From contig NZ_JAKLWS010000041.1 in assembly GCF_022012475.1 (NCBI RefSeq), positions 1 through 35,515 of the forward strand: a stretch of 35,515 bases of DNA, written 5' to 3'. Shown in pieces: positions 1 to 35,515 of this stretch. Under the pieces are notes generated by a model, which did no database searches, was not told the DNA's origin, and saw only the letters and a program-made list of their open reading frames with translations. Every line of letters begins with the position of its first letter. Within the stretch, counting starts at the first letter, position 1. The position numbers and the translations under genes are program-made. Source of the DNA: Rhodohalobacter sulfatireducens (lineage in GTDB: Bacteria > Bacteroidota > Rhodothermia > Balneolales > Balneolaceae).

Positions 1-98
1 GTTACTGGTTACTGGTTACTGGTTACTGGTTACTGGTTACTGGTTACTGGTTACTGGTTACTGGTTACTGGTTACTGGTTACTGGTTACTGGTTATGG
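1..98. repeat. Perfect GTTACTG heptamer tandem array
   Basis: Thirteen uninterrupted copies of the 7-mer GTTACTG fill positions 1-91, followed by one degenerate copy (GTTATGG) to about 98. The array starts at the window edge, so its true length is unknown. The unit is not a multiple of three and no reading frame uses it. It resembles in style the short GAGT-type arrays that flank the two four-helix-bundle genes in the trp operon, so it may be the flank of a similar cassette lying to the left; that link is inference. Confidence 0.95.
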
Positions 99-201
99 GA
101 CTCTATCTACTGTCTAGCATCTACTTATGGCTTTTTTCTAGGATTTTAGCTCTGTCTATACTACATTTTTAGTTCAACTCTCACCAACTGGAGATTGACT
201 T

Positions 202-687
202 ATGAAAAAGTATACAACGGAGATTAAATGGGGACTGATTTTCACAATTGTCGCTCTTTTGTGGATGGTATTCGAACGGATGATGGGATGGCACGGTGAG
301 AATATCGCTCAGCATTCTACCATGACGAACCTTTTCGCAATACCGGCGATTATTATCTATGTTTTTGCTCTTCTTGATAAAAGAAAGAATGACCTTGGTG
401 GAATTATGACCTGGGGACAGGGATTTGCTTCCGGTCTTATCATTACGTTGGTTGTAGTGATTTTGAGTCCGCTTGCCCAATATCTGACACACACCATCAT
501 CTCACCGGAGTATTTCTCTAATATTATTGAATATTCTGTAAGCGAAGGACAGATGACAAGAGAAGAAGCTGAAGGATATTTCTCCCTGAATAACTACATG
601 ATGCAAAGTGCAATTGGCGGATTGATTATGGGAATTGTTACATCAGCGGTTGTGGCGTTTTTCGTGAAGAAGAAAAGCACGGTTTAA
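202..687 (+). CDS. DUF4199 family membrane protein
   Basis: A 161-residue protein with about four hydrophobic segments (roughly residues 10-25, 43-58, 70-92 and 135-157) and a positively charged C-terminus (KKKSTV), so an inner-membrane protein. The spacing of segments and the loop following the third one (around 100-128, acidic, with a GQMTREEAEGYF stretch) match DUF4199 proteins, which are common in Bacteroidota and have no established function. The start ATG is preceded by a plausible GGAG at 190-193. It stands alone, convergent with the minus-strand thioredoxin gene 50 bp downstream. Family assignment is by pattern recognition only. Confidence 0.75.
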   Translation: MKKYTTEIKWGLIFTIVALLWMVFERMMGWHGENIAQHSTMTNLFAIPAIIIYVFALLDKRKNDLGGIMTWGQGFASGLIITLVVVILSPLAQYLTHTIISPEYFSNIIEYSVSEGQMTREEAEGYFSLNNYMMQSAIGGLIMGIVTSAVVAFFVKKKSTV

Positions 688-737
688 TGTTCAATGTTTA
701 ATTCTAAATTTGGTTAACCTTGAACTTTAAACAGTTT

Positions 738-1871
738 TCAGATTTCTGAAAACAACTCAGCTAACTTCTCTTCCAACTCCTCACCATGAATATCTTTGGC
801 GATGATGATACCATCCTCATCCACGAGGAAGTTTTTAGGCAGGGAGGTGATGGCATATTCTTTCGTAATGTCACCTTCATAGCCGCTGACCGTTGAGACG
901 TTTGTCCAGATTCTGTTATCCTGGTCCAGTGCGCGAAGCCAGCTTTGCCGGTCGAACTCTACGCCAAAACCAAAGATTTCAAAGCCTTCGTCGCTGTACT
1001 GGCTATACATCCTGTTTAGATGTTCACTTTCTGCCCTGCAGGGTGCGCACCAGCTGCCAAAGAAATCGATGAGTGTAAATTCGCCGAGATGATTATAGAG
1101 CGACTGGTCCTCACCATCCGGATTAGGAGCCGTAATCTCAGATACCTGCCCGCCAATGGAGACCTGTTTCAGAATCCTGACTTTCTCCGATAAAAGTTCT
1201 GCGACTTCAAGCCCTTCGTGTTCTTTAGTGAAATCAGCTGCCAGCTCTTCATAGTAGTCCATATGCTTATCGCCGTTCCAGCGGACCATGGTAGGGTAGA
1301 TAGCAATTGATGTTCCCATATCCCGCACCGCATGGATCAGCGTATCGCGATAGGTGGCTTCCGCTTGTAAGACCCGGGCACCAAGCTCTTCAATATCCCG
1401 GGCGTCATCCGGGTTGTTTTGATCCCGCAGATCTTCTAACTGTCTCCGGATCGGGTAGACGAGCTCTTCCAAAATACCCGTTCGATAGGCTTCATACTCT
1501 TCAAACAAATCCGTATCCGGTGATCCTGAAACGTCGTACTCACCATTTTGGGAAAAATTGATCACGATATTCTGACTCGAATCCGCAACAATCGGTACGT
1601 CCAGGGAGTCGTTGATTCTCAACTGGTAAAAATGCGGTTCAAGGCTGTAGGAGGCTGAAAATGTACTATCTGTATTTACGGGGATCGTATCCACCCTATC
1701 AAATTCATTGGCATTGAGCCCTCTGGCCTGGAAGAGGCGGATTGTTTCTTGGTCGGCATTATGAAGCTTCCCTTTTAACGTGAATACCGTTTCTTGTTCT
1801 TGGGGAGTTGAACACGATATAAACAGAAGGAGTGAGAAAACGAGAAGTGGTAAAGACTTTTTAGAGATCAC
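738..1871 (-). CDS. TlpA-like thioredoxin-fold lipoprotein
   Basis: A 377-residue exported protein. The N-terminus is a lipoprotein signal (LLLFISCSTP, with the lipobox Cys near residue 20), so the protein should be anchored in a membrane facing the periplasm. Residues about 30-125 look like the DUF4369 beta domain frequent ahead of TlpA modules in Bacteroidota. The C-terminal third is a TlpA/ResA-type thioredoxin fold: the active-site WCAPC is at 274-278 and the cis-Pro at 345 (TSLPKNF). Known members reduce or exchange disulfides in exported proteins, for example during cytochrome c maturation. No cytochrome genes are adjacent, so the substrate is unknown. It reads as a single-gene unit. 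Confidence 0.9.
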   Translation of the reverse strand: MISKKSLPLLVFSLLLFISCSTPQEQETVFTLKGKLHNADQETIRLFQARGLNANEFDRVDTIPVNTDSTFSASYSLEPHFYQLRINDSLDVPIVADSSQNIVINFSQNGEYDVSGSPDTDLFEEYEAYRTGILEELVYPIRRQLEDLRDQNNPDDARDIEELGARVLQAEATYRDTLIHAVRDMGTSIAIYPTMVRWNGDKHMDYYEELAADFTKEHEGLEVAELLSEKVRILKQVSIGGQVSEITAPNPDGEDQSLYNHLGEFTLIDFFGSWCAPCRAESEHLNRMYSQYSDEGFEIFGFGVEFDRQSWLRALDQDNRIWTNVSTVSGYEGDITKEYAITSLPKNFLVDEDGIIIAKDIHGEELEEKLAELFSEI

Positions 1872-2143
1872 AATTTATTGGTTTGATATCAATGATATGA
1901 ACGACCGTAATGGCTGTAATGTAGGTTTGAAGTTTTGTATAAAGTCAGCAATAGAATACTCTTCGCCTGTTTGTATAGCAAAAAAATTGCTGTTTAAGTT
2001 TGTTAAAAGGTTAAGAGTAGTAATCAGATCAAACAAAAGGTTCACAAATAGATAAAGTTAAGAGAAGAATTAAAATCGCTGAATTTTATTGTTTTGCAGT
2101 AATCAACTGTTCCGGGTTACTTAAGAATACCTGAGTTCTCAAT

Positions 2144-3790
2144 TTATTCCTGTCCGGTATGATGACTCGTCAACAATCCCTTGATACTGAATACAAACAT
2201 CCGGCAGGATTGTGTAAACATTCGGTTTGCCATGACCAGCGAGGTAGCTTCAAGATCTTTTAATTGATGGTTTTTTATAGCCTGTGAACTTTCACTGATA
2301 CACTTCACGTCGTTGGCATTGACATGTTCAAGGGCGTGATTGAAAGCATCGGGATCTACTTCGTTTTCCTTTACAATTTCATCGAGATCACTAAAAAGTT
2401 CCTCCAATCGTCGTTGATAGGCGGGAAACTGTTCATTTAAAAATGTATTACTTGAAAACTCAAACTCTTCAAGATCAGCACGCACTTTCTTTAGGTTCTG
2501 AGAGGCATTCATAATATTTCTGCTGGCCCTCAGGTACTGATCTAATTTCTGAGTTTCGGTTTCGTCGAGCTCTTTGGCATCGATCATTGAATAGTATTCA
2601 AAAATATTTCCGTGTAACTCCTTCAGGTACCCGTAAACGTCATCCGCAGAACCACTAAAAAAAGATTGTAAGTGCGTTTCCCGGGTAAAAGAAAGTTTCA
2701 GGGGAATTGATAATTTGAATAACCCAACCAGGAAGCGCCTGGACTCCACATACTGATGTAAAATCTCTTTTTTGAAAGCTTCCAATGCCGCATCAGCAAC
2801 CTCCGGAGATGTATTATGGATAATGTGAGTAAGAATCTGATCCGGTTCCTTGAAAAGGGTATTCAGTTTATCGGTTAACCCGGAAATGAACGGCAGAAAA
2901 AGCAGGATGCCGACTAAATTAAACAATGTGTGAAATAAGGCGATTCCCAAAACGGTGTTCTCCTCCCAGCCTAATCCGCTTTGAATGAGCCAGGCCAATA
3001 TAGGCAATAACAAAAATACGATGGACCCGGTAACAACATTGAAAACCAGGTGACCGGCGGCGACTCTCTTTTTTATAGGGATACCACCCAGGGCACCGAG
3101 TATGATGGTAACTGTTGTCCCCACATTTGCCCCGATAACCATGGCGGCTCCTGCTTCAAATCCCATTAAGCCGCTGTAGATTCCGGAGAGAATCAATGCG
3201 ATGGTTGCCGAGCTCGATTGCATGATAGCCGTTAGTAAAAAACCGGTCAACAGGAAAACCAATAACCCATATCCGGCCAGCATTGTGATATCAAAAAATT
3301 GGGTGATTTGATCGACGCTGGTCTTCATGTAATCCAGTCCGTGGAAGAGAAGGCCAAACCCGATAAGAAGTTTGCTCACGTTCAAATATCGCGATGAATT
3401 TGAGAAGATGACCATACCCAGTCCGCCAACGGCAATGAGGGGGAGTGCAAAACTTTCAATACTGATTTTAAAACCGAAAAAGGCCACGATCCAGGCGGTG
3501 AACGTAGTGCCAATATTTGCACCGAGGATGACACCAACCGCACTCTGCAAACTCATGATCCCCGCACCCACAAACGCCAATACCATCAGGTTGACAGCCG
3601 AACTGCTTTGTAAAATAGCGGTGCTTAGAGCGCCGGATAGGATGGAGGAGATCCGTGTCTCGGTATACCGGCGAATCAGTGTTCGAAAAGCTTTTCCCGC
3701 AAGCGCTTTGATGGAGTCTTCCATCAGGAAAACGCCGAAAAGGAATATTCCCAGTCCGGCCAGCAGTTTCCACAAATTAAACGGTTCCAT
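2144..3790 (-). CDS. Na/Pi cotransporter family protein with PhoU-like tail
   Basis: A 548-residue protein of the NptA/SLC34-like Na+-dependent phosphate symporter family. The membrane half (residues 1-310) contains the two inverted repeats typical of the family: QSSSA motifs at 61-65 and 191-195, each followed by a GAN(I/V)GTT motif (90-96 and 220-226). The soluble C-terminal half (about 320-548) is helical and charged, as in PhoU-like domains fused to bacterial NptA proteins. Expected role: phosphate uptake across the inner membrane driven by sodium. Length and motif order are complete. It is monocistronic, with about 200 bp free of genes on its 5' side. Confidence 0.92.
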   Translation of the reverse strand: MEPFNLWKLLAGLGIFLFGVFLMEDSIKALAGKAFRTLIRRYTETRISSILSGALSTAILQSSSAVNLMVLAFVGAGIMSLQSAVGVILGANIGTTFTAWIVAFFGFKISIESFALPLIAVGGLGMVIFSNSSRYLNVSKLLIGFGLLFHGLDYMKTSVDQITQFFDITMLAGYGLLVFLLTGFLLTAIMQSSSATIALILSGIYSGLMGFEAGAAMVIGANVGTTVTIILGALGGIPIKKRVAAGHLVFNVVTGSIVFLLLPILAWLIQSGLGWEENTVLGIALFHTLFNLVGILLFLPFISGLTDKLNTLFKEPDQILTHIIHNTSPEVADAALEAFKKEILHQYVESRRFLVGLFKLSIPLKLSFTRETHLQSFFSGSADDVYGYLKELHGNIFEYYSMIDAKELDETETQKLDQYLRASRNIMNASQNLKKVRADLEEFEFSSNTFLNEQFPAYQRRLEELFSDLDEIVKENEVDPDAFNHALEHVNANDVKCISESSQAIKNHQLKDLEATSLVMANRMFTQSCRMFVFSIKGLLTSHHTGQE

Positions 3791-3987
3791 TTTGTACTTG
3801 TATTTACTTCAGGAGTGGTACTAAGCGATCAAAGATAACGGCTTTGCGATTAAACTGTGTAGTGATTACTTACTCAAATTAACGGATAATATTTAACCTA
3901 CAAGGGGAGAGAAGGGAAAATAAGCAGTGGCATATCAAACTGAAAAGCTCATACTCTACTTTATTGAACGGAGATTCAGTTTCACAA

Positions 3988-5049
3988 TCATTTTTTTAGT
4001 TTACGGTACTCTTCCAGATCAAACAAAACAATCCCGCTTCCCTGGCCGGTGCCATCTGTAAAACCTCTTTGGAGAGCGATTTTCTTTCCGTCAGGGCTCA
4101 CCACTGGATTATCGCATTTATAACCGGGATAATTTGTCCAGTCACAAAGGCGTTCCATTTCTCCATCATCCTGCAGAGGAAGAAGATAGGTATCCACCAG
4201 CCATTTTTTGGGTTCAGCATGAAGGTCGCTCTCAACGAGTAAAAAAGAACCATCGGGTGCTACACCTTCGGCTTCGTTATACGAGTTTTTTGTAGTTAAA
4301 ATACCTGATAATTCACCCGATTTGATATCAATGGAATAGGGATTTGCAAAATAAAAAGGTTCTTCTTCGGTACCGTAATAATAGGTAAATATTAGTTCGT
4401 TTGTATTCGGATGGAAATCCTGTGTTTCCAAACGATCTGTTATGGGATAGTTCCTTTTGTCAAACGAGAGAAGCATTTGTTCATTTACCAGTGAAGGGGT
4501 TCCGTCGCGGTATATAATTTCGGCAATTTTGATCTCTCGTTGTCCCGGTAGTGTCCAGGCGATCCGGTTATCGTTTCTGGATACAGCCGGCCCTTCATCA
4601 CAGTAAGCATCAAGTAGAACGGGTGGTTCGTCAAATGGTTTTTGGAGTATAGAGAGACGCAATTTATGACGGGATGCCCACGGATCATCAGCGTTAAATT
4701 CATCAGGGCCAGCAAGTAGTAAATCTCCGTTTGAAAGAGCCATTACACGAAGATAACCTTCATGAAAGTAGTGCGTTGTGACCGGTTCAACTTTTCCTGT
4801 TTCTACCTGGACACGAAATACATTTGAAAATGCTCTTGGGAGGAAATAGATCCATTCACCGTCATTAGACCATTCAGGCCTTTGCCCCCATTCCAGAAGT
4901 ACGGACATATGGGCAGGAAGATCATCAAAAATTGTTTTTCCCTGGGTAAAAGTGTTTGTACTCGAAACTTTTTCCTGAGCAAAAGCTATTGTGCTCGAAA
5001 AAATAAAAATAAAGAAGAGTAGTGAGACTCTAATTCTAAGTGAAGCCAT
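3988..5049 (-). CDS. Secreted TolB/PD40-like beta-propeller protein
   Basis: A 353-residue exported protein with a clear signal peptide (hydrophobic run, residues 8-22, ending in AFAQ). The mature part has repeated segments of the PD40/TolB propeller type, for example WSNDGEWIYFLPR near 60 and NPVVSPDGKKIALQRGF near 315, where a xSPDGxxIA-like core marks each blade. Such proteins are usually periplasmic and bind partners or peptides; no catalytic motif is visible, so an enzymatic role is not supported. A prolyl-oligopeptidase catalytic domain, often fused to such propellers, is absent. It is separated from its neighbours by AT-rich DNA and appears to be transcribed alone. Confidence 0.7.
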   Translation of the reverse strand: MASLRIRVSLLFFIFIFSSTIAFAQEKVSSTNTFTQGKTIFDDLPAHMSVLLEWGQRPEWSNDGEWIYFLPRAFSNVFRVQVETGKVEPVTTHYFHEGYLRVMALSNGDLLLAGPDEFNADDPWASRHKLRLSILQKPFDEPPVLLDAYCDEGPAVSRNDNRIAWTLPGQREIKIAEIIYRDGTPSLVNEQMLLSFDKRNYPITDRLETQDFHPNTNELIFTYYYGTEEEPFYFANPYSIDIKSGELSGILTTKNSYNEAEGVAPDGSFLLVESDLHAEPKKWLVDTYLLPLQDDGEMERLCDWTNYPGYKCDNPVVSPDGKKIALQRGFTDGTGQGSGIVLFDLEEYRKLKK

Positions 5050-5181
5050 TAAGATTCTAAAATTAATATTCTAAATAAATATCAAATAAAAAATATACAT
5101 TTTGATGCTGGCAAAGGAAAAATGATTTATATGTTGAAGAAGCTTTATAAATAAAAGTCATTCCATTTCACTACCAAATTG

Positions 5182-5358
5182 TCATTTCTTGTAGCGTTTT
5201 AAAAAACCAGAAATCGCATACCGCATATCAAAATCACTAATTTTTTCTCGGGTTTTTCCCTTTAACACCTCTTTCTTTGCTCTGACAAAACTCCGAATAA
5301 AATTGGTGTTTGTTAAATAATTATTGTTGAAGAGTTCAATTCCAGAAACGCTTAAATA
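5182..5358 (-). other. Possible small ORF tail downstream of the cupin
   Basis: On the minus strand an open frame continues through the cupin gene in another frame and remains open for about 58 codons after the cupin stop, ending in a Lys/Arg-rich sequence (SGFLKRYKK). The part beyond the cupin has coding-like composition but no start codon of its own, so it may be the tail of a decayed gene. No family is recognised. Confidence 0.2.
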
Positions 5359-5359
5359 T

Positions 5360-5716
5360 CTATTCCACGATTTCAATTTTATCTTCTTTGTTTGGTACAA
5401 CGCAAATAAACTCAAAACCATCTTTTCCGGCTTTATATGAGTGCGGAACTCTGGCCGGAATGTAAACAGAATCACCCTCAGAAACTTCGTACTCATCATC
5501 GCCTATCTCTACTGTGGCAGAGCCTTGGAGAATATATTGTTCATGTTCTACAAGATTTGTGTGTTTTGGCATTCCTCCATGAGGAGCCATTACAAACTTT
5601 CTACAGGCAAAATTTGGTGCTTCCTCAGAACTGATTAAAACCTGCATGGTCGTTCCCTTGCCGGCGGTGACCTCTTTAGATTCACGAGTCCCTTTTTTTC
5701 TTACATAATTTGACAT
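5360..5716 (-). CDS. Small single-domain cupin protein
   Basis: A 118-residue protein that is one complete cupin barrel. Motif 1 runs over residues 47-64 with the metal-binding pattern PKH at 50-52 and EHEQ at 57-60; motif 2 is GDSVYIPARVPHSY at 81-94, with the last His ligand at 92. Single-domain cupins of this length bind a metal and serve as small-molecule isomerases, oxygenases or sensors, and the substrate cannot be read from sequence. It is the last clear gene of a minus-strand run that includes a toxin-antitoxin pair and an amidohydrolase, with an attC-like junction immediately upstream of its start. That context suggests accessory rather than core DNA. Confidence 0.85.
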   Translation of the reverse strand: MSNYVRKKGTRESKEVTAGKGTTMQVLISSEEAPNFACRKFVMAPHGGMPKHTNLVEHEQYILQGSATVEIGDDEYEVSEGDSVYIPARVPHSYKAGKDGFEFICVVPNKEDKIEIVE

Positions 5717-5739
5717 AGCTAATTCCTTGAAAAATTATT

Positions 5740-5868
5740 GGTAAACGACATTGCGCATAAGCTGCAAGCGCTTGAATGTCGAATTAGTTTTGAAATGAAA
5801 GATTAACTAATAAATGAAAGGGAGGCAAGGCAAGGACGAGGCCTGTCCGTGTTAATGTGCGGTTAGGT
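5740..5868 (-). other. attC-like recombination site (candidate)
   Basis: Read on the minus strand, this 129-nt segment lies exactly between the PIN gene stop and the cupin start. It begins with ACCTAAC, which fits the R-box consensus RYYYAAC, followed by CGCACATT, and ends with AATGTC then GTTTACC. The ends pair as AAC/GTT, G/C and ACATT/AATGT, leaving two unpaired C bases on one side; unpaired extrahelical bases in one arm are characteristic of integron attC sites. The outer R-box bases do not pair and the second R box is imperfect, so this is a degenerate site at best. Confidence 0.35.
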
Positions 5869-5882
5869 ACTTGGCCAAAAAT

Positions 5883-6287
5883 TTACGATTCAATTAATTT
5901 ATTTGGATGTTTGGTTAATTCTGGAAACTCCCGCAGAAGGTGTTTATTCATAGTAATTAATTCAAGATCGAGGTCCTTGGCTAAGCTTACGAATTCACAA
6001 TCGTAAGATGAACAAGTCGATTGGCTTCCATGATGCAAAACTTGTACTGAGTTCACCAGAAACTGCTGGTTTTTCATTTGAAGTTCAGTCTTTTCCATAA
6101 TCAACAAAGCTTCTGCTAAATCAATCAGCTCTTTTCTTAAGTATAGCGTTACAACGTTTTGGAATTCAGTTCGCCAAAGAATAGGGGCCACTCATTGAGG
6201 ATCTTTTTGATAGAGCTCGTCACAAAGCTCTGTTGAATCTGCTGGAAGCCAAAAATGAGCGATAATATTAGTATCAACAACAATCAT
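5883..6287 (-). pseudogene. PIN-domain (VapC/FitB-type) toxin with in-frame TGA
   Basis: The frame begins with MIVVDTNIIAHFW, a standard PIN start with catalytic Asp5, and its ATG overlaps the antitoxin stop by two bases. After 31 codons a TGA (6192-6194) interrupts the frame; translation in the same frame then continues to 5883 as VAPILWRTEF and so on, giving 134 codons in total. PIN proteins usually have Trp at this position, so a single TGG to TGA change is the simplest explanation. Downstream acidic residues Glu41 and Asp96 are kept, but the position normally Asp in the TxDxxL motif is Asn (ITMNKHLL, near 114). A GTG directly after the TGA could permit re-initiation, but that product would lack Asp5. 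The family cleaves RNA. Likely inactive. Confidence 0.85.
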
Positions 6288-6523
6288 GGACGACCTTGAT
6301 TTATTGCGGATTCAATTTCTTCAGAATACAGATTCCCTTTTGCTTTATTTCGCAATTGTCGTGCTTCTTTTAAAATATGGTCAGTAGAAACCTGTTGAGG
6401 CTTAACAGTTTGCTCTAAACAGGCAATAATTTCACTGTTGATACTGCGATGGTGGGCTTTGGCTTGCTCACGGACCAGATCGTAAATTTCTACGGGAATG
6501 TTTTTAACTGTAATACTAGGCAT
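6284..6523 (-). CDS. Ribbon-helix-helix antitoxin (FitA/VapB-like)
   Basis: A 79-residue protein starting MPSITVKNIPVEIYDLVRE, an N-terminal beta strand plus helix typical of FitA/Arc-type ribbon-helix-helix DNA-binding antitoxins. Residues 26-45 (HHRSINSEIIACLEQ) form the second helix of the fold. The C-terminal 30 residues would wrap the partner toxin. Its stop codon overlaps the start of the PIN gene, the normal translational coupling of such operons. As in related systems it should bind its own promoter, alone and with the toxin. The antitoxin looks intact although the toxin frame is interrupted, a common stage of toxin-antitoxin decay. Confidence 0.85.
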   Translation of the reverse strand: MPSITVKNIPVEIYDLVREQAKAHHRSINSEIIACLEQTVKPQQVSTDHILKEARQLRNKAKGNLYSEEIESAINQGRP

Positions 6524-6625
6524 TACAACTTAGTTTCGTTATGGTTTCGATATGAAACTAGAAGCGGCGTGGGATTATTGCAAGGAAAATGATAGTTCCT
6601 AATTGCCCAGCGTTTAGGCAAACCC

Positions 6626-7711
6626 TTAGAGCGCGAGGCCATATAAACTCTCGGCAGTGGTATGGAAAATTGCATCCGTATTTTCAATGCCATGACCTTC
6701 AAATATTGACTGGTATGATTTTACAAGCAGGTCATAGGGTATCGATACTTTATCGATAGGAAAGTTAGACCCAAACATACACCTGTTATTTCCAAAAGCA
6801 TCAATTCCAGCTTTCAGAAAGGGTTCAAAACCTTCAACAATTTCTTCAATCTTGGGTGTTTCAAATCTTTTTTCATACCCAAACCCGACAACCGGCATCG
6901 CCAAACCCGAAAGCTTTAGGAATACATTTTGGCATTCAGCGAGTTTGTTTATTTCGTCCTGCCATTTTTTAAAGATATACGTACGATCTCGCTCTGTGGT
7001 TCCCAAACCCGCATATGGACCTGCACCACCTACGGGAGTTCCGAGGTGGCACAAAATGATCTTCTGATCGGGGTACTGAGTAGCGAGCTCTGTTATCTCT
7101 GGTAACTGGTGGTCATAAACCGTCACCTCAAAATGGAGTCCGAATTCACTCAAAGTTTCAAATCCTTTACGCCAATCAGTATCTCTGGAGAGGTTCGGTC
7201 GATCACACCCATTCAACACTTTTGGGTTCGGATGCCAGGATAGCATATCGCGTATGCCGCATACGCGTTTGTTTGCCTCCTTATGGCGTACCAGCACTTC
7301 CCGAATGCTTGTTCCAAGAGATAGATCTGCATGTGCCACTATCGCCGATATAGGTTCTCCACCTGAGAAATGAAGATTAGTCAGCCACTTGGTTTCGTCT
7401 ACACATGCAAACTTGCCTTTGCCTTTCCATCCGGCTTCGACGTGTACAACTCCTTTGATGAAAAATGACTGCTCTTCAAACTGCATGTCTGATGGAAGAT
7501 GGGGTTTAAATAGGTATTCAGGGGATGCAAAAAAATCCAGGGCGTTAGCTGGGAATACTTTTTTTGCTACCCAATGCAGCAGACTTGGTTGAAATCCAAA
7601 CAGCTTTACGAGTGGCGATACCTCCCGAGGAGTAGATACGGGATCCCAGAAATGTACGTGAGAATCAAAAATCTCTAAGATGATTGATTGATCTGATGTA
7701 TCCTTTCCCAT
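6626..7711 (-). CDS. Amidohydrolase-2 family metal-dependent hydrolase
   Basis: A 361-residue TIM-barrel hydrolase of the amidohydrolase-related family (COG3618-like). The N-terminal metal-binding HxH is at 18-20 (DSHVHFWDP), a further conserved His is at 222 (ILCHLGTPVGG), and the catalytic Asp is at 320 (CMFGSNFPIDK). Relatives hydrolyse lactones or aromatic ring-cleavage products (fuconolactonase and LigI types), and the exact substrate cannot be read here. It is complete and free of lesions. On the same strand it is followed by the toxin-antitoxin pair, and an attC-like end lies 25-30 nt upstream of its ATG, so it may have arrived as a cassette. Confidence 0.88.
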   Translation of the reverse strand: MGKDTSDQSIILEIFDSHVHFWDPVSTPREVSPLVKLFGFQPSLLHWVAKKVFPANALDFFASPEYLFKPHLPSDMQFEEQSFFIKGVVHVEAGWKGKGKFACVDETKWLTNLHFSGGEPISAIVAHADLSLGTSIREVLVRHKEANKRVCGIRDMLSWHPNPKVLNGCDRPNLSRDTDWRKGFETLSEFGLHFEVTVYDHQLPEITELATQYPDQKIILCHLGTPVGGAGPYAGLGTTERDRTYIFKKWQDEINKLAECQNVFLKLSGLAMPVVGFGYEKRFETPKIEEIVEGFEPFLKAGIDAFGNNRCMFGSNFPIDKVSIPYDLLVKSYQSIFEGHGIENTDAIFHTTAESLYGLAL

Positions 7712-7737
7712 TTAATTGTCTGAGATTGAAAGATTAG

Positions 7738-7824
7738 GTCTAACGGTCTTACGGCTATGCGGCGAGCCTATGAATGTTCCAAAACTCTTGGCCAAAACGA
7801 GTACGCACGAACTGCTTGTTAATG
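7738..7824 (-). other. attC-like recombination site (candidate)
   Basis: On the minus strand this 87-nt segment starts with CATTAAC followed by AAGCAG and ends with CGCCGC, ten or so bases, then GTTAGAC. The end box GTTAGAC fits the attC R-box consensus GTTRRRY exactly, and a CGCCGC tract shortly before it is frequent in attC sites. TTAAC can pair with GTTAG. The inner L boxes do not pair well and the first box misses the consensus at its first base. It lies between the stop of a small open frame (7835-7960) and the amidohydrolase ATG. Confidence 0.3.
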
Positions 7825-8164
7825 GCCGATCTGATTATTGGTTTGATTCGATGATCTCTTCAACTTTTGTTTTGAGATCCAAAATATCTACAGTTGCCAC
7901 TATACGTCGAATTCTGAGATTATATTCAATATAACAAAAGAAAAAGAAATTTAGGTTTCAGAATAATTCTGATGTACAGTGCAAACTAACATATGATTGA
8001 GCAGATTCCTCAATCCGCTGAACTTTGACTCATAATATTTTAAACACTTTAAAAAAACCAAGTTAAGGTCAGTTTCTCCAATGTTATGAAAATTTCAGTA
8101 TGCACGAATTTTGCATAATATGATCGAATAAATTTTAAAAGTTATTTTGAGAAAGATTTCACAA
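7825..8164. other. AT-rich gap; possible small gene remnant at 7835-7960
   Basis: No complete gene is visible. On the minus strand 7835-7960 is open for about 41 codons, ending KVEEIIESNQ, with coding-like composition but no ATG; it could be the tail of a lost cassette gene. The remainder (about 7960-8164) is very AT-rich with no recognisable feature. Confidence 0.3.
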
Positions 8165-8166
8165 AC

Positions 8167-8197
8167 AAAAAGGCCACCCAAACAGAACCTGGGTGGC
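8167..8197 (-). terminator. Rho-independent terminator
   Basis: An 8-bp GC-rich stem (8173-8180 with 8190-8197; GCCACCCA against TGGGTGGC) is followed on the minus strand by a run of T (A run 8167-8171 on the plus strand). It would end transcripts from the HELGH peptidase gene. It resembles the sucD terminator at 10071-10105 in sequence, orientation and distance to the preceding stop codon. Confidence 0.8.
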
Positions 8198-8231
8198 TAT
8201 TGAAATACATTTGAATCGAGTCAGGAGTTTA

Positions 8232-8411
8232 TTAAATCAACTCTTTCAGTGTAATCTCAATCTCATCTATCGGCACAATCGCTTCGGTGTGGAGATCGTC
8301 CTGGAAAAGTTTTACGGTATGGGAGTGGGTTATTGTCTTCGTTGTGAACTCGCCATAAGAAGGAAATTCATTGGTCAGCTTCCTTAATAAAGCTGTTGTT
8401 AATACAATCCC
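8232..8411 (-). pseudogene. Short sucD-like 3' remnant
   Basis: A 59-codon open frame without ATG begins 12 bp after the peptidase stop. Its last 31 codons resemble two parts of SucD joined together: HTVKLFQDD and EAIV.I.EI match the SucD segment [11 protein letters not shown] / SAIVLIGEI, and EIEITLKELI-stop matches the SucD C-terminus [11 protein letters not shown]-stop. At DNA level TCGTCCTGGAA and AGTTTTACGG are shared with sucD at 10406-10430. About 60 residues of SucD between the two parts are missing. The following terminator is also similar to that of sucD. The first half of the frame is not recognised. Alternative: a small unrelated gene with chance similarity. Confidence 0.5.
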
Positions 8412-8423
8412 TTAAAAACAGAT

Positions 8424-9284
8424 TTATCGTAAGTGAAATCTCTGTGCCCAACTGTTAAATCCTGAACCGATCTCTTCCATTTCATGGATATATTCTGAAC
8501 TTGAGGTTGAACTCCATGTATGATTTTTAAAGTCTTCAATGAACGTTTTCCCCTTACTCTCATACAACTCTTTTACACGCATTAAGAATACGACCTGGTA
8601 CCAGGCGTAATTTTCTATACCTACTCTTACATACATCTCTTCAAAATCGGTAAGGGAAGTAAACCTGGGAGATAGCTCATTGACCAGGATTCTTGATACA
8701 TCAACCCAGAGATCACGTTTTTTCGGATAATGTTGGTCAAGATAAAAATAAGCAAAATATGTAGCCGCAAATTCAAAGGTCCACTTATTCGGGAAACCGG
8801 CACCATAAGCATTGGCATAGATGTGTCCCAATTCATGGAATCCAATCAATGAAACGAAAAGGTTCACGATCTCTTCATTCGACATTTCATATTGATCCTC
8901 CAGTTCATAACCGTTCGTTGACGAAGCAACAATATTGGAGAGTTCATTGTTGGATTGAGCGGGAATGCAAACTACATAGGGCGGGCCGGAGACAAAGGGC
9001 AATCCGTAGGGAATAGAAGAAATTTTTTTCCAGTCAACAGAATCAATAATTGCAATTGAAAATGACTGCTGAAGATCAAACTGATTTTCAAAGAACTCAA
9101 TAGATTTACTCAACAGGTTGAAATTATCTTCAGCCCGATCCTTAAAGCCTTCCGAGTAATATGTTTTGATAGGCCCTTCTATTGAATGAAGGTTTAAGGC
9201 ACGAATTTTTTCGATAGCTGATTGGCCATAAATGGTTGTCGAAACAGCAGAAAGTAGAATTAAGAACAACACCTTTCTCATCAC
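8424..9284 (-). CDS. Secreted HELGH zinc metallopeptidase-like protein
   Basis: A 286-residue exported protein with a signal peptide (residues 1-21, ending TIYGQS). The zinc motif HELGH is at 150-154, and a downstream Glu at 171 in a TFEFAATYFAYF helix is positioned like the third ligand of gluzincin-type (MA clan) peptidases. The catalytic Glu151 and both His are present, so the site looks intact. Outside the motif I recognise no named family. Substrate is unknown; location is periplasmic or extracellular. It lies between an AT-rich unknown gene upstream and the sucD-like remnant downstream, inside a segment that seems to have been inserted next to sucD. Confidence 0.65.
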   Translation of the reverse strand: MMRKVLFLILLSAVSTTIYGQSAIEKIRALNLHSIEGPIKTYYSEGFKDRAEDNFNLLSKSIEFFENQFDLQQSFSIAIIDSVDWKKISSIPYGLPFVSGPPYVVCIPAQSNNELSNIVASSTNGYELEDQYEMSNEEIVNLFVSLIGFHELGHIYANAYGAGFPNKWTFEFAATYFAYFYLDQHYPKKRDLWVDVSRILVNELSPRFTSLTDFEEMYVRVGIENYAWYQVVFLMRVKELYESKGKTFIEDFKNHTWSSTSSSEYIHEMEEIGSGFNSWAQRFHLR

Positions 9285-9454
9285 AAGGATCTCCCTTTAA
9301 TAAACTTTTATCTTGTAAAATAATGGTCTTTAAAGTAATCTGCTTGAGAATTGACAGTTCATTTTTTCAGAAAACGAGTGAATTACTTTCCTTGGCAAAT
9401 GATTTTATCCGGGGACAAGCTTGGATGCTTTTGTCATTCATTCAAAACAGAGAT

Positions 9455-10018
9455 TTACCGTTGAATAGCCGGTGAGCCAATAAATCTGTGCAACCGATAT
9501 TTCAGATAATTAGTCAATATTTTTAGAGTGATTACAAAGTTGGAATCATTCATTCCATGAACAGAATATTCAAATAACTCTTCAATTGTGAATTGTATGT
9601 TATCAAGTGGTTTTATGGCATTGTAGGACACATATTCATGCCCTTTTGTTTTAATCAACCCAAATGAATTTTTTGTCAGATTTGAAGAAAATTTTTGGAG
9701 AGGTGTAAAGCTACTTTTATTATAAAAATAGGCAGTTAATTGGAGCTTTTTTAATGTTGGTAAATATTCCCTTGATACTGAACACCCAACTACATTTCTA
9801 TTCATAAAGTGATACGATTGCAATCTGGCAGAATAGGAGGGCAGATTATATTTTTGAAGTACAACCAATATTGCTTTACAGATGTTATCTGTGGCGTATA
9901 ATTTATTTTCAGATCTAGGCTCTAAGAGCTTTAAATCTGGTAAGGGAGACATGTGTAAAAGCAGTTTATCCCTCGTAACCCTTCTATTGATTTCAAGATA
10001 TTTTTGTTTATGAGTCAT
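9455..10018 (-). CDS. Unknown 187-aa protein, AT-rich
   Basis: A soluble 187-residue protein with no signal or membrane segment. Residues 20-55 (LLHMSPLPDLKLLEP, then KLYATDNICKAILVVLQ) loosely recall the N-terminal pattern of ADP-ribosyltransferase-like folds (L.H.S....L.P followed by .YAT....A), but the later catalytic motifs cannot be assigned, so no function is claimed. The codons are more AT-rich (many AAA, AAT, TTT, TTA) than in the sucD and dnaG genes alongside, suggesting recent acquisition. It is 46 bp downstream of the sucD terminator region and its own 3' neighbour is the HELGH peptidase. Confidence 0.6.
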   Translation of the reverse strand: MTHKQKYLEINRRVTRDKLLLHMSPLPDLKLLEPRSENKLYATDNICKAILVVLQKYNLPSYSARLQSYHFMNRNVVGCSVSREYLPTLKKLQLTAYFYNKSSFTPLQKFSSNLTKNSFGLIKTKGHEYVSYNAIKPLDNIQFTIEELFEYSVHGMNDSNFVITLKILTNYLKYRLHRFIGSPAIQR

Positions 10019-10070
10019 GAAATGTAAAAAATCCCCTTCTTGTACCCCTAATCGTAGTATTAACTAAAAT

Positions 10071-10105
10071 AAAAAAAGCCATCCAAAAATGAATTTGGAT
10101 GGCTT
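10071..10105 (-). terminator. sucD Rho-independent terminator
   Basis: A perfect 12-bp stem (10076-10087 with 10094-10105; AAGCCATCCAAA against TTTGGATGGCTT), loop of six, followed on the minus strand by seven T residues (A run 10071-10077). It sits 24 bp past the sucD stop. Confidence 0.9.
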
Positions 10106-10129
10106 ATGAAAATCTGGCAAAATTGAGCT

Positions 10130-10999
10130 TTATCCCAATAGTTTCTTCAATGTAACGCCAATTTCGGCAGGGCTTTCGGCTACGGTTACGCCGGCATCTT
10201 TTAATGCTTGTTTCTTATCTGCGGCTGTACCTTTTCCGCCGGAGATGATGGCGCCTGCATGGCCCATTCGTCGCCCGGGAGGAGCGGTACTTCCGGCAAT
10301 AAAGGCTACAACCGGTTTGTCAACATGGTCCTTAATGTAAGCAGCAGCTTCTTCCTCGGCAGATCCGCCAATCTCACCAATGAGCACAATCGCTGAGGTG
10401 TCGGGGTCGTCCTGGAACAGTTTTACGGCATCGGTGTGGTTCGTTCCGATCACGGGGTCACCACCAATTCCGATCGCAGTACTTTGTCCGAGCCCCGCTT
10501 TGGTTAACTGGTCAACCGCCTCATAAGTCAGGGTTCCGGAACGGGAGATCAACCCAACATTTCCGGGCGTGAAAATCATGCCGGGCATAATGCCAACTTT
10601 TGCCTCACCGGGGGTAATCACTCCCGGACAGTTTGGTCCAACTAATGTGGCTCCGTGATTCTTGCAAACCTGCTTCGCTTTCACCATATCCTGAACCGGA
10701 ATGCCCTCGGTAATACAGATAATCACTTTAATTCCCGCAAGCGCGGATTCGATAATAGCATCACCTGCGAATGGAGGTGGTACAAATATGACCGATGTAT
10801 TGGCTTCCTCTTGTTTTATAGCTTCTGCTACTGTGTTAAAAACGGGCTTCTCAAGGTGGGTTTGTCCACCTTTTCCGGGCGTTACGCCGCCAACTACATT
10901 TGTTCCGTATTCAATCATCTGACCGGCATGGAACGTTCCTTCGCTTCCGGTAAAGCCTTGTACAATCAAGCGGGTTTCATTACCAACTAATACACTCAT
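10130..10999 (-). CDS. sucD: Succinate-CoA ligase, alpha subunit
   Basis: A 289-residue protein, the normal length of SucD. The N-terminal CoA-binding Rossmann domain begins [18 protein letters not shown], the [12 protein letters not shown] signature is near 122-133, and the phosphorylated catalytic His is His247 in [15 protein letters not shown]. With SucC it makes succinate and ATP or GTP from succinyl-CoA in the TCA cycle, in the cytoplasm. sucC is not adjacent, a common arrangement in Bacteroidota. A strong terminator follows. A copy of a 98-bp inverted repeat element lies about 100 bp upstream of the start. Confidence 0.98.
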
Positions 11000-11101
11000 G
11001 AAACAGGTTTATTTCGTTTATTTTTCAGGTTTTATTGATTCGGTCTGAATATACCATCATTGGGAATCATTGCCAAAGGGTTGGTGACGTCAATCGAAGA
11101 G

Positions 11102-11199
11102 AGACATTGTATTTTTAGCGCCATATATTAAAATGGTCATTGGCACGATGTCTTGAAATCAACCTGTACTTATTTCAGTCTCGAAAAAATACAATGTCT
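11102..11199. repeat. 98-bp inverted-terminal repeat element, copy A
   Basis: The ends are 15-bp perfect inverted repeats: AGACATTGTATTTTT at 11102-11116 and its complement at 11185-11199. Two further copies of the same length at 19141-19237 and 19262-19358 have ends reading AGACATGGTATTTTT. At the position where copy A differs (T for G) its right arm changes to match, so the stem is preserved. There is no ORF inside and no clear target duplication. Confidence 0.8.
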
Positions 11200-11213
11200 T
11201 ATATAGGTCGGCT

Positions 11214-11468
11214 TTAGATCTGAATCCTCGGCTGCTCTTGGTGTCCTCTTACTTTTGAACCGTCAAAAGTAAGCAAAACCTCTCGGCAGTGAAGAAAAAA
11301 CGGCGGGTCTTGGCTCAGCATGGCAACCTTCGAATAGTCCATTGCGCTCAGAGTTAAATTGAAAATCATCACCGGTATCGAAGGTTGCACTTCATGCCTC
11401 CCCAATTCCCCTGATTTCCGTTTTTCCTTCAAGGCCGAATAGTTTAAAGCTTCAAAAACGCCATTCAT
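11214..11468 (-). CDS. Small uncharacterised ORF
   Basis: An 84-codon frame with an ATG, ending LLTFDGSKVRGHQEQPRIQI. Short frames with similar tails are, as far as I recall, seen repeatedly in intergenic DNA of Bacteroidota genomes and may reflect a repeat rather than a protein. No signal peptide, membrane segment or domain is visible. It lies between the inverted-repeat element and a gene-free stretch upstream of dnaG. Low confidence that it is translated. Confidence 0.3.
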   Translation of the reverse strand: MNGVFEALNYSALKEKRKSGELGRHEVQPSIPVMIFNLTLSAMDYSKVAMLSQDPPFFLHCREVLLTFDGSKVRGHQEQPRIQI

Positions 11469-11778
11469 ACTTCCACAGGAATAGTGGGTCTCGTCTTCAC
11501 TGAACTTACTTTTTCGCCTGCCTCTTCAGTGTGGAATGAGGATTGCGGTTTGGGGAAAGAGGTGAAGGGGAGTCGGGGAGAGTGGGAGAATTTTCCCCAA
11601 TCCAGAACCTCACTCTTCAGGGGGAGAGTTGGGACGAAAGCATGGTATGTCTGGAATTAGCTATAAATAGCCGATGTCTCCATTTTCTCGGTTTGATTTG
11701 AAAAAAAATTCTGATATGAAGAGATTCTATGTTTGAATAGAGCTTTCTCGACGCTCCAATTTTCGCTATCATCAACGT
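11469..11778. other. Gene-free stretch upstream of dnaG
   Basis: No gene is visible. A G-rich tract at about 11550-11590 and a partial inverted relation between CCTCTTCAGTGTGG (near 11521) and CCTCACTCTTCAGGG (near 11607) are the only structure noticed. The dnaG promoter should be within the last 100 bp, but no convincing site could be chosen. Confidence 0.4.
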
Positions 11779-13794
11779 ATGATTTCAGACGACAAAAAAG
11801 AGGAAATTCGCGCGGCGGCGGACATCGTGGATGTGGTCGGCGATTATGTGAAGCTCAAGAAATCGGGCAGCGGATTTGTGGGACTTTGTCCGTTTCATGA
11901 TGAGAACACGCCATCGTTTCATGTGACGCCTCGCCTGGGTATCTATAAATGTTTTGGATGCGGTGAAAGCGGTGATGTCTTCAACTTTGTGATGGAGATG
12001 GAGGGCATTGGATTTCCGGAATCGCTCCGAACCCTTGCCGAACGATACGGAATTGATATCCCCGAGGATCACACCGAAGAGGACAGCGAGGAAACCAAAA
12101 AACGGGAAGGTGTTCTGCATGCACTAAAGTTTGCAGGACTGTTTTATCATCGTCAGCTGCTGGAATCTCCTGAAGCGGAAAAAGCCCGATCCTACCTGGA
12201 CAGCCGTGGTTATCCTGTAAAGATCTGGAAAAATTTTGGATTGGGATATTCCCCCAGCGGATCAGCACTTTTAAAAGAAGCTCAAAAAGAGGGAATTGAA
12301 GAGGAATATCTGCTGGAAGCGGACCTGATCAAACCCAGCAATCGGAATGACGGTTATTTTGATTCATTCAGGGATCGTTTGATGTTCCCGATCTTCAATC
12401 CCTCCGGAAAGCTGATTGCCTTTGCCGGTCGGATTTTGAATGAGAATAAGAAGACGGCGAAGTATATCAACTCCTCCCAGACCATTGTATATAACAAGAG
12501 TGAGGTTGTGTATGGTGTCAATTTTTCGAAGAATGAGATTCGCAAAGAGGAGGAGGTGATCCTGGTTGAGGGATATACCGATGTGATTACGATGCATCAG
12601 AAGGAGATTAAAAATGTGGTCGCCTCAAGCGGGACCTCCCTCACGGCCGGACAAATCAAGATTTTGCAACGCTACGGCAAACGAATCGTCATGATTTATG
12701 ATGCCGACACCGCCGGACAAAGTGCGATGGAACGCGGAATGAATATTGCGCTGGAACAGGGGATGGAAGTAAATCTTATGGAGCTTCCCGAGGGCGAAGA
12801 TCCCGATTCATTTGTGAAGCAGTACGGGAAAGAATCGTTCAACGATTTTAAGAAAGAGCATGCGGAAGATTTCATCACCTTCACGATTCATAAAGCCGAG
12901 AACGCCGGGAAGATGGAAAGTCCTGGAGATCGCTCATCCGTCATCAAACAGATTTTAGACAGCATCGCACGAATTCCTGAAGAATTAGATCGGCAGTTGT
13001 ATGTACAGCACCTCCATCAAAAAACACAGAAGTATCGAAAGGGATCGGACCGCGAACTGTTCCAGCAGTTGGATAAGATTCTCAAGGAGCGAAAGAAGCA
13101 ACAGCGCTTTCAGAAACGGAGAGAAGACTTTTCAAGGCAACGGACTACGGAACTATCCGTGCCGGTGCAGGATGAGTATCAGAATCAGTCATCTGGCGAA
13201 AAACAGATTCGAAACAGGAAACGCCCTCAATATGAGTTAGAGATGATTCGTCTGCTGCTTCAATTCGGCGAAAATATGCGTCGGTTTGTAGGGCATAATA
13301 TTGGGGAAGATCATTTTGAGGATCAGCAAGTCCGCACGTTTTTCAGTGATATCATGGAACGGCACCTTAATGAAGAGGAGATCAGTGTTGAACACTATAT
13401 GAACCGGGAGAATCCCTACCCGTCGTTATTGGGCGATATCTTGGTGGACCGTCACTCCATCAGCGAGAAATTTGCAAAACGAACGGGAAGCGAATACCGC
13501 AAGGACAGGAACCCGATTTTAACAGCCAAATCAACCATGAAACCTATCCGGCTGTCCTATTGCGAGAGAAGAAAGGATGAGATCTCCCGTAAAATTGGCC
13601 GGGCCTCCTCAGAAGAGAAAGAAAAATTAGGGGCGATGCTGAGTAAACTTCAGAAAGAGATTACGCGGATCAAGAAAACAGCGGCGGATGACCTGTTCGA
13701 TGATCCCGATTTTTTGAAAGGGGCAGAGATCGAGACCCATAAGAGCTTCGAATACCAGATGAAAAGTGAGCTTGAAAGGGGATCAAAGAAATAA
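11779..13794 (+). CDS. dnaG: DNA primase
   Basis: A 671-residue bacterial primase that makes RNA primers at the replication fork. The N-terminal CHC2 zinc finger is at Cys37, His40, Cys58 and Cys61. The catalytic core follows, with the TOPRIM motifs VEGYTDV (Glu264) and YDADTAG (Asp308, Asp310), the metal-binding acids for nucleotide transfer. The region after about 450 is charged and helical and serves as the DnaB helicase-binding part. Length and order are normal. It stands alone rather than in the rpsU-dnaG-rpoD operon of proteobacteria. No strong Shine-Dalgarno precedes the ATG. Confidence 0.97.
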   Translation: MISDDKKEEIRAAADIVDVVGDYVKLKKSGSGFVGLCPFHDENTPSFHVTPRLGIYKCFGCGESGDVFNFVMEMEGIGFPESLRTLAERYGIDIPEDHTEEDSEETKKREGVLHALKFAGLFYHRQLLESPEAEKARSYLDSRGYPVKIWKNFGLGYSPSGSALLKEAQKEGIEEEYLLEADLIKPSNRNDGYFDSFRDRLMFPIFNPSGKLIAFAGRILNENKKTAKYINSSQTIVYNKSEVVYGVNFSKNEIRKEEEVILVEGYTDVITMHQKEIKNVVASSGTSLTAGQIKILQRYGKRIVMIYDADTAGQSAMERGMNIALEQGMEVNLMELPEGEDPDSFVKQYGKESFNDFKKEHAEDFITFTIHKAENAGKMESPGDRSSVIKQILDSIARIPEELDRQLYVQHLHQKTQKYRKGSDRELFQQLDKILKERKKQQRFQKRREDFSRQRTTELSVPVQDEYQNQSSGEKQIRNRKRPQYELEMIRLLLQFGENMRRFVGHNIGEDHFEDQQVRTFFSDIMERHLNEEEISVEHYMNRENPYPSLLGDILVDRHSISEKFAKRTGSEYRKDRNPILTAKSTMKPIRLSYCERRKDEISRKIGRASSEEKEKLGAMLSKLQKEITRIKKTAADDLFDDPDFLKGAEIETHKSFEYQMKSELERGSKK

Positions 13795-13833
13795 ACAAAG
13801 TATGTGGAGCAAACAGGATATCTACACCCCTCC

Positions 13834-13851
13834 CTCCGTCGGCTGACGGAG
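13834..13851. repeat. Palindromic hairpin downstream of dnaG
   Basis: CTCCGTC (13834-13840) and GACGGAG (13845-13851) form a 7-bp stem with a GGCT loop in a pyrimidine-rich stretch. There is no T run, so it is not a convincing intrinsic terminator; it looks more like an interspersed palindromic repeat. Confidence 0.55.
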
Positions 13852-13972
13852 CACTCACCTCGAGGAGAGATTCCTACGTTCAAAATCCTCATTTACGATG
13901 GAGGAAAAAACTCTTCCCGAAAATCTAAATCAGAATTCATGATATTTAAAGTCAGGTCAAAGAAGTCTGAAA

Positions 13973-14557
13973 TCAATTCACATAAATTCGTGCACCAAAG
14001 GTAATTGCTTCAAGATATTCTGCATCGTCATTAAGAGGAATATCCGCCTCCAGCATCAGGTCCACAGGTGCATTTTCCACGTGATAATCTAATCCGACGG
14101 GTAATAAGAAAGAGTTTAGTGTGAAATCTTCCGTTATAAACATTGGCTGATAATTCAGACCCGTATAAAAACTGATGGGATCAAAATCACGGCTGATATT
14201 TAATCCGAATTTAAGGCCCGGTTCGTCGTACTGGTAGGCACCGACGAGTAATGCTGCCGACAGCACGGAATATGGTTCTGAAGTAAGGCCGTATTCAAGG
14301 TGTGCACCTGCGTAAAGCTCATCATCAAAAGCGCCCAATTTAAAGTGACCTGTCAGCCGTGGTGTGAGCCCATAACCAGCCCGAAAGATCATCATAAAAT
14401 CGTTTTGCTCGGTGAGTGCTGTTGGTTGAATCCCGACAGCGAAGGTTCCTTCCCGGAAGGTTTGGGCATTTGAAAAGAAGCCATCCTGGGCATGAATAGT
14501 TTTAAACCCGGAAATAAGTAGTAAAAATAGTGCCGCAATCAGATAATATTTCTTCAT
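13973..14557 (-). CDS. Outer-membrane beta-barrel protein (unknown role)
   Basis: A 194-residue exported protein. I place the start at the ATG at 14557, because MKKYYLIAALFLLLISGFK is a typical signal peptide and AAGAGA lies about nine bases upstream; a TTG eight codons earlier is less likely. The mature part alternates hydrophobic and polar residues (FAVGIQPTALTEQ, GHFKLGAFDD, YAGAHLEYGL) and ends in an aromatic strand (FGARIYVN), as in small outer-membrane barrels. No specific family is recognised. It is divergently arranged with another putative barrel protein starting at 14736. Confidence 0.7.
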   Translation of the reverse strand: MKKYYLIAALFLLLISGFKTIHAQDGFFSNAQTFREGTFAVGIQPTALTEQNDFMMIFRAGYGLTPRLTGHFKLGAFDDELYAGAHLEYGLTSEPYSVLSAALLVGAYQYDEPGLKFGLNISRDFDPISFYTGLNYQPMFITEDFTLNSFLLPVGLDYHVENAPVDLMLEADIPLNDDAEYLEAITFGARIYVN

Positions 14558-14735
14558 AAATGATATCTCTTTTGTATTCAATCAATTAGAGGAGAATTCA
14601 CCCAAGATGTTCCATTTGAGTATATCAGCAGTACAATTACAGCTTTTTGATTTAATTAATTTCACAGAAAATTTATTTGCAGATTTAATTCCATCAGATT
14701 ACTATGGGAAAATCTTTGAACCTAATTTATATCAG

Positions 14736-15332
14736 ATGAGTAAGTCTATAATTTTATTAGCATTAAGTTTTTTTATAAGCTGCAATCTTGTTCATTCGCA
14801 GGATATTGAAGAAGCACATCCGGCTGACAAGGGTTTTTATATCGGAGCTTCACTTGTAGGGACCAGTTTTCAGTTGGATGCCCCGGGACTTGGTGATGAA
14901 ACGGATACCGGCGGCGGACTTGGCTTAGAGGGGGGATATAACTTCAATAGAAATTTTGGCCTCTTTCTCTCATTGGATGGCTCAAATATGAGTCCGGATA
15001 ATGGTGAAGATTATAATTTAGTTCATTTCGATTTGGGTGCTGAAGGTCGCCTGGGGAGTAGTGGCAGCAGTTTTCGGCCTTTTGCAAGGGCATCGTTATT
15101 GGGAATGGCTGCTACTATTGAAGATGACGGATTTGAAGCTGAGATTAGTGGTACCGGTTTTGGATTGGGAATCGGAGTTTACTATTTCATCAACAGTCAA
15201 CTTGCCTTTGATCTCGGGTATACACACAGCTGGATCACCATCGATGAACTATCGATCGGTTCCGTGTCGGTAGAGGTGGATGAAAATGCAACGACCGGCC
15301 GCCTGGGATTGGGTTTCTCCTACCACTTCTAA
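14736..15332 (+). CDS. Outer-membrane beta-barrel protein (OmpW/OmpA-barrel-like)
   Basis: A 198-residue exported protein. An ATG at 14736 gives the signal peptide MSKSIILLALSFFISCNLVHSQ; the open frame extends 43 codons upstream, but those codons do not resemble coding sequence. The mature protein has alternating strands, with GFYIGASLVGTSFQL and GGGLGLEGGYNFNRNFGLF near its start and the C-terminal strand GRLGLGFSYHF ending in Phe, the usual outer-membrane insertion signal. It is similar in style to the barrel-only porin-like families. It is divergent from the gene ending at 14557, and a terminator follows at 15360. Confidence 0.75.
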   Translation: MSKSIILLALSFFISCNLVHSQDIEEAHPADKGFYIGASLVGTSFQLDAPGLGDETDTGGGLGLEGGYNFNRNFGLFLSLDGSNMSPDNGEDYNLVHFDLGAEGRLGSSGSSFRPFARASLLGMAATIEDDGFEAEISGTGFGLGIGVYYFINSQLAFDLGYTHSWITIDELSIGSVSVEVDENATTGRLGLGFSYHF

Positions 15333-15359
15333 CAGTTTATTAAGTATTTGATCTTCTAT

Positions 15360-15385
15360 GGTTCACTGTTTTCGAACGGTGGGCC
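15360..15385 (+). terminator. Hairpin with TTCG tetraloop, probable terminator
   Basis: An 11-bp stem (15360-15370 with 15375-15385, including GT wobbles) closes a TTCG tetraloop, an unusually stable loop in RNA. The T-rich tract that follows (ATATTTTGATTTC) is weak. It sits 27 bp after the barrel gene stop. Confidence 0.55.
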
Positions 15386-15479
15386 ATATTTTGATTTCAG
15401 TTAATTGCAATTCTTTTTGATGATATTGGTGAAACAACGATATATTTCAGCTTAGTTTTCACCTATCATATAAAAAAAC

Positions 15480-16301
15480 ATGAATTCAGATTTAGAAGTC
15501 GCAAGGAAAGCCGCAAGAGAGGGTGTTCGTACCATCAAAAAGTACAAAGAGAAGGGGATCAATATTGAACAAAAAGGATTTCATGACCTGGTCACCGATG
15601 CCGATATCGCGACGGAAAAAGCGATCATTAAAGTGATCAAAGAACACTTTCCCGAGGATGAAATACTGGCTGAGGAGTCAACGGCCGAGGACCAATTAAA
15701 AGATTCGAGAACCTGGATTATTGATCCTATTGACGGTACAACTAATTTTGCACATGGTTTCCCGATGTACTGTGTGTCTGTAGCCATGTGGGAGAAGAAA
15801 GCACCAAAGGTGGGTGTAGTGATTGAGGTAACACGCGACGAAGAGTTTACAGCTATTGCGGGTGAAGGAGCCTGGCTGAATGGGGAAGCAATTCGGGTTT
15901 CCACCAAAAGTGAACACAAAAAAGCATTTGTGGGTACCGGTTTTCCATATAATGATCTCTCATTGATTGAACCCTATCTCAACTTGTTTCGCAAACTGAT
16001 GCAGGAGTTACAGGGGATTCGCCGTCCGGGGTCAGCTGCATATGATCTGTGTTGCGTTGCCTGTGGTCGTTTCGACGGATTTTACGAGTATTCACTTCAT
16101 ATCTGGGATCTTGCAGCCGCTGCCCTTATTATTAAAGAAGCCGGCGGTGTTATAACTGATTGGGATGGGGAGGACCGATGGGCTTTTGGTGAGAGAATTG
16201 TGACAGGAAATTCCAATACTCATACATTTTTACTGAAAATGATCGGGGAGTATATCCCGGAGGAACAGAGACGTGTGGTTACTGCTGAACATTCACATTA
16301 A
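15480..16301 (+). CDS. suhB: Inositol monophosphatase family protein
   Basis: A 273-residue member of the Mg2+-dependent, Li+-sensitive phosphatase family. The metal-binding residues are all visible: Glu65/Glu66 in LAEEST, Asp82 and Asp85 in IDPIDGTTNF, and Asp211 in HIWDLAAAALI. It hydrolyses myo-inositol 1-phosphate or related sugar phosphates in the cytoplasm; E. coli SuhB also takes part in rRNA antitermination, which cannot be inferred here. The next gene begins five bases after its stop with AAAAGGA as a ribosome site, so the two are probably co-transcribed. Confidence 0.93.
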   Translation: MNSDLEVARKAAREGVRTIKKYKEKGINIEQKGFHDLVTDADIATEKAIIKVIKEHFPEDEILAEESTAEDQLKDSRTWIIDPIDGTTNFAHGFPMYCVSVAMWEKKAPKVGVVIEVTRDEEFTAIAGEGAWLNGEAIRVSTKSEHKKAFVGTGFPYNDLSLIEPYLNLFRKLMQELQGIRRPGSAAYDLCCVACGRFDGFYEYSLHIWDLAAAALIIKEAGGVITDWDGEDRWAFGERIVTGNSNTHTFLLKMIGEYIPEEQRRVVTAEHSH

Positions 16302-16306
16302 AAGGA

Positions 16307-16723
16307 ATGAGATTTAGCGACTACTTAACACTTTCTTATCTCTATAAATTACTGGACAGTAACAAGATTGGTGTAGGTATCCTGGCATTCAGTTTTCTTT
16401 TCATATTTACTATGAACCTCGCAACCTTGCTTACGACCGTTTTGATTGCCATCGCTATTCCTTTTTCACTTTATATGCTGTTGGTTCTCTATATGCATCG
16501 AAAAAGAGGATGGATTTACGGCTTTATAATTGTCATGGGAATTTCATTTATCCCTTTATTCCTTTCCAATGATAATCTGCTTTTGCTTGCATTGAAATTC
16601 ACCCCGCTTTTGACATTTGTATTGTACACCATGGCACTTAGATTAAAAGTAGGCGAGTGGCTAATGGAGATGGAACACGAAAGAGAAATGACAGACCTTT
16701 TGAATAAGATTACAAAGAATTGA
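16307..16723 (+). CDS. Small integral membrane protein of unknown function
   Basis: A 138-residue protein with four hydrophobic segments (about residues 20-38, 42-64, 70-86 and 88-108), followed by a charged C-terminal tail (LMEMEHEREMTDLLNKITKN), which is probably cytoplasmic. No family is recognised. It is tightly packed between suhB (5 bp) and the lysine-ketoglutarate-reductase-like gene (5 bp), so the three form one transcription unit. Confidence 0.75.
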   Translation: MRFSDYLTLSYLYKLLDSNKIGVGILAFSFLFIFTMNLATLLTTVLIAIAIPFSLYMLLVLYMHRKRGWIYGFIIVMGISFIPLFLSNDNLLLLALKFTPLLTFVLYTMALRLKVGEWLMEMEHEREMTDLLNKITKN

Positions 16724-16728
16724 TAACT

Positions 16729-18021
16729 ATGAATCGTATTGGAATCAGGCACGAGGACAAATATAAATTCGAACGCAGAACTCCAATCATGCCCGAACAT
16801 GTTGCTGAGTTGACAGAGAATGGTGTTTCAGTATCTGTGGAGCATTCCGGCAAACGTATTTTTTCTGATCAGGAATACAAAGAATCGGGTGCGATGATTG
16901 CAGATCATCTATCTGATTCTGATCTGATTTTTGGGGTGAAGGAGATGCCGGAAGATTACTTTCAGGAGGGCAAAGCCTATGTTTTCTTTTCACACGTCAT
17001 AAAAGGTCAGCCCTACAATATGCAGATGTTGAAGAATATTATCGACAGCGGGGCTACTCTAATCGATTATGAAAAGATTGAAGATCAGGATGGGCAACGG
17101 TTGATTTTTTTTGGCCGATTTGCAGGCCTTGCCGGGATGATCAATACACTTTGGGCGACCGGTCAGCGCTATAAAGAACTTGGAGTCCACTCGCCTTTAG
17201 CGGGGCTGAAGCAGACCTACCGATATGAATCTTTGAACGATGCCCGGAAAAGTATCAGTGAAGCAGCAAAAAAAATCAGTGATAACGGATTACCTGATCT
17301 CATGAAACCATTGATCATCGCTGTTAGCGGAGATGGAAATGTATCGAAGGGAGCGATGGAAATTTTAGACCTGCTTCCCGGCCCGTATATATCTGCAGAA
17401 GATTTAAAAAATGGAGATTTCGATCAAAACCAGGATATCATTAAAGTTAATTTATTAGTGGATGATTATATGATACCCAAACAAGATCGACCTTTTGATC
17501 TCCAGCACTATATCAACAATCCTGAACAGTATGAGTCGTCGATTGAGGATTACTTGCCGAATATCAACGTGTTTGTAAATGGCATTTACTGGGATGAGAA
17601 CTACCCGAGATTGATTACGAAAGATTGGTTGTTAAGGAAAAATGAGTCCGGCGAGCTGAATTTAAAAGTAATTGGTGATATCACCTGTGATATTCACGGC
17701 TCAGTGGAATGTACCGAAACGGCAACGGCGATTGGAGAACCGGTTTTTGTTTATGATCCTGTTAATGACAGTTATCGGATGGGGTTTGAAGGCAGTGGAA
17801 TTGCTGTGATGGCTGTCGATATATTACCAAGTGAACTTCCGAAGGAGGCATCTATTCATTTCAGTAAAGCTTTAAAACCCTACCTGATGACTATGGCAGT
17901 GGCCGATTTTTCAGTTTCTTATGAAGAACTGTCGTTGCCCGACCCCATCAAAAGTGCAGTAATTGTACATCGCGGAAAACTCACACCGAAATACAGCTAC
18001 CTGGAGTCCTATCTGATTTAA
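16729..18021 (+). CDS. Lysine-ketoglutarate reductase / saccharopine dehydrogenase-like protein
   Basis: A 430-residue protein; I use the ATG at 16729 (MNRIGIRHEDKYKFERRTP) rather than an upstream TTG. Residues 1-135 match the alanine dehydrogenase/PNT N-terminal fold used by lysine-2-oxoglutarate reductase (the LKR half of eukaryotic AASS): the signature RHEDKYKFERRTPIMPEHV, and VKEMPEDYF near 72. Residues about 190-380 would hold the nucleotide-binding domain, with IAVSGDGNVSKGAMEIL in place of the glycine-rich loop. The C-terminal saccharopine dehydrogenase half of AASS is absent. Expected reaction: reductive condensation of lysine and 2-oxoglutarate to saccharopine, though an untested bacterial paralogue could differ. 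Confidence 0.8.
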   Translation: MNRIGIRHEDKYKFERRTPIMPEHVAELTENGVSVSVEHSGKRIFSDQEYKESGAMIADHLSDSDLIFGVKEMPEDYFQEGKAYVFFSHVIKGQPYNMQMLKNIIDSGATLIDYEKIEDQDGQRLIFFGRFAGLAGMINTLWATGQRYKELGVHSPLAGLKQTYRYESLNDARKSISEAAKKISDNGLPDLMKPLIIAVSGDGNVSKGAMEILDLLPGPYISAEDLKNGDFDQNQDIIKVNLLVDDYMIPKQDRPFDLQHYINNPEQYESSIEDYLPNINVFVNGIYWDENYPRLITKDWLLRKNESGELNLKVIGDITCDIHGSVECTETATAIGEPVFVYDPVNDSYRMGFEGSGIAVMAVDILPSELPKEASIHFSKALKPYLMTMAVADFSVSYEELSLPDPIKSAVIVHRGKLTPKYSYLESYLI

Positions 18022-18109
18022 AAACAGAATACAATTCAAGTTTGCAATAGCGGGTATGGTTCTCTTATCTTATTTAGAATTAATCCAAATTAACTTGATA
18101 AGCATAAAA

Positions 18110-19126
18110 ATGGCTAACAAAAATCTTCTAGTACTTCTCTTGGGACTTATTTTTATGATTTCGTGCTCAGAAAGCGAGGTCGTAAATATTTACTCTGCAA
18201 GGCATTACGATACAGATCAGCAACTCTACGATGGCTTTACGGAAGAAACAGGAATTGAAATAAACTTGATTGAAGGCTCAAGCGATGAGCTCATCGAGCG
18301 AATTAATAATGAAGGGGTGAACAGCCCGGCCGACGTTTTAATTACAGTTGATGCAGGCCGACTCTGGCGAGCCAAGGATGCGGGTGTACTGCAGCCGTTC
18401 GAATCCAATTATCTGAGTGAAGCCATCGACAGTGAGATGCGGGATCCGGAAGGTTACTGGGTTGGACTTTCCAATCGCGTGAGAGGTATTGTTTATAATA
18501 CAGAGGCTATTGAAACCGGCGAACTTGAAGGGTATTGGGAGCTTGCCAACGATGAATGGGGAGGACGCATCTGTATTCGATCTTCCAACAACATTTACAA
18601 TCAATCTCTGGTTGCTTCTTTGATTGAACGGCATGGTGAGGAAGAGACTGAAGAGTGGGCAAACAATTTTGTTGAGAATTTTGCGCGTTCACCGCAGGGT
18701 GGCGACACCGATCAGATTCGAGCGGTTGCCGCAGGGTTATGTGATGTAGCCATTGTCAATCACTACTACCTGGCTCGTTTGATGCAATCTGATGCCCCTG
18801 AAGACCAGGAAGTAGCAGCGCAAGTAGCGATGTATTTCCCGCCTGCAGAATATGGGGGAGCCCATGTGAATATTAGCGGTGCAGGAGTAGCTGCAAACTC
18901 ACCAAACGAGGAGAACGCCATTCGATTTATCGAATACCTGGCAACAGAAGAAGCACAGCAATACTACGCCATTGCCAATAACGAATTTCCGGTTTTAGAT
19001 GAAATGGAACTGCCGGACGTACTCAACGAATTTGGTCAGTTTGACACAGATGGAATTAATGTTGCTGCTTACGGTAGTAACAATCCGGCAGCTATTCGTG
19101 TGATGGACAGAGCCGGCTGGCGGTAG
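18110..19126 (+). CDS. Ferric iron ABC transporter, substrate-binding lipoprotein
   Basis: A 338-residue protein from the ATG at 18110; the frame is open 18 codons further up, but MANKNLLVLLLG begins the signal. The lipobox FMISCSES places the lipid-anchored Cys near residue 18. The mature start VVNIYSARHYDTDQQLYDGFTEETG is the family hallmark of FbpA/FutA-type Fe3+-binding proteins, and the pair of Tyr ligands is in NHYYLARLM. It should hand iron to the permease encoded convergently at 19387-21096. The ABC ATPase is not in this window. Confidence 0.92.
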   Translation: MANKNLLVLLLGLIFMISCSESEVVNIYSARHYDTDQQLYDGFTEETGIEINLIEGSSDELIERINNEGVNSPADVLITVDAGRLWRAKDAGVLQPFESNYLSEAIDSEMRDPEGYWVGLSNRVRGIVYNTEAIETGELEGYWELANDEWGGRICIRSSNNIYNQSLVASLIERHGEEETEEWANNFVENFARSPQGGDTDQIRAVAAGLCDVAIVNHYYLARLMQSDAPEDQEVAAQVAMYFPPAEYGGAHVNISGAGVAANSPNEENAIRFIEYLATEEAQQYYAIANNEFPVLDEMELPDVLNEFGQFDTDGINVAAYGSNNPAAIRVMDRAGWR

Positions 19127-19140
19127 TATTCTTTTTCTGA

Positions 19141-19237
19141 AGACATGGTATTTTTTTAAATATCTAAGAAGTTTTGATATAGCATACATTGCTGTGTTAA
19201 CAATGGATGTTTTGCGAGCACGAAAAATACCATGTCT
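19141..19237. repeat. 97-bp inverted-terminal repeat element, copy B
   Basis: Ends are AGACATGGTATTTTT (19141-19155) and its exact complement (19223-19237). It begins 14 bp after the iron-binding protein stop. The interior differs from the other copies but contains its own small stem (CATTG against CAATG). Confidence 0.85.
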
Positions 19238-19261
19238 CAGCAACGTTTTGTCCCAGTCTCA

Positions 19262-19358
19262 AGACATGGTATTTTTCATACCAGTATGAAGTTAAGATCT
19301 GGCAAAGATGTTATTGCTATTTTTAAATTCATGAATGGCTTCAAAAAATACCATGTCT
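19262..19358. repeat. 97-bp inverted-terminal repeat element, copy C
   Basis: Same 15-bp ends as copy B (19262-19276 and 19344-19358), same length, 24 bp further on. The interior holds a small stem (CATAC against GTATG). The permease stop lies 28 bp beyond on the other strand, so copies B and C fill the convergent gap and could act as a bidirectional terminator. Confidence 0.85.
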
Positions 19359-19386
19359 ATCTTAAGTGATCGGATGGCTCTTAAAG

Positions 19387-21096
19387 TTACTCCTTCTCTT
19401 CTGTTTTTCGTGTCCTTGCAATCGATCGGCTCAAAATAAATACGGGTACCAAACCTACCAGTATGATGGCTAAAGCCGCACCCGAAGATTCTGCGAGCCG
19501 CTCATCTGAAGCTAACCTGTAGACCTGAACGGCCAGCGTATCAAAATTAAAAGGGCGAACAATTATTGTGGCCGGTAACTCCTTAATGACGTCGACAATT
19601 ACAAGCATAATCGCTGCAAATAGGCTTCCGGACATGATCGGCATGTGAATTTTTCGAAGGATTTTTCCAAAGCTATAACCCATTCCTTCGGCCGCTTCGT
19701 CCATGCTTGGGGTCACTTTCCCTAGACTGGCTTCAACCGTATTGTAAGCGACGGCCAGGAATCTTACAACGTAGGCGAAAATCAAGGCAAAAATAGTCCC
19801 GCTCAGCAAAAGGCCTGTTGAGAGGCCCAAGGTATCACGCATCCAGCTATCCAATGTGTTATCAACCCAGCCAAAAGGAATAAGAATTCCCACAGCAATG
19901 ACCGATCCCGGAATGGCGTATCCCATCGACCCAATTCGTGTAGCTGTTCGAGTGAGAAGATTGGGATTGAGGCGAACTCCATATGCCATCACCAAAGCTA
20001 CCGCTAAAGCAACAAAACCGGCTATAAGTGCCACCAGAACCGTGTTGAAACTAAACTCAAGAAATCGTGAATCGACGGCGACATCAAAGTTTGCAATCAT
20101 CATGTCGGTGAGGATTATTGTTGGAAACAGAAATCCAATCAAAACCGGCAGGGAGCAAAAAAGGGTGCTGCCCCATGCTTTCCATCCGTTGAGTTGATAG
20201 ACGGACAGGCGTTTATATCGTCCGGTTGTCTCCTGTTTGAGACTCATCCTGTTGCGACTGGTCCGTTCAAGCAGAATCAGGAAAAGGATAAAGATCATAA
20301 GAAAAGCTGCAAGCTGCGCTGCTGCTGCCCGTTCACCAAGTCCAAACCAGGTTCTGTAAATTCCGGTAGTAAAAGTTTGAACTCCGAAATAATCGACTGT
20401 TCCGAAATCGTTCAGAGTTTCCATCAAAGCCAGCGCCATTCCCGCTGAGATTGATGGACGTGCAAGGGGTAAAGCAATTTTGTAAAAGCTTTGAAGTGGT
20501 GTAGCTCCTAAACTCCTGCTGGCTTCAAGCAAAGAGTTTGATTGTTCCATGAAGGCCGCTCGTGTAATCAGATATACATAGGGAAAGAATACGAAAGACA
20601 TCATGATAATGGCCCCGCCGATAGACCGGACGTCGGGGAAATAGTAGTCTCCCAAACCCCAACCGGTGAGATCGCGAATCATGTTTTGCAAGGGACCGGT
20701 ATAGGCTAAGAAATCGGTATAGGTATAGGCCATCAGGTAGGCCGGAACAGCCATCGGAAGAATCAATAGCCAGTTAAAATATTTGCTCCCCGGAAACCTG
20801 CACATGGTTACCAACCAGGCGTTTCCAACACCGAGGATAAAGACCCCGGCACCAACACCAAACATTAAAATCAAAGAGTTTTTGATATAATCCGGAAGTA
20901 CAGTTGAAGCCAGATGCTGCCAAACATCTCCGCTGGGCACAAAAATATTTGCAGCTACGGTCAGAACCGGTATTGAGACAAGTAAAGCGATTAATATCGT
21001 GGTAATATTCCACCATCCGGATTCCGATTTAATATTCCCAGAACCAGGCCATAAATCACTTTTTCGCGTCATTTCAAGAATATTTCGAATCATCAA
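19387..21096 (-). CDS. Ferric iron ABC transporter, fused permease (FbpB/AfuB-like)
   Basis: A 569-residue inner-membrane protein with about twelve hydrophobic segments in two homologous halves, each with the EAA loop that contacts the ABC ATPase: EASRSLGATPLQSFYKIALP from 191 and EAAEGMGYSFGKILRKIHMP from 467. Two fused BPD_transp_1 domains are the rule for FbpB-type iron permeases. It should form the channel for iron delivered by the lipoprotein at 18110-19126. The start ATG is nine bases after the flavoprotein stop, so those two genes share a transcript. An ATPase gene would be expected nearby but is not present in the window. Confidence 0.93.
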   Translation of the reverse strand: MMIRNILEMTRKSDLWPGSGNIKSESGWWNITTILIALLVSIPVLTVAANIFVPSGDVWQHLASTVLPDYIKNSLILMFGVGAGVFILGVGNAWLVTMCRFPGSKYFNWLLILPMAVPAYLMAYTYTDFLAYTGPLQNMIRDLTGWGLGDYYFPDVRSIGGAIIMMSFVFFPYVYLITRAAFMEQSNSLLEASRSLGATPLQSFYKIALPLARPSISAGMALALMETLNDFGTVDYFGVQTFTTGIYRTWFGLGERAAAAQLAAFLMIFILFLILLERTSRNRMSLKQETTGRYKRLSVYQLNGWKAWGSTLFCSLPVLIGFLFPTIILTDMMIANFDVAVDSRFLEFSFNTVLVALIAGFVALAVALVMAYGVRLNPNLLTRTATRIGSMGYAIPGSVIAVGILIPFGWVDNTLDSWMRDTLGLSTGLLLSGTIFALIFAYVVRFLAVAYNTVEASLGKVTPSMDEAAEGMGYSFGKILRKIHMPIMSGSLFAAIMLVIVDVIKELPATIIVRPFNFDTLAVQVYRLASDERLAESSGAALAIILVGLVPVFILSRSIARTRKTEEKE

Positions 21097-21105
21097 AGAG
21101 CTGCT

Positions 21106-22566
21106 TTAAATCTTGAATTTCCATTGGGAGGGCTGACGATCGAACTCCTCTTTTAATACAAGATTGGCTGCGTGATACCCGCACATGCCATGAACACCTC
21201 CGCCGGGTGGAGTGGAGGCGGAACAGATGTAGATTCCTTCAGCAGGGGTTGCATAAGGATTGATAAGATTGACCGGACGGGTAAATAGTTGGGTGATGTC
21301 CTGACGGCCTCCATTAATATCGCCGCCGATATAATTGGCATTGTATTCCTGGAAATCCTGTGTATTCATTGTAATCTTTTCTTCAATAACATCCCTGAAG
21401 CCAGGCGCAAATCGTTCGATCTGGTTTTCAATCGCTTCTGTCATATCTACTGTTGAACCATTGGGAACATGGCAATAAGCCCAAAGCGTTTCTTTCTCAT
21501 TCGGTGTTCGGGTTTTGTCAAAAAGGCTTTGTTGGGTAACAAGTACATAGGGATTTTCAGGGTGTCCGCCTTCATCCATCTCCTTTTCTGAGGCCGCAAT
21601 TTCATCGAATGTCCCGCCGAGATGAACGGTTCCCGCTTTTCTGCATTCTTCATCTTTCCAGGGTACCGGCTCTTTCAAGATATAATCAACTTTAAAGACA
21701 CCGGATCCCCTTTTAAATTTTGTTAATTTTTGCTTGTAGGATGGAGGAAATCGATCTCCAGCGATATCTGAAACCTGTGACGGAGTAAGATCAAACAATA
21801 TAGCTTTCGATGAGGGGAGTTGATCCAAAGAGCGAACGGGAAACCCGGTTTCTATTTCTCCGCCCAGTGATTTAAAGTATGAGGCCATTGAGTTGGCAAT
21901 CGACTGCGATCCTCCCTCGGCAAGAGGCCAGCCACCGGTATGAGCCGTTCCAAAAAAAACAAGTGCTATAGCGGTTGTGGCTATAGCATCCAGCGGTAGA
22001 ATCGAGTGGGCGGCCATTCCTGCAAAAAGAGCTTTCGCTCGCTCAGTCTGAAATCTCTTCTGAAACAGGGAAGCAGGTTGTAAGGCATTCAAACCAAATA
22101 AACCCATCTGGATCGGATTTTTTGGAAACCGTAACGGTCCAAGGAAATCTCTGCTCAGGCCATCCCAGTTTTGAGTAATGGGTTCAACTATTTTTTGATA
22201 CAGTTTACTGTCATTTTCCAGATGCAGTGCTGTTTTATAAAGATCATTGAATAAAGCTACGGGAGGTTCATCATCAAGTGGATGTGCGGCGGGAATTTTT
22301 GGGTGAATCCATTTCAGTCCATATTCTTCAAGCGGTAGTTGCTTCAAAAAGGGTGCAGAGGCCGCCATGGGGTGGATCGCCGAACAGATATCATGCAGGT
22401 AGCCAGGGTTGATTAACTCCTTCGTACGCATACCACCGCCAACCGTATTGGAAGCCTCAAATATTTTTACGGAATACCCTTCAAGAGTCAACCGAATACC
22501 GGCTGCAAGACCGTTTGGGCCGGAACCAACAATTAGAGCATCATACGTCGATTTTTTTCCTTTCAA
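21106..22566 (-). CDS. FAD-dependent oxidoreductase, phytoene desaturase (CrtI/COG1233)-like
   Basis: A 486-residue flavoprotein. The dinucleotide-binding motif is at residues 11-27 (LIVGSGPNGLAAGIRL; GxGxxG at 14-19), followed by the acidic residue binding ribose (FEASNTVGGGMR). The C-terminal GIYICSASTPPGGGVHGMCG is the conserved FAD-contacting segment of COG1233 enzymes, which include carotenoid desaturases, isomerases and RetSat-like saturases. No carotenoid genes lie nearby, so the substrate is open. It is the first gene of a two-gene unit with the iron permease; a functional link to iron is possible but not shown. Confidence 0.85.
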   Translation of the reverse strand: MKGKKSTYDALIVGSGPNGLAAGIRLTLEGYSVKIFEASNTVGGGMRTKELINPGYLHDICSAIHPMAASAPFLKQLPLEEYGLKWIHPKIPAAHPLDDEPPVALFNDLYKTALHLENDSKLYQKIVEPITQNWDGLSRDFLGPLRFPKNPIQMGLFGLNALQPASLFQKRFQTERAKALFAGMAAHSILPLDAIATTAIALVFFGTAHTGGWPLAEGGSQSIANSMASYFKSLGGEIETGFPVRSLDQLPSSKAILFDLTPSQVSDIAGDRFPPSYKQKLTKFKRGSGVFKVDYILKEPVPWKDEECRKAGTVHLGGTFDEIAASEKEMDEGGHPENPYVLVTQQSLFDKTRTPNEKETLWAYCHVPNGSTVDMTEAIENQIERFAPGFRDVIEEKITMNTQDFQEYNANYIGGDINGGRQDITQLFTRPVNLINPYATPAEGIYICSASTPPGGGVHGMCGYHAANLVLKEEFDRQPSQWKFKI

Positions 22567-22788
22567 TGGATCTGACTGAGTTCAAAATTTTACAGGTCCA
22601 AAGATACAAATGATCATTCAAAGCTGAATAGATAATAGAAAATAAATGGCTTACCCGTAAGCATTAGAAAAAACTAATAAATATCTTTTATAATTATTAG
22701 GAATTTCTAATATTAAAGTGTTTGGCTAAATACAAAAGGGGACAAGCATACTGCGTTGAACTCCTCTCTAAATTTAAAAAAGGAAAAA

Positions 22789-25098
22789 ATGAGATTAGAT
22801 AATATTATCCGTCATGTCTTAATAGCAGTTGGAATAGCTTTACTGTTTGGTATAACAGCATGTGATACCCCAACATCTAACATTGATGACCAAGAAAAAA
22901 AAGTTGAGAGTACAGAAACTGAATTTAGTTCAATTAAGAATGAAAAAATTAAAAACAGTTACATCGTAGTTTTTAAGAACAATGTAAACTCTGTTAAGAA
23001 TACATCTAACAATATTGCATCATCAGCAAATGGGAAAGTAAAGTACACGTATGAGCATGCGATTAAAGGATTTGCATTAGAACTTCCCGAACAAGCTTCT
23101 GAAAACGTTTTGAATTCTATTCAGAACAACCCAAATGTTGATTATGTGGAACAGGATATGAAAGTCCAGGCATTTGGAAGTCAAACCAACGCAACATGGG
23201 GGTTGGATCGGTCTGATCAGCGAAGTTTGCCCCTTGATGATGTCTATAACTATTCAACAACCGGAGAAAATGTAACTGTTTATATAGCAGATACGGGTAT
23301 CAACTATTCCCATGTTGATTTTGGTGGGAGAGCATCATTCGGTTTTGATGCATTTAACGGCGATGGTGAAGATTGTGATGGTCACGGTACTCATGTTTCA
23401 GGTACGGCGGGTGGATCTCAGTGGGGAATCGCGAAAAATGTTGATTTAGTATCCGTCAGAGTTCTTGACTGCAATGGAAGTGGTTCATATAGTGGAGTTA
23501 TTGCCGGAGTAGACTGGATCACAGCAAATGCGAGTGGGCCCTCTGTTGTAAATATGAGTCTTGGTGGGGGCGCCAACTCTGCGTTGGACACTGCTTTGGA
23601 GAATTCTATAGCAGCAGGCATAACATACGTGGTAGCTGCCGGGAACGGTAATGCTGATGCATGTAACTACAGTCCGGCAAGAGTTCCATCGGCAATTACA
23701 GTTGGTTCATCCACAAGTTCTGATTCACGTTCTTCTTTCTCAAACTACGGGAGCTGTGTAGACCTTTTTGCGCCTGGCAGTAGCATTACGTCTGCTTGGA
23801 TTGGAAGTACGACAGCCACAAATACAATAGACGGGACCTCCATGGCCTCTCCTCATGTTGCGGGAGCTGCTGCCCTTTACTTGTTTGCGAATTCAAGCGC
23901 GACGCCATCTGAAGTTGAATCTTCGTTGATATCAATAGCTACTCAGAACATTATTACCGGCAGCAACACAGAAAACAACCACCTTCTTTATACCATTTTC
24001 GATGGTTCAGGAGATGATGGAAGCGGCAACTCAGTCCCAATTGCAGACTTTACCTACAGTGCAGATTATTTGAATGTTCAGTTTACTGATGGCAGTACTG
24101 ATTCTGATGGATCAATCTCAAGTTGGTCCTGGGATTTTGGAGATGGGGGAACTTCTACTTCGAAGAATCCATCTCATACTTACGGCCAAGGCGGAACCTA
24201 TACTGTTTCTCTGACAGTGACTGATGACGCAGGGGATTCAGGTTCAATATCGAAAAGTATTACAGTCAACGAACAAGTTAATGAGGAATCACCAGTTATT
24301 GATTCATTTAATATCAATTCATATCAAACGGGGCCATGGAATCGTGCAGATGTCTCATGGTCAGTTTCTGATGTCAACTCTAATCTTTCATCGATTAAAA
24401 CCGAGTTAATGAACGGTACTTCAGTTGTTGAAAGTCTGACCAGTTCATTAAGCGGAGGATCGGTTTCTGGAATACATGAGCACAGATCAAAAAATAACGT
24501 GGATGCTGTCCGACTCACCGTAACAGATACAAATGGTAACAGTACTTCATCAACAAAAAATCTTGACGGATCTGATGGCGGAGATGGCGGAAATTCAACG
24601 CCAACGGCCGACTTCATTTACAGTTCGGATTTCCTAAATGTACAATTTACGGACCAAAGCACTGACTCAGATGGTTCGATTACCGGTTGGTCTTGGGATT
24701 TTGGAGACGGAGCAACTTCCGGCACTCAAAATCCAACACATACGTATTCTCAAGCGGGGACTTATACGGTAACATTAACAGTAACAGATGACGTTGGAGG
24801 CACCGATTCATATTCCAGTTCAGTTACAGTTGATGATGAGAATACAGGAGACCCAGCTGACATAATTCTGAACGCTAACGGCTACAAAGACAAGGGAAGA
24901 TGGACAACAGATCTTACATGGAGTGGAGCTACTTCGAGTAACGTAGACATTTACAGGGATGGAACAGTGTTGACTACAACAAGCAATTCAGGAGCCTTCA
25001 CGGATAACACAAGCTTTAAAGGTGGTGGATCCCTCACGTACCAAGTATGTGAATCGGGCACGAATACATGTTCAAGTGAAGTAACTGTAAACTTTTAA
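22789..25098 (+). CDS. Secreted S8 (subtilisin-like) protease with two PKD domains
   Basis: A 769-residue exported protease. I start it at the ATG at 22789, which has AAGGA just upstream; the frame also reaches a TTG at 22756. A lipobox (FGITACDTP) suggests a lipoprotein signal. Residues about 55-127 are an inhibitor I9-type propeptide. The catalytic triad is Asp168 (YIADTGI), His199 (DGHGTHVSG) and Ser351 (GTSMASPHV), with the oxyanion Asn286 (AAGNGN). Then come PKD domains at about 418-492 and 604-678 (each with SWDFGDG), separated by an Ig-like region, and a C-terminal domain of the kind seen in other S8 proteases (ATSSNVDIYRDG to TVNF). Role: extracellular protein degradation. Confidence 0.95.
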   Translation: MRLDNIIRHVLIAVGIALLFGITACDTPTSNIDDQEKKVESTETEFSSIKNEKIKNSYIVVFKNNVNSVKNTSNNIASSANGKVKYTYEHAIKGFALELPEQASENVLNSIQNNPNVDYVEQDMKVQAFGSQTNATWGLDRSDQRSLPLDDVYNYSTTGENVTVYIADTGINYSHVDFGGRASFGFDAFNGDGEDCDGHGTHVSGTAGGSQWGIAKNVDLVSVRVLDCNGSGSYSGVIAGVDWITANASGPSVVNMSLGGGANSALDTALENSIAAGITYVVAAGNGNADACNYSPARVPSAITVGSSTSSDSRSSFSNYGSCVDLFAPGSSITSAWIGSTTATNTIDGTSMASPHVAGAAALYLFANSSATPSEVESSLISIATQNIITGSNTENNHLLYTIFDGSGDDGSGNSVPIADFTYSADYLNVQFTDGSTDSDGSISSWSWDFGDGGTSTSKNPSHTYGQGGTYTVSLTVTDDAGDSGSISKSITVNEQVNEESPVIDSFNINSYQTGPWNRADVSWSVSDVNSNLSSIKTELMNGTSVVESLTSSLSGGSVSGIHEHRSKNNVDAVRLTVTDTNGNSTSSTKNLDGSDGGDGGNSTPTADFIYSSDFLNVQFTDQSTDSDGSITGWSWDFGDGATSGTQNPTHTYSQAGTYTVTLTVTDDVGGTDSYSSSVTVDDENTGDPADIILNANGYKDKGRWTTDLTWSGATSSNVDIYRDGTVLTTTSNSGAFTDNTSFKGGGSLTYQVCESGTNTCSSEVTVNF

Positions 25099-25121
25099 TT
25101 GATCAATTTACTTATTTAGTG

Positions 25122-25156
25122 GAGCCGCTCTTATAATATAGGAGCGGCTCTTTTTA
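25122..25156 (+). terminator. Rho-independent terminator of the S8 protease gene
   Basis: A perfect 9-bp stem GAGCCGCTC (25122-25130) against GAGCGGCTC (25142-25150), loop of 11, followed by five T. Confidence 0.93.
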
Positions 25157-25334
25157 TTATATTAGCTTCGTAAATATAATGCCTAAAGATGTGCCAAAAG
25201 CTTGTGATGAATGTAGTTTTGCTGAACATCAATTAATCTTTCCAGTTGAAGTTAAATGAACTGATATGTTCATTTAGTGTTTGCATTCATTATACTGAAC
25301 AAATCCTCTGCCAGAACCTGTTTTAAAAACTAGA

Positions 25335-26042
25335 ATGAATCAACATCCCGAAAAGAAGGAATCTGGAAAACCACGAAAATCTCCCAAAAGTGAACATCAA
25401 ATTCACAGTTATTTTAACCTGGTTTTACTGGTAATATTGACTATAGAATGGGGATATCTTCTCTATGATCAGCAATGGCTTTCCCTCTTTCTTGTATCTT
25501 TGATCATATCCAGTCTTCTCGCGCCTGTCCTTTTTAAAAATAAAATGGATCTCGAACTGCCGGCCGAATTCCATTTTATGGCAGTTCTATTTGTTTTTGC
25601 AGCGCTATACCTTGGTGAGATTCAGGAATTTTATCGTCTAATTTGGTGGTGGGACATTGCTTTGCATACAACAGCCGGTCTAATGATGGGAATTGTTGGA
25701 TTTTTGCTGGTCTATATTTTGAATGAAAGTAAAAACGTAGAACTTCAAATGAGTGCCGTGTTCATTGCTCTTTTTGCATTCATGTTTGCAGTTACAATCG
25801 GTACAATCTGGGAAATCTTTGAATTTACAATGGATCAACTTTTCGGATTTAACATGCAGAAAGAGATGTTGGGTGATCCTTCCGGTTTAACCGATACAAT
25901 GTGGGATATAATTGTCAATGCATTTGGTGCCCTGATTATTTGTATCAATGGTTGGTGGTATCTGAAGAAAAGACAGGATTTTTTTATTAGGTCCCTCATT
26001 CAAAAGTTTATTGAAAGGAATCCGTCTTGGTTTCGCAGATAA
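25335..26042 (+). CDS. DUF2238-like integral membrane protein
   Basis: A 235-residue protein with a charged N-terminal tail and about six hydrophobic segments. The conserved polar residues within membrane segments, WWWDIALHTTAGLMMG (about 108-123), GTIWEIFEFTMDQLFG (about 161-176) and DTMWDIIVNAFGALI, match the pattern of DUF2238/YjdF-like proteins, in which His, Glu and Asp face each other in the bilayer. No function is established. It lies just upstream of the trp regulatory region, but its terminator is not obvious. Confidence 0.7.
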   Translation: MNQHPEKKESGKPRKSPKSEHQIHSYFNLVLLVILTIEWGYLLYDQQWLSLFLVSLIISSLLAPVLFKNKMDLELPAEFHFMAVLFVFAALYLGEIQEFYRLIWWWDIALHTTAGLMMGIVGFLLVYILNESKNVELQMSAVFIALFAFMFAVTIGTIWEIFEFTMDQLFGFNMQKEMLGDPSGLTDTMWDIIVNAFGALIICINGWWYLKKRQDFFIRSLIQKFIERNPSWFRR

Positions 26043-26066
26043 CTTTTAAAAAAGTTACCACAACAG

Positions 26067-26096
26067 TTGCATTTTAAATGTTGAACAGATAGTTTC
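26067..26096 (+). promoter_or_regulatory. Candidate trp operon promoter
   Basis: A TTG (26067-26069) and a TAGTTTC (26090-26096) are separated by 20 bases, close to the Bacteroidota sigma consensus (TTG, about 20 bases, TAnnTTTG). The predicted start would be at or just before the trpL ATG, so the leader would be nearly leaderless. Tentative. Confidence 0.3.
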
Positions 26097-26103
26097 TTCA
26101 ATC

Positions 26104-26175
26104 ATGAAAAAAAGTTCAATGCATAACAATTGGTGGTGGCACGGTCAAACAAACCTGGCAGTGGAATCACTATGA
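26104..26175 (+). CDS. trpL: trp leader peptide with three consecutive Trp codons
   Basis: A 23-codon frame starting MKKSSMHNN, followed by WWW (TGG TGG TGG at 26131-26139) and ending at TGA 26173-26175. Three Trp codons in a row in so short a frame, followed by a terminator and trpE, identify a transcription attenuator leader. Stalling of the leading ribosome on these codons when charged tRNA-Trp is scarce leaves 26158-26164 unpaired and able to form the antiterminator. No Shine-Dalgarno precedes the ATG, which fits Bacteroidota translation. It is too short for ordinary gene prediction. Confidence 0.92.
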   Translation: MKKSSMHNNWWWHGQTNLAVESL

Positions 26176-26240
26176 TCTGAACTATATTTAAAAAGATTTT
26201 TTCAAAACCCACTGCAGTATTCTGGAGTGGGTTTTTTTAT
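26158..26240 (+). promoter_or_regulatory. trp attenuator: antiterminator and terminator
   Basis: Terminator: AAACCCACTGCAG (26205-26217) pairs with CTGGAGTGGGTTT (26222-26234) with one G-G mismatch, and the T run extends to 26238. Antiterminator: GCAGTGG (26158-26164) is the exact complement of CCACTGC (26209-26215), the 5' arm of the terminator, so the two structures exclude each other. A ribosome stalled at the Trp codons (26131-26139) leaves 26158-26164 free; one that reaches the stop at 26173 covers it and allows termination. trpE starts 12 bases after the structure. Confidence 0.88.
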
Positions 26241-26251
26241 TTCTGAGATTT

Positions 26252-27718
26252 ATGACATTTGAAACATTTTCAAAGTTAGCACAAAATTATACGGCAATCC
26301 CGGTCTCCCGGCGAATGCTGGCCGATATTTTAACCCCGGTCTCATTGTTTTTATCCATTCGTGAAGGTGCCAGCTATCCGTTTCTGTTGGAATCGGTTGA
26401 AGGGGGTGAAAATCTTGCTCGATATTCATTTATCGGCTGCAATCCCTACCAGGTGTTACGTGTGGATGATGAAGGGGTGAGATTGATTGATCCCAATGAG
26501 GGTGCTGATGTTCTTGATGAATCGTACTTTAAAGCGTTAGATCGCTTGATTCATCAACACTCTGAACCAAAGCTGCCCGAACTTCCGCGGCTCACCGGTG
26601 GGGCGGTTGGATTTTCTTCTTATGATACCGTACGCGAAGTTGAGTACCTGCCTGATATTCCGGCTGATGATCTGCACACACCCGAAGCGATCTGGTCATT
26701 CTATGATGAGGTGTATGCCTTCGATCATGTAAAGCAGCAGATCGTATTGATGAAAACCGTTTTTATTGACGAGGAAACCGATCTGCGTGAAGCATACGAT
26801 TCGGCAACTGAATCATTGGATCGAATGGAAAAAACAGCTGTCCGCCAGGTAAGGCAGGGCGGTTCCTTTAACCTGGATGCCGAGCATCTCTCCAGCAATA
26901 TGGAGCAGGATAAATTCCACTCCATGGTGGAGAAGGGCAAAGAATATATCTACGAAGGTGATATATTCCAGGTGGTTCTGTCCCAGAGATTTGAAGTTCC
27001 GTTTGAAGGTGACAGTTTTACACTCTATCGCGCACTGAGGATGGTGAATCCGTCTCCTTACCTGTTTTACCTCGACTTCGAGGGATTTTCTCTTGTCGGA
27101 TCTTCTCCGGAAGTATTGGTTCGTGTTACTGATACTGAAGTGAGATTATTGCCCATTGCCGGAACGCGTCCGCGTGGTAAAACCCATGAAGAGGATTTGG
27201 CGCTTGAAGAAGATCTCAAACAAGATCCGAAAGAGATTGCGGAGCATATCATGCTGGTTGACTTGGGACGGAATGATCTTTCTCGCGTCTCAAAATCAGG
27301 AACGGTTCACTTGGAACGGAACCAGAGTATAGAGCGATTTTCACATGTGATGCATATTGTCTCTGATGTGGTTGGAGAGATCGCAGAAGACAAAAATTCG
27401 GTCGACGCACTGATGCAGTGTTTCCCGGCCGGGACGGTCAGCGGTGCACCAAAAATCCGGGCGATGGAGATCATAGACGAGCTCGAACCGACTAAACGAG
27501 GACCTTATGCCGGAGCAGTCGGATATTTCGATTTCTCAGGGAATATGGATACCTGCATTGCCATTCGCACCATGCTGGTCACAGATAATCGCGTGTTCAT
27601 CCAGGCCGGTGCGGGAATTGTAGCCGACAGCGATCCACAAAAAGAATTTGAAGAAACCAAGAACAAAGCCGGCGCCCTTGTTGAAGCACTCAGCGTAGCA
27701 CTCGAAATTACAACTTAG
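26252..27718 (+). CDS. trpE: Anthranilate synthase component I
   Basis: A 488-residue protein, full length for TrpE. The N-terminal part has the feedback (tryptophan) binding signature LLESVEGGENLARYSFIG. The chorismate-binding catalytic domain shows GDIFQVVLSQRFE, PSPYLFYLDFEGFSLVGSSPE, the PIAGTRPRG motif, and FPAGTVSGAPKIRAMEIIDELE near the end. With TrpG it turns chorismate and glutamine into anthranilate, the first committed step to tryptophan. It is the first structural gene behind the attenuator. In this operon it is separated from trpG by trpS and a four-helix-bundle cassette, whereas the two are usually adjacent. Confidence 0.97.
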   Translation: MTFETFSKLAQNYTAIPVSRRMLADILTPVSLFLSIREGASYPFLLESVEGGENLARYSFIGCNPYQVLRVDDEGVRLIDPNEGADVLDESYFKALDRLIHQHSEPKLPELPRLTGGAVGFSSYDTVREVEYLPDIPADDLHTPEAIWSFYDEVYAFDHVKQQIVLMKTVFIDEETDLREAYDSATESLDRMEKTAVRQVRQGGSFNLDAEHLSSNMEQDKFHSMVEKGKEYIYEGDIFQVVLSQRFEVPFEGDSFTLYRALRMVNPSPYLFYLDFEGFSLVGSSPEVLVRVTDTEVRLLPIAGTRPRGKTHEEDLALEEDLKQDPKEIAEHIMLVDLGRNDLSRVSKSGTVHLERNQSIERFSHVMHIVSDVVGEIAEDKNSVDALMQCFPAGTVSGAPKIRAMEIIDELEPTKRGPYAGAVGYFDFSGNMDTCIAIRTMLVTDNRVFIQAGAGIVADSDPQKEFEETKNKAGALVEALSVALEITT

Positions 27719-27735
27719 AAACTGAAAAAAGGCCG

Positions 27736-27846
27736 GTGCAAGCGTCTCACTTGTACATTGGTAAATTACAACATAATGACTCACGCAAGTTTGTAACTTG
27801 TGCGATTTAGAAATCAGTCACAAACTGATCGAAGGGGATGATCCCC
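27736..27846. repeat. REP/BIME-like palindrome cluster between trpE and trpS
   Basis: Four short hairpins follow one another: GTGCAAG/CTTGTAC (27736-27756), CAAGTT/AACTTG (27786-27800), CAGT/ACTG (27815-27827) and GGGGAT/ATCCCC (27834-27846). The first two look like the paired REP palindromes that accompany RAYT transposases in Bacteroidota, but no RAYT gene is in the window. The cluster fills the trpE-trpS gap. Confidence 0.6.
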
Positions 27847-27901
27847 GGAATGAAATTTTGAAGTAAAATTTGATAAATAAACGAAGTACCACCATCAAAA
27901 C

Positions 27902-28888
27902 ATGAGTAAAAAGAAAACAATCTTATCAGGTATTCAACCCTCAGGAAAACTTCACATCGGGAACTATTTTGGAGCGATGCGCCAGCATATCCGCATGCAG
28001 GAGGAGGGAGATGCCTTTTATTTTCTTGCCAACTATCATTCACTGACCTCCATAAATGATGGAGAAAGGCTCAAAGAATATACGCTGGACGTTGTATTAG
28101 ATTATCTTGCACTGGGGCTCGATCCCAATAAGTGTACATTCTTTGCGCAATCTGATGTACCTCAAACAACAGAACTGGCATGGATTTTAGGAACGGTTAC
28201 CCCTGTTTCTCTGATGGAAAAAGGAGTCTCTTATAAAGACAAAGTTGCTCAGGGCCTGAACCCGAATATTGGTTTATTCAGTTATCCTATTTTGCAGGCT
28301 GCAGATATTTTGATCTATCATTCTGACCTGGTTCCGGTGGGCGAAGATCAAAAACAGAACATTGAAATATGCCGAGATCTTGCAGGTAAGTTGAATCGGG
28401 CTTATGATGATGAACTTTTGAAAATTCCCGAGGAATATATCGTTAAAAGCGTAGCAGTTGTTCCGGGTATCGATGGACAGAAAATGAGTAAATCCTACGA
28501 TAACACCATTCAAATTTTTGATGAAGGGAAGTCCCTGAAGAAACGGGTGATGTCCATTCAAACTGATTCAACTCCGCTTGAAGATCCGAAAGATCCTGAG
28601 TCTTGTAACGTTTTTGCATTGATCAAACTCTTCGCCGATGAAGATCAGAAGAGTCAGATTGCCGAAAAGTATCGATCAGGTGGATATGGATATGGTCACG
28701 CCAAAAAGGAACTGTTGGGAATGATAACGGATTACTTTGCTGAGGCCCGGGAAAAGCGAAAAGAATTAGAAAAGGATATGGATTACGTCCACGACGTATT
28801 GAAAGAAGGCGGAAAAAAAGCACGTGAACGAGCGGAAACCGTTATGGAACCGATCCGGTCTGCAACTGGATTATATAGAAGCTTTTAA
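27902..28888 (+). CDS. trpS: Tryptophan-tRNA ligase
   Basis: A 328-residue class I aminoacyl-tRNA synthetase. The HIGH-type motif is in PSGKLHIGNYFGAM (residues 15-28) and the KMSKS motif in GIDGQKMSKSYDNT (about 192-205); DSLxxE-type tryptophan pocket features around VGEDQKQNIEICRDLA are also typical of TrpRS. It charges tRNA-Trp with tryptophan and ATP. Its position in the trp operon downstream of the attenuator means that its expression should rise when charged tRNA-Trp falls, which is logical but not the common place for trpS. A 13-bp gap precedes a hairpin/array belonging to the next cassette. Confidence 0.97.
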   Translation: MSKKKTILSGIQPSGKLHIGNYFGAMRQHIRMQEEGDAFYFLANYHSLTSINDGERLKEYTLDVVLDYLALGLDPNKCTFFAQSDVPQTTELAWILGTVTPVSLMEKGVSYKDKVAQGLNPNIGLFSYPILQAADILIYHSDLVPVGEDQKQNIEICRDLAGKLNRAYDDELLKIPEEYIVKSVAVVPGIDGQKMSKSYDNTIQIFDEGKSLKKRVMSIQTDSTPLEDPKDPESCNVFALIKLFADEDQKSQIAEKYRSGGYGYGHAKKELLGMITDYFAEAREKRKELEKDMDYVHDVLKEGGKKARERAETVMEPIRSATGLYRSF

Positions 28889-28893
28889 ATAAT

Positions 28894-28950
28894 AGTAGCA
28901 AGTATTGAGTAGCGAGTAGTAAGATTTTCACTCTACTCAATACTTGTAGA
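28894..28950. repeat. Left GAGT-type array and hairpin of four-helix-bundle cassette 1
   Basis: GAGTA-type units (AGTATTGAGTAGCGAGTAGT) are followed by their complement: CAAGTATTGAGTAG (28899-28912) and CTACTCAATACTTG (28933-28946) form a perfect 14-bp stem with a 20-nt loop. It starts six bases after the trpS stop and could also serve as its terminator, although no T run follows. Confidence 0.85.
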
Positions 28951-28957
28951 ACTGAAT

Positions 28958-29314
28958 TTAGTTTTCTGAAAGCTTTTTGATGAATGAATAAAGCATTTTT
29001 TGAATTTCAGTTAAATCATTGTTGAGCTTATTATAATTCGAATCGTCTAAATAATTTAATTCTTTTGAAATGATAAGTTGAGTTTCCAGCTCAAATGAAG
29101 AACCATATGCGATATGTAAAAATCTTGAAAAATCTTTATCTGAATTTCTTCCGGCACCCTCTGCAATGTTCGAACTGATTGAGATTACACATCTTCTGAT
29201 TTGTGAGGTAAGCCCATATAGTTCATGTTTGGGATAATTTTGAGTCGCCATATAAACAGATGTAGCTATTTCAACAGATTTTTTCCAGACGGTAAGTTCT
29301 TTATAATTATGCAT
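28958..29314 (-). CDS. Four-helix-bundle protein (S23/IVP-like, TIGR02436 type)
   Basis: A 118-residue protein with the signature of the four-helix-bundle family: LTVWKKSVEIATSVYMAT, YPKHELYGLTSQIRRC, SISSNIAEGAGRNSDKDFSRFL and a final amphipathic helix (NNDLTEIQKMLYSFIKKL). Family members include proteins encoded in 23S rRNA intervening sequences and the Avd accessory proteins of diversity-generating retroelements, which bind nucleic acids; the role of free-standing copies is unknown. It is antisense to the trp operon between trpS and trpG and is bounded on both sides by GAGTA-type arrays, which suggests insertion as a unit. Confidence 0.93.
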   Translation of the reverse strand: MHNYKELTVWKKSVEIATSVYMATQNYPKHELYGLTSQIRRCVISISSNIAEGAGRNSDKDFSRFLHIAYGSSFELETQLIISKELNYLDDSNYNKLNNDLTEIQKMLYSFIKKLSEN

Positions 29315-29385
29315 TCTACTTTTTGATTTATTGATGGTTAGTTCTATCTATATGAACCAATTTTCTCGACTTCCTTACAAAAAAT

Positions 29386-29417
29386 CTCAATACTCACTAC
29401 TTGATACTCAATACTAA
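29386..29417. repeat. Right GAGT-type array of four-helix-bundle cassette 1
   Basis: CTCAATACTCACTACTTGAT and the following TACTCAATACT repeat, in inverted orientation, the units of the left array: TACTCAATACT (29405-29415) is the complement of AGTATTGAGTA (28901-28911). The array ends two bases before the trpG ATG and takes the place of its ribosome-binding region. Confidence 0.85.
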
Positions 29418-30002
29418 ATGATACTGATAATCGACAATTACGACTCCTTCACCTACAACCTGGTTCACATTGTGGCGACGGAAACGGACGATTACAAAGT
29501 GATTCGCAACGATGCGATGACCGTGGAGGAAGTCCGCGAATTGAATCCGGATAAAATTCTTATCTCGCCCGGACCCGGACGACCGGGGGATGCAGGCATC
29601 ACCGAAGAACTCATTGATACACTTGGATCTGAAATTCCCGTCCTTGGAGTCTGTCTTGGGCACCAGGCAATTGGAGATGTGTTCGGGGCAAAAGTGGTTT
29701 ACGCACCCACTTTGATGCACGGAAAAACATCGGAGATTTATCATGACGGGAAATCTGTTTTTGATGGAATTGAGGAAGGTTTTACAGCTACTCGATATCA
29801 TTCGCTGGTTTTAGATCCCGATACGATTCCAGAGGTACTTGAGATTACGGCCAAGACAGATGACGGCGTGATTATGGGAGTTCGACACAAATCCTATCCC
29901 ATCGAAGGAATTCAGTTTCACCCAGAAAGTATTTTGACAACTGAAGGTCCAAAGATCGTTAAGAACTGGCTGAAGATGAGCTATCAAAAAGTCAAAGTTT
30001 AA
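29418..30002 (+). CDS. trpG: Anthranilate synthase component II (glutamine amidotransferase)
   Basis: A 194-residue class I glutamine amidotransferase that supplies ammonia to TrpE. The nucleophile is Cys79 in LGVCLGHQAIG; the catalytic His168 and Glu170 are in IQFHPESILT; the oxyanion loop is PGPGRPGDAG at 51-60. Start, length and motifs are all normal. It begins right after a repeat array, with no Shine-Dalgarno. trpD starts 14 bases after its stop. Confidence 0.97.
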   Translation: MILIIDNYDSFTYNLVHIVATETDDYKVIRNDAMTVEEVRELNPDKILISPGPGRPGDAGITEELIDTLGSEIPVLGVCLGHQAIGDVFGAKVVYAPTLMHGKTSEIYHDGKSVFDGIEEGFTATRYHSLVLDPDTIPEVLEITAKTDDGVIMGVRHKSYPIEGIQFHPESILTTEGPKIVKNWLKMSYQKVKV

Positions 30003-30016
30003 AACAATTAAATATT

Positions 30017-31054
30017 GTGAGTAAAACATTTACAGAAATACTTGAAAAAGTTTCTAATCATGAACATCTCCCGGCTGATGAAGCCTCAGCAGCAATGCGG
30101 CTTATTTTGCATGGAGAAATTTCCAACGAGGAGATCGCCGCATTTTTGATGGGAATGAGAATGAAAGGGGAGACCGTCATCGAGTTAACCTCTTTTGTAA
30201 AAGAGATGCGTGAAGCCGCAGTTCGTGTTGAAGTTGATACGACAAATGCCGTGGATCTTTGTGGAACAGGCGGGGATAAATCCGGAACGTTTAATATCTC
30301 CACAACCGCCATGTTTATTGTAGCAGGTGCAGGTGTTCCGGTTTTAAAACATGGAAATCGAAGTGTATCCAGTAAAAGTGGTAGTTATGATGTTTTGGAA
30401 TCTCTTGGAGTGGTTCCGAATCTGCAGAAAGAGCAGGTTGAAGAACTTTTTAAAAAGACCGGAATGGCGTTCATGTTTGCACCCAATTTCCATCCGGCGA
30501 TGAAATATGTGATGCCGGCGCGCAGAGCTCTGAAGATGAGAACCTTTTTTAATATCCTCGGTCCGCTGGTAAATCCGGCGAATGTAAATTGTCAGGTGAT
30601 TGGAGCTTTTAATAAAGAAACGGCTCAAAAAATGATCCAGATCCTGGGTAATCTTCAAACAGAAAATGCTTACACCGTAAATGCTCATGATGGTTTAGAT
30701 GAAGTCAGCACCACATCACAAAGTGAAATTTTTGAACTCAAAACGTATCTCAGCGGCGATTCTGTAACTTTTGACCCGATCTCTCTTGGGTATGAAAAGA
30801 CAGATCACAAATCTTTGTTGGGCGGAGATTCGAAGAAAAATGCTGAGATTATGCTGAGCATTTTGGATGGAACATCAACCCGGGCTCAACGCGATATCGC
30901 TGAGTTAAATGCAACTTTTGCGATTCGTGCATCAAACATTACGGTTGACCTGGAAGAGGCGAAGCAGATGGCTGCTGAAAGTATCGATTCCGGGAAAGCC
31001 CGCCAAAAACTGGATCAGTTTATCAAAGAATCACAAGCGATTGCAGATCAATAA
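30017..31054 (+). CDS. trpD: Anthranilate phosphoribosyltransferase
   Basis: A 345-residue enzyme that joins anthranilate to PRPP. The conserved GTGGDKSGTFNISTTA segment (about 81-96) binds PRPP, and KHGNRSVSSKSGSYDVLE (about 110-127) contributes anthranilate and PRPP contacts. The start is a GTG (30017), the best match to the family N-terminus. The gene ends two bases before trpC, so translation is probably coupled. Confidence 0.97.
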   Translation: MSKTFTEILEKVSNHEHLPADEASAAMRLILHGEISNEEIAAFLMGMRMKGETVIELTSFVKEMREAAVRVEVDTTNAVDLCGTGGDKSGTFNISTTAMFIVAGAGVPVLKHGNRSVSSKSGSYDVLESLGVVPNLQKEQVEELFKKTGMAFMFAPNFHPAMKYVMPARRALKMRTFFNILGPLVNPANVNCQVIGAFNKETAQKMIQILGNLQTENAYTVNAHDGLDEVSTTSQSEIFELKTYLSGDSVTFDPISLGYEKTDHKSLLGGDSKKNAEIMLSILDGTSTRAQRDIAELNATFAIRASNITVDLEEAKQMAAESIDSGKARQKLDQFIKESQAIADQ

Positions 31055-31056
31055 GT

Positions 31057-31881
31057 ATGGCAGATATTCTTGAAAAAATAGCCAGTCAAACCCTCGAAGA
31101 CCTCAAAAAGAGAAAGCGGGAGATCTCGTTTCGGGATCTGGAATCTCTGAAAGGGTATGAGAAGGATCGGCTCAACTTTGCGGAAGCATTAAGGAGCGAC
31201 TCCGTTTCTATCATTGCTGAAGTAAAAAAAGCTTCACCTTCAAAAGGAGTGATTCGGGCTGACTTTGATGCTCTGAAAATAGCGGATGCCTATATCGAAA
31301 ATGGTGCCTCAGCGATTTCCATTTTGACAGACGAACCCTTCTTCCAGGGATCCCTCAAATATCTTGAACAGGTTTCGGATATTTCCTCTATCCCATTGTT
31401 GCGCAAAGATTTTATTATTGATCCATATCAGGTTAAAGAAGCCAAAGCATACGGAGCAGATGCCATACTTTTGATAGTTACGATGTATGAAGGGAATCAG
31501 CTGTCCGAGCTTATTGCAGCTGCAAACGAATTTGGAGTTCAGCCATTAGTAGAATGTTATGAGCAGGAAGAAGTTGAAAACTTAGATTGGGATGAGGTCC
31601 AAATTTTGGGAGTCAATAATCGCGACTTGAAGAAGTTTGAAGTGGATCTCCATCGTGGAATTGAACTGCTTGAGATGGCTCCGGATCAAGTTGTTACAGT
31701 TTCTGAAAGTGGAATTCATAAACCTGAAGATTTGATGAAACTGTATAAGCATAACATTCATTCTGCTCTTATAGGAGAACATTTTATGAGGCAAACTGAT
31801 ATTGGTGATGGTTTGAAACGATTCATCGATGAGTTCGAAGAGTTGAAAGCGAAAAGCAGCTATACGGAAGAGGAAGCTTAA
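31057..31881 (+). CDS. trpC: Indole-3-glycerol-phosphate synthase
   Basis: A 274-residue TIM-barrel enzyme closing the indole ring. The catalytic Glu and Lys are in IIAEVKKASPSKG (about residues 50-62), a second catalytic Lys in PLLRKDFIIDPYQV, and the phosphate-binding Ser in VSESGIHKPED. A short charged C-terminal tail (about a dozen residues) extends past the usual family end. It is packed between trpD (2 bp) and trpF (3 bp) and is not fused to trpF, unlike in enterobacteria. Confidence 0.96.
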   Translation: MADILEKIASQTLEDLKKRKREISFRDLESLKGYEKDRLNFAEALRSDSVSIIAEVKKASPSKGVIRADFDALKIADAYIENGASAISILTDEPFFQGSLKYLEQVSDISSIPLLRKDFIIDPYQVKEAKAYGADAILLIVTMYEGNQLSELIAAANEFGVQPLVECYEQEEVENLDWDEVQILGVNNRDLKKFEVDLHRGIELLEMAPDQVVTVSESGIHKPEDLMKLYKHNIHSALIGEHFMRQTDIGDGLKRFIDEFEELKAKSSYTEEEA

Positions 31882-31884
31882 TAT

Positions 31885-32532
31885 ATGGCACAAAAAGTGG
31901 ACACGAGAACAAAGGTTAAAATTTGTGGCATCACAACATTGGAAGACGCACGCTTTGTAGCCGGAGCACTCGCTGATTATCTTGGATTTATCTTTTACGA
32001 TGAAAGCCCTCGGTACATTGAACCGGCAAAAGCAGGAGCCATCATCAACTGGATTGAAGGACCTCAAAAAGTGGGAGTTTTTGTGAACCAGGCGTTGGAC
32101 GATGTTAATGATATCGCTACACAAACAGGAATAGACCTCGTTCAACTTCATGGAGATGAATCGCCGGGATATTGCGATATGATTAATTTCCCGATTATTA
32201 AAGCTTTTCATATCACCTCAGAAACTGAATCGGGTGAATTGGCGTCGGACATAGCCGACTATAAAAACTCAGCCGATTACTTCCTGTTTGATACCAAAAT
32301 CGAAGGGCTCTACGGCGGAACCGGGCAAACCTTTGATTGGTCGCTTTTAGAAAATCTCTCAATGGGGAAACCGTTTTTTCTCTCCGGTGGATTAAATGCT
32401 GATAACGTTCAACAAGCGATTGAAAAAGTATCACCGGATGTTGTGGACTTGTCCAGTGGATTGGAAGAATCACCCGGATTAAAGGACTTTGATAAGATTG
32501 AAGAATTTTTTGATGTGATGAGGAGGGTGTGA
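31885..32532 (+). CDS. trpF: Phosphoribosylanthranilate isomerase
   Basis: A 215-residue TIM barrel that performs the Amadori rearrangement of phosphoribosylanthranilate. The general-base Cys is in VKICGITTLEDA (near residues 11-22) and the general-acid Asp is in LFDTKIEGLYGGTGQTFDW, followed by FFLSGGLNADNV for phosphate binding. All expected motifs are present. Its TGA stop (32530-32532) lies inside the first copy of a GAGT-type repeat (GTGAGTTTGTGAGT at 32529-32542) that marks the left flank of the second four-helix-bundle cassette. Confidence 0.95.
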   Translation: MAQKVDTRTKVKICGITTLEDARFVAGALADYLGFIFYDESPRYIEPAKAGAIINWIEGPQKVGVFVNQALDDVNDIATQTGIDLVQLHGDESPGYCDMINFPIIKAFHITSETESGELASDIADYKNSADYFLFDTKIEGLYGGTGQTFDWSLLENLSMGKPFFLSGGLNADNVQQAIEKVSPDVVDLSSGLEESPGLKDFDKIEEFFDVMRRV

Positions 32533-32620
32533 GTTTGTGAGTTCTGAGTTGATGAGTTTTATAGTTGGGAAATCCTTGAATAAATTTACACTCACTAAAT
32601 AAAGAACTCATCAACTCAAA
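32529..32620. repeat. Left GAGT-type array of four-helix-bundle cassette 2
   Basis: GAGTT-type units run from 32529 to 32560; TGAGTTGATGAGTT (32545-32558) and AACTCATCAACTCA (32605-32618) form a perfect 14-bp inverted repeat with a 46-nt interior. The same stem length occurs at cassette 1, but with a different unit. Confidence 0.88.
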
Positions 32621-32630
32621 AGACTCTGTC

Positions 32631-33008
32631 ATGGAAAGTGAATATTACTTCAAATTTGAAGATTTAGAGATGTACCAGAAAGCATTGGATTTTGCAGATG
32701 TTGTTAATGGTCAAGTTAAATCATATCCAAAACACGAAAAGTATCAACTAGCTTCTCAATTTATAAGAGCGGCAGATTCCATAGCTCTTAATATTGCTGA
32801 AGGTTCAGCAGGATCTCATGCAAATTTTAATCGATATCTACAGATGGCTTGGGATAGTGCTCATGAGTGTGTCGTTTGTAGTACCAAGTCACGGAGAAGA
32901 GTTTATATCTCAGAAAAAGTGGATGAAGAAAACCGAGCTGCCGTAACTGAGTTATCTAAAATGATTACTTCTTACAAAAAGTATTTAAAGAAAAAAATGA
33001 AAACGTGA
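32631..33008 (+). CDS. Four-helix-bundle protein (S23/IVP-like), second copy
   Basis: A 125-residue relative of the gene at 28958-29314, with the same family landmarks: FEDLEMYQKALDFADVV, YPKHEKYQLASQFIRAADSI, LNIAEGSAGSHANFNRYLQMAW, and a Lys-rich final helix (ITSYKKYLKKKMKT). Sequence identity to the first copy is low outside those motifs, so the two are not a recent duplication. It is in the sense orientation of the trp operon between trpF and trpB. Its TGA lies in the same repeat word (GTGAGTTTGTGAGT) as the trpF stop. The basic C-terminus is consistent with nucleic-acid binding; the function is unknown. Confidence 0.92.
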   Translation: MESEYYFKFEDLEMYQKALDFADVVNGQVKSYPKHEKYQLASQFIRAADSIALNIAEGSAGSHANFNRYLQMAWDSAHECVVCSTKSRRRVYISEKVDEENRAAVTELSKMITSYKKYLKKKMKT

Positions 33009-33096
33009 GTTTGTGAGTCTGTGAGTTCTGAGTTGTTGAGGTTTTTTTTCTCATCAACTCATAAAACTCATCAACTCAAAAACTCAGAACTTAACA
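33005..33096. repeat. Right GAGT-type array of four-helix-bundle cassette 2
   Basis: GAGTT-type units at 33005-33040 are followed after a T run by their complements at 33051-33090. GTTCTGAGTT and AACTCAGAAC form a perfect outer stem, and GAGTTGTTGAG pairs with CTCATCAACTC with one mismatch. The word GTGAGTTTGTGAGT is shared exactly with the left array (32529-32542). The array ends just before the trpB ATG. Confidence 0.88.
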
Positions 33097-33099
33097 ACT

Positions 33100-34296
33100 A
33101 TGAAATACACAGCACCAACTAAAACAGGTTATTTTGGCGAATACGGGGGGAAGTTTGTCCCCGAAATTTTGATTCCGGCTATTGAAGAGTTGGAAATTGC
33201 CTACGAAGAAACGCAGAATGATCCGGTTTTTCAGAAAGAGTACCATGATCTGCTTCAAGAGTACGTGGGGCGTCCGACGAAATTAACATATGCTAATCGT
33301 TTGACTGAGCACTATAGACGGGGGAAAATTTATCTCAAGCGAGAAGATCTGTGTCATACCGGGGCTCATAAAATCAACAATGCCATTGGACAGCTTTTGC
33401 TTGCACGAAAGATGGGGAAAAGCCGAATTATTGCAGAAACCGGGGCAGGTCAGCATGGTGTTGCAACAGCTACTGCATGTGCTAAGTTTGGTTTCGATTG
33501 TGTAATCTACATGGGTGCTGAGGATATGGAACGCCAGAAATTAAATGTGGATCGTATGCAGCTTTTGGGTGCTGAAGTTCGTGAGGTCACAAGCGGTTCA
33601 CAGACACTAAAAGACGCCACAAACGAAGCGATTCGCGACTGGGTAACCAATGTTGATGACACATTTTATATCATCGGTTCGGTCGTTGGGCCGCACCCAT
33701 ATCCCATGATGACACGAAATTTTCATCGTGTGATTGGGGAGGAGACAAAGGACCAGTTGAAGAAAGAGGAAGGTCGTTTGCCGAATTATCTGTTGGCTTG
33801 TGTTGGTGGCGGCAGTAACGCTATTGGTTTTTTCTATCCGTTTCTTGAAGATGAGGATGTAAAAATGATTGGAATTGAAGCCGCCGGCCTGGGAGCAGAT
33901 ACCGATCAAACGGCAGCTACCCTCACCAAGGGAACGCGAGGTGTTTTGCACGGCTCACTCAGTTATCTTCTGCAAAGTGATGAGGGGCAGATTCAACTGG
34001 CGCATTCCATCAGTGCAGGATTGGACTACCCCGGAATCGGACCGGAACATTCATATCTCTATGATACTAATCGGGTTCATTATTTTGGTGTTACGGATTC
34101 TGAAGCGATGGCTGCAGTAAAACTGTTGTCCATAAAAGAGGGAATTATACCGGCTATAGAGACTGCGCACGCTTTAGCTTATCTCGATAAATTGATGCCG
34201 ATTACTCAAAAAGATGATATTGTGGTTGTGAACTGTTCTGGCCGTGGTGATAAAGACATGAAAACAATATCTGAATGGTTCTCCGAGCAGAAATAG
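33100..34296 (+). CDS. trpB: Tryptophan synthase beta chain
   Basis: A 398-residue PLP enzyme that condenses indole and serine. The PLP Lys is Lys91 in [15 protein letters not shown]; the catalytic Glu is in [11 protein letters not shown]; the phosphate-binding loop is [17 protein letters not shown] and NCSGRGDKD close the active site. It is the TrpB1 type that works with TrpA. The trpA gene normally follows, but the 735 bp after the stop contain no such gene. Confidence 0.97.
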
Positions 34297-35031
34297 GGGC
34301 CAAATAAATACTTGCGGTTTGAATATACCCGAACAATTCAATTAAGCTTTAATTGGGTTTTACTGGACCTTAGAAAGGGTTTGAATAATCTGTTTTAGAA
34401 ACATTGAACTAAAAAAATTCCCATTTCACTGGTATACTGAACAAGAGCAGTTAGGGAAGGTTCATAATTGCAGCAGAAGAGTCGTTATTATATCAGAATA
34501 AACAGTTGAGATATTTTCCGTAAATCCCCGAAATTTTTTTGAGTGCAAATCAACTTTTCCAATGATTTTAAATATTGTTTTAGTATTTAGAATTTTATAA
34601 TTAGGTAGTGAAAACGTTTGCAAGACAGCTGCTAATCATGCTGATGTATTCGTTGAAGAGCTGTATAGCCGGGGTAAGAGACCGTTCTGGAAATTATCAC
34701 CGGTGAAGTTACTCTCGATTATTATTGATAAATGTGGCCGCGAGTCTTATAGTGAATCCAATTGATAAGTGACACTGAAACGAATGGATAAACTTAGTTA
34801 ACGAGTCCGGGAGAAGTACGCCTTCAAGAAACATTGGATTAAATCGGTGAAGATTTCTTGTTCAGGACTATTTTGGCTGAACAGGTGACGAGAACTGACG
34901 GAGCAGATCCAGAAGATCTCCATAAATCCCCGGTAATTAACTACTTTATGTATATTCTAACACAAACGATAACTGTCTTTGGACAAGCCGAGTTTTCCGG
35001 GTTCTTTTTTTAAACTATCTATTTGCCCATT
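34297..35031. other. Long gap after trpB with no intact gene
   Basis: No complete gene is seen on either strand. An AT-rich palindrome CAATTAA/TTAATTG near 34338-34355 may help end the trp transcript. The phrase AAATCCCCG occurs twice (near 34522 and 34925). The best coding-like piece is 34601-34765 (separate entry). Nothing resembling TrpA was found. Confidence 0.5.
34601..34765 (+). pseudogene. Possible truncated gene remnant
   Basis: An open frame of 54 codons without an in-frame ATG, containing ADVFVEELYSRGKRPFWKL and SIIIDKCGRESYSESN. The composition looks protein-like, but no family is recognised and the frame begins right after a stop, so it may be the tail of a decayed gene or chance. 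Confidence 0.2.
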
Positions 35032-35515
35032 ATGAAAAGTGATATGAGAAAAGCGATTACGTCTCAGTCAACCATCTTATTTATTCTTTCCCTATTAATT
35101 TTATTACCTGTCTCCCTAAACGCTCAAACAGAAGGAATCGCTGAATTTACTGTAAAGGCTGGTTCCGTGGACCGCATAAATGTACCGGTAGGTGTGTCCC
35201 TGGAAAATCTCCCGGTCGGTTTACAATCCGGCCAAGTATTGCAGCTCTATGAGGTCAGAGACGGGGAAGAGCACCCAATAACTTCTCAACTCGATGCAAA
35301 CGGTTTTCAGAAGTCCCTGCGGTGGATTTTATCAGGAGATACCCCGGCTGGAACAACCCGAACATTTATCCTGAAAAAAGAATCGAACAGCAGCATTGTC
35401 AACCCTAAAAACTCTATTCGAGTTACTGACAGTGGTGAGGATTTAACCCTGAGAATTGATGGAAAAAATGTATTGAGCTATCGCCATGCAGTAACATCTC
35501 CGCCGGAAGGGGTTT
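35032..35515 (+). CDS. PmoA-family (DUF6807) secreted protein, truncated by window end
   Basis: The frame opens at ATG 35032 (an ATG at 35044 is an alternative) and runs off the window after 161 codons. The signal peptide has a long hydrophobic stretch ending SLNAQTEG. The mature part, beta-rich with SLRWILSGDTPAGTTRTF and then LTLRIDGKNVLSYRH followed by a Pro-rich turn, resembles the N-terminal region of the so-called methane oxygenase PmoA family proteins of Bacteroidota and Planctomycetota; despite the name there is no evidence that they oxidise methane. Only the N-terminal part is visible, so the assignment is tentative. Confidence 0.65.
   Translation, partial: MKSDMRKAITSQSTILFILSLLILLPVSLNAQTEGIAEFTVKAGSVDRINVPVGVSLENLPVGLQSGQVLQLYEVRDGEEHPITSQLDANGFQKSLRWILSGDTPAGTTRTFILKKESNSSIVNPKNSIRVTDSGEDLTLRIDGKNVLSYRHAVTSPPEGV

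What the first reader, a model, noticed from the sequence alone, without database searches (positions are those of the whole stretch)
32529..33096. Four-helix-bundle cassette 2 between trpF and trpB: same architecture, different array unit
The second cassette has the same layout (array plus 14-bp hairpin, gene, array plus hairpin), but its unit is GAGTT/GATGAGTT instead of GAGTATT. Within each cassette both flanks share the unit; between cassettes the unit differs. This suggests that the flanks are made or homogenised per insertion rather than being fixed terminal repeats of one element. I know of no described system with this property.
Basis: partly seen in the sequence, partly recalled or inferred. 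Interest (0 to 1): 0.78.

Follow-up and report, generated by a model that had tools for sequence, protein, structure and literature searches.

The report
Matched heptamer arms around small genes
The window holds two copies of a small gene cassette whose two ends are mirror-image arrays of a roughly seven-letter DNA word; the word differs between cassettes, yet the two ends of one cassette keep matching each other, in several bacterial phyla, which suggests a mobile element defined by the format of its ends rather than by their sequence.

Summary
ORF 32631-33008 is a PF05635/TIGR02436 four-helix-bundle protein (23S rRNA intervening-sequence protein, IVP). Its flanks are degenerate ~7-nt arrays matching each other inverted and direct (0 of 1000 shuffles). 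Over 177 cassettes, left arms match the reverse complement of their own right arm (20.7) far better than permuted partners (11.6; best of 2000 permutations 12.7), also inside 14 genomes. Period 7 fits best in 270 of 306 arms.

'Homogenised' is supported: same-site arms diverge to background while own arms stay matched. 'Made per insertion' is not: units partly follow the IVP lineage to other sites. Wobble-compatible mismatches are not favoured (213 versus 211), so I favour DNA-level copying between arms; two sites hold related ORFs in opposite orientation. Gene-less arrays mark probable losses. IVPs are under purifying selection (median dN/dS 0.07). In this genus about half the cassettes carry a promoter-like motif shared with comEC, recA and IS200-type transposase genes. 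My paper searches found no description; the protein family and 23S IVSs are known. Function remains inferred.

The parts
32528..32560 (+). cassette 2, left flank, G-type array (inward-reading); holds the stop codon of trpF
32602..32626 (+). cassette 2, left flank, C-type array, inverted partner of 32542-32566
   Evidence: I2, D2
32631..33008 (+). cassette 2 gene: IVP, 125 aa, PF05635 and TIGR02436 above cut-off
33004..33041 (+). cassette 2, right flank, G-type array (direct copy of the left one); holds the stop codon of the IVP gene
   Evidence: D1
33050..33096 (+). cassette 2, right flank, C-type array (right arm), ends 3 nt before the trpB start codon
   Evidence: I1, I3
28893..28928 (+). 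cassette 1, arm next to trpS, inverted partner of 29381-29416 (36 nt, 78%)
   Evidence: I1
28933..28946 (+). cassette 1, 3' half of the 14-bp perfect hairpin with 28899-28912
   Evidence: I4
28958..29314 (-). cassette 1 gene: IVP, 118 aa, PF05635 and TIGR02436 above cut-off
29351..29379 (-). cassette 1, promoter-like motif TGTAAGG-N14-GGYTCWTA shared with comEC and recA homologues
29381..29416 (+). cassette 1, arm next to trpG
   Evidence: I1
31885..32532 (+). host gene read as trpF, C-terminal tail shorter than in most relatives
   Evidence: gene name is my reading
33100..34296 (+). host gene read as trpB
   Evidence: gene name is my reading

Best explanation
The cassettes are small mobile elements of the IVP/IVS kind that sit in protein-coding operons. 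Each has one conserved gene (a four-helix-bundle protein; two solved homologues have five chains) between two inverted arms built of ~7-nt units. The arm sequence is not fixed; the format is: period 7, inverted, more G than C on the inward-reading strand, one arm starting at the upstream stop codon and the other ending shortly before the next gene. Shown by comparison: unit and IVP lineage partly travel together between sites; the two arms evolve in concert; related ORFs occur in both orientations at one site; gene-less hairpins occur at sites where relatives have the gene; a different IVP can occupy the same site; the protein is under purifying selection. Inferred: the arms are kept alike by DNA-level copying between the inverted arms (gene conversion or template switching on a hairpin, with ORF inversion as the crossover product), slippage spreads variants along an arm, and the IVP binds the arms. 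Inferred more weakly: in the window's genus the elements act or spread during natural transformation, because about half carry the promoter-like motif of competence genes.
For: Own arms match: 20.7 against 11.6 permuted, 177 cassettes; 20.8 against 11.3 within 14 genomes. Same-site cross-match falls from 20.6 (IVP identity 90% or more) to 11.2 (40-50%) while own stays 18.4-21.3. Units partly shared at different sites at 70-80% IVP identity (15.6, n=34; background 11.2). No G-U excess among mismatches (213 against 211). Opposite ORF orientation with swapped neighbours: L002/L075 (IVP 75%) and L030 against L027, L151, L028, L032 (78, 74, 65, 60%). Solo and decayed cassettes (by eye). Different IVPs at one site: L008/L073 36%, L144/L007 34%. 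Median dN/dS 0.07 in 36 of 43 pairs. Period 7 in 270 of 306 arms. Motif upstream of 46 of 93 genus cassettes, 0 of 93 controls, and upstream of comEC, comEA-like and recA homologues in two genomes.
Against: No insertion event, junction or target duplication was seen. Within genomes no pair of IVPs exceeds 70% identity (0 of 241 pairs), so no recent copying inside a genome was found, although only about 2.3 such pairs are expected from the between-genome rate. Opposite orientation could also come from separate insertions. The mismatch test depends on gapped local alignment of degenerate arrays; per cassette, G-U-type exceeds A-C-type in 50 and the reverse in 36 (p 0.16). About a quarter of cassettes have no clear arms by my detector (detected 76.8%). 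Some different-site relatives do not share the unit (L079/L167 10.8). The motif is rare outside the genus (4 of 77), and cassette 2 has no exact copy of it.
Confidence: 0.5

Rival explanations
1. RNA model: the arms pair in the operon mRNA, closing the IVP ORF in a loop and bringing the upstream stop codon near the downstream start codon, or letting RNase III cut the insert out, as in 23S rRNA IVSs; complementarity is kept by selection on pairing.
For: Position between stop and start of co-directional genes in 73 of 77 named cassettes; left arm starts a median of 3 nt from the upstream stop codon (115 cassettes). The Coxiella 23S IVS has a 28-bp terminal stem cut by RNase III (PMC4990558, passages).
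Against: G-U-compatible mismatches are not in excess over A-C ones (213 against 211). In 26 of 100 genus and order cassettes the ORF runs against both neighbours. No Rfam family in the region.
Confidence: 0.15
2. Recognition model: the IVP binds its own unit, and selection for binding keeps both arms alike, as REP sequences go with their RAYT; no copying between arms is needed.
For: Unit type partly follows the IVP lineage across sites (printed examples); IVPs are conserved (dN/dS 0.07); at 80-90% IVP identity dS is mostly above 0.6 while arms still match as well as own arms (20.1 against 20.2), so arms change more slowly than silent sites.
Against: No binding data. Related IVPs with quite different units exist (L079/L167 81% identical, cross score 10.8). 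The model does not by itself give opposite ORF orientations.
Confidence: 0.22
3. Target-made units: each insertion builds its arms from local DNA.
For: Within one genome nearly every cassette has its own unit.
Against: Units are partly shared by relatives at different sites; no seed seen by eye in array-free trpF-trpB regions.
Confidence: 0.05
4. Frame-closing arrays: a 7-nt period with a stop codon per unit stops read-in translation in all frames, and that is what is selected.
For: Stop codons on the inward strand 661 against 603 (sd 12) in dinucleotide shuffles for left arms and 608 against 580 (sd 13) for right arms; TAG is the upstream stop in 39 of 73 named cassettes against 41 of 152 other ORFs (p 0.0002).
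Against: The excess is 5-10%; all three frames are closed in 39% and 43% of arms against 34% for base shuffles; CAG and AGT are more enriched than TGA.
Confidence: 0.05
5. Plain slippage: arrays of independent origin that resemble each other by chance or base composition.
For: Heptamer arrays without an IVP gene exist in cyanobacterial plasmids.
Against: Own-pair matching exceeds every permutation and every shuffle for the window cassettes.
Confidence: 0.02

Closest known systems
23S rRNA intervening sequences (IVS) with an S23/IVP ORF, e.g. Coxiella burnetii (PMC4990558, passages read)
   Same: Same protein family (four-helix bundle, homopentamer reported for Xanthomonas); complementary ends; 2-3 tandem heptamers (GACAGAT) before the ORF.
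   Different: Here the cassette lies between protein-coding genes; arms are heptamer arrays on both sides and differ by lineage; the IVP is under purifying selection, whereas the Coxiella ORF is described as decaying and probably not expressed.
Heptamer repeats: cyanobacterial STRRs and TAACTGA repeats (PMC4679880, passages read)
   Same: 7-nt period, intergenic, overlapping phyla (Cyanobacteria, Bacteroidetes).
   Different: Those passages do not mention the IVP gene or paired inverted arms (terms searched).
REP/RAYT systems (partly recalled; PMC3733652 seen as abstract)
   Same: Small palindromic repeats tied to one gene lineage.
   Different: Gene here is not a Y1 transposase; no fixed tag is seen.
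MITEs and insertion sequences (recalled)
   Same: Inverted ends; gene-less copies.
   Different: Ends have no common sequence within a genome.
DGR accessory protein Avd (PMC10053308, passages read)
   Same: Homologous fold family.
   Different: Window proteins are far below the Avd and bAvd cut-offs.
Tandem repeats of Borg elements (PMC9879509, abstract in listing only)
   Same: Rapidly evolving tandem repeats that arise independently.
   Different: The abstract start that I saw says nothing of paired inverted arms around a gene.

Membership tests
IVP / four-helix-bundle protein (PF05635, TIGR02436) | profile match above curated cut-off | tested here: met
   141.1 and 85.5 bits against 33.8; 139.9 and 83.2 against 24
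IVP / four-helix-bundle protein (PF05635, TIGR02436) | pentameric ring | not testable with these tools
   sequence homologues 2gsc and 2rld have five chains; the window proteins themselves were not modelled
23S rRNA IVS | insertion in the 23S rRNA gene | tested here: not met
   both window copies lie between protein-coding genes; no Rfam match in 28500-33400
23S rRNA IVS | complementary ends | tested here: met
   0 of 1000 shuffles as good for either window cassette
23S rRNA IVS | excision from the transcript by RNase III | not testable with these tools
   needs RNA; absence of a wobble bias speaks against a pairing constraint
REP/RAYT system | Y1 (IS200-like) transposase gene | tested here: not met
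MITE / IS element | fixed terminal inverted repeats shared by copies | tested here: not met
   units differ between cassettes of one genome
MITE / IS element | target site duplication | not tested
   no close filled/empty strain pair was at hand
DGR (Avd) | Avd profile above cut-off | tested here: not met
   DivGenRetAVD 28.3 bits against 80, bAvd 28.2 against 40 for cassette 1; no match listed for cassette 2
STRR-type heptamer repeat | tandem units of 7 nt | tested here: met
   best period 7 in 270 of 306 arms
Integron cassette | attC sites and integrase | not tested
   considered only as an analogy for structure-based recognition

The most novel reading that the evidence does not exclude
A new kind of mobile element whose ends are recognised by format (inverted arms of ~7-nt period, G-rich inward) and not by sequence, so that every lineage carries its own freely drifting word; the two ends are re-matched by arm-to-arm copying, expression is tied to natural transformation in at least one genus, and the heptamer repeats of Cyanobacteria, Bacteroidota and relatives are in part its arms and solo remains.
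Probability: 0.3. Interest if true: 0.88.

Novelty: new variant of a known kind. Interest (0 to 1): 0.75.

Why it matters
IVP genes occur in 33 of 40 relatives searched and in many Bacteroidota, are named only for their 23S rRNA context, and have no function that I found. Tying them to matched heptamer arms, to central operons and, in one genus, to a motif of competence genes gives them a testable biology. It offers a possible origin for heptamer repeats for which one paper sees no evident mechanism of spread (PMC4679880). It is also a natural case of concerted evolution between two inverted arms a few hundred bases apart, and it asks how a protein could recognise ends without a fixed sequence.

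Tried and rejected
RNA-stem selection: tested by mismatch type, no G-U excess; kept as a rival. Frame-closing arrays: small effect. Target-derived units: disfavoured. General abundance: in 400 kb of G012 a scan with 76.8% sensitivity on the 177 cassettes gave 7 hits against 9 shuffled in the first 200 kb and 8 against 3 in the second; two hits of the second are one IVP cassette and by eye one hit of the first looks like a solo array (stricter scan). On two cyanobacterial plasmid stretches, 4 of 6 and 2 of 4 period-7 arrays do not flank an IVP gene. The first same-site test compared whole flanks, including sequence shared by orthologues; there own arms beat the best orthologous left flank in only 2 of 108. 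I judged it invalid and replaced it by arms only (own value biased upward because arms were chosen by their own match) and by a cross score without that bias. Phage collection: one record at 27% identity, not pursued. Rfam: nothing in 28500-33400. Structure prediction was not run.

Rows dropped before counts: one search left out L012 (same gene as L010) and L013 (not found by my HMM); one search kept 177 of 201 loci with a hit (bits above 50, both flanks at least 230 nt, duplicates removed); G over C was counted in the 92 whose own match beat all 30 sampled partners; one search counted mismatches in 123; one search used 153; one search measured 115; one search gave a ratio for 36 of 43 pairs. 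Site labels rest on blastp clusters of neighbours and misplace some draft contigs and inverted cassettes, so the different-site column holds some same-site pairs; removes all pairs that share a neighbour. Solo, decayed and empty states were judged by eye.

Full report
Observation. The window is contig C74 of a 5.10-Mb draft genome; the closest named IVP matches are Balneolaceae. ORF 32631-33008, between genes that I read as trpF and trpB, and ORF 28958-29314 (minus strand), between trpS and trpG, are PF05635/TIGR02436 proteins well above cut-off, with solved homologues 2gsc and 2rld, five chains each. The flanks of cassette 2 are degenerate ~7-nt arrays; left and right flank match inverted and direct with local score 29 each, while the best of 1000 dinucleotide shuffles reach 18 and 19.5. 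Cassette 1 matches in inverted orientation only (20, best shuffle 17). Between the two cassettes scores are 8.5-15.5.

Other cassettes. The own genome has 13 PF05635 matches; two are halves of one gene, hence 12 genes, two of which (L011, L013) have internal stops. Printed flanks show a different unit at nearly every one. 33 of 40 relatives have matches. I took 80 further stretches from relatives and 80 named loci, the best of 552 in a capped list, titled as Balneolaceae, Bacteroidota, Ignavibacteriota relatives and one Chlorobi. In five genomes the left flank shares 5.8-7.7 8-mers with the reverse complement of its own right flank against 1.4-2.1 with other right flanks of that genome (51 cassettes). 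For 177 cassettes the mean local score is 20.7 against 11.6 for permuted partners (sd 0.24, maximum of 2000 permutations 12.7); a median of 3 of the other 176 right arms score as high or higher, and the own arm is best in 42. Inside 14 genomes with at least three cassettes, own 20.8 against 11.3 for other pairs (82 cassettes). The best period is 7 in 270 and 8 in 27 of 306 arms. G exceeds C on the inward strand of the left arm in 90% of 92 cassettes. 21 of 177 cassettes also match in direct orientation above the 99th percentile of cross pairs, as window cassette 2 does by its own shuffle test.

Position. In 73 of 77 named cassettes both neighbours run in the direction of the IVP gene; in the other 100 it is 57, with 26 running against both neighbours. 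The left arm begins a median of 3 nt from the first base of the upstream stop codon (quartiles -6 and 13.5; 115 cassettes). That stop is TAG in 39 of 73 named cassettes against 41 of 152 other ORFs of the same loci (p 0.0002). The commonest pairs of neighbours are shared by 25, 21, 7 and 7 loci; from the sequences printed I read the first three as fadB/fadA-, thiolase/acyl-CoA dehydrogenase- and odhB/lpd-like, and smaller groups as carA/carB- and sdhA/sdhB-like; these names come from no annotation.

Concerted evolution. Between cassettes at one site the match of left arm and foreign right arm is 20.6 at 90% or more IVP identity, 20.1 at 80-90%, 19.3 at 70-80%, 14.4 at 60-65%, 12.3 at 50-55% and 11.2 at 40-50%; own arms stay at 18.4-21.3. 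The cut-out-arms version agrees (left-left 0.74 falling to 0.24, own 0.54-0.57, background 0.21), with the caveat that arms were chosen by their own match. Example: L027 and L151 at one site have GGCAAAAG-type and GGCAGAAG-type units, each in both arms.

What moves. If units were made at the target, IVP relatives at other sites should not share them. Among genus pairs without any shared neighbour, the cross match is 15.6 at 70-80% IVP identity (n=34), 13.7 at 60-70% (n=134), 12.4 at 50-60% (n=167) and 11.2 at 40-50% (n=533). So units partly travel with the IVP lineage; exceptions exist (L079/L167, 10.8), and the pairs are not independent. Within one genome no two IVPs at different sites exceed 70% identity (0 of 241, against 37 of 3883 between genomes); about 2.3 would be expected, so this is only a hint. 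The IVP tree makes 6 of 9 genus sites one side of a branch, while the two commonest sites need 14 and 13 changes against 21.8 and 19.3 for shuffled labels; with 106 columns resolution is poor.

Site histories. Of 30 trpF-trpB regions, 3 hold an IVP gene, 11 by eye a gene-less array hairpin, and 16 neither (one, L093, may hold a remnant). Of 30 trpS-trpG regions, 5 hold the gene, and by eye 6 hold decayed remnants and 5 solo arrays. At trpF-trpB the IVPs of G000 and G005 are 36% identical, and that of G005 is 73% identical to that of G019: replacement or separate insertion at one site. In G000 and G005 TrpF lacks the C-terminal tail seen in most relatives. Related IVPs in opposite orientation with both neighbours swapped occur at two sites: L002/L075, and L030 against L027, L151, L028 and L032; a third swapped case (L158) holds an IVP of about 30% identity.

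Mechanism. If RNA pairing kept the arms complementary, G-U-compatible mismatches should exceed A-C ones; they number 213 and 211 (per cassette 50 against 36, p 0.16). Together with the opposite orientations this points to DNA-level exchange between inverted arms. That is an inference; no intermediate was seen. IVPs are under purifying selection (median dN/dS 0.07), and at 80-90% identity silent sites have mostly changed (dS mostly above 0.6 or not computable) while arms still match, so the arms are probably constrained too, perhaps by the protein.

Promoter-like motif. TGTAAGG-N14-GGYTCWTA occurs 30 times in the own genome and 0 times read backwards. With up to 2 mismatches it lies upstream of 46 of 93 genus cassettes, 0 of 93 for the reversed pattern and 0 of 93 on the 3' side; among named cassettes 4 of 77. 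In the own genome it precedes four IVPs and, among others, a comEC-type gene (PF03772), a comEA-like HHH_3 protein, recA (ORF 155 nt downstream), five Y1_Tnp genes above cut-off and one below, PDDEXK_3, DUF559 and a phage-integrase SAM protein; a comF-like gene is my reading (DZR_2 below cut-off). In G012 (20 hits) it again precedes comEC, comEA-like and recA homologues and five IVPs; in G023 (3 hits) the comF-like homologue and one IVP. That it is a promoter, and that it marks a competence regulon, is inference. Cassette 1 has it; cassette 2 has no exact copy.

Other phyla. 25 plasmid records encode a relative, nearly all cyanobacterial. Of the ten read, the own inverted match beats all nine cross pairs in six (L264, L266, L268, L269, L270, L271), narrowly in L268 (29.5 against 29) and L271 (17 against 16); it does not in L263, L265, L267 and L272. 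Units include GGGAACA, GGTGACA and GGGTGTA. L264's right array runs in the same direction as the left. The Coxiella 23S IVS has heptamers before its S23 ORF and a 28-bp terminal stem (PMC4990558, passages).

Literature. Ten full-text searches of the open PMC library listed no paper that, by title, abstract start or passages read, joins this protein with such arms outside rRNA; only the top rows of each list were seen, and subscription journals and preprints were not covered. PMC4679880 (passages) describes TAACTGA heptamers in overlapping phyla and states that no mechanism of horizontal spread is evident.

Verdict. A real and general phenomenon: a known protein family, a format of its flanks that I found nowhere described, concerted arms, and a surprising shared upstream motif. 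Function and route of movement remain inferred.

Noticed in passing
window 1-95: Perfect array of GTTACTG, 13.6 copies, at the very start of the contig; possibly an arm cut by the assembly, no IVP gene beside it in the window.
   Followed up: no
L273-L302 (own genome), L325-L347 (G012, G023): TGTAAGG-N14-GGYTCWTA precedes comEC, comEA-like, recA homologues together with Y1 transposases, PDDEXK_3, DUF559 and IVPs: a possible competence regulon shared with small mobile-looking genes.
   Followed up: partly
L264, L268, L271: IVP genes inside CRISPR operons of cyanobacterial plasmids: cas6|IVP|cas4 (Pseudanabaena, Anabaena sp. 90) and cas10/cmr2|IVP|cmr3 (Picosynechococcus).
   Followed up: no
L324 10103-10131: A short period-7 array lies between a reverse transcriptase gene and the DGR avd gene on the Anabaena sp. 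90 plasmid.
   Followed up: no
L013, L062, L071, L081: A divergent IVP subfamily with long hairpins repeated in direct orientation on both sides of the gene.
   Followed up: partly
L302: A 231-aa protein behind the motif has an IVP-like stretch by my HMM but no Pfam match.
   Followed up: no
L114, last 230 bases before trpG: In G005 the trpS-trpG site holds another inverted-repeat insert beside what looks like a remnant of the array.
   Followed up: no
L086, trpF-trpB region of G012: A different inverted repeat with a long mirror-image stem lies between trpF and trpB.
   Followed up: no
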